Shown here piece by piece: positions 1-64,000 of a DNA stretch of 64,000 bases (the stretch's first letter is position 1; the number at the start of each line of letters is the position of its first letter). The DNA is from Chrysomallon squamiferum (taxonomy: Eukaryota > Mollusca > Gastropoda > Neomphalida > Peltospiridae). A program made the translations under genes and the position numbers. The notes below the pieces were generated by a model, which ran no database searches, had not been told where the DNA came from, and saw nothing but the letters and a program-made list of their open reading frames with translations. The DNA is taken from NCBI GenBank assembly GCA_012295275.1, contig CM022675.1, forward strand, positions 612,860 through 676,859. Reading direction: 5' to 3'.

Positions 1-28
1 AGAGAGAGAGAGAGAGAGAGAGAGAGAG
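1..28. repeat. (AG)n microsatellite at window edge
   Basis: Uninterrupted AG dinucleotides run into the left edge of the window, so the full array length is unknown. From here to the GPCR exon at 1944 there is only AT-rich DNA and simple repeats; no further exon of that gene was recognised. Confidence 0.95.
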
Positions 29-588
29 CCAAAAACGTAAAGAAATAAAAATGTTTCTAGTTTGTTTCTTTTCAAATGGCAAATCGATAGATACATTTTC
101 AAATATACCATTAAAAAATGTTGCTAATGATCAATCTATTTTTGTTAAAGGTGGCGGATTTGAAAAAATCTTTAGACCGCTGACTGAATTAATAAAAAGT
201 CGTTGAAATAATATATATATATATTTTTTATAAAAGAAAAAAAGCTAAATTTATATACACTATATATATATTACAAGGTTAAAAAATAATATTAATAATA
301 AAATGAACAAGAACAATGATATTTCATTTTATATTTATTTATTATATATATTTATTATTTCGACCGAAAGACGGCGCTGTCACTGACTGACTTTTTGTCC
401 CTTTCGTTGTGAATGGTCACATACATATTTCTCTACTCTGAATATAATTACGTTACTTTGGCATTTCCATTAAGGATATTAATTTCAGAAATGTTTATGA
501 CTTGTGTCAAGCTAAACTAAATAGAGAACAACAATGAGAAAAAGAGTGGAACGTTCGGGCGTTAATGAATAGATGAATCGATCAATAT

Positions 589-631
589 GGAGACAGACAG
601 ACAGACATACTTACAGACAAATATAGGGAGG

Positions 632-663
<32 letters not shown>

Positions 664-700
664 TAGGGAGGGACAGACAGACAGACAGACAGAAGACAAC
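589..700. repeat. (ACAG)n tetranucleotide array
   Basis: Several blocks of ACAG/GACA tetranucleotides are interrupted by two copies of an AGGGAGGGACAG-like phrase. This is a simple-sequence array with no coding meaning. Confidence 0.85.
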
Positions 701-787
701 AGACATCTAAAGTTATGAATGAACGGACGGGTTGAAAGGGATTGAGGGATAGATGTTTGTGTTTAATATAGTCAGAGCAGCTCAGCG

Positions 788-1087
788 AGTGCGTGTGTGT
801 GTGTGTGTGCGTGTGTGTGTGCGTGTGTGTTTGTGTGTGTGTGCGCGCGTGTGTCTGTTTATGAATGTATGTATTAGTAAGTAACATAACCTCACAAATG
901 TCAGATGCCACTGCTGAGACTTGAACCCACGACACACGGATCATTCTACGATATCACTCGGACACCAAGACAACCTTATTGTGTGAGTGCAGTGTGTGTG
1001 ACCTGTGAGTGTGCGTGTGTACCTGTGTGTGTGTGCGCGCGCGTGTGTGTTTGTGTGTGTGTGTGGGTGTGGGTGTACGTGTGTCTG
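788..1087. repeat. GT-rich microsatellites
   Basis: Two imperfect GT arrays (about 788-856 and 1008-1087) flank a short unique stretch. All open frames here are low-complexity translations of the dinucleotides. Confidence 0.85.
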
Positions 1088-1420
1088 TATTTTACAAAAA
1101 TGTAATATTAAACTGAAACCTGCATCCAGGTTAATTTCTACGTCTTCCAATATTTCGTTACATCCATCCATCAATCCATCCATATTCTGTTTGTTTCTTC
1201 TTAATCTGCAGTAACACAACACTGGTGGACACAATGAAACCGTTTCTGTTATTTCGACATTTGATTCATATTTGTCGTGTTGACGTGATGTAGTGCGTGT
1301 GAGAAATAATTAAGAATCTTTGTAAGTTTTGCTGTATCGGGTTTCTGTCAGTTTCTCTTATTTCAAGTTTCCTCGTCTTTTGTCTTTTCACAAAGTCTTA
1401 ATATATCACACAGCCGAACA

Positions 1421-1422
<2 letters not shown>

Positions 1423-1506
<84 letters not shown>

Positions 1507-1526
1507 GACAGAGACAGAGACAGAGA
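1423..1526. repeat. Compound (GT)n(GA)n(CAGAGA)n microsatellite
   Basis: A perfect GT run passes directly into GA and then into CAGAGA hexamers. A separate (AC)n run lies at about 1693-1729. Both are within the presumed first intron of the GPCR gene. Confidence 0.95.
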
Positions 1527-1696
1527 CCTACACACATGTCTGAAATATGTGTGCATGTGTAGATGCATACTACCTGTATGTGTGTGTATGTGTATGTGTA
1601 AAATATGTTCTCAGAAATATATTTATCCACACATATACATATATATACAATTAAGTACGTACATACATATACACATACATACAAGTATGTATTCAA

Positions 1697-1731
<35 letters not shown>

Positions 1732-1943
1732 ACGGTTCATTTTGTATTTGACAACAAATGCTAATTTAAAAATGACATAAAATATTTACATGAAAAATAC
1801 ATACATACATATATACAAATCTACATACGTACGTATATACATACCTATATACATATATACCTTTATGCATGTATGAATGTATGTATGAAAGTGTTTATTT
1901 AATACGTATATACAGTGTATGTGCACGAATGATGTTTACTTAC

Positions 1944-2119
1944 CCTAGATTTAACACAAAGCCGTTGGCTACATTTCGTATTTTCTTGTAGCCTATGATG
2001 GCGCTGAGAACAAGAAGATTTCCAGGAATTCCCAAAGCGCTGATGAGAGCCAGGGACCCGAGTTCGAAACCCAGCTCCACCGGCGTCCGTTCATCTGCGA
2101 CTTCGGATGTATTCGCCAT
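1944..2119 (-). CDS. First coding exon of a class A (rhodopsin-like) GPCR
   Basis: The exon encodes the extracellular N terminus, the first transmembrane helix and the first intracellular loop of a G-protein-coupled receptor. It reads MANTSEVADERTP, then a hydrophobic helix containing GIPGNLLVLSAIIGY, then KKIRNVANGFVLNL. The GN pair matches the conserved asparagine of helix 1, and NGFVLNL matches the start of helix 2 in rhodopsin-family receptors. The start ATG (2119-2117) has a purine-rich upstream context and is followed by GCG. The exon ends at a strong donor, GG|GTAAGT, in phase 2. Helices 2-7 must lie beyond position 1 or in an unrecognised part of 1-1943. The subfamily cannot be decided from one helix; orphan, amine or peptide receptor types are all possible. 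Confidence 0.75.
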
Positions 2120-2339
2120 TTTCTTTTTTTTTTGTTCTCTTTCGTTTTCAGTCTTCCACTGCGATAATACAGTTTAACTTTATTCTCGTCATGTTTGTTT
2201 GTCCTCAGTAATTTTGTCACTTGGAGAATTGTAAGATTAAAAAGGCACGAATGTTTTACATCCACGCAAAAATGTCTAATAATAAATTTTGCAAAACTTC
2301 CGATATTTTTAGAGAAAAAAAAATCCAGGGGACAGAATG

Positions 2340-2690
2340 AACAGGATTCTAATGCGTATATTTTCAGTTTTCTAAAATCTATTTATTCTCACAGTTTTTT
2401 AAAATCTATCTATTCTCACTGAATCCAATATAGGAAACAGAATTCATGATATTCTAAAATCTACATATTCTCAGAGAATTTAAACCAGAGAAGTGAGTTC
2501 ACCACAATATAAAAAATCTGTGCATTCAGAAAACAATCCAGTGCAACAAAAAAAATTCGTAAACAATATTCTTAGAGAATTCAGTCTAAGGAGCTCAGTT
2601 CACGATATTGTAAGATGAACACAGTCTCGTAAAATTCAGTCCAGTGAAGAAGAAATCTCAATATTCAACGAGACAAAATAATTCACACGA
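2340..2690. repeat. Diverged tandem repeat upstream of the GPCR exon
   Basis: Phrases like CTAAAATCTA..ATTCTCA followed by GAATTCAGTCCA and TTCACGATAT recur four to five times with heavy divergence. The array lies just 5' of the GPCR coding start and could overlap its promoter or 5' UTR. Confidence 0.55.
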
Positions 2691-3011
2691 TGTCTTTCCG
2701 GTTCACAGTTACGTAAATTTTGCTGTGACGTAAACTGCACGTAAGAACAATGTCCCTCGATATCAGTTAGCAACGTGAGTTTAGAAAATTAGCGCGTCAT
2801 GAAACGTGATTATCTGTTAACGAGAGACACACTTTTGCTTTGTTCTGCAGGCGACCAGTCTCGCTGAATCGTGAGATAGCCGGAAAAATTAGCTCCGAAA
2901 ATCCTCATTAGTTTTCCACTATTTTTGTGTGAATGACTACGGTAAACCTAGAACATTCTACGTATACAGTGCAGTAGTGGTTGAAGTTGTTGTGGTCGTC
3001 GTCGTCGTGGT

Positions 3012-3325
3012 ATGTGCATGAGGGTGACTGTAATGTTCTTGATGATGGTGTCAATAACAACAACAATATTACTACTACTACTGCTACTACTACAACTACT
3101 ACTAATAATAATACAAAAAAATGATAATAATAAATTTACAACAACGACTACTACTACTACTACTACTATTGCAACTACTACAAATAATAATGATAATAAT
3201 AATAAATTTACTACTACTAATACTAATACTAATACTACTACTACTACTAATAATAATAATAATAGTAATAACAACAACAGCTATAATAAGAGCAACAAAA
3301 ATAATAAATAATAATAATAATAATT
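3012..3325. repeat. Compound trinucleotide (TAC/TAA/AAC)n tract
   Basis: About 300 bases of mixed TAC, TAA and AAC triplets. The open frames on both strands are homopolymer-like and not genes. Confidence 0.9.
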
Positions 3326-5251
3326 ACAGGGGAATATCAAAGAAGTTATTACGGAAAGTTAATGACATGGACACGTTGAGATTACCCAGCTAAACCTGCA
3401 CACAACTGCACTCACGCGAAATGACCGTCATCTAGGAAGCAATCAATAACCAAGATAAAAGTACGGAAAACAGATAATAATTACCTGAAAAGTTGAATGT
3501 TGTTATTAAAGTCATGTCTTGCTTAATTACGATTGGCGTGATGACACAGGTAAACGAGTTGATAATAATACCTGTTCAGGTAATCTTCGTCAGACTGCCG
3601 TTTGTAACAAAGAAAACAAACAGGCATTGAAAAACGTAACAATGGTTAGACGGAAAGAGAGTAAAAGAAAGAAAGAAAGGCAGACATACAGACATAGAGA
3701 CAGATATACAGACAGACACACAGAGACAGACGAAGCGACGGTGGAAGAGTTGAGGTTGGATGGAAGCGCGGACAGAAATACAACGGTTGGATGAACAGAC
3801 AGACAGCGATATTGAACAGCACTGTATGTTTACCTGTTAATCAGCAACGATACTTATCTTTAATATATTCACGCACATTTTTATTGTTTACTTTACAGAA
3901 ATGTGTTTTATTGCTTGTAGTAGAGACACGTGTTTTATTTATTTATTTATTTATTTATTTGTTTTATACAAATGTTTTTATTATTTACTGTGTGAGAAAA
4001 TGTCATTGTTTATTGTTCGAAAACACTGTTATTGTTATACAGAAATGTTTTATTATATATATATATAAAATCATTGTATGTCATAGTAAAATGTATCCAG
4101 GCATCATAACAACAGTACTATGACTGTCATAATCGTTTTCCATCGACGTCATAAAATTGTGTCTAACGTCATAGCAGATTCTCCTGTATGCATAGTGTGT
4201 CACACTGACGTTATAACATAAAAGCCTTTTGCAATGACGTCATAGCAATGTAACAAAATAAAATAAAATAAATAAGTAAAAAATAAATAAATAAATAAAA
4301 TCTAAGGCAATCTCCATATTTTTAATACATAATAATTAACCAAAGAAAGATACCATAGGTTTTAATAAGAAGAAGAACAAGAAGAAGAAGACGAAGACGA
4401 AGAATGGTAGTAGTCGTAACAGAAAATGAAGAAGAAACATAAATAATTATTTTAACAATAATAAACAAAATTACTGTAAACAAACAATTCACTTTCAATT
4501 GTTTATTTGTAACAAAATTCACCAATTTGTATTAACAAAATTTACATAGCAATAAAAGCAGCTTATACATCTTCAAACCTGCTTGTCCCTAGAAAAAACA
4601 CGAATGAATTAAGTGTATATGAGAAGAAATGGGTTTTATGTGTTATTTTTTTTTTTTTTTTTAATCAATGTATTTATCTTTCATTAAATCAGTTTATTTA
4701 ATCATTTATTTATTCATTTTATTTATTTATTTATTATTGTAACGAATACTCCCATATTTTTTAACATTAAAATTAATGACAAAAATAATGAAAGTATTAA
4801 GTTTAGTTTTCTAATTATATTCATTTAACACGTATCCACATATCAAACGTAAATTATAACTATTTACATAATTATTATTCCAGTATATGAAAATAAAAAC
4901 CTATGATGACAAAATAGTTATTTTTCTTATATATATATTTATACATTAGTTTTATTTATTTCATTTTATCATTATTCATAATTAAAATTTTCTTATAGCA
5001 ATGCAGTGGGAACATTGGAATCAAAATAAACAAAAGTCTGCGAATGGGACTTATGTACTTAACAATTTAGATTAATTACAGTCAAGAAAAAAGAAATCAA
5101 AATGTACAGCAATTTTTTGCAATTTTATTTTTTATTTTTTTGTTAATAAATTTTCTTTCTTCATGCAAACAAATCTGATGAAAATGGAATGCTTACAGCC
5201 AACACACACAAACCGATTCATGCACATTTGTACAAAATAACAGGGATCTAT

Positions 5252-5254
<3 letters not shown>

Positions 5255-5286
<32 letters not shown>

Positions 5287-5407
5287 AGCCATTAATATTT
5301 AAAACATAAATACTGTTTACAATTGAAGCTTATAATACGAATGAAATAAAATATTTAATTTACAGATGTATGACAGTGCGTTCATGGTCTTATGGTTGTT
5401 GCTTTTA

Positions 5408-5450
<43 letters not shown>

Positions 5451-5952
5451 GCAGTAGTATAGTAGTAATAATAATAATAATAGCAGTAGTATAGTAGTAA
5501 TAATAATAATAATAGCAGTATAGTAGTAATAATAATAATAGCAGTAGTAGTAGTTATAGTGGTGGTAGTAGTAGTAAGAATAATAATAATAATAACTACA
5601 TGTAGCAAAACATTCTTGTCTATTTAATCTATATAGATGTTATCTATAAAACACAATTAGCTAAAGGTATGTTCACACATTGTAACTTATTGTAAATGAA
5701 TCATATACACTGGACACAAATGTTCATGTTTTCATTATTACAAGTTCAGTCCAAGTTGTAATGATTAGAATAAACTATGTAATTCATAATTATTATTTTT
5801 TTTTAATTATATTATTATTACTTTCATTATTTTTGTTGTTGTGGTTGTTTCTTTATAAATTTTAATTTTTATTGTGAAACAAGTTGTATGTTCATATTAT
5901 GACTGCAATAGTTGTTAATATTTGTCATGAAAAATATTACTGATTATTATCA

Positions 5953-6015
<63 letters not shown>
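5255..6015. repeat. AAT/AGT and ATT trinucleotide arrays
   Basis: Three arrays: (AAT)n near 5255, a compound AAT/AGT array at about 5409-5595 with a repeated GCAGTAGTATAGTAGT phrase, and a pure (ATT)n near 5948-6015. Confidence 0.9.
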
Positions 6016-7465
6016 GTAATTAAGGCTAAGTACAATAACAAGTCTGCATTATGAAATTATTATTACTACTTTTTTGTTTTTATATTTTTCATGGCTTATC
6101 TTTTGCAATATAAAGAGAACATGAACATGACTGTATATATATAATTATATATATATATATAAAATTCCCAATTTCAGATTTTGCAGAATTCAGCTTTACA
6201 AAAAGTCTAAGTAAAATTACAAACCTGACAATGTATAAAACAATTACATTCCCTCATTTAATACAACCTTTAGAAAAAATTATTTGTTTTTATCATTATA
6301 AATACAAATGTACACACACAGTTATTTAAAAACATGTTATATGATAACATGGTGTTGATATAAAATTTTTTTTTTTTTTATCATAATGGCATAAATTCTA
6401 AAACAAGAATGTATGTGTATGCATGTGTCTGTATGCACACACACGTTTGTGTGTATGTGTGTGTGACTTAACCTTAATTCTTGCTTTAACTGATTTTATG
6501 TTTTATTCAAATATCAAGTGTGCGTATTAAGATGCTGTTAAATAACAACAGGTCATCATCATCATCTTGAAAAATACATCACTGTCCATACAGTCATCAT
6601 CAAACTACAGAAGTTTAAAATTAAAACTTATACCAAACATTAAAATTGTTTCTGTAATTATTTTTAATTGCGTAGGTAACATTTACATTTAGAAAAATTC
6701 ATATCAAGAAATATTATAAGAGAATATAAGTATATTATAATTTACAAGTCCCATAGAAAAATAAAAAAGTGGTGCTGTATTATTTGTAAGTACTATTCAA
6801 ACTTAATAATACTTTAAAAAAATATTCATAATACTTCTGAAAAGCTATGAAAATTAAATGTGTTAATGCCAAATTATTTGTTTTATATGTATGTGTGTGT
6901 ATGTGTGTGTATGTGTCATGACTTAACAGTTCAAATAAGAAAGTTAAAAAAAGGTTTTAATTTTATGAAATATTTCAAATTAAATGAAAATACAGCCATG
7001 TTGCTGCAATTTATAAAAAAAAAAAAAAAAAAAAAAAAATTAACTGACAATTTATTCTTCCCTAAATAACTATATAAAAAAAAAAAAGTAATTAAAAAAA
7101 TTTTTTAAAAACTTTTGGACCAGAAACCGACTCATAAATTAAAACAATAAAAAAAAATAATAATAATAATTTTAATCAGAATACATGTTGTTACAACAAA
7201 TGGAAACATTTTGGGTTTTTACCTCTGTGAGTCATTTGAAACGTGAGTTTTGTTGAAACAAAGTCAGCCATTCAACACACTTTCTTCACAAACACACACA
7301 AACACAAGAGATCAACACATTAAACATCTCATACACAGCTTCACCCCACACCCCACAAACTACCAACACATTTCACTAATTTCTAAATTTCACCAAGTAA
7401 CGTAAAATTATTTAACACTGGGAATAATTATTAAATTTCATTTCTTTTTTTTTTTTATTTCTGTC

Positions 7466-7471
7466 TTTATT
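7466..7471 (-). terminator. STT3B: Candidate poly(A) signal of STT3B
   Basis: AATAAA on the minus strand about 160 bases below the STT3B stop codon. A second AATAAA lies at 7459-7454. The region is so AT-rich that chance hexamers are expected, so the true 3' end is not proven. Confidence 0.35.
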
Positions 7472-7628
7472 AAGTGTTTTCTTTTCCTGTGTTTTAATGG
7501 AAAAAAAAACAAAAAAAACACAAATTCTTCTTCTTTGGTCTTTCTGACATTAAAACGTATTCACAGAAACACACATCATTTTATATAACGTCATCGAACT
7601 GTCAAATCTTTCTGTAGTCCACAAAACT

Positions 7629-7706
7629 TCAGTGCTTCTTTGATTTTTTTATTCCTTTCTTTACTTTAGGTTTGTATTTTATCAAGCCCGTCTTTCTTTT
7701 TGTGCT
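7629..7706 (-). CDS. STT3B: STT3B exon 17 (C-terminal lysine-rich tail, stop)
   Basis: A 78-base terminal coding exon reading [18 protein letters not shown] then IKKSKKH and TGA. It aligns by eye with the human tail TKRKRGYIK...KKGKKISKK. The acceptor is excellent: a long pyrimidine run then TTGCAG|AGC. It is easily missed because it is short and 1.7 kb from exon 16, beyond the minisatellite. Confidence 0.88.
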   Translation of the reverse strand, partial: STKRKTGLIKYKPKVKKGIKKSKKH

Positions 7707-7941
7707 CTGCAATGAAAAAAAAGAAAGAAAAGAATGTATAAATATTTACAAAAGTGACGAAAGGAGAGAAAAAGAATTTAATATTTTAATCTGTGACAGG
7801 AAACATTAAGATAAAAACTTCGACAAATGAATAATGAAATGAAAGAAATGGAAAATATCAATCAGATTTAATAAATAAAATAATAATAGAACAGCTTAAA
7901 CTTCTAAACAAATGTAACTAGTTAAAAAGAGACAAGTCAGG

Positions 7942-8037
<96 letters not shown>

Positions 8038-10772
8038 GTAATGGCTGATAACTGTGTTTTTATATTTAATTTTATATAAAAGAGACAGAAGACAGAGATG
8101 ATTCTATACATAAAAGAGACAGAAGACAGAGATGATTCTATACATAAAAGAGACAGAAGACAGAGATGAATCTATACATAAAAGAAACAGAAGACAGAGA
8201 TGAATCTATACATAAAAGAGACAGAAGACAGAGATGATTCTATACATAAAAGAAACAGAAGACAGAGATGAATCTATACATAAAAGAGACAGAAGACAGA
8301 GATGATTCTATACATAAAAGAAACAGAAGACAGAGATGATTCTATACATAAAAGAGACAGAAGACAGAGATGATTCTATACATAAAAGAGACAGAAGACA
8401 GAGATGATTCTATACATAAAAGAAACAGAAGACAGAGATGATTCTATACATAAAAGAGACAGAAGACAGAGATGATTCTATACATAAGAGACAGAAGACA
8501 GAGATGATTCTATACATAAAAGAAACAGAAGACAGAGATGATTCTATACATAAAAGAGACAGAAGACAGAGATGAATCTATACATAAAAGAGACAGAAGA
8601 CAGAGATGAATCTATACATAAAAGAAACAGAAGACAGAGATGATTCTATACATAAAAGAGACAGAAGACAGAGATGAATCTATACATAAGAGACAGAAGA
8701 CAGAGATGATTCTATACATAAAAGAGACAGAAGACAGAGATGATTCTATACATAAAAGAAACAGAAGACAGAGATGATTCTATACATAAAAGAGACAGAA
8801 GACAGAGATGATTCTATACATAAAAGAAACAGAAGACAGAGATGATTCTATACATAAGAGACAGAAGACAGAGATGATTCTATACATAAAAGAGACAGAA
8901 GACAGAGATGATTCTATACATAAAAGAGACAGAAGACAGAGATGATTCTATACATAAAAGAGACAGAAGACAGAGATGATTCTATACATAAAAGAGACAT
9001 GAACACAGAGATGATTCTATACATAAGAGACAGAAGACAGAGATGAATCTATACATAAAAGAGACAGAAGACAGAGATGATTCTATACATAAAAGAGACA
9101 GAAGACAGAGATGATTCTATACATAAAGAGACATGAACACAGAGATGATTCTATACATAAGAGACAGAAGACAGAGATGAATCTATACATAAAAGAGACA
9201 GAAGACAGAGATGATTCTATACATAAAAGAGACAGAAGACAGAGATGATTCTATACATAAAAGAGACAGAAGACAGAGATGATTCTATATATAAAAGAGA
9301 CATGCACACAGAGATGATTCTATACATAAAAGAGACATGCACACAGAGATGATTCTCAGACTGGTAACAGATCCGAGACAGAACCTTTTTATACTTTTTC
9401 CGTGGCGACTTTTTGAAAGGTTTCTTCGGTTTTTTGATGGTTTCGCGGTTCTCTGGTTTCAGCACGCGGTAGATTCGAACCAGCCAGTGTTCTGTGGTGT
9501 AAGCCTCTTCCAAGTGTTCCAGCTCAAATTCCTTGTTTCCTATTTCCACTCCTCGAGTTCTGTCGAATCCTGAAGGAGTCCGGAAATCCAGCTGAAATTG
9601 TGTGTGTTTGTATGTTACTCACGATCTAGTTAAATTGTTAGTTTAAAAATAGGTGTGTGTGTGTGTTTGTATGTTACTGCCGGTTTAGTTAAATTGTAAG
9701 TTTAAAAATAGGTGTGTGTATGTGTGTGTGTTTGTATGTTACTGCCGGTTTAGTTAAATTAATAAAATATACTGATTATGAAGATTAGCATGTGCACTTC
9801 AGAATTATATGCTAATTATAATTATTTAAAATAACAACAGCTGTAGGAGAAGTAGTAATTGTAGTAGTTGTTGTAGTGATAGCAGCAGCAGTTGTAGTGA
9901 TAGTGATAATAGTAGCAGTAGTAAAAGTAGCAGATGTATAACGGTGGTGGTAGTAGTAGTTGTTGTAGTTGTAGCTGTATTATCAGCAGTACTAATAGTT
10001 CTAGTATTAGTATTAGTATCAGCACTAGTAGTAACAGTAGTAGTGGTAGTTGTAGTAATAGTAGTAGTGGTAGTTGTAGTAACAGTAGTAGTGGTAGTTG
10101 TAGTAACAGTAGTAGTAGCAGCAACTGGTAACCAATGAACTGCTTGTTTTGCCTGCATGTTAAAATTAAACATATGATTTTTACCTGCAAGTTTAATCAA
10201 AGTACATATTTACCTGTAAAAATGAATAATAAAAGTAAATTTTTACCTGTAACTGTCCAAAGCGGAAGTAAGACAGTTTGTACATCAGACAGTTAAGTAG
10301 AGTTCTAGACCCACCCGCATCCACCCTGAACTCCCCCTGTGGTGTGAAATAGTCACTCTCCTGAAAAAAAAAAAAAACATTTGATATTTTATATTAACAT
10401 TTACTCAAAGAAAACATAAAACGTAAAATACAAAATATTTTATTTTAAGCTGGTAATAATTTTTAATTTGTAGTAAATAAAAATCTATCTGTATTAAATT
10501 AAACAGAAGAAAATCTATTAAATTTAACAAAAAATAATAAAAAAATATATTTAAATGAGAAGTAATAAACTAATAAAAACATGAAATATAATTATTCTGA
10601 TTTTTCATTTTAAACTTATATTTTAAATATTAACTGACAAAAATATAAAAAATAAATATATATATATATATATAGTTTTTAAATATCAAAACTAATGAAC
10701 ACATAAAATATAAAAACAAATCCTGATTTTTCATTTTCAGCATTTAATCATCTTTAATTTGTTATTTATATA

Positions 10773-10803
<31 letters not shown>

Positions 10804-11124
10804 TATGTTTTAACAAAGAAAATATGAAGATTAAATAGAAGACAAAAAGATATCTCTGAATTAATTATTATTATTAAAAATAAAAAAAAAAAAAAAAAAA
10901 AAATACTAACTCGAATGTCTTTGGGATGTTCCCCTTCAGCGATTCTGACCATCCACAAAAACTTGTTGATGTCGTCTCCGGAGTAGCCGATGACACCACC
11001 AAAAATAACGAGGACGTAGTCGACATCCAGCGACTGCATTATCTCATACGCTGCACTCTCGTTTGACGACATCGCCTTGCCAACCTGAACACGACAAACA
11101 CAACTTAGACATAGCTAAATACAG

Positions 11125-11201
<77 letters not shown>

Positions 11202-11614
11202 TAAACATTAACATATATAGATATATTCATGAACACATTTATATACAGACTTATATACACATTACTGCAATATAAAAATATAATCTAATAAATGGAACTC
11301 TACATTTAAAAAAGCCTAACAAAATATAAAGAAACTGTTAATTGTGATTAAATATTAAAATTGTCATATCATGATTGTTTCCTTTTTACATCAATATTAG
11401 ACATTTTAGCAGTAGTAGTTGAAACAAATAGTAGTGATGTTGTTGTCATTATTATCACATCAACATCATTATTGTTATTACCATTATTATTATCATTATT
11501 ACTGTTGTTACTGTTATTATTATCATCATCGTCATTATTATTATTATTATTATTATTAACTTTTATCATTACCACTGTTATTATCATTGTTACTGTTATT
11601 GTTATTGCTACTGA

Positions 11615-11656
<42 letters not shown>

Positions 11657-14600
11657 CAGTTACTGTTATTGTTATTGCTACTGATATTATTAGTTACTGT
11701 TGTTTGTTATTGCTACTGATATTATTATTATTATTACTGTTGTTATTGTTATTGTTATTACTACAGTATTACAAAGGTTACCTACTAGTGCTATGTGACT
11801 GTTATTACTACAGTATTACAAAGGTTACCTACTAGTGCTATGTGATTGTTATTACTACAGTATTACAAAGGTTACCTACTAGTGCTATGTGATTGTTATT
11901 ACTACAGTATTACAAAGGTTACCCACTAGTGCTATGTGACTGTTATTACTACAGTATTACAAAGGTTACCTACTAGTGCTATGTGATTGTTATTACTACA
12001 GTATTACAAAGGTTACCTACTAGTGCTATGTGACTGTTATAACTGTTATTACTACAGTATTACAAAGGTTACCTACTAGTGCTATGTGATTGTTATTACT
12101 ACAGTATTACAAAGGTTACCTACTAGTGCTATGTGATTGTTATTACTACAGTATTACAAAGGTTACCTACTAGTGCTATGTGATTGTTATTACTACAGTA
12201 TTACAAAGGTTACCTACTAGTGCTATGTGACTGTTATAACTGTTATTACTACAGTATTACAAAGGTTACCTACTAGTGCTATGTGACTGTTATAACTGTT
12301 ATTACTACAGTATTACAAAGGTTACCTACTAGTGCTATGTGACTGTTATTACTACAGTATTACAAAGGTTACCTACTACTAGTGACTGTTATTATTACAA
12401 AGGTTACCTACTAGTGCTGTGACTGACTTACAAAGGTTACCTATAACTATTACAAAGGTTACCTACTAGTGCTATGTGACTGTTATTACTAAATGTGACT
12501 GTTATTACTACAGTATTACAAAGGTTACCTACTAGTGCTATGTGACTGTTATAACTGTTATTACTACAATATTACAAAGGTTACCTACTAGTGCTATGTG
12601 ACTGTTATTCCACGTGTTGTTGTCTACAAGGGTGGTGCGGTTGCCCATGCCTGCTATCTGGTAGCCATAGTCCCACCAGGACATGACGCGAGCATCGTCA
12701 TCAGTGTTCTGTCGCAGCCAGTAGTAAGCTTCTCGGAAATCATCCAGAATCTGACGGCTTCTGAACAATTACAATTTTAATTTGTTTTATATAAAATACT
12801 AAACTTGAAAATCCCTTCTTTGTTGTGTTTTTTTTTTTTAACCTATTTCTATAAATGATTTAAATCAATAGGACTTTTTTTGTTATTTTTTTTTTTTTTA
12901 ATTTTTTATTTTTTTTCTCTTTACTCTTTCTTTATAATCCTGTATTTATTTTTAATATTATTATCATTATTTTTTATTTTTTATTTAAATGTTACATCAT
13001 TCATAATTCATTCAAATCATTAAGGAATAATACAGTTTTCTGATACTGAAATAATCAAAACAATTCTGTGTATAGTCAGTTCAAACACAATCTTCTAACA
13101 GTGTTTTCATGGTTTTATACATTTAATCAAATCCCTTAACTGTGTTTTAAAATATCTGTGTTGCTATGACAACTCACCCCCCTGGCCCATACGAGGCGAG
13201 GACGATGCTGGGGCTGGAGTAGGCGCTGCTGGTCACCCAGGTGCAGTGAACAGCAAACAGCATCAGCAGCATCAGCATCGCTATGACGATGACACTCTTG
13301 ATGTTCATGCCAAGTCCTTCTTCATCTTTCGGTTTATCATCCTTCGTCTTCTTAGTTTTACCTACCTAAAATAAAATATATATATTTTAAAAATTTTAAA
13401 TTTTTTAATAAAATGAAATGTAAAATATCATAAAGGGGAGAGAACTGATGTGCTACAACAGTACATTAGTAACAGTGGTTGTTACTTTGTGTAGAAATTA
13501 TCATCTGATTCTTATTTTGTTTAACTAAAATGATTTTATGAATTAACTTTACTCTGTGTAGAAATTATCATCTGATTCTTATTTTTTTAACTAAATTGAT
13601 TTTATGATTTAACTTTACTTTGCGTAGAAATTATCATCTGATTCTTATTTTGTTAACTAAAATGATTTTATAATTTAACTTTTTCTCAACGTTTACTGTA
13701 TATCTATATAGATTTAAATCTACACGTTTCTGTTTGTGTTTTTTTATTAGTGTGTATAATCATTTGTTGTTAACAAAGTATTGATTTAAAATTCTTTCAC
13801 CAATTTATAATTTATTATTTATGTTAAAATTATATTTGTTAAGAATGTAATCCCAGTTTTCATACTTACTTTGTTAATGGAAACTGTGTGTGTGTGTGTG
13901 TGTGCGTGTTAGTGTGTGTGTGTGCATGCAGGTGTGTGTCTGTATGTATGTCTGTATCAAGTTTCTCATTTAACAATTACTGATAAACAAACAATCAGTT
14001 AACTTATAAAGATGGAAAGTACCAGTACAGGACATTTTAAATTTAAAAAAGATTATAAAAATAGATTTTAAAAAATTATTAAATATTTTAAAATAAAAAT
14101 GTTTAAAAATTATAAAAATATTTTAAAATAAAATTCTAAAAATTATAAAATTATTTTTAAATAAAATTTTAAAAATTATAAAAATATTTAAAAATAATAA
14201 ATATTTTAAAAAAAATATTATAAAAATGTAGTTTAAAATAAAATTATAAAAATTATAAAAAAAAAAAAAAAATATTTTCAAATAATTATTAAAATAAAAT
14301 TTAAAAAATTTTTTAAAAAATCACCTTATCATACAACCGGTCGTTTTTGTTCTCCTGACTGTTTTCACAGTTTTTCTGGTTATTTTTTGGCAAGTCGTCT
14401 TTCAGGTAATTTTCAAAAGTTCGAGAAAATGCGATGGCAGCCAGCACGCAGACTATTGGGGTCAAGGTCAACATGAGACGCACCATCACTCCAGCGAAGT
14501 AGCTGGCAAATATTGCATATAGCACCACTGTAAAACAAGCAACGTTGTTGTTTATAAACAAACAAAATTAAAAACTGTATGGTGAAAACTATAGGTGTGA

Positions 14601-15169
14601 GAGATTACTAAAACAAAATATAATTAATAACAAAACAGACATAATTGGGTTGTTATAATAAAAAAGTAAGTAAAAGATAATGAAAACTGAAAAATAATTA
14701 ATAGAAATCAAAAAATAAATAAAATATAATGAAAATAAATAAAGAAATTAAATTAAAAATAAATAAAGAAAAGAGAAGAAAAAACAAACAAATAAAAGGT
14801 AATTAAATCAAAAATAAATAAAATACAAGGTAATGAAACAAAATAATAAAATGTTTAATTATATTATCAAAATGAACATAAAACAAATTTGTAGAAATAT
14901 TCATTTAGAAAGCTGCTGAACTTGCATGTCGCCAGACAGTACAAGTTAATTTCAGTATTCAAACAATTAATTTTGCTGTGGTTTGTGTACTATGAGACTA
15001 CTGGTCTACCATTACAAAACTAATAAAACAAGCTTCATCTGTTTACTCCTTCACAAGATGTCTCAGAAAATATGTAAGTAAAAATGTGTAACCACTTACT
15101 AAATACTCTCTCTCTCTCTCTGTGATTTGTGACAAATGTAAGTAAAAATGCGTAACCACTCACCAACCA

Positions 15170-15264
<95 letters not shown>

Positions 15265-18200
15265 ATTTGTGACAAATTTAAGTAAAAATGCGTAACCACT
15301 CACCAAACACTCTCTCATCGTTGATGTCTTTGATGCAGTACCACACACCCACAGGAAATGCACAGATGAGGATGTGAAGGTCGAAGAAAAACGACACCCA
15401 TGTTGTAGGCTGGTGTTCTGACACAGAGGCGATGATGGGAATGTGAATCTTCGCGTAGCCTGTGTCCCACAGCGAGTAGAAGCGCCCACTCCACGGGGCT
15501 ATGTAACCTGCAAATAAAAATATAATAATTTAACCTGCAAATAAAAATAAAATTGTGTAACCTGCAAATAAAAATTAAATTGTGTAACCTATAAATAACA
15601 TTGTGTAACCTGTAAATAACATTATATAATCTGTAAATAAACGTAATTTTATGTAACCTGTAAATAAAAATTACAGTGTAACCAGTAAATAAAATAACAT
15701 TATGTAAGCTGTAAAAAAAAATAACATTGTGTAACCTGTAAATAAAAATAACATTGTCTAACGTGTAAATACAAATAATAAAAAGTAACCTGTAAACAAA
15801 AAATGTGCTTTAATTTACTACTCCAAACACTACTCTTAATCAGTAAAAAAAATTAAAAAATTAAAATAAAATAAAATAAATAAAAGTTATCTTAATTAAT
15901 GCACTAATAACAGGCACATATCCACCACTTTGGTATAAGTTTCTTGCACAGGCCCAACCTTCATCCAAATAAATTATGTGACTGCTACAAACAGTATGTC
16001 ACAAATCCTCATGATACCCACAGTTTCTAGAAAATGTTAGAAACCCCCAGTTTCTAGAAAAAATCTGTTTAGGGCCTGGTGGTTATGTGACTCTAGCTAC
16101 TTAACCAGTTAAATAAAAACAATGGTATACAAGACAGCATCACAGAGCTAGGTAACCAGGTAAGAAAAAATTGTAAAATATTTAATATGCAAATAAATAA
16201 ATAAATAATGAAGTATGCAAATAAATAAATAAATGATGAAGTATGCAAATAAATAAATAAATAATGAAGAATGCAAATAAATAAATAAATGATGAAGTAT
16301 GCAAATAAATAAATAAATAAAGAAGAATGCAAATAAATAAATAAATAATGAAGTATGCAAATAAATAAATAAATAATGAAGTATGCAAATAAATAAATAA
16401 ATGATGAAGTATGCAAATAAATAAATAAAAATAAATAAATAAATAATGAAGTATGCAAATAAATAAATAAATGAAATATGCAAATAAATAAATAAATAAT
16501 GAAGTATGCAAATAAATAAATAAATAATAATGATGCAAATAAATAAATAAAAAAGAAAATAAATAAATAAATAATGAAGTATGCAAATAAATAAATAAAT
16601 GATGAAGTATGCAAATAAATAAATAAATAATGAAGTATGCAAATAAATAAATAAATAATGAAGTATGTAAATAAATTAAAATAAACAGCCTACCTGCCCA
16701 GGTGAGTCCTATAACAGAGAGAAAAACTAAACCAGCAGCGCCACCTACTGCCATGAAGAAGATGTACTTGAAGTCTTCCTTCGTCATGAACGTCTGTAAA
16801 TACTTCAGTGCTGCATAAGCATTGATTAATGCAAACACACCTGTAAAACATAAATACATACATAAACACACCTATAATATATAAATACATACACACATAA
16901 ATAAATAAATACATACATACATAAATAAATAAATACATACATACATATATATATACACACAAAAAAAAAAAAAAAAACAAACAAGCAAACAAACAAAGGA
17001 ATAAATACAATAACAATAATAACCAAGAAAGATAAGCAGACAGACAATAAACAAATAAACTGATACAGAAATAGACAGACAAACGAACAAACAGGTAGAC
17101 AGATACTGACTGACAGTCATACATACATACATAAAGACAGACAGGTCATTCCATGTACAACCAGATTTCAATAAAATGTTACACACAGGTTTCCCTGAAA
17201 TAAGCTTACACGCTATACACAAAAATCTCACAATCCAGCAAAACATCAACATCCTGATATTTATAAACTTTACTCTGTTGTCTCTAAATTTCTTCATAAC
17301 TTAAGTCTTAACACTCAACAGCAGAAGTGAAATCAAATTTAACTTGGAAACGTGGGATATTTCTTCACTTTGCGGAATAAAACTTTAAATCGGAAACTGA
17401 AAATGTCTTATTACAAACCTGCGGCTGCCATGTGTTCGCTGGTTCTGATTGGCTGGAACCCGACAAACGGGATTTGCATGGACAGAATGAGACCAACTAT
17501 GAAAAAACTGGAATACGCTGAAAACAGAGAAACATTTCGTTAAATACATTAAAGAGGAAAGAAATTAAAAACAATACAGATAAGAGTTAAACCTGTCAAA
17601 ACTGGACCCTCACTAAACTGATACGTGTTTTGTCAAGTACTGAAACATGAAACCTCGGTAATTGTAACACCTCTCTAAAACAAATTTTTTACTTAAAGAG
17701 AGATATATGTTTCAACAAAATATTAAAAAAAAAAAATTACCACGTAAACCATGTGAAATATAATAAATGTCAGTAATTAAATTTTAAATAAAAAGTAGCA
17801 GCTGTTGATTTTACTATGTATATTAACTGTATTTATTACTCGTTTACCTGTATATGTTACAATGTTTATATGCTATGTTTACATGTGTTAAGTTACAATA
17901 TTTACCTGTGTATGTTACTAATGTTTATCTGTTACAATGTTTATCTGTGTTTCAGTGTTTGCCTGTTACTAATGTTTACCTGTTACTAATGTTTGCCTGT
18001 TACTAATGTTTACTTGTTATTAATGTTTATCTGTGTTAGTGTTTACCTGTTACTAATGTTTACCTATGTTAGTGTTTACCTGTTACTAATGTTTACTTGT
18101 GTTACAGTGTTTACTTGTTACTAATGTTTACCTGTGTATATTCTAGTGGAGTATCTGCCCATCAACAGCAGAACAAAGACATGAAGAGGAATGAGATTTA

Positions 18201-19487
18201 TTATGAACACATAGCCTCCCCAAGCAGACACCTGCCAAACAAAAAACACATTAATTTCAAATAAAATAAAACAAAGAAAAATAGATTTTTAATAAAATAG
18301 TAAACATGTTAACAGTGTCATGAGAAATAAACACATTTCAAATATTTCTCAAAACAAATATTTAAATTATCTCACAAAAAGTAGATATTTCAGAAATTCC
18401 TCACGAAAAATAAAATTCAGATACTTTTATAAATAAAAAAATGATCCATTTCATATATATCCATAAAGAAAGATATTTATTTTTCAAATATGTTTCATGA
18501 AAAATTTCAAAAAATTTCAAAAATTCTAGAAATCAGTAAAAAAAAAAGAAAAGAAATAACAATAAATATAAAAAAGGCTGAATTTGTTCACAACAGTAAA
18601 AGAATAATACTGTTGATTCTTGATCTCACAGTCTATTAGAGGGGAAAGCACTGATCTAGAAAATACAAATATCATAAAAGTATCTGTAAAAAAAAAATGT
18701 AGAAAAATTCAGGTTAGGTTAGGATGATAAAAAGTGTACTGCTGTGATCACAAAGTGAGATTCAGAATAACTTAACAGTACACAGAGGTAAAACTTTCAA
18801 GTGGAAAATGGTGGTAAGTTCAGATACTGTGAATGTTTTTACCAGGTTTAGTACCAGTTTGCACAATTCCAGCAAACCACGAGGGTCAATAGTTTACAAC
18901 ATTTAAGTACAAGAAGTTCATAGCAAGTATATATATTATTATGGCTGACTACATAGATACTTGTGACAATACTGAAAAATACAGAGAGTGGTAGATAACA
19001 AAACTGTAATATGTCTGTACTTACCATGTAACAAAACTATAATATGTCTGTACTTACCATGTAAAAATATGATAAAGCTGTCCATATACCCCAGAACAAC
19101 GTTCCAGTTTTTATAGCTTTTATCTGTAATTAAAAAAAATAAAAATCATATTACATAATTTCTTCTTTTTCTTTACTTAATTACAATTCAAATTGTTTTC
19201 TTATAAATTACTGTTTTCTATAATTTTAAAAAATAATTCTTTTTAAACATTTACAAAAGTTTTTATTATCACCTGTATCAAATATGTATATATAAATAAA
19301 TAATTTTAAAAATGTATTTGAGTCTCACATTTAAATGATTTCAACAGTACAGTTTTGAAATAAAAAAAAAATCTATCTATATATATATATATATTCATCT
19401 ATTCATCTAAAAATACATATACACAAAAGAATAAAGCACTTGCACATAACACACATAACACATACTCTGTAATACATATACACACAA

Positions 19488-19562
<75 letters not shown>

Positions 19563-22500
19563 TACATGGAAACTACAAAGTTGCATACAGTGATACACAC
19601 ACTAACATAAAAACTCATTGTAACACATACAAATAATTCACAAACAATTTTCTCACATTCTTTCACCTATCTGCCCACAAACACATGCATACTCACCCAT
19701 AAGAAATAAGTAAACATGAGTGCAAAAATAGCAATTCCTTCATTATCATAACTGCCTGCTACTGAACGACTAATGTAACCAGGTACTAAAAAAAAAAAAT
19801 AAAAAATAAAAATAATAAAAACAAGAAGAAGAAGAATAAGAAGAAAAAAAAGAAGAAGAAGAAAAAGAGGAGGTGAAAAGCAACCAACAATAACAACACT
19901 AAAATAATAAATATTTCTAAAAATCAACAAAGCCTAAATATTCTCTGTAGTAATAATTACATCATGTATTCAGTTACCCTACTCCCCAGCCAAAACAAAA
20001 CAAAAAAATATCTAATAGTTTTAATGACAAGTTTTTTTATTTTTTTTTTTTTATTGATGTAAAAACATTATTAGGAATAAATCTGTTAATAACACAAGTA
20101 ACATTAATTAAAATTATTATCAATTAATAATGAAATTTATAATACTATAAGGACTAAGAGGAAATATATTAATAAAATATCAGATTAAATAAATATGTTA
20201 ATAACAGAATTAATAAGTTAATACATTTTTATTACTGAAGAAAAATAATAATAAACTTATTAAGAATAACTATATTAATAAAATGTAATCTTAAATGAAT
20301 CTACTAATAAAGGAATACACATTTTTTAATTATTAAAGTAAGAAGGATGAAATTAAAAAATAATAAAGATATAAATTTTACCTATGGCAATAAAACAAGC
20401 TGCAAACAGGCCAGCACCAGGAGTCCAGATTTCCTTTGTAAAAAAATACACTGCTAGCGCTGTTAGACCACTGAAATAAATAAATAAATAAATAAATAAA
20501 TAAACAAACAAACAAATAAACACAGATTTCCTTTGTAAAAAAATACACTGCTAGTGCTGTTAGACCACTGAAATAAATAAATAAATAAATAAATAAATTA
20601 ATAAATAAATAAATAAACACAGATTTCCTTTGTAAAAAAATACACTGCTAGCGCTGTTAGACCACTAAAATACAAATAAATAAATAAATAAATTAATTAA
20701 TAAATAAATAAACAAATAAACAAACACAGATTTCCTTTGTAAAAAAATACACTGCTAGCGCTGTTAGACCACTGAAATATATAAATAAATAAATAAATAA
20801 ATAAATAAACAAACACAGATTTCCTTTGTAAAAAAATACACTGCTAGCGCTGTTAGACCACTGAAATAAATAAATAAATAAATAATAAATAAATAAATAA
20901 ACACAGATTTCCTTTGTAAAAAAATACACTGCTAGCGCTGTTAGACCACTGAAATACAAATAAACAAATAAATAAATAAACAAATAAATAAACACAGATT
21001 TCCTTTGTAAAAAAATACACTGCTAGCGCTGTTAGACCACTGAAATAAATAAATAAATAAATAAACAAACAAATAAAAAAAATAAAGCTGTTAGACCACT
21101 GAAATAAATAAATAAATAAATAAACAAACACAGATTTCCTTTGTAAAAAAATACACTGCTAGCGCTGTTAGACCACTGAAATACAAATAAATAAATAAAT
21201 AAATAAACAAATAAATAAATAAATAAATAAACAATCACAGATTTCCTTTGTAAAAAAATACACTGCTAGTGCTGTTAGACCACTGAAATAAATAAATAAA
21301 TAAACAAATAAATAAATAAATAAATAAACAAACACAGATTTCCTTTGTAAAAAAATACACTGCTAGTGCTGTTAGACCAATGAAATAAATAAATAAACAA
21401 ATAAACAAACAAACACAGATTTCCTTTGTAAAAAAATACACTGCTAGCGCTGTTAGACCACTGAAATAAATAAACAAATAAATAAACAAATAAAAAAACA
21501 AATAAATAAAAAAACAAATAAACAAACACAGATTTCCTTTGTAAAAAAATGCACTGCTAGCGCTGTTAGACCATTGAAATATAAATAAATAAATAAATAA
21601 ACACAGATTTCCTTTGTTAAAAAAATACACTGCCAGTGCTGTTAGACCATTGAAATATAAATAAATAAATAAATAAATAAATAATCAAAATTTCTGTCTC
21701 GCATAATTTGGTGTGAGAGAGAGAGACTTACTAATTAATAGAAAACAAAAGGAAAGTTTGTGCTTTGAAATGAAATTGAATATTCATCAGTTGTAATTAC
21801 ATAATTAAACTGATTTTTTCTTTCTAATATACAGCTTAATCATCATTTATTGTTTATTCAACCATTTAATAAAAATAGCCAAAAATTATTATAAATAAAA
21901 ACATTAATGTGTTCAAACTAAAATACAAATTTCAAAATACATTATTTAAAAAAGGAGAATTAAATTTGTAAAATATACCTTAACACTGTTTTCAAAATAA
22001 AATTAAAATGTTAAAATACATTATTTAAGAAAGGAGAATTAAATTTGTAAAATATACCTACACACTGTTTTCAAAATAAAATAAAAATGCCAAAATACGT
22101 TATTTAATTTAAAAAGTAAGTATTAAATTTGTACAATATACCGTATCGTTAAATGATTAATGTTTTCAAAATAAAATAAAAACATTATTTTAAAAAAGGG
22201 GGGGTAATTAAATTAGCAAAATGTACCTAAAAATTGGAGCAAGAAACACACATATATCACGGATGTGTACGGGTATGTTGAGCTGGTTGAGCACCCAGTG
22301 AATGGAGCCTGACGTGACCATCAGTCCCGGGTACACCTGAATAAACAGAAACAAGAGTGAATAACTGAATAACTCAAAATGAATAACTGAATAACTCAAA
22401 ATGAATCACTGAATAATTACACATAATTACACTGACATGGAAATAAGCAACACATCACTGAATGGACAGACAAACAAACGAAATAAATGAATGAACATTT

Positions 22501-23445
22501 AATAACACTTGAAATAATTTATTAAAATGAATGATAAGCGAATCAATACTTAGTTAATAAATCTCAAAGAGTTAATTAATATTAAATCAATATTGATATT
22601 ATTAAATAAAACATTAATGGCACTGAAAATTTCTGATAATATCTGTTTAATAACGTTTCAATAGATGAACCATAAAATAAATATTAATGAACAAAATTAT
22701 TAGTGCATGAATGAATGAATATTTCTGTGAATATGTTAATTTCAGATAAACAGAAAATTAATAAGTCTGAATACATACTATATAATGAAATGTCAACATT
22801 TTAAAAAAAAAAAAAAATAAAAAAATGTACTGGGTGAATGAAGTGATGTATACTTAATACTTCAACTTGCTAATATTAAATCAATGATGATTATGTGAAT
22901 TTATTAATGAATGAATAAATAAATGTATAATATGTAAGAATACTTTAATTCAAATATTAAAATAATGAGAATGAATATTTATTTAATAAGTTATAAAAAA
23001 ATCATTATTTGGTGATTTAGTATATTGATATTAAAATAAATGAATCAATTATTAAATAATCATGATAATAAAATAAAAATGTAAAAGAATGAACAACTAA
23101 AACTGCTTCTGTTTTTTAATATTATAATAAATGAATTAATTATTATTTAATCTTGTCAATATAGTAATATAAAAATAATAATTCAAATAAAAAAAAAAAA
23201 AACTTTTTTTAATGATTTCAGTTCACTAATATTAACAGCTATACATTTATTTTGTTATAATGCGATTTTAAAAAATCCTAGAAAACTGGGCGTATTTTAT
23301 TTATTTCAATATTTACGTTGACATTATCATGTATATTTAATATTTTCAAATGTTAATTCTGTTAAAATAAAAGTTTAACATCCATCATTGTTTTCATAAC
23401 ATGAATTATGGATGTGTTCTGCAGTCACTTTTTTATTATTATTAT

Positions 23446-23491
<46 letters not shown>

Positions 23492-23526
23492 TGTAGTTGT
23501 TGTAGTAGTAATAGTAGTAGTAGTAA

Positions 23527-23593
<67 letters not shown>

Positions 23594-23935
23594 TGTTGTA
23601 GTAGTAATAGTAGTAGTAGTAGTAATAGTAGTAGTAGTAGTAGTAATATTTTAGCATTTTTTCTTAGTTTTTATCTTTCATGGGAGTCTGTTTAATATGA
23701 ATTATGGATGTGTGTCGTCTGTTTTTACTATATTAGCAATTTTTTTTTTTTTTTTTTTTTTTTGTGTGGTAGGCAGTTTTGGGGATGTTCTAGTTTTCAT
23801 GTTTAAACTTTAATTTATAAACAGATGTAGTCACTGTGGATGAAACTTGATTTGTATCAGTGTTGTTACTTTAGTAATAATCTTCTGCCTATAAGGGTAG
23901 TATTACTGATGTAAGGGATACAGATAGACAGACAG

Positions 23936-24032
<97 letters not shown>

Positions 24033-24991
24033 GACAAACAGAGAAATATACAGATATGCAGATTCAAGCTCATATAAACAGACACTTACATACACACAAA
24101 CAGATACAATGATACATATTTACATACAAATACACACACACACATACAATGATACATATCAGGGCTAAAATTCCATGTGGATTCTCATGGAAGCAGTCTA
24201 AGAGAATCTTCGAATTCTCAACAGTTTCAAACGACAACTTTATCAACAGTGGTAGATACACAGAATTCTGTGTGAAATGTGACAAACTGTATACAAAACC
24301 ACCCTTACTGTTTGTCAGCAACAGTATAATCCAGATTTTAAACAAAAATAATGCCTGATATAATATTAAATTACTACATACTGTTATTATTGTTATGTAA
24401 GAACTGAACAAACATGTTTAATTCGGTAACGTTTTACTCATTGATTATTCAATTTAACATATGCTTGGAAATATTTCATACGAATCCACGTGGATTTGAT
24501 TGTTTTATTTTTAGCCCTGAATATTTACATACAATTATACGCACGCACACGCATGCACGCACGCACACATGCATTCATCCATACATACAAACTTACTAAT
24601 AACATAGGTAGGACAGACAGATGGTAAGATAAATCCCTTTTGATCTTTGTAAAATATTTTATTGGGGATTAATTTATCATTAGATAGTGTGTGATTTGTT
24701 TGATGAGACTGTGCATAATTATCTAAATAACCTCATTTAAACCCTGTAAGAAAATATTTTAAAAGTGAAATTATATATCAAGAAATACAGGGAAACTACT
24801 CATTTGCTTTAAAAAAAGGAAAACTGTTGGTTTGAAAAAAGAAAAGAAAATATGTGCAAATAAAATCTATTTATTTATTTATTTATTTATTTTATTTAGA
24901 TTAATAGGGAACACTTATAAGACTTTGAAAGTGCAGCAAGAAGACGGAGAGAAAAAGAAAACTGAGGAGAAAAAGACAGAGAATCAGATAA

Positions 24992-25028
<37 letters not shown>

Positions 25029-26302
25029 TAGAAAGATAAAGACACATCTAAAGAGACATACAGAAGTATGGATATGTAAAAAAAATGGAGCAGAGTACAC
25101 TGCTGAAGATTTGGTTGTTTTTACAAAACGAATTCAGTACGTACTGTGCCCCCCACGATTCTCCCGAGAGGGTACCACGCCCGGTCATCAAACCAGTTGA
25201 GAAAATTGTAGAAGCCATGTGACACCATGTGATGTGTCGCTCTGTAGTTAAACCTGAAACAATCAACACCAATTTCATTAATTAGTCACTTTAATTAATC
25301 ACATTTACACACTGCACCTAGCAGTAAACTGTAATTAAATCTATAGATAACAAGTTAAATAGAAAAATACTGAAAACAAAGATAAAAATAACCGTAAACA
25401 TTTAACTGGTATATATATATATGTATATATAATAAATTTAAAAAAAGCATAAGTTATCTGTAATTAGATCTATAGATTAAAACCAAGTAAAAATAACTAA
25501 AAGTATATCGGTCATTCCGTGTCAATTCACCAGAAAAAAAAAGAAATTTAAACCCGACCGTCTCAGATTTTTATAAAACTTGGTATACTTGTTGACTGGG
25601 ATCCCACAGCACCAAATCTGAAATGTTAGCCCAATCAGACCAGTGGTGTGGGAGATATGGCCCACCGAATTTTGAGATTTTTGCCAAAAATGGGTGTGAC
25701 CACCAACCTTAGAACCCTTATATCTCAGGAACTACTGGGCCAGTCTTCATAAAATTGGTATTGTTAGAAATGCAAAATGACAAGGATACCAAATCTGCCA
25801 TTTTTGTTTAGTTTGGAAAATATTGGAGTACCCTGATTTGGTGCTGTGGGATCCCAGTCAACAAGTATACCAAGTTTCATAAAAATCTGAGACGGTCAGG
25901 TTAAAACCTTTGGGTGATTTGACACGGAATGACCCATATAAAAAAAAAAAAATGATTATAAACTATTTGTAATAGTAACACTAACAAGATCTACAGACAG
26001 CCAAGTTAATTATAATATTAAAAAGAAAAAAAAGTAAAATTTATAAATAATCAAAATAATAAACAGATCTATTGACAAACAAGTTAAAAATAACTAAAGA
26101 GAAAAATAATATATTTTAACAAATTGCATTAATGTGTCTACACTACAACAAATTCATATAAAAAATTAGCTTAGTACATATAATAAATGCAATTAAGAGG
26201 AATTATGCTTATATATATATTTATTATTAATTATATTTGTCCAAATTAGTAAATAATAACTATGTTTACTAAGCAGTGCAAATTAATGATATATACATTT
26301 AC

Positions 26303-26340
<38 letters not shown>

Positions 26341-27714
26341 TTACATATATTTATGTATTCATTTGCCTGTCTGTCTGTCTGTCTATCTATATTTATTTGT
26401 TCACACACACACACACAGTCTAAAATGTATGAAATATAAGCTTTCCACTGTTTTCATAAATACACAACAGCTAACATACTGCAACAAAAAGTAAAATAAC
26501 TCATTACTTATCTAAATTGAATCTCTATACGTGTGTCTAGTTTATGAATATTTTTATATATGCACATACAGTGTACTGCAAAACACAAAATTAATGCTTT
26601 ATATAAAATAACATGCAACCACAACTGTCAAAAATGTGTGTATTAATCAATGCGCTGACCATAAGACAACTTGTTTACTTGATGTGATGCTTGCGGTGAA
26701 AAGGCAACAAGCTAATTGTGTCGTACAATGGCTGTGTTTTTGCATAATGTCATTTTATTGTTGTGAAAACAACTTGCTAGACATTCAGTTTAAGAAAGAC
26801 ACAGAGTGTATCAAACAGGGTTGGATTAAAGCTGGTTTGCTTGACGAGTTCCAAAATTGAAAGAACATATTTGTGAAACCGAACCAAAACTCTTTGTGTT
26901 TGGTATGTGAATGTGTTTGAACTTTATTGTTTTAATGAATTGTTTGAGATAATTACCAAGTGAAATAAAACTGCTGTTGTTCACTAATTCGTATTTTTAT
27001 TCTATTTTTGTTATAAATGTGTGCATCAAATACCAGTATGCACTTTTCGCATTAATTTCTCTCAAGCATTAATTTCGTGTTTTACAGTATGTACATATAT
27101 AATGTATAATGTACACACATCCTACACTCACAGACCTGTGTACATTGCTGTGTATAAAAAAACATTTTCAGGTTTGTGTGTTAACATCTCTACATATGAA
27201 TGCACCAGGATGTCTGTTCATCCATCTGAATGTGTTTGTAACAACCACTGAAGCAATTAAAATTAATTATTCTGAACGCCAGAATAACAACACATTTTAC
27301 ACAAAATTTCAACATTCAGTCAACCACGACGTTTGTCACCAACGACAACAGCACAGTGGACTGAAATAAATAAGCTGAACAGTTTTACAAGGAAGTGGGA
27401 GCTGCACGTATTAATAACATGGATTAGAATTCATTTTTTTTTTTTAAAGTTGCACATCCTCATTTAGAAAACAAATTACAAAATGTTACAATTTCTGTGA
27501 CAGATCACACCAGACTAAGTATAAAGAATAGAAAGAAGTAAACTTTTGTTTAACTTTGACACTGAAACACAACTGCTACAAATTTAAATTTTATTCATTT
27601 TAAAATATTAAATTACTTTTATGTACTTTCATAATTATATATATATATATATACACACACACATACACATATACAAGTGTATGTGTGTGTGTTTAAAATA
27701 CAACTATATGTCTG

Positions 27715-27750
<36 letters not shown>

Positions 27751-28395
27751 GTCATTTATTTTAAACCTGTAGATCTCAAAATCCATATTCCCCAAATATT
27801 TCTGACTGTTTCAGTTTTTATTAAAACACATCCAAACAAACCAGATGTACTGGAAGGGAAATTGATACTGACTGTAAACAAATACACTACAGTGGAACAT
27901 TATGGTGGCCATCAGATAGTTATCACACAGAATTAAATATTAATTAAACAAACAGAAGGGATAATGTTAGGTAACATGTCGTTTGTGCACAGACAGACAT
28001 GTGTATCATATTGTATCACACACACAAACACGTGTCTGTATTATATAAATATAAATATATACATGTGTGTGTGTTCGTGTTTAGATAGATAAGTAGAGAG
28101 ATAAATAGACACAACATGTGCATCAATGTATTTTATCGTATTGTTTTGCATCTTGAAACACGTGTCTAATTCTGCCTGCTGTGACATCAGTACATTGTAA
28201 CAGAGCTGTGGTGATGTCTCACACACACACATACACACATACTAAAATGTCACAGTGAGTATCTGACAAGGATAATATATCAGTGATGTCACACTCTTAT
28301 GTTCAGGTGTGAATTGATTCTACAACAGGTGTTTTTACACTATCTGTATAGAGACATCCACTGTATACCTAACTACATATGTAAATATATACACA

Positions 28396-28430
<35 letters not shown>

Positions 28431-28715
28431 CTTAATGTGTGTACACATATCTGTGTGTGTGTGTCATGTTTTCACATTTCACAACAATTCTGCATATATA
28501 TCACATTTATTTACCTAATATACATTTTTATATAAATTATACAAAATTAATATATATCGTAACTGAATTGAAAACTTTTCTGGAAGGGTGACATTTAGCT
28601 GAGGAATATTTGTATGTATGAGAGTCTGGTGACTTTGTGTGTTTCAGAATAACAACAGATCATGTGAATGACTGCATGAATTGTTCACTAATGGGTTAAA
28701 TAACGGAAAAGTATG

Positions 28716-28758
<43 letters not shown>

Positions 28759-31700
28759 CAATAACTATGAGATTTGTTTCTTACTTCTCCATGGCAACCA
28801 AGACAAAACAATGAAATCATTTACTGTAGACCTTTCTATGAATAACCTTTATTCTTTCATTGTAACAGGAAACTCTGAGAATATTCAACATGTACAATGG
28901 GTGACATCCCTTGAGAAAAACAACAACGAGTGCACAACAATAGATGTCAGAGGTTTACAAGATTGATTACTTGATAATGTGGAAGGGACAACATGGAAAC
29001 TCAGAGCAGACTGTATCTAGAGAGTTTGACTTCAGAGGGTTTCAGGATCAAATAACACAGGTGTGGCTGGTTCTTATTTGTTTAATTATTTACATCTCTT
29101 TTTATGAAAAGGCAATGAACTGCTTAAAAAGCTGTAAGTTCAAGGATCAAATAGCCATAAGTTGAAATAGATTATGCTGGATTTGGTTTTGTCTTTTTTA
29201 ACTTTTATTTTTAAATTTCCAATCAATGTTATTTTTTAAAATGATTTTGACCAATGTAAACATTCCTAAGTTTATTAATTTAGAATGTGTCAGTTTAAAA
29301 ACAGCGTATAATTTTTTATATATATATATATATAAAAACAATATTGCCATGGAAACAGAACAACAGATGTACACAACAGTGTGACTTAAATAAACAAACT
29401 CAACTGAAAATGCAGCATGAATAAACAAACAGATTTTGTTCAACCAGTTTATACAGATAATTTATTATAATTTATGCAAAGAACAAATCAGTGATGCATT
29501 TTTGTCATCTGTATATATTGAACTATACATCATTTATATTTATTTATACTTTATGCCTATCTTTTTGAGACTGTTCATTGGCAGTATCATAACTAGATAT
29601 CAGTATTACTTTAGATCAGAAATAATTAAATATGGACGTCCACCAAACTGTCTTCTGCACTAGGAAGTCATTTTATCTATCCCACAGTGCACCATGAATT
29701 TTCCTTTGGCATCTTCAATATACTGAAATGTTACATGAAACAAGAACAGTATCACTGTTTTCATCCGCCTCACTTTCAAGAAATACTAAATCGCCTAAGT
29801 CACCCAGAATATTTTGAAAAAATTAATAATACTGCCTCATTTGTAAAGTTGATTAAAACCTATCGAAATGAAATAATGGGATCACATTATTGCAGTAGAT
29901 ATCAAACTGTTTTCGACTTTTCTCAGTTCCTTTATCGTCTGGAACATTTCAAAAGAGACATCACAGTCAGATTAATTTTCTTAAAATTATTATTACTGTG
30001 CACCTTCGCATTTATAAAATTCTTTTCTTAATTATTATTCTACACGTAAGTAAAAACGTCAAGGAATGCACTGGCGTGAATGCAGACACTTTATCTGAAT
30101 GTGGAAGTTAGAAAACAACAAGGACACATTATCTAGATCCTAGTTGTCATGGTGACCACGATATACTGGTCTCCGGGTCAACTTGACTTGAGAAAATAAT
30201 GCAAATATTTCTCAATGAAAATAAACGAAGTGATAATTTGAGAGGGGTTCACTGTACTATAAATAATTAATGATTTATTTTATTATTCAGTTTACAACCC
30301 AAGTTCATGCAGGAATAGAAACACACTGATGTCACTGAATACTGCACCGAAAAACCATTTAAAATATTGCACAAGTAAATGAATATTTTTATGTTAAACA
30401 CCAACACTGTTGAAAAAATGAAAGCCCAACCCACAAAAACATAATTAAATTTGATAATTTCAACAAGCTTTTGATAAAGAATTCAGTTACACAACTATGG
30501 TATAACATCTGTTTCTCTTCACAATCTTCAACAAAAGAATTTCTCTTTTATTTCTTCAACAAACTGAAACATAAATCTGCATAAAGTTACTGGTGTATTT
30601 TTTCTTTTAAGAAAATTAAAAACTGATATATGTGTTAAATGTTTAATATCCGATTTAATCTGATTGTTATTATAACTATTATAAATAATTCTTAATTTTT
30701 TTTTTTTAAATTAGTAACCACAACTAAGTATTTATTGATCAAATTTCAAACTAGTATGTGTATATATGTGTGTTGTATGTATATGCATTTACACATGATA
30801 CATCCGATACATAAAATGCAGCAGCTGAAGCCCCCTGCTAACAAACTAAAATTAATGAACAACTGTATTCCATTTGTGAACATCAAAGAAAGATTTAAAA
30901 GCTGAGCAGACATTAATGAAATATTTATTAATTCGAATATGAAATATCACATAACAATAACCAACTGTCAAAACCTCAGAGAATTCTTAAATGAAAATCA
31001 ATGTTTTCATTTCAATTTTTTAAAATTATTATCGTTATTATTATTATTCCCCCCCTCCCCCACCCTGACTATTGAGGTTGAAACTATTAATAGATGTATC
31101 TGGCCTGATCAAAAAATCTTTAAATTTCCAAATTATTAATTTATTCATTTTGGTAAAAACTTATCGTCACTCATAACAAAGTATGACAGTAAAACAAGAC
31201 TGTTACAAAAAAACAGTTTCACTAACAGTCCTGCTGTGTTTGTGTAAATGAATGACAGCTGTATATCTTCATACAATTCTTTAAGAAAAACCGGGAAAAA
31301 AATGTCTGCCATGAATTAATTTTATTTGTGCCTGCAGGAAAAAAAAATCTTTTGATTAACACTTCCATCCAAAGACATTTATTTGTGATGTACATACCTC
31401 CCAGAACCTTCAACAAATATGGGCTACATGACCCTTTAGTAACACTTTATAAAACTGTATGTAATAATAAAAAATCGAACAGCCCATTATTCATAAACCT
31501 TGTTCTTCATACCACACACAAAATGTTCGGAGTATAAAACTGATGTACAACACACACACAAAAGACAACTAACTTTGATAAATCAGTCTTGGGGCTCTGG
31601 TTGAAAAATGAGATTAATCTCCCAACTCTTCACAAGGGCATAAAAAAAAAATTAAAAAAAGTAGGACATTAAGGTTTTTCCAGGAAGTTCAGTTTTGTGT

Positions 31701-32413
31701 GACGTATGCCTGATTAAAAACTGAAACCAGCTGAATATGTAGAGTGTATGACCAAACAGAGAATATATTAAGAAAAATATTTGGTAATTTACTGCTTTAA
31801 CTAGTGTGAAGTTAATAGTAATTGGCTATCACACTTCATTAAAGTACTTCCATATGACTTTTTGTTTTGTTTTTCTACAAAACTGACATTTTAGTTTAAT
31901 TTAAGTTAATGAAATGCTACTCTCTATCTTTTAAGAAATTGTATCTGAAAATAGTTTGTGTTGTTCTGGTACTGAACAGCAACAGTTATGAATATGTGGC
32001 TGTCTGTTTATGTATGACTTCAGACTAGAAACCATGAAAATGCACAAAGTGAGAAATGAATGTCAGGCAATATAAAAACAGATAATAAATGAAAAAAACA
32101 CAGACGTTGAATTAAAATTCAACTTAGCTAACAGTAATATTCAAAAAATTTAAGCAAACAGTAATATCAGGTATTTCAACGAAAATTATATATGTGCATA
32201 TGTTTATAAATTCAAAAAAAGAAAGGGTTATTCATAATACTATTAATATTGTTCACAGACAAAATAAGTATGTGTTCCTGTAAATATATGTATGTATATG
32301 TATGTGTATATCTACTATATGTATGTATGTATGTGTATGTATGTGTGTGTGTATGTATGTATGTATGTATATATATATGTATGTATGTATGTATATATAT
32401 ATGTATGTATGTA

Positions 32414-32448
<35 letters not shown>

Positions 32449-34103
32449 ATGTATCTATATGTTTGTATGTACAAGAGAAGTAAAGTTTGCTACAGGACAA
32501 ATGGAACTGAAAAAGTGTCACGCGTGTGAAAGTGATCAATCTATCACTGTCAGTCTACAGTTTGTACAAATGAAAATGAACTGTGCTAAAAGCCTGAGGT
32601 GTGGCTGGTTCGAGGATCAATACTTCTGTAAGCATCCTTGGGTTATGTGCCAATCTAGCGAGTGTCCTGCAGTTGTTTATCAGAGACCTGGCCAACAAAA
32701 GCAGACCACAGATTTAAAGCTGCAGGTTTCTTTTTCTTTTTTATCACTGCATACACATATGTAATAAATATAAAATATAAGAAAAGAAAAAGATAAAATA
32801 TAAAAACCACTGACTGAATTGTTATAAGCAGATAAAATAAAGATAAATGTTTTGTTTTGTTTTAAATATTTATTCTGATTCTGGTCATAAACATGTGCAC
32901 AGCTGTGACACCTGAGTTTGATTTATGAGACATTCAAACCTGACAAGTAGCAGTGTATTGTAATTAAAAAAAAAATTAAATAAAATTTTAAAAATAGAAA
33001 GGGATATTCATAACCCACTCTTGATATCATTCATAGACAAAATATGTGGCAGATATTCTTAAAATAGATAAATACATGCACAAAAATATCTTGCTTCTTA
33101 TCACTAACAAAGTAACAGTAGATTATTTTTCCTTTCTTGTGTCATAATAAAAACACTAATAAACATTAATATCCAAATCTGTTAATGAGTAATAATGAAA
33201 TAGCTATTACTTGATTCATTAATAAAATGGTAGTATATTCAGCTGATCCATATCTCCAAACAAAGAACTGAAAATTTACTTATTTACCCACATGTAAATG
33301 ATGTTTCAGAGTTATACAGTTTAATGTATTGACTCTTGAGGAATGAAATATGACTGTTGCAATCTATTTTCAGAAGTATGGCAGTTTTACTGCTTAACAA
33401 TTGTTAAATTCTACTATTTATTAACTGCATTAAGACTAGCAGTTTTTCAAATATTCAGCAGATGAGTTGAAAATATTTTAAAACAGGTGTATCTGGTTAG
33501 TAGACTATAAATAACAACTTGGACAATAAAATATGAAGTCATTTGATGATGTGTATAGTATGCCATCTATGTTACATATTACAAATTATTTGGATTATTT
33601 TAGTTACTTTTAACAACATAACAGCTGAGTGCATTTTCATATATTTGGTGAAGAACGCATCTGATAATCATCTTTAAAGACTTTGTATTTAAGTCGCATG
33701 ATGACTTGATTAATCAGTCTAGCATCTCTTAATTTCTCTCGATTAGTAGAAGAGTAGAAATATAAATGCACTAGAAAAATGCACATATCTGCAATTTAAA
33801 TTAAAAATAAAAGGCGTCTTTGTGACAAACGGTCTAACACCACTGAGGCATAAAGTACAAATTATAAATCATTGACTTGATGATCGAACTGAGAAGCGAT
33901 GCACAAAATACAAATAGATCTGCTTACCATGGATCGAATTCGTGGATTATGCTTTCAAATCTAATGACAGCAAACAGTCTCGCACTGAAGCCTCCTAACC
34001 AAGCTAATGCAAGAATGAAAAATGTCAAAAGGCTTTTCCATCCTCCAGGATTCCACATCGCCGACCGTATATCGGTTTTACCAGCCATGCCGGTATCCGC
34101 CAT
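7629..34103 (-). CDS. STT3B: STT3B, catalytic subunit of oligosaccharyltransferase (17 coding exons)
   Basis: STT3B transfers the lipid-linked glycan to asparagine in N-X-S/T sequons in the ER lumen; the B form acts mainly after translocation. Seventeen exons join with consistent phases into 774 residues (human STT3B is about 50 residues longer, mostly at the N terminus). Visible features are a short N-terminal tail; helix 1 (about 24-45); the first acidic motif around IHEFDPW (D57); DNE (175-177) in SYDNEGIAI; the external loop motif SVSEHQ (356-361); and the catalytic WWDYG (555-559), followed by sequons NRT, NNT and NNS, as in glycosylated vertebrate STT3B. The lysine-rich tail with TKRK is typical of STT3B and absent from STT3A. 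The start is the ATG at 34103; an in-frame upstream GTG is not used. Many splice sites sit inside tandem repeats (see repeat entries). The ortholog call rests on remembered family sequence, not a search. Confidence 0.95.
7944..8031. repeat. (GA)n microsatellite in STT3B intron 16
   Basis: About 88 bases of nearly perfect GA, inside the intron between exons 17 and 16. Confidence 0.97.
8075..9357. repeat. 34-bp minisatellite, about 37 copies, in STT3B intron 16
   Basis: The unit is close to ACATAAAAGAGACAGAAGAC followed by AGAGATGATTCTAT. Variants include AAGAAACAG, GATGAATC, deletion of AAA, and a few CATGAACAC/CATGCACAC copies near the right end. The first copy starts about 28 bases inside the intron from the exon 16 donor. 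The array occupies most of the intron. The minus strand of each unit contains TATAG, a possible weak acceptor. Confidence 0.95.
9385..9591 (-). CDS. STT3B: STT3B exon 16
   Basis: Encodes [20 protein letters not shown], the conserved [16 protein letters not shown] segment and a basic stretch ending RKKYKK. Acceptor ATTTCAG|CTG. The donor AAAAAG|GTTCTG has GT but is otherwise poor. It is preferred because joining here gives an STT3B-like tail from exon 17. If unspliced, the frame stays open to a stop at 9217, inside the minisatellite. Confidence 0.88.
9600..9765. repeat. Three copies of a GT-rich unit of about 60 bp in intron 15
   Basis: GTGTGTTTGTATGTTACTGC, then CGGTTTAGTTAAATTGTAAG and TTTAAAAATAG, repeats three times, starting less than 10 bases from the exon 16 acceptor. 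The splice site itself is not part of the unit. Confidence 0.85.
9835..10125. repeat. Compound AGT/AGC/GTT triplet array in intron 15
   Basis: Imperfect triplets with a higher-order GTAACAGTAGTAGTGGTAGT unit repeated three to four times. Homopolymeric open frames in several phases are artefacts of the triplets. Confidence 0.9.
10178..10255 (-). repeat. STT3B: Three donor-like copies at the exon 15 5' splice site
   Basis: The true donor (10247/10246) and two copies at about 10211 and 10181 all read CAG-GTAAA or similar on the minus strand, spaced about 31 bases. Divergence is higher than in the other splice-site arrays. Confidence 0.55.
10247..10360 (-). CDS. STT3B: STT3B exon 15
   Basis: Encodes [18 protein letters not shown] then [20 protein letters not shown]. 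Acceptor TTTTTCAG|GAG, donor TTACAG|GTAAAA, phase 0 at both ends. Two further TTTACAGGTAAA-like or CAGGTAAAA copies follow at about 30-base spacing. Confidence 0.95.
10911..11084 (-). CDS. STT3B: STT3B exon 14
   Basis: Encodes [20 protein letters not shown], then [20 protein letters not shown] and [18 protein letters not shown]. Acceptor GTTCAG|GTT, donor CGA|GTTAGT, phase 0 at both ends. SSNES is a conserved sequon. Confidence 0.96.
11127..11198. repeat. (CA)n(GA)n microsatellite in intron 13
   Basis: A perfect CA run joined to a perfect GA run, about 40 bases from the exon 14 acceptor. Confidence 0.95.
11440..11760. repeat. Compound ATT/GTT triplet array in intron 13
   Basis: Imperfect ATT, GTT and ATC triplets with a repeated CTGATATTATT phrase lead directly into the 47-bp array that begins near 11756. 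Confidence 0.9.
11750..12600 (-). repeat. STT3B: 47-bp tandem array of the exon 13 5' splice site (about 18 copies)
   Basis: On the minus strand each unit is about 20 bases of exon 13 end (AATAACAGTCACATAGCACTA-like) followed by the donor GTAGGTAACC and about 20 intronic bases TTTGTAATACTGTAGT. The rightmost copy is the real exon 13 boundary. About 17 more copies follow in the intron at 47-bp steps, some with a 9-base TAACTGTTA insertion and three or four degenerate ones near 12370-12490. Most copies keep CTA|GTAGGT exactly. Confidence 0.95.
12589..12760 (-). CDS. STT3B: STT3B exon 13 (WWDYG catalytic motif)
   Basis: Encodes [17 protein letters not shown], then [17 protein letters not shown] and [18 protein letters not shown] is the diagnostic STT3 motif that binds the sequon Ser/Thr. 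Three sequons follow it. Acceptor TGTTCAG|A, donor CTA|GTAGGT, ends in phase 0. The last 20 exonic bases and the donor are repeated about 17 more times downstream. Confidence 0.96.
13178..13365 (-). CDS. STT3B: STT3B exon 12
   Basis: Encodes a lysine-rich loop, [19 protein letters not shown] (final membrane helix), then [20 protein letters not shown]. Acceptor TTTTAG|GTA, donor GGGGG|GTGAGT, ends in phase 2. The luminal catalytic domain begins here. Confidence 0.95.
13485..13690. repeat. Three copies of a unit of about 70 bp in intron 11
   Basis: GTAGAAATTATCATCTGATT then CTTATTTTGTTAACTAAAAT and GATTTTAT repeats three times with few differences. It carries no splice site. Confidence 0.9.
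14325..14527 (-). CDS. STT3B: STT3B exon 11
   Basis: Encodes [20 protein letters not shown] then the last membrane helix and a hydrophilic Asn/Lys-rich linker ending DRLYDK. Acceptor TTTTACAG|TG, donor AAG|GTGATT, ends in phase 0. The RLYDK segment corresponds to NLYDK of vertebrate STT3B. Confidence 0.95.
15062..15312 (-). repeat. STT3B: Triplicated exon 10 5' splice site separated by (GA)n arrays
   Basis: Minus strand: GAGAGAGTGTTTG|GTGAGT (real), then GTGGTTACGC, ATTTTTACTT, ATTTGTCACAAATCACACA, a (GA)n run of about 80 bases, then GTTG|GTGAGT and the same flank, a short GA run, then TTTA|GTAAGT and the same flank again. The GA runs sit where the exonic GAGAGAG lies, so the microsatellite appears to grow from exon sequence. 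Confidence 0.93.
15304..15507 (-). CDS. STT3B: STT3B exon 10
   Basis: Encodes [20 protein letters not shown], the [10 protein letters not shown] external-loop motif that helps position the acceptor peptide and glycan, and a following helix to DINDERVF. Acceptor TTTGCAG|GT, donor TTTG|GTGAGT, phase 1 to phase 1. Both of its splice sites are repeated in the flanking introns. Confidence 0.95.
15500..15800 (-). repeat. STT3B: Tandem array of the exon 10 3' splice site (about 12 copies)
   Basis: Minus-strand units read ATTTTTATTTGCAG|GTTAC or TTTACAG|GTTAC, identical in pattern to the working acceptor at 15508/15507. Spacing is about 20-30 bases. Several copies keep a pyrimidine-rich run and AG; others have lost the G (for example TAATCTG or TAACCAG on the plus strand). 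Confidence 0.85.
15801..16160. other. Intron 9 unique part
   Basis: No exon seen. A CCCAGTTTCTAGAAAA-like phrase is directly repeated near 16020-16065. Confidence 0.5.
16160..16680. repeat. 28-bp minisatellite beside the exon 9 donor
   Basis: Units of (AAAT)n plus GATGAAGTATGC, about 17-18 copies. The array starts roughly 20 bases inside the intron after the exon 9 donor. The long open frames through it are stop-free only because of the TTTA repeat composition. Confidence 0.95.
16694..16840 (-). CDS. STT3B: STT3B exon 9
   Basis: Encodes [20 protein letters not shown] then [12 protein letters not shown] and a hydrophobic helix ending LTWA. Acceptor TTTTACAG|GT, donor GGGCAG|GTAGGC, phase 1 to phase 1. 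A second, near-identical acceptor lies 31 bases upstream. Confidence 0.95.
16831..16892 (-). repeat. STT3B: Duplicated exon 9 3' splice site
   Basis: The real acceptor (TTTACAG|GTGTGTTT) and a second copy 31 bases upstream (TATTATAG|GTGTGTTT) share the exonic GTGTGTTT and the TATGTATTTAT flank. Confidence 0.85.
16893..17130. repeat. (AAAT)n and (ACAG)n/(CATA)n simple repeats in intron 8
   Basis: AAATA, CATA, CAAA and ACAG tetranucleotides continue leftwards from the duplicated acceptor. No coding signal. Confidence 0.8.
17419..17517 (-). CDS. STT3B: STT3B exon 8
   Basis: Encodes [20 protein letters not shown] then [13 protein letters not shown]. Acceptor TTTTCAG|CG, donor CGCAG|GTTTGT, phase 1 to phase 1. 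Confidence 0.95.
17820..18140 (-). repeat. STT3B: Tandem array of the exon 7 5' splice site (about 15 copies)
   Basis: On the minus strand the real donor ACACAG|GTAAACATTAGTAACA is followed by many 18-21 base units of the form CAGGTAAACATTAGTAA or CAAGTAAACACTAACA. Several keep CAG|GTAAAC; others read AAGTAAAC, GATAAAC or GGCAAAC. A more distant copy (ATACACAGGTAAAT, near 17905) even repeats the exonic ATACACAG. Confidence 0.85.
18132..18231 (-). CDS. STT3B: STT3B exon 7
   Basis: Encodes [19 protein letters not shown] then [14 protein letters not shown]. Acceptor TTGGCAG|GTG, donor ACACAG|GTAAAC, ends in phase 1. The donor is followed by an array of similar CAG-GTAAACATTAG units. Confidence 0.95.
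18400..18990. other. Intron 6 unique part
   Basis: AT-rich, with partial repeats of CTCA(A)AAATATTT phrases near 18340-18420. No exon seen. Confidence 0.5.
18995..19066 (-). repeat. STT3B: 33-bp duplication carrying the exon 6 5' splice site
   Basis: Minus strand: TTACATG|GTAAGTACAGACATA and the following TTATAGTTTTGTTA occur twice, 33 bases apart. Use of the second donor would add 33 bases but meet an in-frame TAG. Confidence 0.9.
19058..19123 (-). CDS. STT3B: STT3B exon 6
   Basis: A 66-base exon encoding [20 protein letters not shown] then YM. Acceptor TTACAG|ATA, donor ATG|GTAAGT, phase 0 at both ends. The donor is duplicated 33 bases downstream. Confidence 0.93.
19500..19558. repeat. 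(GA)n microsatellite in intron 5
   Basis: A perfect GA run preceded by a short CA run. Confidence 0.97.
19697..19785 (-). CDS. STT3B: STT3B exon 5
   Basis: Encodes [20 protein letters not shown] then [10 protein letters not shown]. It carries the second acidic motif (DNE). Acceptor TTTAG|TA after a long polypyrimidine run, donor TGG|GTGAGT, ends in phase 0. Confidence 0.95.
20382..20470 (-). CDS. STT3B: STT3B exon 4
   Basis: Encodes [16 protein letters not shown] then [14 protein letters not shown]. Acceptor ATTTCAG|T, donor CATAG|GTAAAA, phase 2 to phase 1. The first half of the exon with its acceptor is repeated about 13 more times upstream (see 20421-21690). This copy is the working one because only it continues into the second half of the exon and a donor. 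Confidence 0.95.
20421..21690 (-). repeat. STT3B: Tandem array of exon 4 5' half plus its 3' splice site (14 copies)
   Basis: Each unit on the minus strand is TTTATTTATTTCAG|TGG and the first ~46 exonic bases of exon 4 (coding [14 protein letters not shown]), then TGTG and a variable (TTTA/TTTG)n run of 30-60 bases. Counting the true exon there are 14 copies (one, near 21086, is truncated). Eleven keep the AG of the acceptor. Those near 21380, 21570 and 21645 have CATTGG or CAATGG instead. Spacing varies with the tetranucleotide run, so the copies are not in one frame. Confidence 0.95.
21955..22236 (-). repeat. STT3B: Four diverged copies of the exon 3 5' splice site
   Basis: The real donor AG|GTACATTTTGCTAATTTAAT and three copies (near 22145, 22060 and 21980) of GTATATTTTACAAATTTAAT lie in a unit of about 80 bases that also contains GTTTTCAAAATAAAA. 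Confidence 0.75.
22227..22336 (-). CDS. STT3B: STT3B exon 3
   Basis: Encodes [14 protein letters not shown]...CVFLAPIF. Acceptor TTATTCAG|GTG, donor TTTTAG|GTACAT, ends in phase 2. The donor is the first of four diverged copies in the adjoining intron (21955-22236). Confidence 0.95.
23440..23650. repeat. (TAG)n trinucleotide array
   Basis: About 200 bases of TAG/AGT triplets with sparse TTG and AAT interruptions. Open frames in it encode only Ser, Val or Tyr runs. Confidence 0.97.
23936..24029. repeat. (TA)n(GA)n compound microsatellite
   Basis: A perfect TA run joins a perfect GA run of about 65 bases. Confidence 0.97.
24160..24519. mobile_element. Putative hAT-like MITE with CAGGGCTAAAAT ends
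   Basis: A 360-bp segment begins CAGGGCTAAAAT and ends ATTTTTAGCCCTG, its reverse complement with one extra base. CAGGG...CCCTG ends are typical of hAT-derived elements. Inside, GTGGATT near the left end and CACGTGGATT near the right extend the relationship loosely. A clear 8-bp target duplication was not found, because both flanks are ATACATAT-like low-complexity DNA. A 69-codon plus-strand open frame inside shows no recognised domain. Confidence 0.6.
24855..25030. repeat. (TTTA)n and (ACAG)n simple repeats
   Basis: Short TTTA tract near 24870 and ACAG tract at about 24995-25026, in intron 2. Confidence 0.85.
25145..25253 (-). CDS. STT3B: STT3B exon 2
   Basis: Encodes [15 protein letters not shown]...GRIVGGT (36 codons after completing Trp). 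Acceptor TTTCAG|G, donor ACA|GTACGT, ends in phase 0. It holds the conserved [13 protein letters not shown] segment of the first luminal loop. Confidence 0.95.
25511..25937. mobile_element. Foldback / MITE element with about 110-bp terminal inverted repeats
   Basis: The left arm starts GGTCATTCCGTGTCAATTCACC and runs through GACCGTCTCAGATTTTTATA, CTTGGTATACTTGTTGACTG and GGATCCCACAGCACCAAATC. The right arm is the reverse complement of the same order, ending GGTGATTTGACACGGAATGACC. The arms match nearly base for base except a short purine-rich stretch near the left tip. The roughly 200-bp centre is unique and has no long open frame. It would form a large hairpin if transcribed in the STT3B pre-mRNA. 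A target duplication is unclear. Confidence 0.85.
29687..30031 (+). other. Unassigned 114-codon open frame in STT3B intron 1
   Basis: Starts [20 protein letters not shown] and contains [20 protein letters not shown] and [15 protein letters not shown], then a hydrophobic end. Composition is more protein-like than the surrounding AT-rich frames. No family was recognised and no splice structure is evident. It could be a fragment of a nested gene or transposon, or chance. Confidence 0.2.
32280..32474. repeat. (GTAT)n/(GT)n microsatellite
   Basis: GTAT tetranucleotides with GT and TA interruptions. Confidence 0.95.
32483..32764 (+). other. Cysteine-rich open segment of unclear status
   Basis: The frame after the GTAT array reads [14 protein letters not shown], then [18 protein letters not shown] and CQSSECP, eight cysteines within about 50 codons. 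No signal peptide, start or splice sites could be assigned. It may be a decayed exon or chance. Confidence 0.15.
33928..34103 (-). CDS. STT3B: STT3B exon 1
   Basis: Encodes [16 protein letters not shown], then helix 1 and the first acidic motif IHEFDPW. The donor is ATG|GTAAGC, splitting the Trp codon (phase 2). The ATG lies in AAT-ATG-GCG; the 5' UTR extends rightwards from 34104. Confidence 0.93.
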
Positions 34104-34250
34104 ATTTTCTGATTTCACACGTCACAACTGTTTCAACCAATGAAAACGAGGCACGCTACTGGTAGAAAAATAAGTGTGTTTATCAAGAGTGCGTTCGATT
34201 GTTTGTATCAATTTGTTTCCTTGATATTTGGTTACTGGTAAAAAGAAACG
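34104..34250 (-). promoter_or_regulatory. STT3B: Probable STT3B 5' UTR and promoter side
   Basis: Less AT-rich sequence directly upstream of the STT3B start, with GTGACGTGTG (CRE/E-box-like) about 10 bases before the coding frame. No TATA box at a convincing distance. The transcription start is not identifiable. Confidence 0.35.
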
Positions 34251-34409
34251 AAAGAACGTCAAATTCAGAACAGTTTGTGTTTAAAACAAATAAAAATCAG
34301 AATATGGTATTTAATAAATTCATATTTCATTTACAGGTATAAAATGATTACTACAATAAAGACTCCAAGAAATAAATTGCAATAATATTAAAATAACGTT
34401 TTAAAGATT

Positions 34410-34444
<35 letters not shown>

Positions 34445-36227
34445 GTTCCGCTACACTATATTATACTACTTTACATTCATTTAAAACATACTTCAGTTAT
34501 CATTTAAAAATTTTTTTTTTTAAAGTTGTCGCGGAAATGAAATTAGCTCGAGGCTAAGGCACAAAGTTGAAATATTTTTAAAAACATTGTGTGTGTGTGT
34601 GCTCTTTTTCTAAATTTGTTAATTGGTATGAAGGTCGGTTAAAGATAATTTGTTTAAATTCAATTATAATATCACTATAATTTTCGTAAAAATAAATTAT
34701 TTTAATTGTTGCTTCAGGAATAATAATTATTACATTATAATGCTAAATTTATATATTTTTTGAGACACATACATATTAATCCTCGATTGTTATTACATAC
34801 ATACAGATGTATACATATATAAAAATATACATACATAAAGAGGCATACAGGCATAGAGGACTACATACATCCACCTTCTATTACGATTTTCATTTTAATA
34901 TTTTATTTTATTTTTTATTTTATTTTATTTTAATTTATTTTTTCCTTGCTACTGTTTCACATTCTGTACAAGGTTAGATTATATTCATTATATTTTCATT
35001 GCCTATATATGTATTATTTAAATTATCTTGACAATTTTATATATATATCTTGACAGTTTAAATCATTTTGTAATCATTTACAGATATTATGCAAAACAAT
35101 ATATTAATTTCACAGAAAAATCATATAGAAATACAATTTGTATGTGTGTATTATTTTTCTTTGTCATATTATTGTTGTTGTTGATTGTGGGACGGAGATA
35201 CCTTTGACTAACACTTAGTAGCAACTTTATTTCATGTGCTGATTTAATAAGCATACAACTACCTATATCAGTGTTGTTGCATATACGTTTATATTGTTTT
35301 TTAACATCGACCTCAGCCCACCAACTGTTAGTGACTAACATTATCTTCTGCAGACGAACAGGCTCTCGGTATAAATACTCAGTATAGTTATGTTTGTAAA
35401 TTAAGCAGACTCCGTAAACAGGCTTAAAAATGATTTACTGATAGACTGAGGCTTGAACGTATTTTATTCCGCGAGAGAAAATAGTTCCATGCAGACGTTT
35501 AGCTGGGACAGTCTCGCTAAATCAAAATTTGGGAGACAAAAAAATCGAACGAACTAAAATTAATCTGATAATATTTAAATATTATGACGTACATTATGAA
35601 TCTCTTTGTGTTTTGTTTAGTTAAAAATAAATAAATAAATAAATATTAAAGTAAAATAAAAGTAAATAAAAAAAGTATACGCTCTGATTGACAGTATCGT
35701 GAACGCCTTGCTAGTGATATTATTCTTACGTAAGCAAAACTTATCTTATCATTTATTCTTTGTTATTCTCGTTTAGTAAATTCAAGAGAAAAGATAACAA
35801 CAAAAGAAAATCGAACTTTTACTTAAAATTGATGCGTACATACATACATACACAGATACATTTTTTTAATATACATTTTTAAATTATTCAGGCTCGTACG
35901 CAGAAATTTACGTGGAGGGTGTGTAATCGGCGGACCATGTGGCCGGAGTTACTAAGTGTGTTCCGTGGGCAAGCCCTCTTTCTCCGATAGTTTTTAAAAT
36001 CTAGACAAGGGAGATAATCCAGTTATTGTCTATTAGAATAGGTCCGAGGAAAAATGAACGACATTGTTACCAAACATTAATTTTCTACTGCGCAGTCGAC
36101 ATGGAATCTGCCATACAGTTGACATCGTCGGACTATGTTCTTATTTTAATTTTGTTTTGTATTTTTCATAAGTTTTTTTTTTTTTCTTTTTTTTTACATT
36201 TCTGCAGACGACCCTCAGCAGACTACC

Positions 36228-36269
<42 letters not shown>

Positions 36270-37225
36270 ACTATATTTTGATGCAACTTTTTACAATCTT
36301 TGAAACTAATCTCTTTTTTTATTATGGCGAATGGAATTTTCGGAAAAATATTTTAATATAATTATGCAAAATAACTATAATATTTAATACTTTTCGATGA
36401 TGATAACAATAATAATAATTAAGTGCTAGTGATAGGATTAGGGTCAGATTAAGGCAAGGGTTACGATTAGATTAAGATTAGGGTTAAGGTTATGGTTAAG
36501 GTTTGAGGTACGCCGGACTCGGGGTGAGGACCGCAGTTAAGGTTAGGGTTAAAACGAGGACGTGGCACTTTTAACAGAATTACAGGCTATTTTTTTTTTT
36601 TTTTTTTTTTTTTCGTGATTTTTCAAAACATTGCAATGCTTACAGAAGAGAAATATGACCATTTAAAAAAAAAAAAAAAAAAAACTGCAGCAACATCAGA
36701 TCAAAAAACCATCAGTGAGACTTCTGCTGCTAGGGTTAAGGGTTAGGTCATCGCCAGGTTTAAACTTAGGGTACGGTTAAAAGTAAGATTAAAGTTATGG
36801 TTAGGGAGCTAGTTAGGGTTACGGCTATGTTAGGGTTAGGGTTGAGATTAGGAGTAAGATTAGACTAGACATAATGCATATACTTGTGTAGTGTGAAAGA
36901 GATGGGTAACATGTAGGGAAATAGAAATTATTATTATTATTATTATTTTTTTTTTTTTTTTTTATCATGAGCTGTATGGCCATAATCTTCAATATTATTA
37001 CCTCTTAAATAGGATAAGACATCAACTGAATAAGAATTTTGATAAATCAGTTTACATGAGTATTAATTTCAGTGTAAATATTTTTTCAATTCTATATTTA
37101 TATATATATATACATATAAAATAAAATAAAATAAAAAATAAAAATTATCAAACGAAGATGTTTAAAAAAATATTTAGACCACAAAATAGATAGATAAATA
37201 AATAAATAAATAAATAAAATTAATT
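34251..37225. other. Intergenic stretch between STT3B and the 37-kb gene
   Basis: No exon found. Contains (AAT)n at 34415-34442, (TAT)n at 36233-36268, poly-T runs and a degenerate telomere-like block at 36425-36870. The right part must hold the 3' UTR of the minus-strand gene ending at 37226. Confidence 0.6.
36425..36870. repeat. Degenerate interstitial telomere-like repeats
   Basis: Two clusters of GGTTAGGGTT, GGTTAAGGTT and AGATTAGGGTT phrases (36425-36560 and 36730-36865), separated by poly-T/poly-A tracts. Perfect TTAGGGTTAGGGTT occurs near 36829-36842. The TTAGGG-type motif is the metazoan telomere repeat. Confidence 0.75.
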
Positions 37226-38134
37226 CTAAAATGGTTTACAATAAGTATACGTTCCAGGTCCAGGTGTTGTGGAAAGATTAACATCATAATAAAATCTAAA
37301 CCGCGACTCGAATAAATCTGGAAAACGCGTACTAATTTTAGTCACGTGATAATTAGCTCTAGCGGCGGACCTTAAAACCGGACACCAGAGCCGCACAACA
37401 GAAGGCGAACTAAAATCCAATCGATCGAAAGGAGTGACGTAGGGAGCCATAAGATCTCTTCTGTCTTCGTCGTCATTCACCCAGTCGTTGCGATAAAAGT
37501 ACAACGTCTGTTCAGACTTCGACAGCGTGTTGAAATACTCCAGTTTCGGTGTGCGTGTCGTCTGCGCGGACGAGTAAAGACCGAGAAGGTTCTCGTCTGA
37601 CAGCGAGCGACGCCTGGGCTGGTCGACCGCGCTGTCTGACGTAGCACACCACACGAAACCTCTTCTGTCTTTGAAGTGCATCAACGACGAGAGATGCTGA
37701 AAGAGAAGAGGGATGTTCTGTATAGGAATCGCCGCCTGGTGTTCTAGACCAGTCCTGAACTCCTCATACCACGTAATAAAAACATTAACATCAGTCGAGT
37801 CGAATGCCTTGAACGCAGTTCTCGCCTTCAGCCATTTGCGAAAAATGTCTAACGTTCCAGGATACACGTGACTATGATCGCTTGCCAGTGTTAGCATCTT
37901 GATGGCCGTCGCTTGACTGATGTATGCCTCCAAATCCACGTCGCTGCCAGTGATGTCGTTGTTGTCGTCGTCGTCATTGGTGCAGACTGTAGCACTGGAC
38001 TCGTCTATGATGGTTAATTTCACGTAAAGAAGTTTGTCGAAAAGAGGTCGTTTCCGGAAAAAGTGTATGATTCTGTATTTAGTTGGCGGCCGTGTAACAG
38101 GGTCTTTTTGTTGTTTTGTTTCTTGCAGGGACAT
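37226..38134 (-). CDS. 37-kb gene exon 2 (terminal)
   Basis: 303 codons including TAG. The first codon after the acceptor TTTTTCAG is itself ATG (MSLQETKQQ). GC content is clearly higher than the flanks, consistent with real coding sequence. Confidence 0.85.
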   Translation of the reverse strand: MSLQETKQQKDPVTRPPTKYRIIHFFRKRPLFDKLLYVKLTIIDESSATVCTNDDDDNNDITGSDVDLEAYISQATAIKMLTLASDHSHVYPGTLDIFRKWLKARTAFKAFDSTDVNVFITWYEEFRTGLEHQAAIPIQNIPLLFQHLSSLMHFKDRRGFVWCATSDSAVDQPRRRSLSDENLLGLYSSAQTTRTPKLEYFNTLSKSEQTLYFYRNDWVNDDEDRRDLMAPYVTPFDRLDFSSPSVVRLWCPVLRSAARANYHVTKISTRFPDLFESRFRFYYDVNLSTTPGPGTYTYCKPF

Positions 38135-39304
38135 CTGAAAAATTATAATCATTTTAAAAACATTAAATAAATAAATTAAATAAATAAATAATTTTCAGAC
38201 AGAGAAACAGACATTGTTGTTGTTGTTGTTGTTGTTGTTGTGTTGCTGCTACTGCTCTGCTGCTCCTGTTTCGATGTTGCTGCTTATGCTGATATAGTTT
38301 AAATTGGTATTATTTTTATATTTATATTGAAAATCTCTAAATGGCTCGTATATAATTTAATTTGCACAGAGGTGTCGAAATATTCCTGTCAGACTGGGTG
38401 AATGCAGTTTAGATTATAACTTTTTGCAACGAATTTTTGTTTTTGCTGCTAATGCAGATATAAAAAGAATATAATACTAAATATTCGTTTGATAAATAAA
38501 CCAGCATTTTCTAAACTATAAAATTATCTAGTTTTGTTTGTACATATTCTAATAATATAGATAAAACAAAAATTTAAGTTTAAGATATTTATATATATAT
38601 AAATTCTGTGACGAATTTTCGCGGCACTGAATTAAAAAAGGCGGTAATTTTATTACGTTTGATTTAATTTTCAAGTCTGCACGCGAGCGTTCTGGTTATA
38701 AACGTCACGGGCATGCGCATTCGATCTTTACCCTATTGGCGTCTGATTTTGCTAGTATCGGTACAATCTCGTCTTTTTCTGGATTCAAAAAAACTTGTGT
38801 GAACGTTTCCAGTTCCTACACTGAAGTGTTATAACTCAAACAGTCTGACAAACGATTTAAAAAACTGTAATACTGTAAATGCAGAACGTTTTAAAAGCAG
38901 AACATTTTTCAGATGACGTCATCAACTTGCCAAACAGAGAATTTGTCCTGTGTTTGAAAAAAACTGAATGAATAGGAACTGTTTTTCTTATTTTAACGGA
39001 ACAACAGGTAAATTTAATAATAATAATTTTAAAAATATATAACTAAAAAAATGTCAGATTTCTATCAACCTATTGCTAAATGATATTTATTTGTTTTATT
39101 TACAGAAATATAGTTTATACTTACATCAAAATTTTTTTTCAAAGTTTTTCTGTACAAAGTGTAAAGACCAAAACCAGTAACTGCTAGGAGAGTTCCAACC
39201 ATTACTCCTTTAGACTGGCGATCTATAACTATTGTTAACATTTTAAAATCGTTTACTGACAAGACACGTAGCCTCATTGCAAGAGCGTTAGTGGCAGTCA
39301 GCAT
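37226..39304 (-). CDS. Unrecognised two-exon gene, 362-aa single-pass membrane protein
   Basis: Exon 1 (39304-39125) and exon 2 (38134-37226) join in phase 0 across a GT-AG intron: GAT|GTAAGT and TTTTTCAG|ATG. The protein begins MLTATNALAMRLRVLSVNDF, has one hydrophobic segment (about residues 34-50, GVMVGTLLAVTGFGLYTLY) followed by RKTLKK, so a membrane anchor with the basic end inside is likely. The large second exon has an acidic DDDDNND stretch, then a mixed alpha/beta-looking region with FRKWLKART, VNVFITWYEEF, RRRSLSDENLLGLY and a C-terminal STTPGPGTY. STTPGPGTY resembles the STPGPxxY repeat of SHIPPO/ODF3-type proteins, but a single copy is weak evidence. Exon 2 starts with ATG, so a shorter product of 302 residues is possible. 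I do not recognise the family. Diverged relatives of exon 2 lie at 42-48.7 kb. Confidence 0.75.
38135..39124 (-). other. Intron of the 37-kb gene
   Basis: AT-rich 990-bp intron with a (GTT)n run at 38215-38240. A block of lower AT content at 38640-38780 (GTCACGGGCATGCGCATTCG) could be an internal promoter for the shorter product. Confidence 0.45.
39125..39304 (-). CDS. 37-kb gene exon 1
   Basis: 60 codons from ATG to KKNFD, ending at a strong GAT|GTAAGT donor in phase 0. Encodes the membrane anchor. The linkage to exon 2 rests on phase and spacing only. Confidence 0.65.
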
Positions 39305-40048
39305 ATTTGTGACGTCATGGACACAAAAGATAAAACGGACTGCGAAAAAGTTGTCAGTTTAAATTTGACAGTTACCCAGAAATATTCATATGGTTTGTGG
39401 TGAATTATGAAAAAAATATTTAAAAATTCTTTTCTTTTCTTTAAATATTTATTTATTATATATATATGTATATATATATTAATTTTTACTTGTTTTTATT
39501 TATTTGTAATTTATAAATATTTTATTATTATTATTAATAATTTTTGTTATTTTTTATCTATATGTATTCAAAATATCAAAACCTTTTTCTAAAATTGTTT
39601 CAGACACATCCTGTGGGGACAAAGAGGATAAGTAGGAAGTATCTCAAACTACTACTACTACTTCAACTGCTATCATTACTATTACTAGCACTGCATCTAC
39701 TGTTGCAACCCATCTACAACAACCTCTGATGCTACTACTACTACCACAGGAACGATAACTCGTAACGGCACAAATAGCGTCTTCAAAAAAAAAAAAAAAT
39801 GGCTCTGCATTCCTCCAAGTTAAAGGGTACAGACTACGCTTGAATGTTCTTTTCTGTTGGGTTCTGACACGGGGAACAGTGTCAACAAGAAAAGTTAATA
39901 CATTAATCTTAAAACAAATTGTCATTTTCATTTATTATGCACGCATTTGGTCAGAAATAATCAAGTTGAAAAAGTAGATAGGAAAGGTTCAGCACATCAC
40001 AGTTTGGTAATATGAACAGCCGCCCTTACTTTTATTAGTATAAATCAT

Positions 40049-40082
<34 letters not shown>

Positions 40083-40176
40083 CAGGAAACGGACGTAAAA
40101 TTGTTGAATTTGGAAGTTTAAAACCCCGATGTGACGGTTTCCGAGCGTATACGGACATTTCCGATCGAAATTCAAG
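39305..40176. promoter_or_regulatory. Divergent upstream region
   Basis: Separates the minus-strand gene starting at 39304 from a possible plus-strand start at 40177. Contains ACGTCA just upstream of 39304 and a less AT-rich block at 40085-40176. Otherwise poly-T and CTA triplets. Confidence 0.35.
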
Positions 40177-40293
40177 ATGGCGTCATCCGACGTTGGTCAG
40201 TGTATTAACTATCTATTAAACACATTCTTTCATGATACAATCAATTCTACATGGATTATTGACGTAATTTTTTATAATACGTCATATGCCTCG

Positions 40294-40378
<85 letters not shown>

Positions 40379-41500
40379 CCGTTATTGAGTAGAAGAAATT
40401 GTACGGTCGAAGCATGTTTTTTTTTTTTTATCTTTGACGTCATACTATCTCATACCCATTTCGTACTATATTTATTTTCAAATATTATTACGACGTCGCC
40501 AGCAAAAAAGAAAAATAATTTTCACAAACATTGCGCGTTATTGTGAAGCGATTATTTTCATTAGATTCCATGATGTGGACAGGTTACTCGGCAAAAAACT
40601 CCACAACGGACAGTTCTGAGTACGTTGTTGTCAAAACCTGTTTCCTTTTTCTTTTTTTAATAATATTTATTTCCATTTTCAATGCATTAGAGGTCATATT
40701 TACATGTAAAAAGCAAATTAATCGTGTGTTATTTGAATGATTGCCCTGATACATTCATTATAATGCTTGATACCAGTTTTAGAACAGAAAACTGTAAAAA
40801 TAAAAATAAAAGGTCCGCCAACAGTTTCATCTTGACGCCCCCCAACTGACGGTCGTGAAAATTTCTTATGTCAATTGTTTTTCAGTTTCATCCCTCAATA
40901 GTAAAAATTAATAATCGGCTTATTGACAGTTTGACTCCGCTCAAGAAATTTTCATATTTATTTATTTATTTATTTTTATTTATTCATTTATCATAATTTT
41001 TGTTTAATTTATTTTTTTTACATTTCCCATTATATTTTGAAGATTTCAAATACAATGGGTGGCACCCTCTTTCATGTGCCGCTCTGGGCCGACTACCCGA
41101 GTAGTATGTCCTGTCAGCTACTTCTACTGTTATTACCACTACTACCACCACAGCTATTGATTTGCACGAACCCCGTGAATCACGTGACAAGGTACGCTAA
41201 AAATACGTGTTAATATAGAGCATGACGTCATAATGCCATAATGTAATTTTAACAACGTTTATTAGTTTTTACTTATTTGATCACTATTTTATTATATTTA
41301 TTTACTCCTTTGTTTATTTTTTTATATTTATTTTTTATTAATTTAATTGTTATTATTATTATTATTATTATTTTTTTTTTTTTTTACCAGCTTTACTATT
41401 TACCATGGAAAATGAGAACAGAATAAAAGGTTCGGCTAACAAGAAAACTGACATCTCGAGAAATCTCGCGGGACACGAGAAAACGGCTGAACAACTTTAG
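40177..41500 (+). CDS. Possible very small plus-strand gene (three short exons)
   Basis: Candidate exons: 40177-40195 (AAG-ATG-GCG start, MASSDV, donor TTG|GTCAGT); 40565-40619 (acceptor TTTCATTAG|AT, donor TCTGA|GTACGT); 41391 onward (acceptor poly-T then TACCAG|C). Joining all three gives a 32-residue product MASSDVDSMMWTGYSAKNST...IYHGK. Skipping the middle exon gives 42 residues, MASSDVALLFTMENENRIKG...KTAEQL, ending TAG at 41500. Both are in phase and neither is recognised. The splice signals are fair but the exons are so short that chance cannot be excluded. Confidence 0.25.
40299..40374. repeat. (GA)n microsatellite
   Basis: A perfect 76-base GA run. Confidence 0.98.
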
Positions 41501-42635
41501 TCTCCAACAGTTAAATCGTCTTTGTTTATATAATATACTATGTCTTTTGTTTTATCTTTCTCTTACTACATACCATGAAGTAGTGGGTTTTTATTTTATG
41601 TACAAATTATTATTAACTTCATTTTTCAACTTTTCTTTTTCTTTTGAAAAATAGCTCATCATATCTGTATAAATTTTATACAATGCAGTATTTACATACA
41701 GTTCGAAAAACAAATAAGGTTATTACATCTGAAAACAATTCGATGCATTATATTTGTGTTCAGTTCAGATAATTAGTTATGTACTAATCTCATAGAAACA
41801 TTATATGTCAATATATTTTATATGTTATAAAAAATATATATATACATCTTAATGTTGCTCTATAAATTAAACAGTCCAGACATACAATATTGTAAATCTT
41901 GAAAAAATAAATTTAAATTTATTTTTTTTTTTTAATAATGATGAAACTATAACAGATCTTTTTCCAAATTCATCTGCTACATTTTTTTATTTTTTATTTT
42001 TATTTTTTTACGTATTTCTTTGCACACCAAAAATTTCTGAATCCAGGCGCGTTTATTTTACAATAAAATTTTTCTCATACCAAATACTGTGTAAATAAAA
42101 CCTCGATTTTGAACTTACGTGTCCTATAATCCAGTTAATAGACTGGTAAAAGAAACAAAAAAAATGACAGACGTCTAACATTGACATTTTTTTTTTTTTT
42201 TTTTTTTCTTCAATCAACCTCATCATCATAAAACTGAAATTCTTATTACAACATTGCTTTCTTATTTCTTTGTAAAATGTACGTAATATGCATATTATAA
42301 ACATCAGTCGTTAGTAAAGCCTGCAGACGCCATCTTAATTAGCAAACATCTTTTCATCTATATTTTTTTTTTTCTTGTTTTTGTTTTTGTTTTTTTGATG
42401 ACAATTATTTACGTATAAACACCATAACATATGGCAAATATTTTCCTTTTATTTATTTTTCTCTCAAAAGTTTTACTTTCCACAGTAAGAACTACTGAGC
42501 CCCGATACATTTATTTATTTATTTATATACAATAAAAGTCTTTCTTATTAAATTAATTTGTCCATATATACTCTGTAAGAGATTTGTAAATAATCTACAT
42601 TCTGTAATCTTAAGTAATTTTATATTACATTACAT

Positions 42636-42636
<1 letters not shown>

Positions 42637-42679
<43 letters not shown>

Positions 42680-42681
42680 AT
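42637..42681. repeat. (GTA)n array
   Basis: A short perfect GTA/TAG triplet run. Confidence 0.95.
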
Positions 42682-43555
42682 AATAGTATCTTTATCATTA
42701 TTATTTGAAATCCCTTCCTGATGTAGATGCTTTCATGTAAATTACACTATTTTCCTGTTTTCAATTTTAGCTTTTAGTATATCTGTTTAACATAAGAAAA
42801 TAACTAAAATATAATCTTTGAAATTGAAGACGAGACTTGAATCCTCATACCACGTTATGAATACATTAACTCATTTTAGTATCCTTTTATTTTTGTATCT
42901 ATTTGTTAGTTTTGTTTTGTTTTAGTCTTATTATTTCTGCTAAAATATAAAATATAAGCACTAAACAAAAATCGTAATTCTTTTAAATTATAGTGACAAA
43001 CATCTAACGTTGATTTGATTTGATTTTGATTTTTGATTTTTTTTAATCAATGTCGTCAATTACAAACTGAAATTTTATTACATCATTTCATTGTTATATA
43101 ATTTTGGTGTATTTTCTGGCATTTTTTATATAATACACATGTTATTAGAATTTTATAAATATCTGTTTTTAAAAATTTAGTGGTATCTTTTTCTCATTCA
43201 TTTGTATCAGCATTTAAATGACACACTTCTTATATCTATGTCAATAAATATTTAAGATAGTGTATAATATGAAGTTTCGCATTTCTGTACAATATGAATG
43301 ATTATATCTGAGTACAACATATATTACTACAATTGTTTACAATAGCAGTTGTCTCATACGAGTACAGTACATATTAGATATATGCACAGATGTTTATTAC
43401 ATTTAAAAAAAAATTTAAATGTCCTTCCTAATATAGTTTCAGTATATTTTCAAGTAAATTATATTGTTACGTACTATTTTAATATATTCCTATTATATCT
43501 GGTTAACAGAGAGATTCTTTTTTCACACTGGAGTTGTTAACAGCTATCAGGAAAG

Positions 43556-44640
43556 TCATCTGTATTCTGTATTAATATTTACATTGGTTTGTTGAATAAC
43601 TAAAATATAATCTCTGAAATACGAGTCTTGAATAGTCGTGCCTGCAAAGCTACAACATTCAAACGAGTTCATACATTTCACTATCTTCATACTTTTCATC
43701 TGTCCCTGAAAATAAAGTCCCTCGTTTTTCATTCCTTTCGTCTTCAACAGAGCGGTGATCAGACTGTGCAGGAGCTTGGGTTTCACGCCGTGTTCCAAGC
43801 ACCAACTGTTGAAGACGCAGAGAGACTGGCGAGGATTCAGACGCTCTGAAACCTCCCGTATCAGCTCGAAGGCGTCCTTCTTATCTTGTTCTGCCTGGAG
43901 CATCTGGTGGAACAGCTTCTCCGTAAAGCTACAGTAGGTGATTTCATTTTGTCGTCTCCGGATGCTTCCGAATCAGCTCGAGTAAGAACAGTAGTGTCTG
44001 CTCGTCTTTCTCGGCAGTCAGGTTCTTCGGCGGTACTGACTGCGACGACGTCTCTTCTTCAACGACGGAAGCATCGTCTTGGAACAGCCTTCTCCGGACT
44101 CATTTCTTTGGCGTTTTTCCGCATCCAGAGTCACAGTAATCAACAAACGATCCTCTCCCTCGTCCGAACTGTCTATAAAATGTTCTTCTACTCTCGTAGA
44201 CGGCGTTCGTTTCTTCGTCTTCTGCGTCTTCTACGGGATGGTCCACTTTCTTCACAACTTTCTCAGCAAAGTCTTCATCTTGTTTAATTGCTGATGCTTC
44301 TCTTTGCCTCTGTAGGCGTGGACCAGTGGTTTCTCTTCGACAGATCCTCTTCCATCATCGCATCCTTCACAGTGTGTAGAATTTCCACTCATCTCTCTCT
44401 TCTTCTTTGTCGAGCTGGTGCAGCTCGGGACGAGATACGCTGGATTACTCCAGATCTTACACGGGATTGTCCACTTTCTTCACAACAAACTGACTTCCTC
44501 TGGTTCACACAGGAAAGGAAACATTGTTACAAACATCACTGGTTTTAAAGCAGGATCAGGAAATGTCGCCAGCAACATTGTTCTACACGTCGTCTGGTGT
44601 CGGCCACGTAATCCACGACGTAAACAGAGAGCGAGATAAA
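43556..44640 (-). pseudogene. Frameshifted coding-like segment
   Basis: The minus strand shows three successive open pieces in different frames: EEHFIDSSDEGEDRLLITVT then LDAEKRQRNESGEGCSK; KNLTAEKDEQTLLFLLELIR then KHPE; and EKLFHQMLQAEQDKKDAFEL then IREVSERLNPRQSL and NSWCLEHGVKPKLLHSLITA. GC content and codon-like composition exceed the flanks. Earlier, VVKKVD[N/H]PV occurs twice (near 44480 and 44240), suggesting an internal duplication. The 3' part runs into one of the diverged repeat blocks. I do not recognise the family. Sequencing error or short introns could also explain the frame changes. Confidence 0.5.
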
Positions 44641-44680
44641 TCACTTCGTCATTCCAGTATCCACTGGCAAAGTCTCACTC

Positions 44681-44741
<61 letters not shown>

Positions 44742-44828
44742 GCTCTGCTCTATACAAAATACAAATACCTAATAATAGTCACTTTTAACGGACATTTAAT
44801 TTATTTCTACTAATATACACTGTAATAG

Positions 44829-44924
<96 letters not shown>

Positions 44925-44969
44925 TATATAGATATTTCTTCATAGTATTCAAATTCATATTCTTATAAT

Positions 44970-45020
<51 letters not shown>

Positions 45021-45021
45021 T
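44681..45021. repeat. Three (ATT)n/(AAT)n arrays
   Basis: ATT runs at about 44681-44740 and 44830-44900 (followed by TTTA), and an AAT run at about 44965-45020. Confidence 0.95.
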
Positions 45022-46562
45022 ACAAATTTTATCTTCGTCTTTGATAGCATAATTTAAAAAAAAAAAAAAATCTTCCAGTTCACTTTTCTAAATTGAAACT
45101 GGCTAAAAGTGAAATTCTTATCACAATTAGATGTGTCTCCTTAGCCGTGTATGTAATATAGTTCTTACTGTAGCTTTATAAATATCGGATTTTAACAAAA
45201 TCTGCAGAAGACATCTTAACAAATAAATATTTACTTGTCATGTACTTGTAAAAAAAAATTTACAATCACTTCTTGTTTAGATTCCGGTTTCTTTTATGTA
45301 AATTTTATTGTTATACTTTTTTAAAAATATTTTCCTACTTTAAAGCTTACTTTTAATATATCTGTTAAACATGAGATTTTCTTTTTCACACTGGAATAGA
45401 ACAGTATTTGGAAGGTCATCTGTATTCTGTATTAATGGATTTACATGGATCTTTTGAATAACTGAAATATAATCTTTGAAATTCAAGACGAGACTTGAAT
45501 CGTCATACCACGTTATGAATACATTAACTCATTTTAATATTATCATTTTATTCTTATTATTTAGTTAGTTAATTTTTTTTTTTTTTATTATTATTCTTAC
45601 TGTTTTTGCTTAATTCTTCAACAATGTATAAAATGTATGTATTGTACAAAAATCATAATTGTTATTGTCACAATGACAAACAAGCATTTATTTTTTTCTA
45701 AATCGATGTCTTCAGTCGCAAAATTGAAATTCTATTGCAGCACTTTTAGGGGGGGGTCAGACATTTTTATATAATAAATGTTTTACTATAGTTTCACAAA
45801 GATCTGTCCTTAACGAATTCTGCAGGTGACATTTTAATTAGTAAACATTTTTTTTGCCATATATGTTACTTTTCTTTTTTTTTTCTTTTTTTCTTACAAT
45901 CCGTTCCTGATGTAGATTCAGTACGCTTTCACATAAATGTCATTGTTATTCTTTGTTTAATATCTTCATTGTTTTAAATTTGTGTACAAAAATCACGATT
46001 TTTTAATGTTATAACGACAAGCATCTAACGTTGACTTTTCTAAACTTCACTGGACAGAAGTGAAATTCTTGTCACAGTAATTTTTACTTTTCCTGACTTA
46101 TTTGTAACGCAGGTTTTATCCGAGATTTGTAATTAACTGTTTAATTGTGTCTGCAACAGTAGAACCTACAATTTACAAATCATAGCAAGATATTTAGTTA
46201 AACTTCTGTTTATAAAGTGTACATTTAAACTCACAGGTTACCTTTTTATGAAATATAATTATGAAGGCGTTTGACGTGAAAAAAAGATGCATTAGTAGAT
46301 ATTAATTACGTTGAGAATTTTACTTATTCATTGCTTGAGCAATCGTTTTTTTTTTTCTTTTTTTTTTTTTTTGGCTTTAGAAAGGCAATTTTAAAACAAA
46401 ATATTCATATCGTCTTCGGACATTTAAAATGTCACAACCCAAATCTCGCAAATCTCGTTGTCATAGATATTTTGTACAAAAATATATATCACTCTTCATT
46501 ACAAACAACCAGCATGTGCCTCCTCTTGTAATAATATTATACTACTATTATTGTTGTTGTTC

Positions 46563-46564
<2 letters not shown>

Positions 46565-46622
<58 letters not shown>
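46565..46622. repeat. (ATT)n array
   Basis: Near-perfect ATT triplets. Confidence 0.95.
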
Positions 46623-46623
<1 letters not shown>

Positions 46624-48650
46624 ATTCAGTGATTAGTTTCTCTTGAGTTCATCCCTCAGTTTCCCTCTCTATCTTGTATTCCAAAACTAATAATGTCTTT
46701 TATGTGAAATATGATATATCTTCTTATCTTATTCTTATTCTGTTGTTTCATATAGAACATCATCTCGTGACTATTTGATGTCGGTAGATAAATATTTGAC
46801 ATTCAATAGTACATAGTAGAATAATGTAGATTATTTATTCAGTTATATTTTTCAAATTATCTCATTAGATAAATTACTCGACATTTAATAGTTGATAATA
46901 GAAAATGAATGTGTTCTAATGTTAAACAAATATTTGGTAGCTCATTAGAGTTATTTAAAGGAACAATGAGCCGGTGTTTGAGATAAATTGAATATGGTTG
47001 AAAATGTTTATTCAAAGTTATAATTACTAAACAATTTGGCTTTTGAAAAACATTTCACTGGTTTTTCGTTTTTTTTTTTCTTTTTCCTTCTTTATATATT
47101 TATTCATATCATTCATATTCATATTCATTTTATTTTATTTTATTTTATTTTATTTTTTTTTTTTTTTTTTTATCTTCGTCTGCTGCATCAAAAACATAAG
47201 AATGTATATTTATGGTTATGACAAACACGTGACATTCACTTTTCTAAATCGATGTCTTCACTGGCTGAAAGTGAAAGTCTTATCACAACTAGATATCCAT
47301 GTTCTCATCCGCTTCTACGATTTGTATGTAATATAGTTCTTACTGCAGCTTTATCTAAATTATTAAACTTTTTTTTTTTTTTTTTTTTTCTCTCTGTGCA
47401 CATTCATGCCTAATGCACATCGTATTAGATTTCTGTCAGGTTTTTATATAACTTTTTTTGTATTTAGAGCAGCAGAATTACAATTCACGAATTTTATCAA
47501 CATATTCATTTAAACCTCTCATTATAGGATGTGGATCTAAACTGCAAAATGCAATTCGCAAAAGTAATCTATATTATGTGTTTATATTTACTTCAATAAC
47601 TAAAATATAATTCTTGAAATTCAAGACGAGTCTTGAATCTTCACATTACGTCATGAATACATTAACTATTCTAGTATTATCATTACATTTTCGTATATGT
47701 ATTTACTTAGTTACTTTTTTTATATATATATTGTTATTATTTTTATCTAATTCTGCATCTGTATAAAATGTATATGTTGTACAAATATCGTAATCCTTAC
47801 TGTAATAAGGACAAATTTCTAACGGTGATTTTTCTAAATCGATGTCTTCACTGATCAAAAGTGAAATTCTTACAACAGTATTTGTTATTCGACCTGACAT
47901 TTATTTCTAACGCAGGTCTAAACTGTAAGATTATCTAAACATTTATGACAAATAATAATAAAAACTTTTGACGTGTAATAAAATGAATTAGTAAAAAATA
48001 AATTCCTTTGAGAATCTTATGTAATCATTACTTGCGCTATCGTTTCCTTTCTTCAGTCGAGGGAAAGGCGATATTTTTTTGGAGACATTTTTTTTTTTTT
48101 TTTCATTTTAGCACGTTTAAGAATTTCACAGCCAGTATGATGCAGAGAATTCCTGCGATAGATGTTTTGTAGAAAAGAGTATCACTGTTAATTTTTAAGG
48201 TGCATGGTAATATGACTTCTTGCATTATTATTATTATTGTTGTTGTTATTATTATTATTAGTATTATTAGTAGTATTAGTATTATTATATGATTAGTTTT
48301 TCTTGAATTAATCCCGCAATTTTCCTTTCTGTCCAATATTCCAAACTAACAATGTCTTTTATGTGGAATATGACAGTTAAAATGTATCATGTTAGTTTGT
48401 TATTTCATGTCAAACAGCTCCTTTTAATTTAATATCATTAGATAAATGTTTGACATTCAGCTGATAGTGGAAAGTTAATGTGTAGTATATACAAATTATC
48501 TCATTAGATACCAATGTATTAAAAAAAAAACAATCATGATTCTTCTTCACGTGATTGAAACACGTGACTTTCACTTTTCTAAATCGAAGTCTTCACTATG
48601 AAAAAGTGAAATCCTTATCACAACTTTAATTCACTGTTCACATCATGTCT

Positions 48651-49023
48651 AGCAGTAATACAGTTCTTACTGGAGCTTTAGGTAAATTATTAAATTTCAT
48701 TATGTTCATTGGCTATGCGTACAATATCATTAAGCCCTTCAAACATTAAGAGGTGGCTTTATATTATTAATTTATGAGAATATTTTTGTATACTATATTA
48801 TCTGAATATATTATAAATTGTATTAATATTATAATTGTCTGTTTTCTGTCACAGTAACAAAAGTGAAAATATATTTCATTTCTCTGCTAAGGAGTGTGTC
48901 TTTTTAACAAAATTAATAATTTTAAATATATATATATATTTTTTTTTTTTTTTTGTTATACCCATTGTTGTGTGTTTTAAACAATGTTTTTATATATAAG
49001 TAAAGATAAATAGATAGATAGAC

Positions 49024-49058
<35 letters not shown>

Positions 49059-49162
49059 TAGGTAGATATACCAAATATCTTAGGTCCAAACGTAAGCTAA
49101 ATGAAGAATCTATCTTTCTTTTGTATTTTTTTTAATTATTATTATATTTTTTTTTTTATTAT

Positions 49163-49197
<35 letters not shown>

Positions 49198-50195
49198 CAT
49201 TTCGTATCTTCTTTTTAAAATTTTTCTCTCTCTCGATTGTGAAACTCCTGGATGTTGTATATTTGCCAGAGATTAATAATTAATTAATTAACTATTTAAT
49301 AACCAAATCAGGATTCTCATATCACATTGAGATTATCACTCCAGTCCTCATCATAGATTATTACATTTGTGACAACATTGATAATTACATTTGCGTACAT
49401 TATAGATTATATATTTGTGTAGAACTTAGATTATTACATTTGCGTACATTATAGATTATATATTTGTGTAGAACATAGATTATTACATTTGCGTACAATG
49501 TAGATTCGAGCAGTTTAGGACAATTCTATTTACTGCGAGTGTAACAGCATTGTTTTTGTATACATTTCTAACTTTTCCTTTATTTACAATATTAACATTT
49601 TATCTACAGAATCTTGCACCTATAAAATAATCGTTTTTACTAACTATATATATTTATATATATATATATATATATTGTATAAAGGTAAACATTACCAGAT
49701 TTTCGGTAGTAATCAAGCATTAATTATATTTAAAATAAATCTTATGTGCTGTACAACAAAATAGTTCTGTTTTTATTTTTATTTCGAGTTTTTGTGACAC
49801 TGAATTCGACAAACTCAGACAAAACCTAAGTAACACGAGAAACGAACAATAACACTAACAGCCTTAAAATTATTTGAATTTACTGTATGTTATTTTATTT
49901 TATTGGTTGTTTATTTATTTGCTGCCTTATTATTATTATTATCATCATCATATGTATCATTGTTTATTTATTTATTTAGTTATTTTATGTTGGTAAGTTA
50001 TTTGTTTTATTTTATTTTTATTAAACCAAGACCAGTCTGTGAATCCTTTTCTGATCAACGTTACCTTTGTTAACGGTATCCCTGTTTGATTTAGATAATT
50101 ATACCTGATCAGATACGTTGTTTTTTACTAAAGCCACAGTTGTCTGATTTACTAAAAGTATCCCATATCTTACTTACGTATACCTGCTATAAATA
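48651..50195. other. AT-rich stretch with simple repeats
   Basis: Holds a (GACA)n run at about 49015-49060, long poly-T tracts at 49140-49200 and three copies of a unit of about 45 bp, GATTATTACATTTGCGTACA then TTATAGATTATATATTTGTG, at 49355-49505. No gene seen. Confidence 0.6.
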
Positions 50196-50196
50196 T

Positions 50197-50531
50197 AACA
50201 TGATGCGTGGTTTGACGCCAAGGATATCGCACCTGATGTTGCGGAGACATTAATTGATTATGTGGTTTCTACATGGGTAGACGATGACGCCAGATTTCCT
50301 CTGATTTGGTGGAACCAGCATCTGAACGCCGGCCCCAGAACGAGCATTAATCTGGAGGGTTTTCATTCCAGAATGAACCGGTCAGTTCAACTTCACCATT
50401 CAAATATACACATATTTGTAGCATTGGTAAAAGCATTGACAGAACGTGATAAATTCAGACAGATAAACATTGGAGCTGCTCCACCTCCCCAAGAAAGAGA
50501 GTTTATAAACAGACGGAAAACAGACTCGTGA
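50197..50531 (+). pseudogene. MULE/FLYWCH-type transposase C-terminal fragment
   Basis: The frame reads AKDIAPDVAETLIDYVVSTW then VDDDARFPLIWWNQHLNAGP and TSINLEGFHSRMNRSVQLHH, SNIHIFVALVKALTER, ending with a stop. The pattern N-x-x-E-G-F/W-H-S-R-[ML]-N-R, followed by H-x-N-I-[HY]-x-F, is the end of the Mutator-like transposase domain found with FLYWCH zinc fingers in many invertebrate transposons. The catalytic DDE core and zinc finger are absent upstream, so this is a 5'-truncated remnant or the last exon of a domesticated copy. Family call is from pattern memory. Confidence 0.6.
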
Positions 50532-53145
50532 TACTAAAAGCACAGCGAACCCTTGGCTAGAAAACACCCATTCAGTTCTTGGATGTTGTTGGACATCTTT
50601 TAAAATTAGGATAAAAATGCGTCAAATGGACTTGTAAAAAAATCTATAAATAAATGTAATTTTATATGATTTTGTTCTGTGTTCTGTATTTAGTTGTATC
50701 AGACTATGCCCTTACATGTATTATTCAGCAGTATAAACATTTAACTCAAAAAAAAAAAAAATATATATATATATAAGTAGATATGAGGAAAGATAATGAC
50801 GTACTTCGCAGTTCGCGATGGTTCAGTATTTGGCTGTTCAGCAAAGTATTTTTTATTTTTTTATTTTTTGTATAGTCGCAATATTTGATTGGTTATCATG
50901 ATCCTACTTCAGAATGCGGGCGTTAGAGATTACGATTTTCTTCTTTTTTTTTAAATTTTTTATGGTCATTACTTGCCCTTCCCGTGTCAGTACGTTTTTG
51001 AACATTGTCTGTGTGGTAAGTCCAATCGGTCGTACATAAGATAAATATATTCACTCATAAAAGTCAGACATGCTGAGGTATTCACGTTCATATTAAATAT
51101 ACAGAAATGCATATAGGTATATCCAGACAGAAAAAAAAAAAAAAAATGCAAATACATTCATAATCATACAGAGTACATACATTAACTGTAATTATCGTGA
51201 GCTGCAAAGGTAATAACAGAAAGGGTATGATCAAAAAAATTATAGTGCCAGATTAATTACTTTATTGTTCACAACAAAAAGAAACAACCAAAAACTAATA
51301 ATAAAAATAAAAATAAAATAATTTTACCATTATACAGAAGAATTCAACCCTTTATATTTTGCGTTCACTTTACTACAGACAAAATAATTCAACCTTTCAC
51401 ATTTTATGAGTTCATTTTACCAGACACACAATTCAACACTTCACGTTAAGAAAAAAAAATAAAAATAATAATAATAATTAAAAAAAAAATTTTATAATAC
51501 ATTTTAGACTGGTTCACGACTCTGGCTATTCACTTGTGTCAGTCAGTGTGCGTAACCAAGATGCGGAAACAGTTTACTACTCTTTCGTCCAACAACGGCA
51601 GTCGAACTGCTCGATAATGATGATGACGATGTGTGTGTGAATGTGTGTGAGATTAATTGTATATGCAGACATATATAAACGATTATATTAATTCATATTC
51701 AGCTGAAATGATTCCAACCAAATGCAAAAATGTATAAGACAAACCGTTTTGTAACATAAATAATATTTATTTCATTAATTTACAAACATGAATTATTACA
51801 GAATTTTATAAAAATTTATCAGTGTCATACATAAACAAAATTAATTATTCTTCCAACAGTAATTAACAATAGTATAATGATTTAGCAAAAATAAGAAAGC
51901 AGAGGGGTTAACATTGTGAATACATTAGTGTAATGATTAGTGAAAATTGTTATATTAAACTCTGTTTGCCAAACAGTTGTGTGTTCTCATTTCCACAGAT
52001 TTTCAAAAATAGTTTAATGTTATCAAAGTATGATAAATACACACACATTGAAAAACACACAGACACACAGTACACTAAATTACATGTAATACATTAAATA
52101 TTTATACATATGTACACATAAATTACTGATGACAAGAAACAAATAAAATCACATTCCTTTCAGTATACCTTAAATACTAATACAATTTTAACTTTTTAAT
52201 AATAAATAAATAAATTTTATTAATAGTAACTGTAATTTAGTTAATGCAGATCTTGTTTGCAATAAAATTTTATCAGTACTGAAAAAAAAATAAAAATAAT
52301 AAAATATAAATGGAATAAATTAAGGTTACCGGACTAAAAAAAATAATTTTAAAAATGACCTAGACGAAATTAATATTTAAATTGTATGACAAATTTCAGA
52401 TGATTAGAACCTTTATACATGTTCAGAATTTGAATTTCACTTTTTACTGATTAATTCATTTTTTTTTCTTTATCTTAATAAACTTGACTTTCTTATTTTA
52501 TATTTTATTTTATTATCGTATTACCTCTAAATTTACTTTATTTTAATAAAAAAAAAAAAAAAAACATTACTAATCAAAAACAATTAAATTATTTTAAAAA
52601 AAAAAAAAACAAAAAAATATAAGAAAAAGATAAAAAAAAAAAAAAAAAAAAAAAAAGATAAATAATAAATAAAATGTTTTACATAAAACACCATAACAAT
52701 AGTTTACATATTTCTGAGCTATGAAATTTTATATATTTATTTATTCATTTACTATCTGAGCTCGAAATTACACAGTGAAACCAGAGGATAGATTTAGGAA
52801 TTAATAAAAGGGGTGAAAGACTTATTTTGCTGAATGCAGATGCAAAATAACAAATGTTATTAAAGAGGTGTACAATTTTGTTTCATAAGAATTTCATATT
52901 TATTTTTCCTTTTGATGCGATTTGTTTAATGACTCAGTCTGTGAAGATTTATTCCGACGCTATCCCAGAATCCGGCCGTACTTCCTGTTCTTGCTCCCCA
53001 TCCTCTGAATTACTAATTTTGAAATTTAAAAAAAAAATAATAATATTAAAAAAGTTTAAAAAAATAAACACATAAACAATTATTAATAAATCAGTATGGA
53101 GATAATAAAATAAAATATAATACTAATGATTAATTTATTAACAAA

Positions 53146-53190
<45 letters not shown>

Positions 53191-53477
53191 CAAATAAAAT
53201 AATAATAATAATGAATAAGTACACTGAAATAAAATTCATACATAAATAAGTAAATGTAAAAATAAAAAATAAAATAAAAATATACTTAATAAACAAACAA
53301 AAATACATATGTAAGCAGAGGCACAAAAACATTAAATACATGATCTTTAACTAACAGTGTAGTAAAAATAATTGAAATAAAATGAATATTCACAAAAAAG
53401 GAAGAAGAAGCATCACATCACATACAACAGTTTTTTTGAATCCACAAATAAAAATGAGATTTGTTTTCTAACATAAC
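50532..53477. other. AT-rich stretch 3' of the ERICH2-like gene
   Basis: No exon recognised. Contains three TTCAACCCTTTATATTTTG-like units at 51340-51450 (same family as 53690-54075), poly-A tracts near 52550-52660 and an (AAT)n run at 53150-53190. AATAAA on the minus strand at 53139-53134 is one candidate 3' end for the ERICH2-like gene. Confidence 0.5.
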
Positions 53478-53647
53478 TTACTCAGAATCATCTGTATCTT
53501 CCTCACTGCTGTCAGTTTCACTATCATCATCATCATCGTCATCATCATCATCATGATCACCATCACCTTCTTCATCATTGCTCCTTTTATCACCATCTTC
53601 AGTTCCAGATTCATCTTCATCTTCTGCTTCTGCTTCTTTTTCCTCAT
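53478..53647 (-). CDS. ERICH2: ERICH2-like exon 9 (acidic C-terminal tail, stop)
   Basis: Encodes DEEKEAEAEDEDESGTEDGD then KRSNDEEGDGDH, ten Asp, SETDSSEEDTDDSE and TAA. Acceptor TTATTTAG|AT. Typical glutamate/aspartate-rich tail. Confidence 0.85.
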
Positions 53648-55635
53648 CTAAATAACACACACAAAGAAAAACAAAAAATGTTAACCCTTCAACCTTTCAA
53701 ACTTCAACAGACACACAACAGTTCAACCCTTCATACTTTATGTGTTTTCTGTAACATATACACAATTCAACCCTTTACATTTTATGTGTTCATTTTACCA
53801 CACATGAAAATTCAACCCTTCACATTTTATGTGTTCACTTTAACATATACACAGTTCAACCCTTTATATTTTATGTGTTCATTTGAACATATACAACAAT
53901 TCAATTTTCACATTTTATGTATTTATTTTACCACAGATACACAACAATTCAATCCTCTACATTTTTCTGTTCACTTTGCCATATACAACAGTTCAATACT
54001 CACATTTCATGTGTTCACTTTAACATACACACAACAATTTAACCCTTTATATTTTATGTGTTCACTTTCTAAACAGGTTTAAATTTATTACAAATTAAAA
54101 TGTACTAATTATTATATAACACACATCACTAACATACTAGCAAATTTCAATTATAATACTACTACTACTTACTGTAAAAAAACAAAAAATGATTGACCTT
54201 CTATGCAAGCTTAATATTAATACAAATAAACTTTACTAACCTAATTTAATCTTCTCATCAATTAATGGCCGAAAGCTCAAAGCTTCGGAGTTGTTAGGTT
54301 CGTATATCAAGACTGAAACATTTACAGACATAAAAAAATACTGTTAATTAGAAAACATTTCAGTTCAATGTTTTCATGAACGTTCAGCATGTGAAACCAA
54401 ATAAACAAATTTTATATAATTTTTCGTTATGGAAGAAATACTGTTTGCAGTTTCAACATATATATGTAATATATATATTACAGATATATTTATATATATA
54501 AATATATATATATATATAAATTTTTTATTAGCTTTCGGTATACAAAATATACTTTATACCAACATTTTGATTAATATAAAAAATAAAAAATAATTTCTTT
54601 TACATTAATACTTAAAAGATAGTTTCCAAGAATATTTAGATACCAAAAAAAAAAAAAAAAATGTTGCGATAATATTTTGGTACTCAAAAGTACAGTGTTG
54701 TTTTACAGAAATGTTTTAGTGATTCACTCACTCATTTTACACAAAAAGTACAGTGTTGTTTTACAGAAATGTTTTAGTGATTCACTCGCTCATTTTACAC
54801 AAAAAGTACAGTGTTGTTTTACAGAAATGTTTTAGTGATTCACTCACTCATTTTACACAAAAAGTACAGTGTTGTTTTACAGAAATGTTTTAGTGATTCA
54901 CTCACTCATTTTACACAAAAAGTACAGTGTTGTTTTACAGAAATGTTTTAGTGATTCACTCACTCATTTTACACAACTTCGCAGCTGTGTGAAAATCCTT
55001 GTTCATAACATTGACCAAAAACTGAAAAATAAATATATAAATAAATAAGTGAGTAAACAAATAAATAAATAAATATATAAATAAATAACTATGTGAGTTA
55101 ACAAATAAATAAATAAATAAATAAGTGAGTAAACAAATAAATAATCAAATATATAAATAAATAAATAAATAATTAAGCACATATACAAATAAGTAAGTAA
55201 CTAAGTAAGTTAGTAAATAAACAAACAAATAAACAAGTAAATAAACAAATTAACAAACAAATAAACAAACAAATAAATTGCTATAAACTGTTGAAATAAA
55301 CTACAATAAAGTTTTCCTTTTCTATTTTTTTCTTTTTCTTTCTCTTATTTTTTTTTTTTTTTTTTTATTATTTTCATTTTTTTTTTTTTTTTTTTTTTAT
55401 TTACGTACTTATTTACTTATTCATATATCCTTTCTTTTTTATTTTTATTGATTTTTTTTTTGTGTTCTCGCAATATAAACAAAAACAGAAATATGTAAAA
55501 CAACTACATTTACAAAATACGCCCCAGTTATATACATAAAACCACAAAAACACAAAATGTAATAAAACAATTTTAATAATACAAAGAACAAACCTCCAGT
55601 AACAATTCATTGGGAGCTTTTCGTGGTTCTTCTTC

Positions 55636-55680
<45 letters not shown>

Positions 55681-57916
55681 GTCATTTTCAGAGGGATGAA
55701 TAACAACTTTGACAGTTTCATCAAATGTAACTCTACTTTTAGGACTGTCATTTAAAAAACAAGATAATTACAATAACTGTAATAATAAGAACAACAATAC
55801 TACAACTACAACTATTACTACTATAATAATAATAATAACAATCACAGTAATATTACTAATAACAATAAAAGCATTAATAAAAATAATAATAAATAATAAC
55901 AGCAACAACAACAACATTACATAAATAAATAAAAATAAAAATATAATAATAATAATAAAATAATAATTCAGAGTTAGACAGCTTTATTTTGTCTTATTGG
56001 TTTGTACAAGCAGCATAGTTACCTCTCTTGTTTTTTTTTTTTCTATTTGTACACATTTTAGTAAATTGTATGCTGACACAAAAATTTCCAAAAAGATGAA
56101 TAAAAATGAAATTACCTTGATCTGTGAAGATTGGAAAATTCCTTATCATTGATTTCGATATCTCTAATAATTGGGCCAACTCTAGAAAGAAAGAGAAACA
56201 TTTAGAAAATTATTTATTTTTGAACTTTTGTTGAGATGAGGAACAAAGGAATAGGTGGGGAAGGTGTGTGTGTGTGTGTGTGTGTGAGTATATATGTGTA
56301 CATTTATGAGTATGTGCATGTTTAAGTGTAGTGATAATGTGTGTGATGCTTATTTTTGTGGACACAAATGTGACTTTGTGTCTGTGTGTGTGTGTGTTTG
56401 TGTGTACATGTATGAAAACCAATAATCAAACAAACAAATCACTTATCAAGAAACCAACCAAAAAAAAAGAAATATGTGTATATATATATATTAAAGAGAT
56501 GAAGAGTCAAATTAATAAAGCCAAACACTGACAGACAGACAGACAGACAGACAAGATGAACGTACGGCTGATCCTTTCTCTTAACGGCCTGTAAAGACAC
56601 AAGTTTTGTTGGGGTGGGAGTACGTCGAGATGAACTGGGTGGTAACACAGGGCTGGAGATGGTGACATCAGGTAGAGACTGACTGAATACAAAAAATTTA
56701 AATAATTTCATGGCAGGTATTTTAATTTATTTTTGTTTTTATTTTATTTTTATTTTTTATTTTTTATTTTTTTTTTTTTTTTTTTTATTTTTTGGGTTGT
56801 TGTTTTTCTTTAAATCAAATTTTCATTTTCAAATATTTTATATTGGATAGATAAGGATTTAATTTATTGTAACTATTACATACCTGTTTATTTTAAATTA
56901 TTCTCAGATGCTGTGAATATTGTTCATACATCTTTACTTTTTAACTAGTGACAAACTTGCACCCCTGTGTATGTGTCTGTTTTATGTGTGTATGTTTTAT
57001 GTGTGTATGTGTGTGTGTGTATTTTATGTGTATATGTGTATGTGTGTATTTTATAAGTATGTGTGGATGTGTGTCTGTTTCTGTGTACATATCTATATAG
57101 TAAAAGGATGATTAAAAGCAGACAGACAAAGAGACACAGAAAAAGACAGACATACAGATAGATTAAGACAAACTCACAAGTGTCAGAATAAAAAAAGACT
57201 TGCCTATTGACTGTTGAATCATGTGAGTCATCTAAAAATGTAAGACAGACAATAAACATTTTCTTCAGTTACTGATCTTTGCAGTAATTTATAAAGGATT
57301 TTTTTTTTTTTTCATTGATGTATAATATTATATTTTTTGTTTATATAATAAATATTCCAATAGTTGTACATTTTTGAAAATTAACTCAAAAGTCCATATC
57401 CACAAAAATAGTTTAAAAGACTGAAATTGCACTTGCCTTCTAGGGACTCCAGACTTGTTAAGCTTGACTTCTTACAAATATTTTTACTGCAGCATTTGGA
57501 GCTGTATTATGTATGACAAAACATAACAGAGATTTAATATGACAAAACTTAATGTAAATACACATATCAGAACACTTTAGGTAAACTTTATCAAATGTTT
57601 TAGATAATATAGAATAAATAATAATTTAAAACAATGTGCATAGGATTATAACAATGATTATTAAGTAGTAAGTTGTATAAAAAAAAAAAAAAAAAAATTA
57701 AAACATTAACATTCTAAATTTGCATTATTATTATAAAATAAATAAAGAGTTAGCGTTCTTGTTTAGATTAGTACATTTTCAGCATAATAATTTTCAAAAC
57801 AATATCTGCAATTATTACAAGCAATACTAAGTCGAAATTTACCTATTGTCTTTTTGTCCGATGCACATTTTACAGTCGAAGGCCATGTTCTTGCTACATG
57901 AAGGAACATTTGACAT
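53478..57916 (-). CDS. ERICH2: ERICH2-like acidic protein (9 exons, 261 aa)
   Basis: Nine exons join with consistent phases. Order: MSNVPSCSKNMAFDCKMCIG (start); SKNICKKSSLTSLESLE; DDSHDSTVN; SLPDVTISSPVLPPSSSRRT...KRKDQ; VGPIIRDIEINDKEFSNLHR; SPKSRVTFDETVKVVIHPSE with a 15-Asp tract and EEEEPRKAPNELLLE; FLVNVMNKDFHTAAKLCKM; ILIYEPNNSEALSFRPLIDE; and an acidic Asp/Glu tail to the stop. The segment ELLLEF...AAKLCKMILIYEPN...PLIDEKIKL followed by an acidic tail matches, from memory, the C-terminal helical region of glutamate-rich protein 2 (ERICH2), whose function is poorly known. RVTF fits the RVxF protein phosphatase 1 docking pattern, an inference only. Two introns appear to use GC donors. 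The exon 7 donor lies in a 58-bp tandem array. Confidence 0.72.
53690..54078. repeat. 47-bp diverged minisatellite in ERICH2-like intron 8
   Basis: About eight copies of AATTCAACCCTTTACATTTT then ATGTGTTCACTTTAACATAT ACACAAC. Three more copies of the same family lie 2.2 kb away at 51340-51450, on the other side of exon 9. Confidence 0.9.
54241..54312 (-). CDS. ERICH2: ERICH2-like exon 8
   Basis: Encodes ILIYEPNNSEALSFRPLIDE then KIKL. Acceptor TGTTTCAG|TC, donor TTAG|GTTAGT, phase 1 to phase 1. The ILIYEPN...PLIDEKIKL block is the clearest link to ERICH2. Confidence 0.85.
54680..54975 (-). repeat. ERICH2: 58-bp tandem array of the exon 7 5' splice site (5 copies)
   Basis: Minus-strand unit: GTGTAAAATGA|GTGAGTGA, then ATCACTAAAACATTTCTGTA and AAACAACACTGTACTTTTT. 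The copy at 54964 is the working donor. Four downstream copies at exact 58-bp spacing keep the last exonic bases and donor. The copy near 54790 has GCGAGT instead of GTGAGT. Copies are almost identical, so the array is recent or homogenised. Confidence 0.95.
54964..55021 (-). CDS. ERICH2: ERICH2-like exon 7
   Basis: Encodes FLVNVMNKDFHTAAKLCKM. Acceptor TTTTTCAG|TTT, donor ATGA|GTGAGT, ends in phase 1. The donor with 11 exonic bases is repeated four more times downstream. Confidence 0.8.
55025..55275. repeat. (AAAT)n / (AAAC)n tetranucleotide arrays in intron 6
   Basis: AAAT runs broken by GTGAGTAAAC phrases, starting within a few bases of the exon 7 acceptor. Followed by long poly-T tracts to about 55400. 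Confidence 0.9.
55594..55744 (-). CDS. ERICH2: ERICH2-like exon 6 with poly-Asp tract
   Basis: Encodes SPKSRVTFDETVKVVIHPSE, N, an uninterrupted 15-Asp run coded by one GAC and 14 pure GAT codons, EEEE, then PRKAPNELLLE. Acceptor AATGACAG|T, donor CTGGAG|GTTTGT, ends in phase 0. The GAT run is a coding microsatellite. Confidence 0.8.
55760..55965. repeat. AAT/AAC/TAC triplet tract in intron 5
   Basis: Mixed triplets without coding signal. Confidence 0.85.
56116..56181 (-). CDS. ERICH2: ERICH2-like exon 5
   Basis: Encodes PVGPIIRDIEINDKEFSNLH then RS. Acceptor TTTCTAG|A, donor TCAAG|GTAATT, phase 2 to phase 2. Confidence 0.8.
56265..56285. repeat. GT microsatellites in introns 3 and 4
   Basis: Short GT run here; further GT-rich stretches at 56378-56405 and 56965-57075, and an (ACAG)n run at 56530-56553. 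Confidence 0.85.
56566..56682 (-). CDS. ERICH2: ERICH2-like exon 4
   Basis: Encodes SQSLPDVTISSPVLPPSSS then RRTPTPTKLVSLQAVKRKDQ. Acceptor GTATTCAG|T, donor CAGCC|GTACGT, phase 2 to phase 2. Proline/serine-rich, likely disordered. Confidence 0.8.
57204..57231 (-). CDS. ERICH2: ERICH2-like exon 3 (28-base microexon)
   Basis: Encodes DDSHDSTVN. Acceptor TTTTTAG|AT, donor AATAG|GCAAGT, a second GC-type donor. Phase 1 to phase 2. Supported by phase consistency with both neighbours. Confidence 0.5.
57437..57486 (-). CDS. ERICH2: ERICH2-like exon 2
   Basis: 50 bases, SKNICKKSSLTSLESLE. Acceptor GCTGCAG|T; donor AGAAG|GCAAGT, a GC-type donor. Phase 2 to phase 1. Confidence 0.55.
57843..57916 (-). 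CDS. ERICH2: ERICH2-like exon 1
   Basis: Starts at ATG 57916 and reads MSNVPSCSKNMAFDCKMCIG then QKDN. Donor AATAG|GTAAAT, phase 2. CxxC (CKMC) is present but no paired motif. Confidence 0.65.
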
Positions 57917-59715
57917 TATAGAAAAACACCTTTTAAACATCTATATGTGGTATTTCAATTCAATATTCTTAATCCATACTGAATTAATGTTGTGAGAATT
58001 TTGAAAGCGTTGATATTACAAATCGTTGGCATTTAACAACTTGAAAAGGCGTAAAATAAGTTTCTTCACTGCATACAAAATACAAATTTAAAAGGCCAAT
58101 CTTAAAACATGTATGAAATGTTTCAAATCACGAAATATTATTATGAAACATTAATATATACATCGCTCCATTTATTTCAATCATCCTGTCCACCATATTG
58201 TTTGGATAGTTACCCCACCTGGATATAACCGCAGATTCGCTACAAAATATTTCATCATTAGCATCATGTAGTCAAAATATCATCAAAATAATTATTTTTA
58301 TGTAAATAGAAATATTTATTTTCCGCAATGCTCCATTAATTTATTAGGGTGCATTTAAAAATCAAATACGAAAATGACATTAGTGCAATAACAAGAGAAG
58401 GTCACTCGAGTAGTAAGAAGCACGCTCTTGTTTTGGTGTTTTGAGGAAATCACACGTTTTCCGTCTAAGGCAAATGTCATTAATTTTTTGGATTTTTAAA
58501 TTGTGTCCAGTGGTGTGCGATCGTATGTAGATTATTGCTGTGCATGTAAATGTCTGTTACAGAAAGCAAGTCAATAAGTATTGTGATTTAGTTTAGAGCA
58601 ATTTAATATTTCGTACCATAAATTCTGTGCTTCTTTAACTAAAGAACCAAAGCTAACATAAAATAATTTTCGAATTGTAATTAAATATAATCCATTACCA
58701 CTTCATAAAATGACTGAACACGTATTTTAGTTAATATTTTACTATTTTAGGTCATTACATATAAATAATGGTGAAAACAGTAATAATAGTCCCTTTTATA
58801 AGTTTATTTTAAAAATTTATTCTGTATTTCTATTTATAATTAGCAGATTTAATTTGTTTTTTATTTAATTAAATATTGTTCTTTTAAAGTTATTTGACCG
58901 CAGTGCATGTTTTTAATATGTTATAATTAAGCAGATTCCATTTCCATTTATATTTTCTTCACTTTTGACTTTGTGATATCTATAAAACGATAGAATGTCA
59001 ATAACATTTTTACATCTCAATAATCTTTACAGGCTTTTATTTTGTTTTATTTTACTTGATTTTTTAAGTGTAGTTATTTTCTGTTAAGATACTTAAGACA
59101 TTTCTCTACATGCTCAGAGTAAGTTATATTCACATTGTGAACACACTTGTTACTGTATCAGAATATTTGCATAAGGGATTAAGTTGGGACTATTATTTCA
59201 GTTATCTCCCTTGAAACCATAATGTTGAGTTTATAATTCTTTTATGCTATTAACACATTTTGATTTTCTTCTTTCTTTTTTCTTTTCTTTTTTTTTTTTT
59301 TTTTTTTTTTTTTCTTCTAGTTTTTAAACCAAAAACATAATATTGTGATATATTACCACTGTGGTTTCTTAATTTTCCTTTATTTTTAGATTTTATTTAT
59401 TTCATCTGTGACTGTTTTTCCACAGGATATTTCAGAATTTTTTTTTTTTTTTGGGGGTATCTAAATTTGAAGCTTGGTGATTTCTGTTTTGAAATTTTAA
59501 ACATCATTGTTGTTAATTTATTATATTCAAAAATCAAAATGCAAAAACAAATTCAAACTTTTTCCAGAAAATATTCTCTATCTTAGTTTCTCTTGCATGC
59601 ACACACAGAAACATACACATAGGTAATTTGTAAACCTATAACTTTCACAGCATTACACACAGTAAAAGATTAGGTTTGTAGAGATTGTTTTTTTTTTTTT
59701 TCAGACTGAGTGAGA
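57917..59715. promoter_or_regulatory. Divergent intergenic region
   Basis: Lies between the ERICH2-like start (minus) and the 82-aa protein start (plus). It contains a less AT-rich block around 58195-58245 and 58385-58460 that may hold promoters or a noncoding first exon. A poly-T/CAG acceptor-like signal at 59689-59704 sits 12 bases before the plus-strand ATG and suggests a 5' UTR intron. Confidence 0.4.
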
Positions 59716-59839
59716 ATGAAGAACGTACAGAAACAAGCGTTGTACAACAAACTGCATCGAGGAATCGTCACCGGACTCGTGGGTTTGACTGTTCTCGGAT
59801 CTGCTGTTATCATTCACAGGACGTATCTGTTCTTTACAG
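59716..59839 (+). CDS. 82-aa protein exon 1
   Basis: 41 codons plus one base. Encodes the N terminus and membrane helix, ending TTTACAG|GTAGGC. Confidence 0.8.
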
Positions 59840-60655
59840 GTAGGCACTGGATTCTGATTAACTGCCAAAAAAAAAAAAAAATAATAATAATTAAAATATT
59901 CAGATCATTATAGTAGTAAAATGAAACTGATATGGAATTCCACAAAAATCTAACAATGTCTGGAGATGTTTGATTTATGTGAATACATAAATTTCAGTAA
60001 ATCATTTAAATGAAAACCGTATATCATGGTTTGTTATTTTCAACACAAGTATTCAGTGTGTAGTTTTTAAAGGTTTAAAAGGTATAATAACGAATTTACA
60101 TTTGTCAAAGATTGTCTCAGACTTACCTGAACTTCCTAGAAAACTCCTCTTCCATTGTTTATAAACTTGAGTAAATCAAGCGCCCCTCTAAACTGAACTT
60201 TACTGCAATACTGTTACGTTTGGCAAAATTTCACTACTGTACCAGTCTTCTCACATCAACACATTTTAAAACTAGTTAATCATTACTTATGATTATTACC
60301 AGACTCATTACATTACTTACAACTATTACCAGACACATTACTTACAACTATTACAGGACTATTACTTACAACTATTACCAGACTATTACTTTATAAATAT
60401 AATTCTGTATCGTCATAGAAACAGCCATTAATCATTATTTTACTTTATTAATGTGTTGTTATATATTATCATTCTATTAAATGATTATTTAAATTAAAGA
60501 AAATTATTTGAGTGTTGATTGCATTTTCAGTGACGCTGCCAAAACGACGAGAGATGAGGAGGTTGATTGCAGAGGAGCAGCTGCAAATGGAACAAATTGA
60601 GCGGGAACAGGAACTTTTACGCCGACAACAGGAAGCTGAAATGTTGCCATCTTAG
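59716..60655 (+). CDS. 82-aa single-pass membrane protein with basic/coiled C terminus
   Basis: Two exons, 59716-59839 and 60531-60655, join in phase 1 (TTTACAG|GTAGGC and TTTTCAG|TG). The protein starts MKNVQKQALYNKLHRGIVTG, has one hydrophobic helix (about residues 17-36, ending SAVIIH), then RTYLFFTVTLPKRREMRRLI and a charged helix AEEQLQMEQIEREQELLRRQ. Size, a single N-terminal helix and a charged C-terminal helix resemble small mitochondrial assembly factors or small integral membrane proteins, but no family is recognised. A good AATAAA lies at 60924-60929. The upstream in-frame GTG is not needed; ATG at 59716 is the natural start. Confidence 0.8.
60531..60655 (+). CDS. 82-aa protein exon 2
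   Basis: Begins after TGCATTTTCAG and encodes VTLPKRREMRRLIAEEQL through EAEMLPS and TAG. GC content is well above the flanks. Confidence 0.85.
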
Positions 60656-60923
60656 ATCAGTGCATAGTCTACACAAACTGAGTTCAGTGTTTGAAAATTT
60701 TGACATTGTCCTAACTCAATCAGCTACGACAATTTTATAACTTTCTTAGGTTATTTTTTTTAATTTATTTTTTATTTTATTATTATTTTTATTTATTTAT
60801 TTTTTTTTTTCCTGAAGAATATTTTAGAAAATGTTTAACAACAGGATATTATTCTCAGTGTGCACCTTAATACTTCACATTTCAGTTAGAACAAGTGGAT
60901 TCAAGTTTGTATTCACTTGGGAA

Positions 60924-60929
60924 AATAAA
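60924..60929 (+). terminator. Poly(A) signal of the 82-aa protein gene
   Basis: AATAAA about 270 bases after the stop, followed by TATATAATAATATTTTTTGCTGG. Confidence 0.5.
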
Positions 60930-63900
60930 GTATATAATAATATTTTTTGCTGGTAATTCATCTATTAACAGACACCTTAAGTAGATGGATTGTTAACTTC
61001 AGTAATCACAAAGATATTATTATTATTATTATTATTATTTTATTTTTATTATTATTATGTATTATTCAATCAAAAAACAAAAATTCTACGCTGCCATTTC
61101 AGTGTATATTTTTTTTAAACAGATCATTTTGTACATAACTGGTTGAGTTACAACAGTAAAATATTTTCAAGGTTGATGTAATGTTTGAAAGATTTTTTTT
61201 TTTTTTTTTTTTTTGGAGACCGTATTTAAAAAAAAAAAAAAAGTATATATACACACACATGCACCTGTGTTGTGTTGAGACAAAAATTCTAAACATAAAA
61301 ATCAGTAATCATGTTTTGCTGTTAATGTGGAATTAACATATTTAGTCTGACGAACGAATATTAGTTAAATTGACAGATTATTAAATTTTATATTCTAATT
61401 TCACAGTAACAGAAATTAGAATAATTCTGATGAAAATGTGATCAGCTTCGAAAATTAACAAACTTGCAATATGCTTTAAAAATGAAAAACATTTTTTTTT
61501 TTTTTTTTTTTTTTTTTTTCTCTCTGCATTTGGAGAAACTTGAAACTGGAGGTTTTTAGCTATAATTTGAGTGCCTGTCTGTAAGAGGTGTAAAGCAGAA
61601 AAAACTGAGTTTGGAATGTAATAAGTATTTAGACTGTATATTACTGATTTGTATGTGTTTTTGTTAATTTGCTTTTTTCTCTTTTATATTTCTTAGTTTC
61701 TACCACATCCTTGTTTGTATCAGAAATTAAAATAAGGTATAAATCTGTACAAAGTGATATTGTAAAGTTGTATTGTCTTTTTTAAAAAAAAAACTTGCCT
61801 ATATATTTAGCTTGAATAGGTTAAAATATATTTTACTGAGGCTTATGTTGAACTAAATTGTAATAATTACAACAGAATAACAATTTTTTGTCTTAATTTT
61901 TAAAAGAATTAATAATGTTTCAATCTAGGGTATTAAATTTATTTATATATTAACAAATTGCTCTGTATTTTACTTGATATTATGCTAGAAGTATTAAATA
62001 TTATTTATATTTTGAATTGCTATATATTTTTGTTTTCCAGTAATTTTAGGATATCAGTTCTTCAGAGGTGTAAATCAGCTTTCAAATATTGCATAATGTG
62101 TTTTATTTATTATTTTATTATTTTTTTATTTTTTTTTTTTTTTGCTATATGTATGTATCCTTTCTATTAACTTAGTTACAAAGTAAAATATATTAACTAT
62201 TGAGACAAGGAAGGGTGTTGAAGTATGTTTCCAATGTACATTTATAAAAAAAAAAATTTTTTTTTACTTACATATTGGTGTGAGAGAAATAAAAAATTCT
62301 AACCTTACAATGTTATTTGTCTATTAGTATTATAATTATTTATATTTGTATTATTGTTATTATTACTCTCATACTAAGTTTTATTTTATTGATCATTTAT
62401 TTATTTATTTTTTAATTAAAATTCTCAAAGAAATAGGTGGTATATCTTATCATGAGATAAATCATGCTGATTTGAATTGTGCAATTGAAGTATTCTTAGG
62501 ACAAAACTATTTATTGGATGTTTTTTAATGTTATTTTGAACATTAATGACATCACCGTGTCATTTCTACACATTCACAGCTTTGCCCCATTGTATTAAAC
62601 ATGCTGGTAAAACTAAAGGCAGGATTATCAATTTAAATTTGTTACAAAGCTTTTAAATTATCTATCTCTATGTGGTCCTTAACAACCTTCTTTGATACTA
62701 CATAACCACAGAGAAAAAAATATCTTCGCAGTTTGTTAAATAAAATAATTGTTTCAACAAAACACCTTAAATTACCAATTCAACAAACATTTTTTATTAT
62801 TATTTTTTATTATTATTATTATTATTATAGACACATCCAGACATCCAATACACATTTACCTAGATTAATTTCATCATTTATTTGAAGTGTAAACTACAGT
62901 TTTAAGTACTGAGCACAAACAACAAAGACAGGTGTTAAGATTTTTTTGCCATTTATACATTTTTATTAAATTTCAGTGGCTTACACCACAGTTGCTTGTA
63001 GAAACTGTCTTCATTTAGAACAAGCCACAGTTCAACATTCACAACACGTCTGTCAGTAACATCACTCCAGTCTCTCACAAAGACAGAAATCACAAACAAA
63101 AAACAATTAAAAATGTGGATTTTTGATCGAGATTCCTATTAAAATACATATTATATCACAAATTAACAAGGAGGCCCGCTAAAGGATACGACAAACACAA
63201 ATTAACAAAATTATGAAGGCCTTCAAAAGGTGGTGTGATGGGATTTTTTTTTTGACAACTGGAAACATTAAATAAGCAATGAGGCCCAGGCTGGGTTTGT
63301 GATACAGAAAAGAAGTATTAAAGAGGCCTGGAGTGGGATGCATTAAAAAAAGAAGCACATTTTATTTTTCACTTCTTAAAGTTGAATTTTAAATTCAAAG
63401 AATAAATACATTGATGTGCATACAGCTATATATACTTCATTTATATATATATATATATATGGAACTTTTTATTGTTTTAAGTTAAGTTTGAAAAATTAAG
63501 ATGTAAGCAACATACTTGATAAACAAGACACTAATGAAGATTTCCTAATTGAGGTGCTAATCCAGGTGATTTCTAAATTAAAAAATTAACAACCAAAGCA
63601 GGATCATCTTTCTTAGTTAACATCATTCTACTGGTGAATTAATTTGCTACACTGTTTTGTCCTGGGGGAATTTTAAGATATATTCTCATTCTAATAATTC
63701 TAAAAGCTGAAGAAAGAAAAAAAAAAAAAAAAAAAAAAATTTAAAAGAAAAGAAGAATACAGAAAAAGCTTATATTGAAGAATAAAACACCCGTATTAAA
63801 GATAAAATTTAAAAATAACACAAATTTCATTAATAACATGCATGATATACAATTCTTAAATAAATATCCATTTTTCAAATTTTATAGAAAATTTTCTTTT

Positions 63901-64000
63901 TTAAAACCTAATTACATGTATATAAAAGTAATTATGTACGTTTTCATATATCATGCAGTATATATTTACAAGCTGTGTCTTAAGATTTTAATATATGCTT
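60930..64000. other. AT-rich right end without supported gene
   Basis: Long poly-T tracts and ATT arrays (61015-61060, 62810-62828). On the minus strand, a stop-free frame at about 62960-63130 reads RDWSDVTDRRVVNVELWLVL then NEDSFYKQLW. It might be the end of a gene entering from the right, but no acceptor or family was recognised. GAGGCCC-type phrases recur at 63170-63330. Confidence 0.4.

Follow-up and report, generated by a model that had tools for sequence, protein, structure and literature searches.

The STT3B gene of the gastropod Chrysomallon squamiferum has splice sites that repeatedly lie inside local tandem arrays, raising the question whether duplication is directed to its exon-intron boundaries, serves splicing, or is merely tolerated there. 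The stretch analyzed here (the window) comprises 64,000 nucleotides, at 0.61–0.68 Mb of the 17.5-Mb C11. We give a probability of roughly 60 % to the reading that the arrays are mirage-type minisatellites, i.e., tolerated, near-neutral duplications in which the copy next to the exon remains the one that is spliced.

Tandem arrays at the junctions of STT3B

The gene model on the minus strand comprises 17 exons, 32 junctions and 775 codons including the stop, which is the only one in an otherwise intact reading frame. With the model lacking exon 17 as query, the closest near-full-length protein among the 120 of 6454 matches listed is 89 % identical, and the named matches adjoining it are gastropod STT3B proteins. 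The coding sequence aligns with the STT3B of PDB 6s7t without insertion at the array-crossed junctions; therefore, none of the STT3B arrays has turned coding. The conserved protein results from the exon-proximal sites.

A junction was counted as crossed if a locally duplicated segment (ungapped score of at least 16) extended at least 5 bp on both sides, a threshold reached at 0.1 % of positions in first-order Markov sequence. Accordingly, 8 of the 32 junctions are crossed, i.e., the 3' sites of exons 4, 9 and 10 and the 5' sites of exons 6, 7, 10, 13 and 15 (Table 1), with weak crossings at exon 15 (score 17, 6 exonic bp) and exon 9 (score 21, 8 exonic bp). The original prediction had placed nine junctions in arrays; the ninth, the 5' site of exon 3, falls below the threshold: a gap of about 45 bp separates it from its array, and none of its potential copies attains 21/30 identity. 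That units span the boundary and carry decoy splice sites is borne out at the eight others, where the local tandem copies contain exonic bases (45 bp deep at exon 4, 21 at exon 13, 13 at the 5' site of exon 10, and 6–8 at the other five) together with the splice signal. Exon interiors are spared, as had also been claimed: by the criterion used for junctions, 1.3 % of exon-interior versus 21.4 % of intron positions are crossed. TRF alone, applied to an earlier 16-exon model, yielded 6 of 30 junctions crossed.

Array density is high at about 8–22.4 kb of the window and nearly nil at 26–34 kb, the 8.7-kb intron 1 being almost devoid of arrays. Each crossed junction has a unit of its own. When the 404.6-Mb assembly was searched with an exact 25-base pattern for the exon 4 unit and with 94 bases for the exon 13 unit (best candidate only), all matches (7/7 and 12/12, respectively) lay at the STT3B locus. 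Assembly or read errors might produce such structures, since long arrays are error-prone and the assembly is based partly on ONT reads according to the accessible part of its description (PMC7142155). This origin is highly improbable: copies between 7.6 and 22.4 kb differ from each other (292 copy pairs averaging 96.1 % identity, with 14 % of all pairs and 13/186 pairs of at least 40 bp being identical), the unit changes from junction to junction, the STT3B reading frame is intact, and the same anatomy recurs on other chromosomes.

Table 1. Exons of STT3B and associated tandem arrays (window positions)
Feature	Position	Strand	Remarks
Exon 1	33928..34103	-	from ATG
Exon 2	25145..25253	-	
Exon 3	22227..22336	-	
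Exon 4	20382..20470	-	3' site in array
Exon 5	19697..19785	-	
Exon 6	19058..19123	-	5' site in array
Exon 7	18132..18231	-	5' site in array
Exon 8	17419..17517	-	
Exon 9	16694..16840	-	3' site in weak array
Exon 10	15304..15507	-	both sites in arrays
Exon 11	14325..14527	-	
Exon 12	13178..13365	-	
Exon 13	12589..12760	-	5' site in array
Exon 14	10911..11084	-	
Exon 15	10247..10360	-	5' site in weak repeat
Exon 16	9385..9591	-	
Exon 17	7629..7706	-	stop codon; end reckoned from 26 codons including stop
~97-bp array, exon 4 3' site	20426..21682	-	up to 45 exonic bp per copy; 13 decoys, 10 with AG
47/56-bp array, exon 13 5' site	11747..12609	-	up to 21 exonic bp per copy; 16 decoys, 16 with GT
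Duplications, exon 10 5' site	15072..15316	-	13 exonic bp; 2 decoys, 2 with GT
27/54-bp array, exon 10 3' site	15500..15802	-	8 exonic bp; 5 decoys, 4 with AG
17/33-bp array, exon 7 5' site	17851..18137	-	6 exonic bp; 7 decoys, 4 with GT
33-bp duplication, exon 6 5' site	18996..19064	-	7 exonic bp; 1 decoy, with GT
31-bp weak duplication, exon 9 3' site	16833..16893	-	8 exonic bp; 1 decoy, with AG
33-bp weak repeat, exon 15 5' site	10194..10252	-	6 exonic bp; sole in-frame open decoy
79-bp array near exon 3 5' site	21903..22182	-	ends ~45 bp short of the site
34-bp x 38 array, intron 16	8069..9356	-	29 bp off exon 16 5' site, not crossing
59-bp array	9599..9760	-	8 bp upstream of exon 16 3' site, not crossing

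Fate of the decoy splice sites

At the nine junctions originally proposed, 39 of 46 decoys have the right dinucleotide; in eight arrays of other genes, 32 of 43 do. Only one of these 71 intact decoys would keep the frame open (1/39 in STT3B, 0/32 elsewhere), the other 70 breaking the frame or adding a stop if used. Since almost any decoy in AT-rich DNA would run into a stop, this result shows what the use of a decoy would entail and not selection. Mismatches affect 7/80 dinucleotide positions in decoys versus 116/1120 positions elsewhere in the unit (Fisher p = 0.85; seven junctions with 40 decoys, selected by their other 28 bases). Decoy dinucleotides thus decay as their surroundings do, neither preserved nor purged.

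A function in splicing, with decoys or repeated intronic motifs tuning or buffering recognition of the adjoining exon, is difficult to reconcile with this decay and with the frame break or stop that nearly every intact decoy would cause, and we regard it as very unlikely. Nevertheless, the scores of many decoys differ by no more than 1 from that of the authentic site (15/16 at exon 13 and 6/13 at exon 4, using a small position matrix trained on STT3B), and the minisatellite CeRep25B of C. elegans is described, in the accessible part of the source, as over-represented near alternative splicing regions (PMC4039745).

Tolerated duplication, the preferred reading, would proceed as follows. Short tandem duplications with units of about 17–97 bp may arise by ordinary slippage or unequal exchange in the array-prone part of STT3B (8–22.4 kb), some founding units straddling an exon edge by chance. 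Such a duplication would leave the original junction intact at the exon-proximal end and would therefore not be removed by selection; the array could then extend into the intron, with some exonic sequence and a decoy splice site included in every unit. The spliceosome presumably ignores the decoys, with sites chosen across the exon (exon definition) and the exon-proximal copy taken, i.e., the first 5' site or the last 3' site. Tolerance of extra splice sites, one of two possibilities raised originally, fits the data. The arrays, with exon 13 followed by 16 near-identical 5' sites and exon 4 preceded by 10 intact 3' site copies, represent ready-made experiments, and such introns could distinguish exon-based choice (exon-proximal copy) from shortest-intron choice (intron-proximal copy).

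Array placement in STT3B and in other genes

The original prediction held that junctions are favoured beyond chance and took this to suggest, as one of two possibilities, a mutational process starting there. Enrichment judged by plain coverage (TRF arrays occupying 20–22 % of introns versus 6/30 junctions) seemed to erase the effect, but this null is too lenient because an array may enter an exon by less than one unit; therefore, placement and founder-unit tests were used. TRF arrays of STT3B with a period of at least 10, crossing by at least 5 bp, have 6 ends at junctions versus 1.25 expected in the placement test (p = 0.0005), and the founder-unit null predicts 0.6 straddling arrays versus 6 observed (p = 0.0001), both p-values being post hoc, as the gene was picked for looking array-rich at junctions. 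Per position (threshold 34), nearby copies were found for 10/32 junction cores and 35/128 internal intron windows (mismatched controls, 0/122). Thus, the claimed preference holds at the level of arrays but not per position.

For comparison, 13 other gene stretches with 65 introns and 130 junctions were analyzed. For eight chains, of which seven lie on C1 and one, STT3A, on C14, 65 introns were predicted; from these and an earlier set, 38 introns were kept or redrawn by eye, uncertain exons and introns in which exons were missing being excluded, and 3 STT3A introns were added later. Five myosin stretches, selected before their DNA was read, contributed 24 introns hand-picked by eye from predicted chains. 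As STT3B was the training gene of the gene finder, the agreement between the two is circular. A first control, in which 0/96 exon ends predicted along 200 kb of C1 were crossed, used ab initio chains with false exons included; the hand-chosen introns replaced it.

In these stretches, 6/130 junctions are crossed, one via an alternative (duplicated) exon, versus 8/32 in STT3B (p = 0.0013). The same array anatomy is present at three 5' sites and one 3' site of the C13 myosin and at one 5' site of the C2 myosin. Splice-junction arrays thus recur in two other genes, but unevenly.

Straddling is not significantly enriched by the founder-unit test in the 13 stretches pooled (complex arrays, 4 versus 2.24 expected, p = 0.17; all arrays of period at least 10, 2.65 expected, p = 0.26). 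The five myosins alone have 4 straddling arrays versus 0.95 expected (p = 0.009; within-intron placement, 4 versus 0.90, p = 0.009, for complex arrays and 4 versus 1.71, p = 0.08, for all of period at least 10), and the first eight stretches 0 versus 1.28 (1.69 for all arrays of period at least 10). Within 30 bp of junctions, the 13 stretches contain 12 complex arrays versus 6.1 at random placement (p = 0.005) and 17 arrays of period at least 10 versus 10.4 (p = 0.009); there is no excess of microsatellites (7 versus 7.5), and the myosins alone have 5 arrays versus 2.8 (p = 0.11). Per position, nearby copies in the first eight stretches were found for 3/76 junction cores, 24/304 internal windows and 0/300 mismatched controls; junctions are struck like any intron position, or less.

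The excess of complex arrays near junctions is not predicted by blind duplication, and the array-level excesses in STT3B and the myosins also count against it. They would be accounted for, together with the nearly array-free intron 1, by a mutational process seeded at or near splice junctions, where arrays would start more often than elsewhere, e.g., through R-loops, intermediates of co-transcriptional splicing or stalled replication where a GC-richer exon gives way to an AT-rich intron. Such seeding is possible yet doubtful and not established by the pooled counts, considering the lack of straddling arrays in the first eight stretches, the insignificant excess near myosin junctions and the per-position results; the strong unevenness among genes suggests locus hot spots instead.

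Arrays that include 0–4 exonic bases and end no more than 4 bp from a 3' site were not counted as crossing; one such array is present in STT3A and two in a FUT8-like gene.

Mirages and other duplications at splice sites

Contrary to the assumption that no named system of this kind exists, amphioxus tandem repeats of intron-exon boundaries have been called mirages, as described in the accessible parts of the sources for Adh3 and the globins BflGb6 and BflGb9 (PMC3087553); TnC is listed as a further example, and repeats covering splice sites of PGBD5 were likened to mirages (PMC3087553, PMC3902484). According to the same partial texts, mirages share with the STT3B arrays the minisatellite-like tandem duplication across the exon-intron edge, 5' or 3', and the AG/GT splice signals in many units, and regular splicing in amphioxus is reported to be undisturbed (PMC3087553, PMC3902484). 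Length and somatic instability are reported there as well, whereas the snail arrays are known here from the DNA of one assembly. They further differ in their gastropod host and in one gene having 8 crossed junctions and another 4. The snail arrays are boundary-spanning tandem repeats with splice signals in many units and thus belong to the mirages, a name of an anatomy and not of a lineage.

In the literature, judged mostly from titles and the beginnings of abstracts, boundary-spanning arrays were met for amphioxus only, so that the feature is now carried to a mollusc; in the accessible parts of the sources, conotoxin introns were found with simple repeats only, and earthworm metallothionein genes with intron-1 minisatellites and no junction arrays. 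It is conceivable, though rather unlikely, that exon-edge duplications in this snail lineage, like those of lancelets, are seeded again and again by a DNA process coupled to transcription or splicing, the spliceosome always picking the exon-proximal site. If so, exon-edge seeding would stud some genes with splice-site arrays, yielding natural multi-decoy introns.

Two other types of duplication resemble the STT3B arrays in part. In the model of Rogers, introns are reportedly gained via tandem duplication of AGGT-containing segments, which likewise copies splice signals; that process makes a new intron, whereas the STT3B duplications sit at existing ones. The arrays show a route for splice-site multiplication ahead of any new exon or intron. 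Mutually exclusive (duplicated) exons also represent local copies including splice sites, but in their case a whole open-frame exon is copied, in STT3B only the exon edge. The crossing in the C15 myosin is such a duplicated exon, likely a mutually exclusive one, and was counted in the 6/130 but not among the mirages.

Duplications across the splice junctions of STT3B

The STT3B gene is encoded on the minus strand; exons 1–16 were assembled by hand and exon 17, located at 7706, was added afterwards. The joined exons form a coding sequence of 775 codons with the final codon as its sole stop, and the 17-exon model agrees with the 32 coding junctions counted in the original prediction. Among the matches listed for the query without exon 17, the closest protein is P0002 (89 % over 99 %), followed by those of Pomacea, Biomphalaria and others (gastropod STT3B); residues 14–747 of this query align with STT3B in PDB 6s7t chain A.

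A local ungapped duplication scan (shift 9–1500 bp, low-complexity segments excluded, positions counted as crossed if the duplication extends at least 5 bp on both sides) revealed duplications across 8 of the 32 junctions (see table). Exonic sequence in the copies amounts to 45 bp for exon 4, 21 bp for exon 13 and 13 bp for the 5' site of exon 10; at the remaining five sites it is 6–8 bp, exons 9 and 15 being weak cases. These eight bear out all but one of the nine array junctions predicted: crossing of the 5' site of exon 3 is unconfirmed, as a 79-bp array ends about 45 bp before this junction, which could be reached by a more degenerate copy alone. The predicted sparing of exon interiors was likewise observed, 1.3 % of exon-interior versus 21.4 % of intron positions being crossed (20-bp margins excluded). 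Arrays are concentrated at 8–22.4 kb of the window, while 26–34 kb (most of intron 1) is nearly array-free. The array in intron 16 (34-bp unit, 38 copies, 95 % matches) lies 29 bp from the 5' site of exon 16. The 10-kb stretch left of the window (L008) consists of N at 10000 of 10000 positions and may be a scaffold gap or sequence that was withheld.

Splice-site arrays and related features (STT3B positions refer to the window)
Feature	Position	Strand	Sites or counts	Basis
STT3B, crossed 3' sites		minus	exons 4, 9, 10	ungapped duplication scan
STT3B, crossed 5' sites		minus	exons 6, 7, 10, 13, 15	ungapped duplication scan
STT3B, decoys per junction			13, 1, 7, 1, 5, 2, 16, 1, 0
STT3B, intron 16 array	8069–9356
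C13 myosin, clear crossed junctions	L039 350–8790		three 5' sites, one 3' site
C2 myosin, clear crossed junction			one 5' site
Muscle-type myosin, duplicated exon	L038 1828–1919 and 2400–2491	minus

Upon searching the assembly (404,604,130 bases, 22 contigs), matches to the exon 4 pattern and to the unit at exon 13 were confined to the STT3B locus, suggesting that array units arise locally, as far as searched (these two units of the eight). The copies are mutually divergent (mean identity 96.1 %, n = 292 pairs; 14 % of pairs identical, and 13 of 186 among pairs of at least 40 bp), which argues against duplication during assembly.

Chance expectation and other genes of the genome

Excess over chance at junctions depends on the null chosen, all statistics for STT3B being post hoc for the gene of discovery. 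Counted per array, the predicted favouring of junctions holds: arrays detected by TRF (period ≥10) cross six junctions by 5 bp versus 1.25 expected upon random placement in the same introns (p = 0.0005) or 0.6 under a model of one founder unit per array (p = 0.0001); microsatellites cross none (0.76 expected upon random placement). Counted per position, it does not hold: nearby copies (threshold 34) were found for 10/32 junction cores, 35/128 internal intron windows and 0/122 mismatched controls, i.e., junction and intron positions of this gene are hit at about the same rate. The corresponding values for the first eight other stretches are 3/76, 24/304 and 0/300.

The comparison set comprised 65 introns from 13 gene stretches of the same genome. 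In the first group (41 introns; seven stretches of a 200-kb piece of contig C1 plus STT3A on C14) none of the 82 junctions is crossed. In the second (24 introns of five myosins, picked via Pfam PF00063 rows before the DNA was read) 6 of 48 are crossed, of which one, on contig C15, reflects a duplicated exon; TRF detects four of the remaining five, which are clear. The myosin on C13 thereby constitutes a second gene with many splice-site arrays, that at its 3' site copying 43 exonic bp. The exon duplicated in L038 is probably a mutually exclusive alternative exon.

For complex arrays, the founder-unit model yielded 0 observed versus 1.28 expected straddling arrays in the first group, 4 versus 0.95 in the myosins (p = 0.009) and 4 versus 2.24 in all 13 stretches (p = 0.17); including every array of period ≥10 raises the pooled expectation to 2.65 (p = 0.26). 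Within-intron placement gave 4 versus 1.99 pooled crossings (p = 0.12). Pooled arrays within 30 bp of a junction numbered 12 versus 6.1 expected (complex arrays, within-intron placement, p = 0.005) or 17 versus 10.4 (all, period ≥10, p = 0.009), those of the myosins alone 5 versus 2.8 (p = 0.11) and pooled microsatellites in the placement test 7 versus 7.5. Crossed junctions amount to 8/32 in STT3B versus 6/130 in the other stretches (p = 0.0013). Thus, junction-crossing arrays recur in the genome with very uneven spread, and the general preference for junctions originally proposed is not established. No report of such arrays in a mollusc was found in the literature searched (mostly titles and beginnings of abstracts), including PMC7931591, PMC3862624, PMC12783039 and PMC4039745.

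Probable tolerance of edge duplications and fate of decoy sites

A tandem duplication straddling an exon edge would keep the authentic junction intact at its exon-proximal end and, since this junction is untouched, should be tolerated no less than a duplication far inside the intron; a duplication within an exon, unlike either, would alter the protein. Such differential tolerance would account for exon sparing, for the expansion of arrays towards the intron side only and for the exon fragment in every unit. Tolerated duplication leaving the exon-proximal junction is the most likely overall account. Use of the exon-proximal copy would be required by the conserved protein, and exon definition accords with this choice.

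The nine junctions originally named carry 46 decoys, 39 of them with the correct dinucleotide; use of these intact decoys would preserve an open frame in a single case, that at exon 15. Eight other arrays retain the dinucleotide in 32 of 43 decoys, with open frames in 0/32. This near-absence is expected without selection in such AT-rich DNA. Since use of nearly all intact decoys leaves no open frame, the sequence implies that decoys must be ignored, or messages would be defective. Among 40 decoys at seven junctions there is no sign of preservation or purging of dinucleotides (mismatches 7/80 versus 116/1120 elsewhere in the 30-base cores, p = 0.85).

Arrays adjoining 3' sites

Three arrays (one in STT3A, the others in a FUT8-like gene) terminate no more than 4 bp from a 3' site; on visual inspection, they seem to reproduce its signal together with four exonic bases at most. 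In STT3A (L030–L032 on C14), a minisatellite with a 56-bp unit, spanning about 650 bp, terminates exactly at a 3' splice site, its units carrying a TCTGTCTGCAG-like acceptor devoid of exonic bases. The decoy scan found AG kept in all nine copies of the STT3A array, and in the FUT8-like gene in 1/1 for one array versus 0/7 at the aligned place for the other, where CACAG is displaced by two bases.
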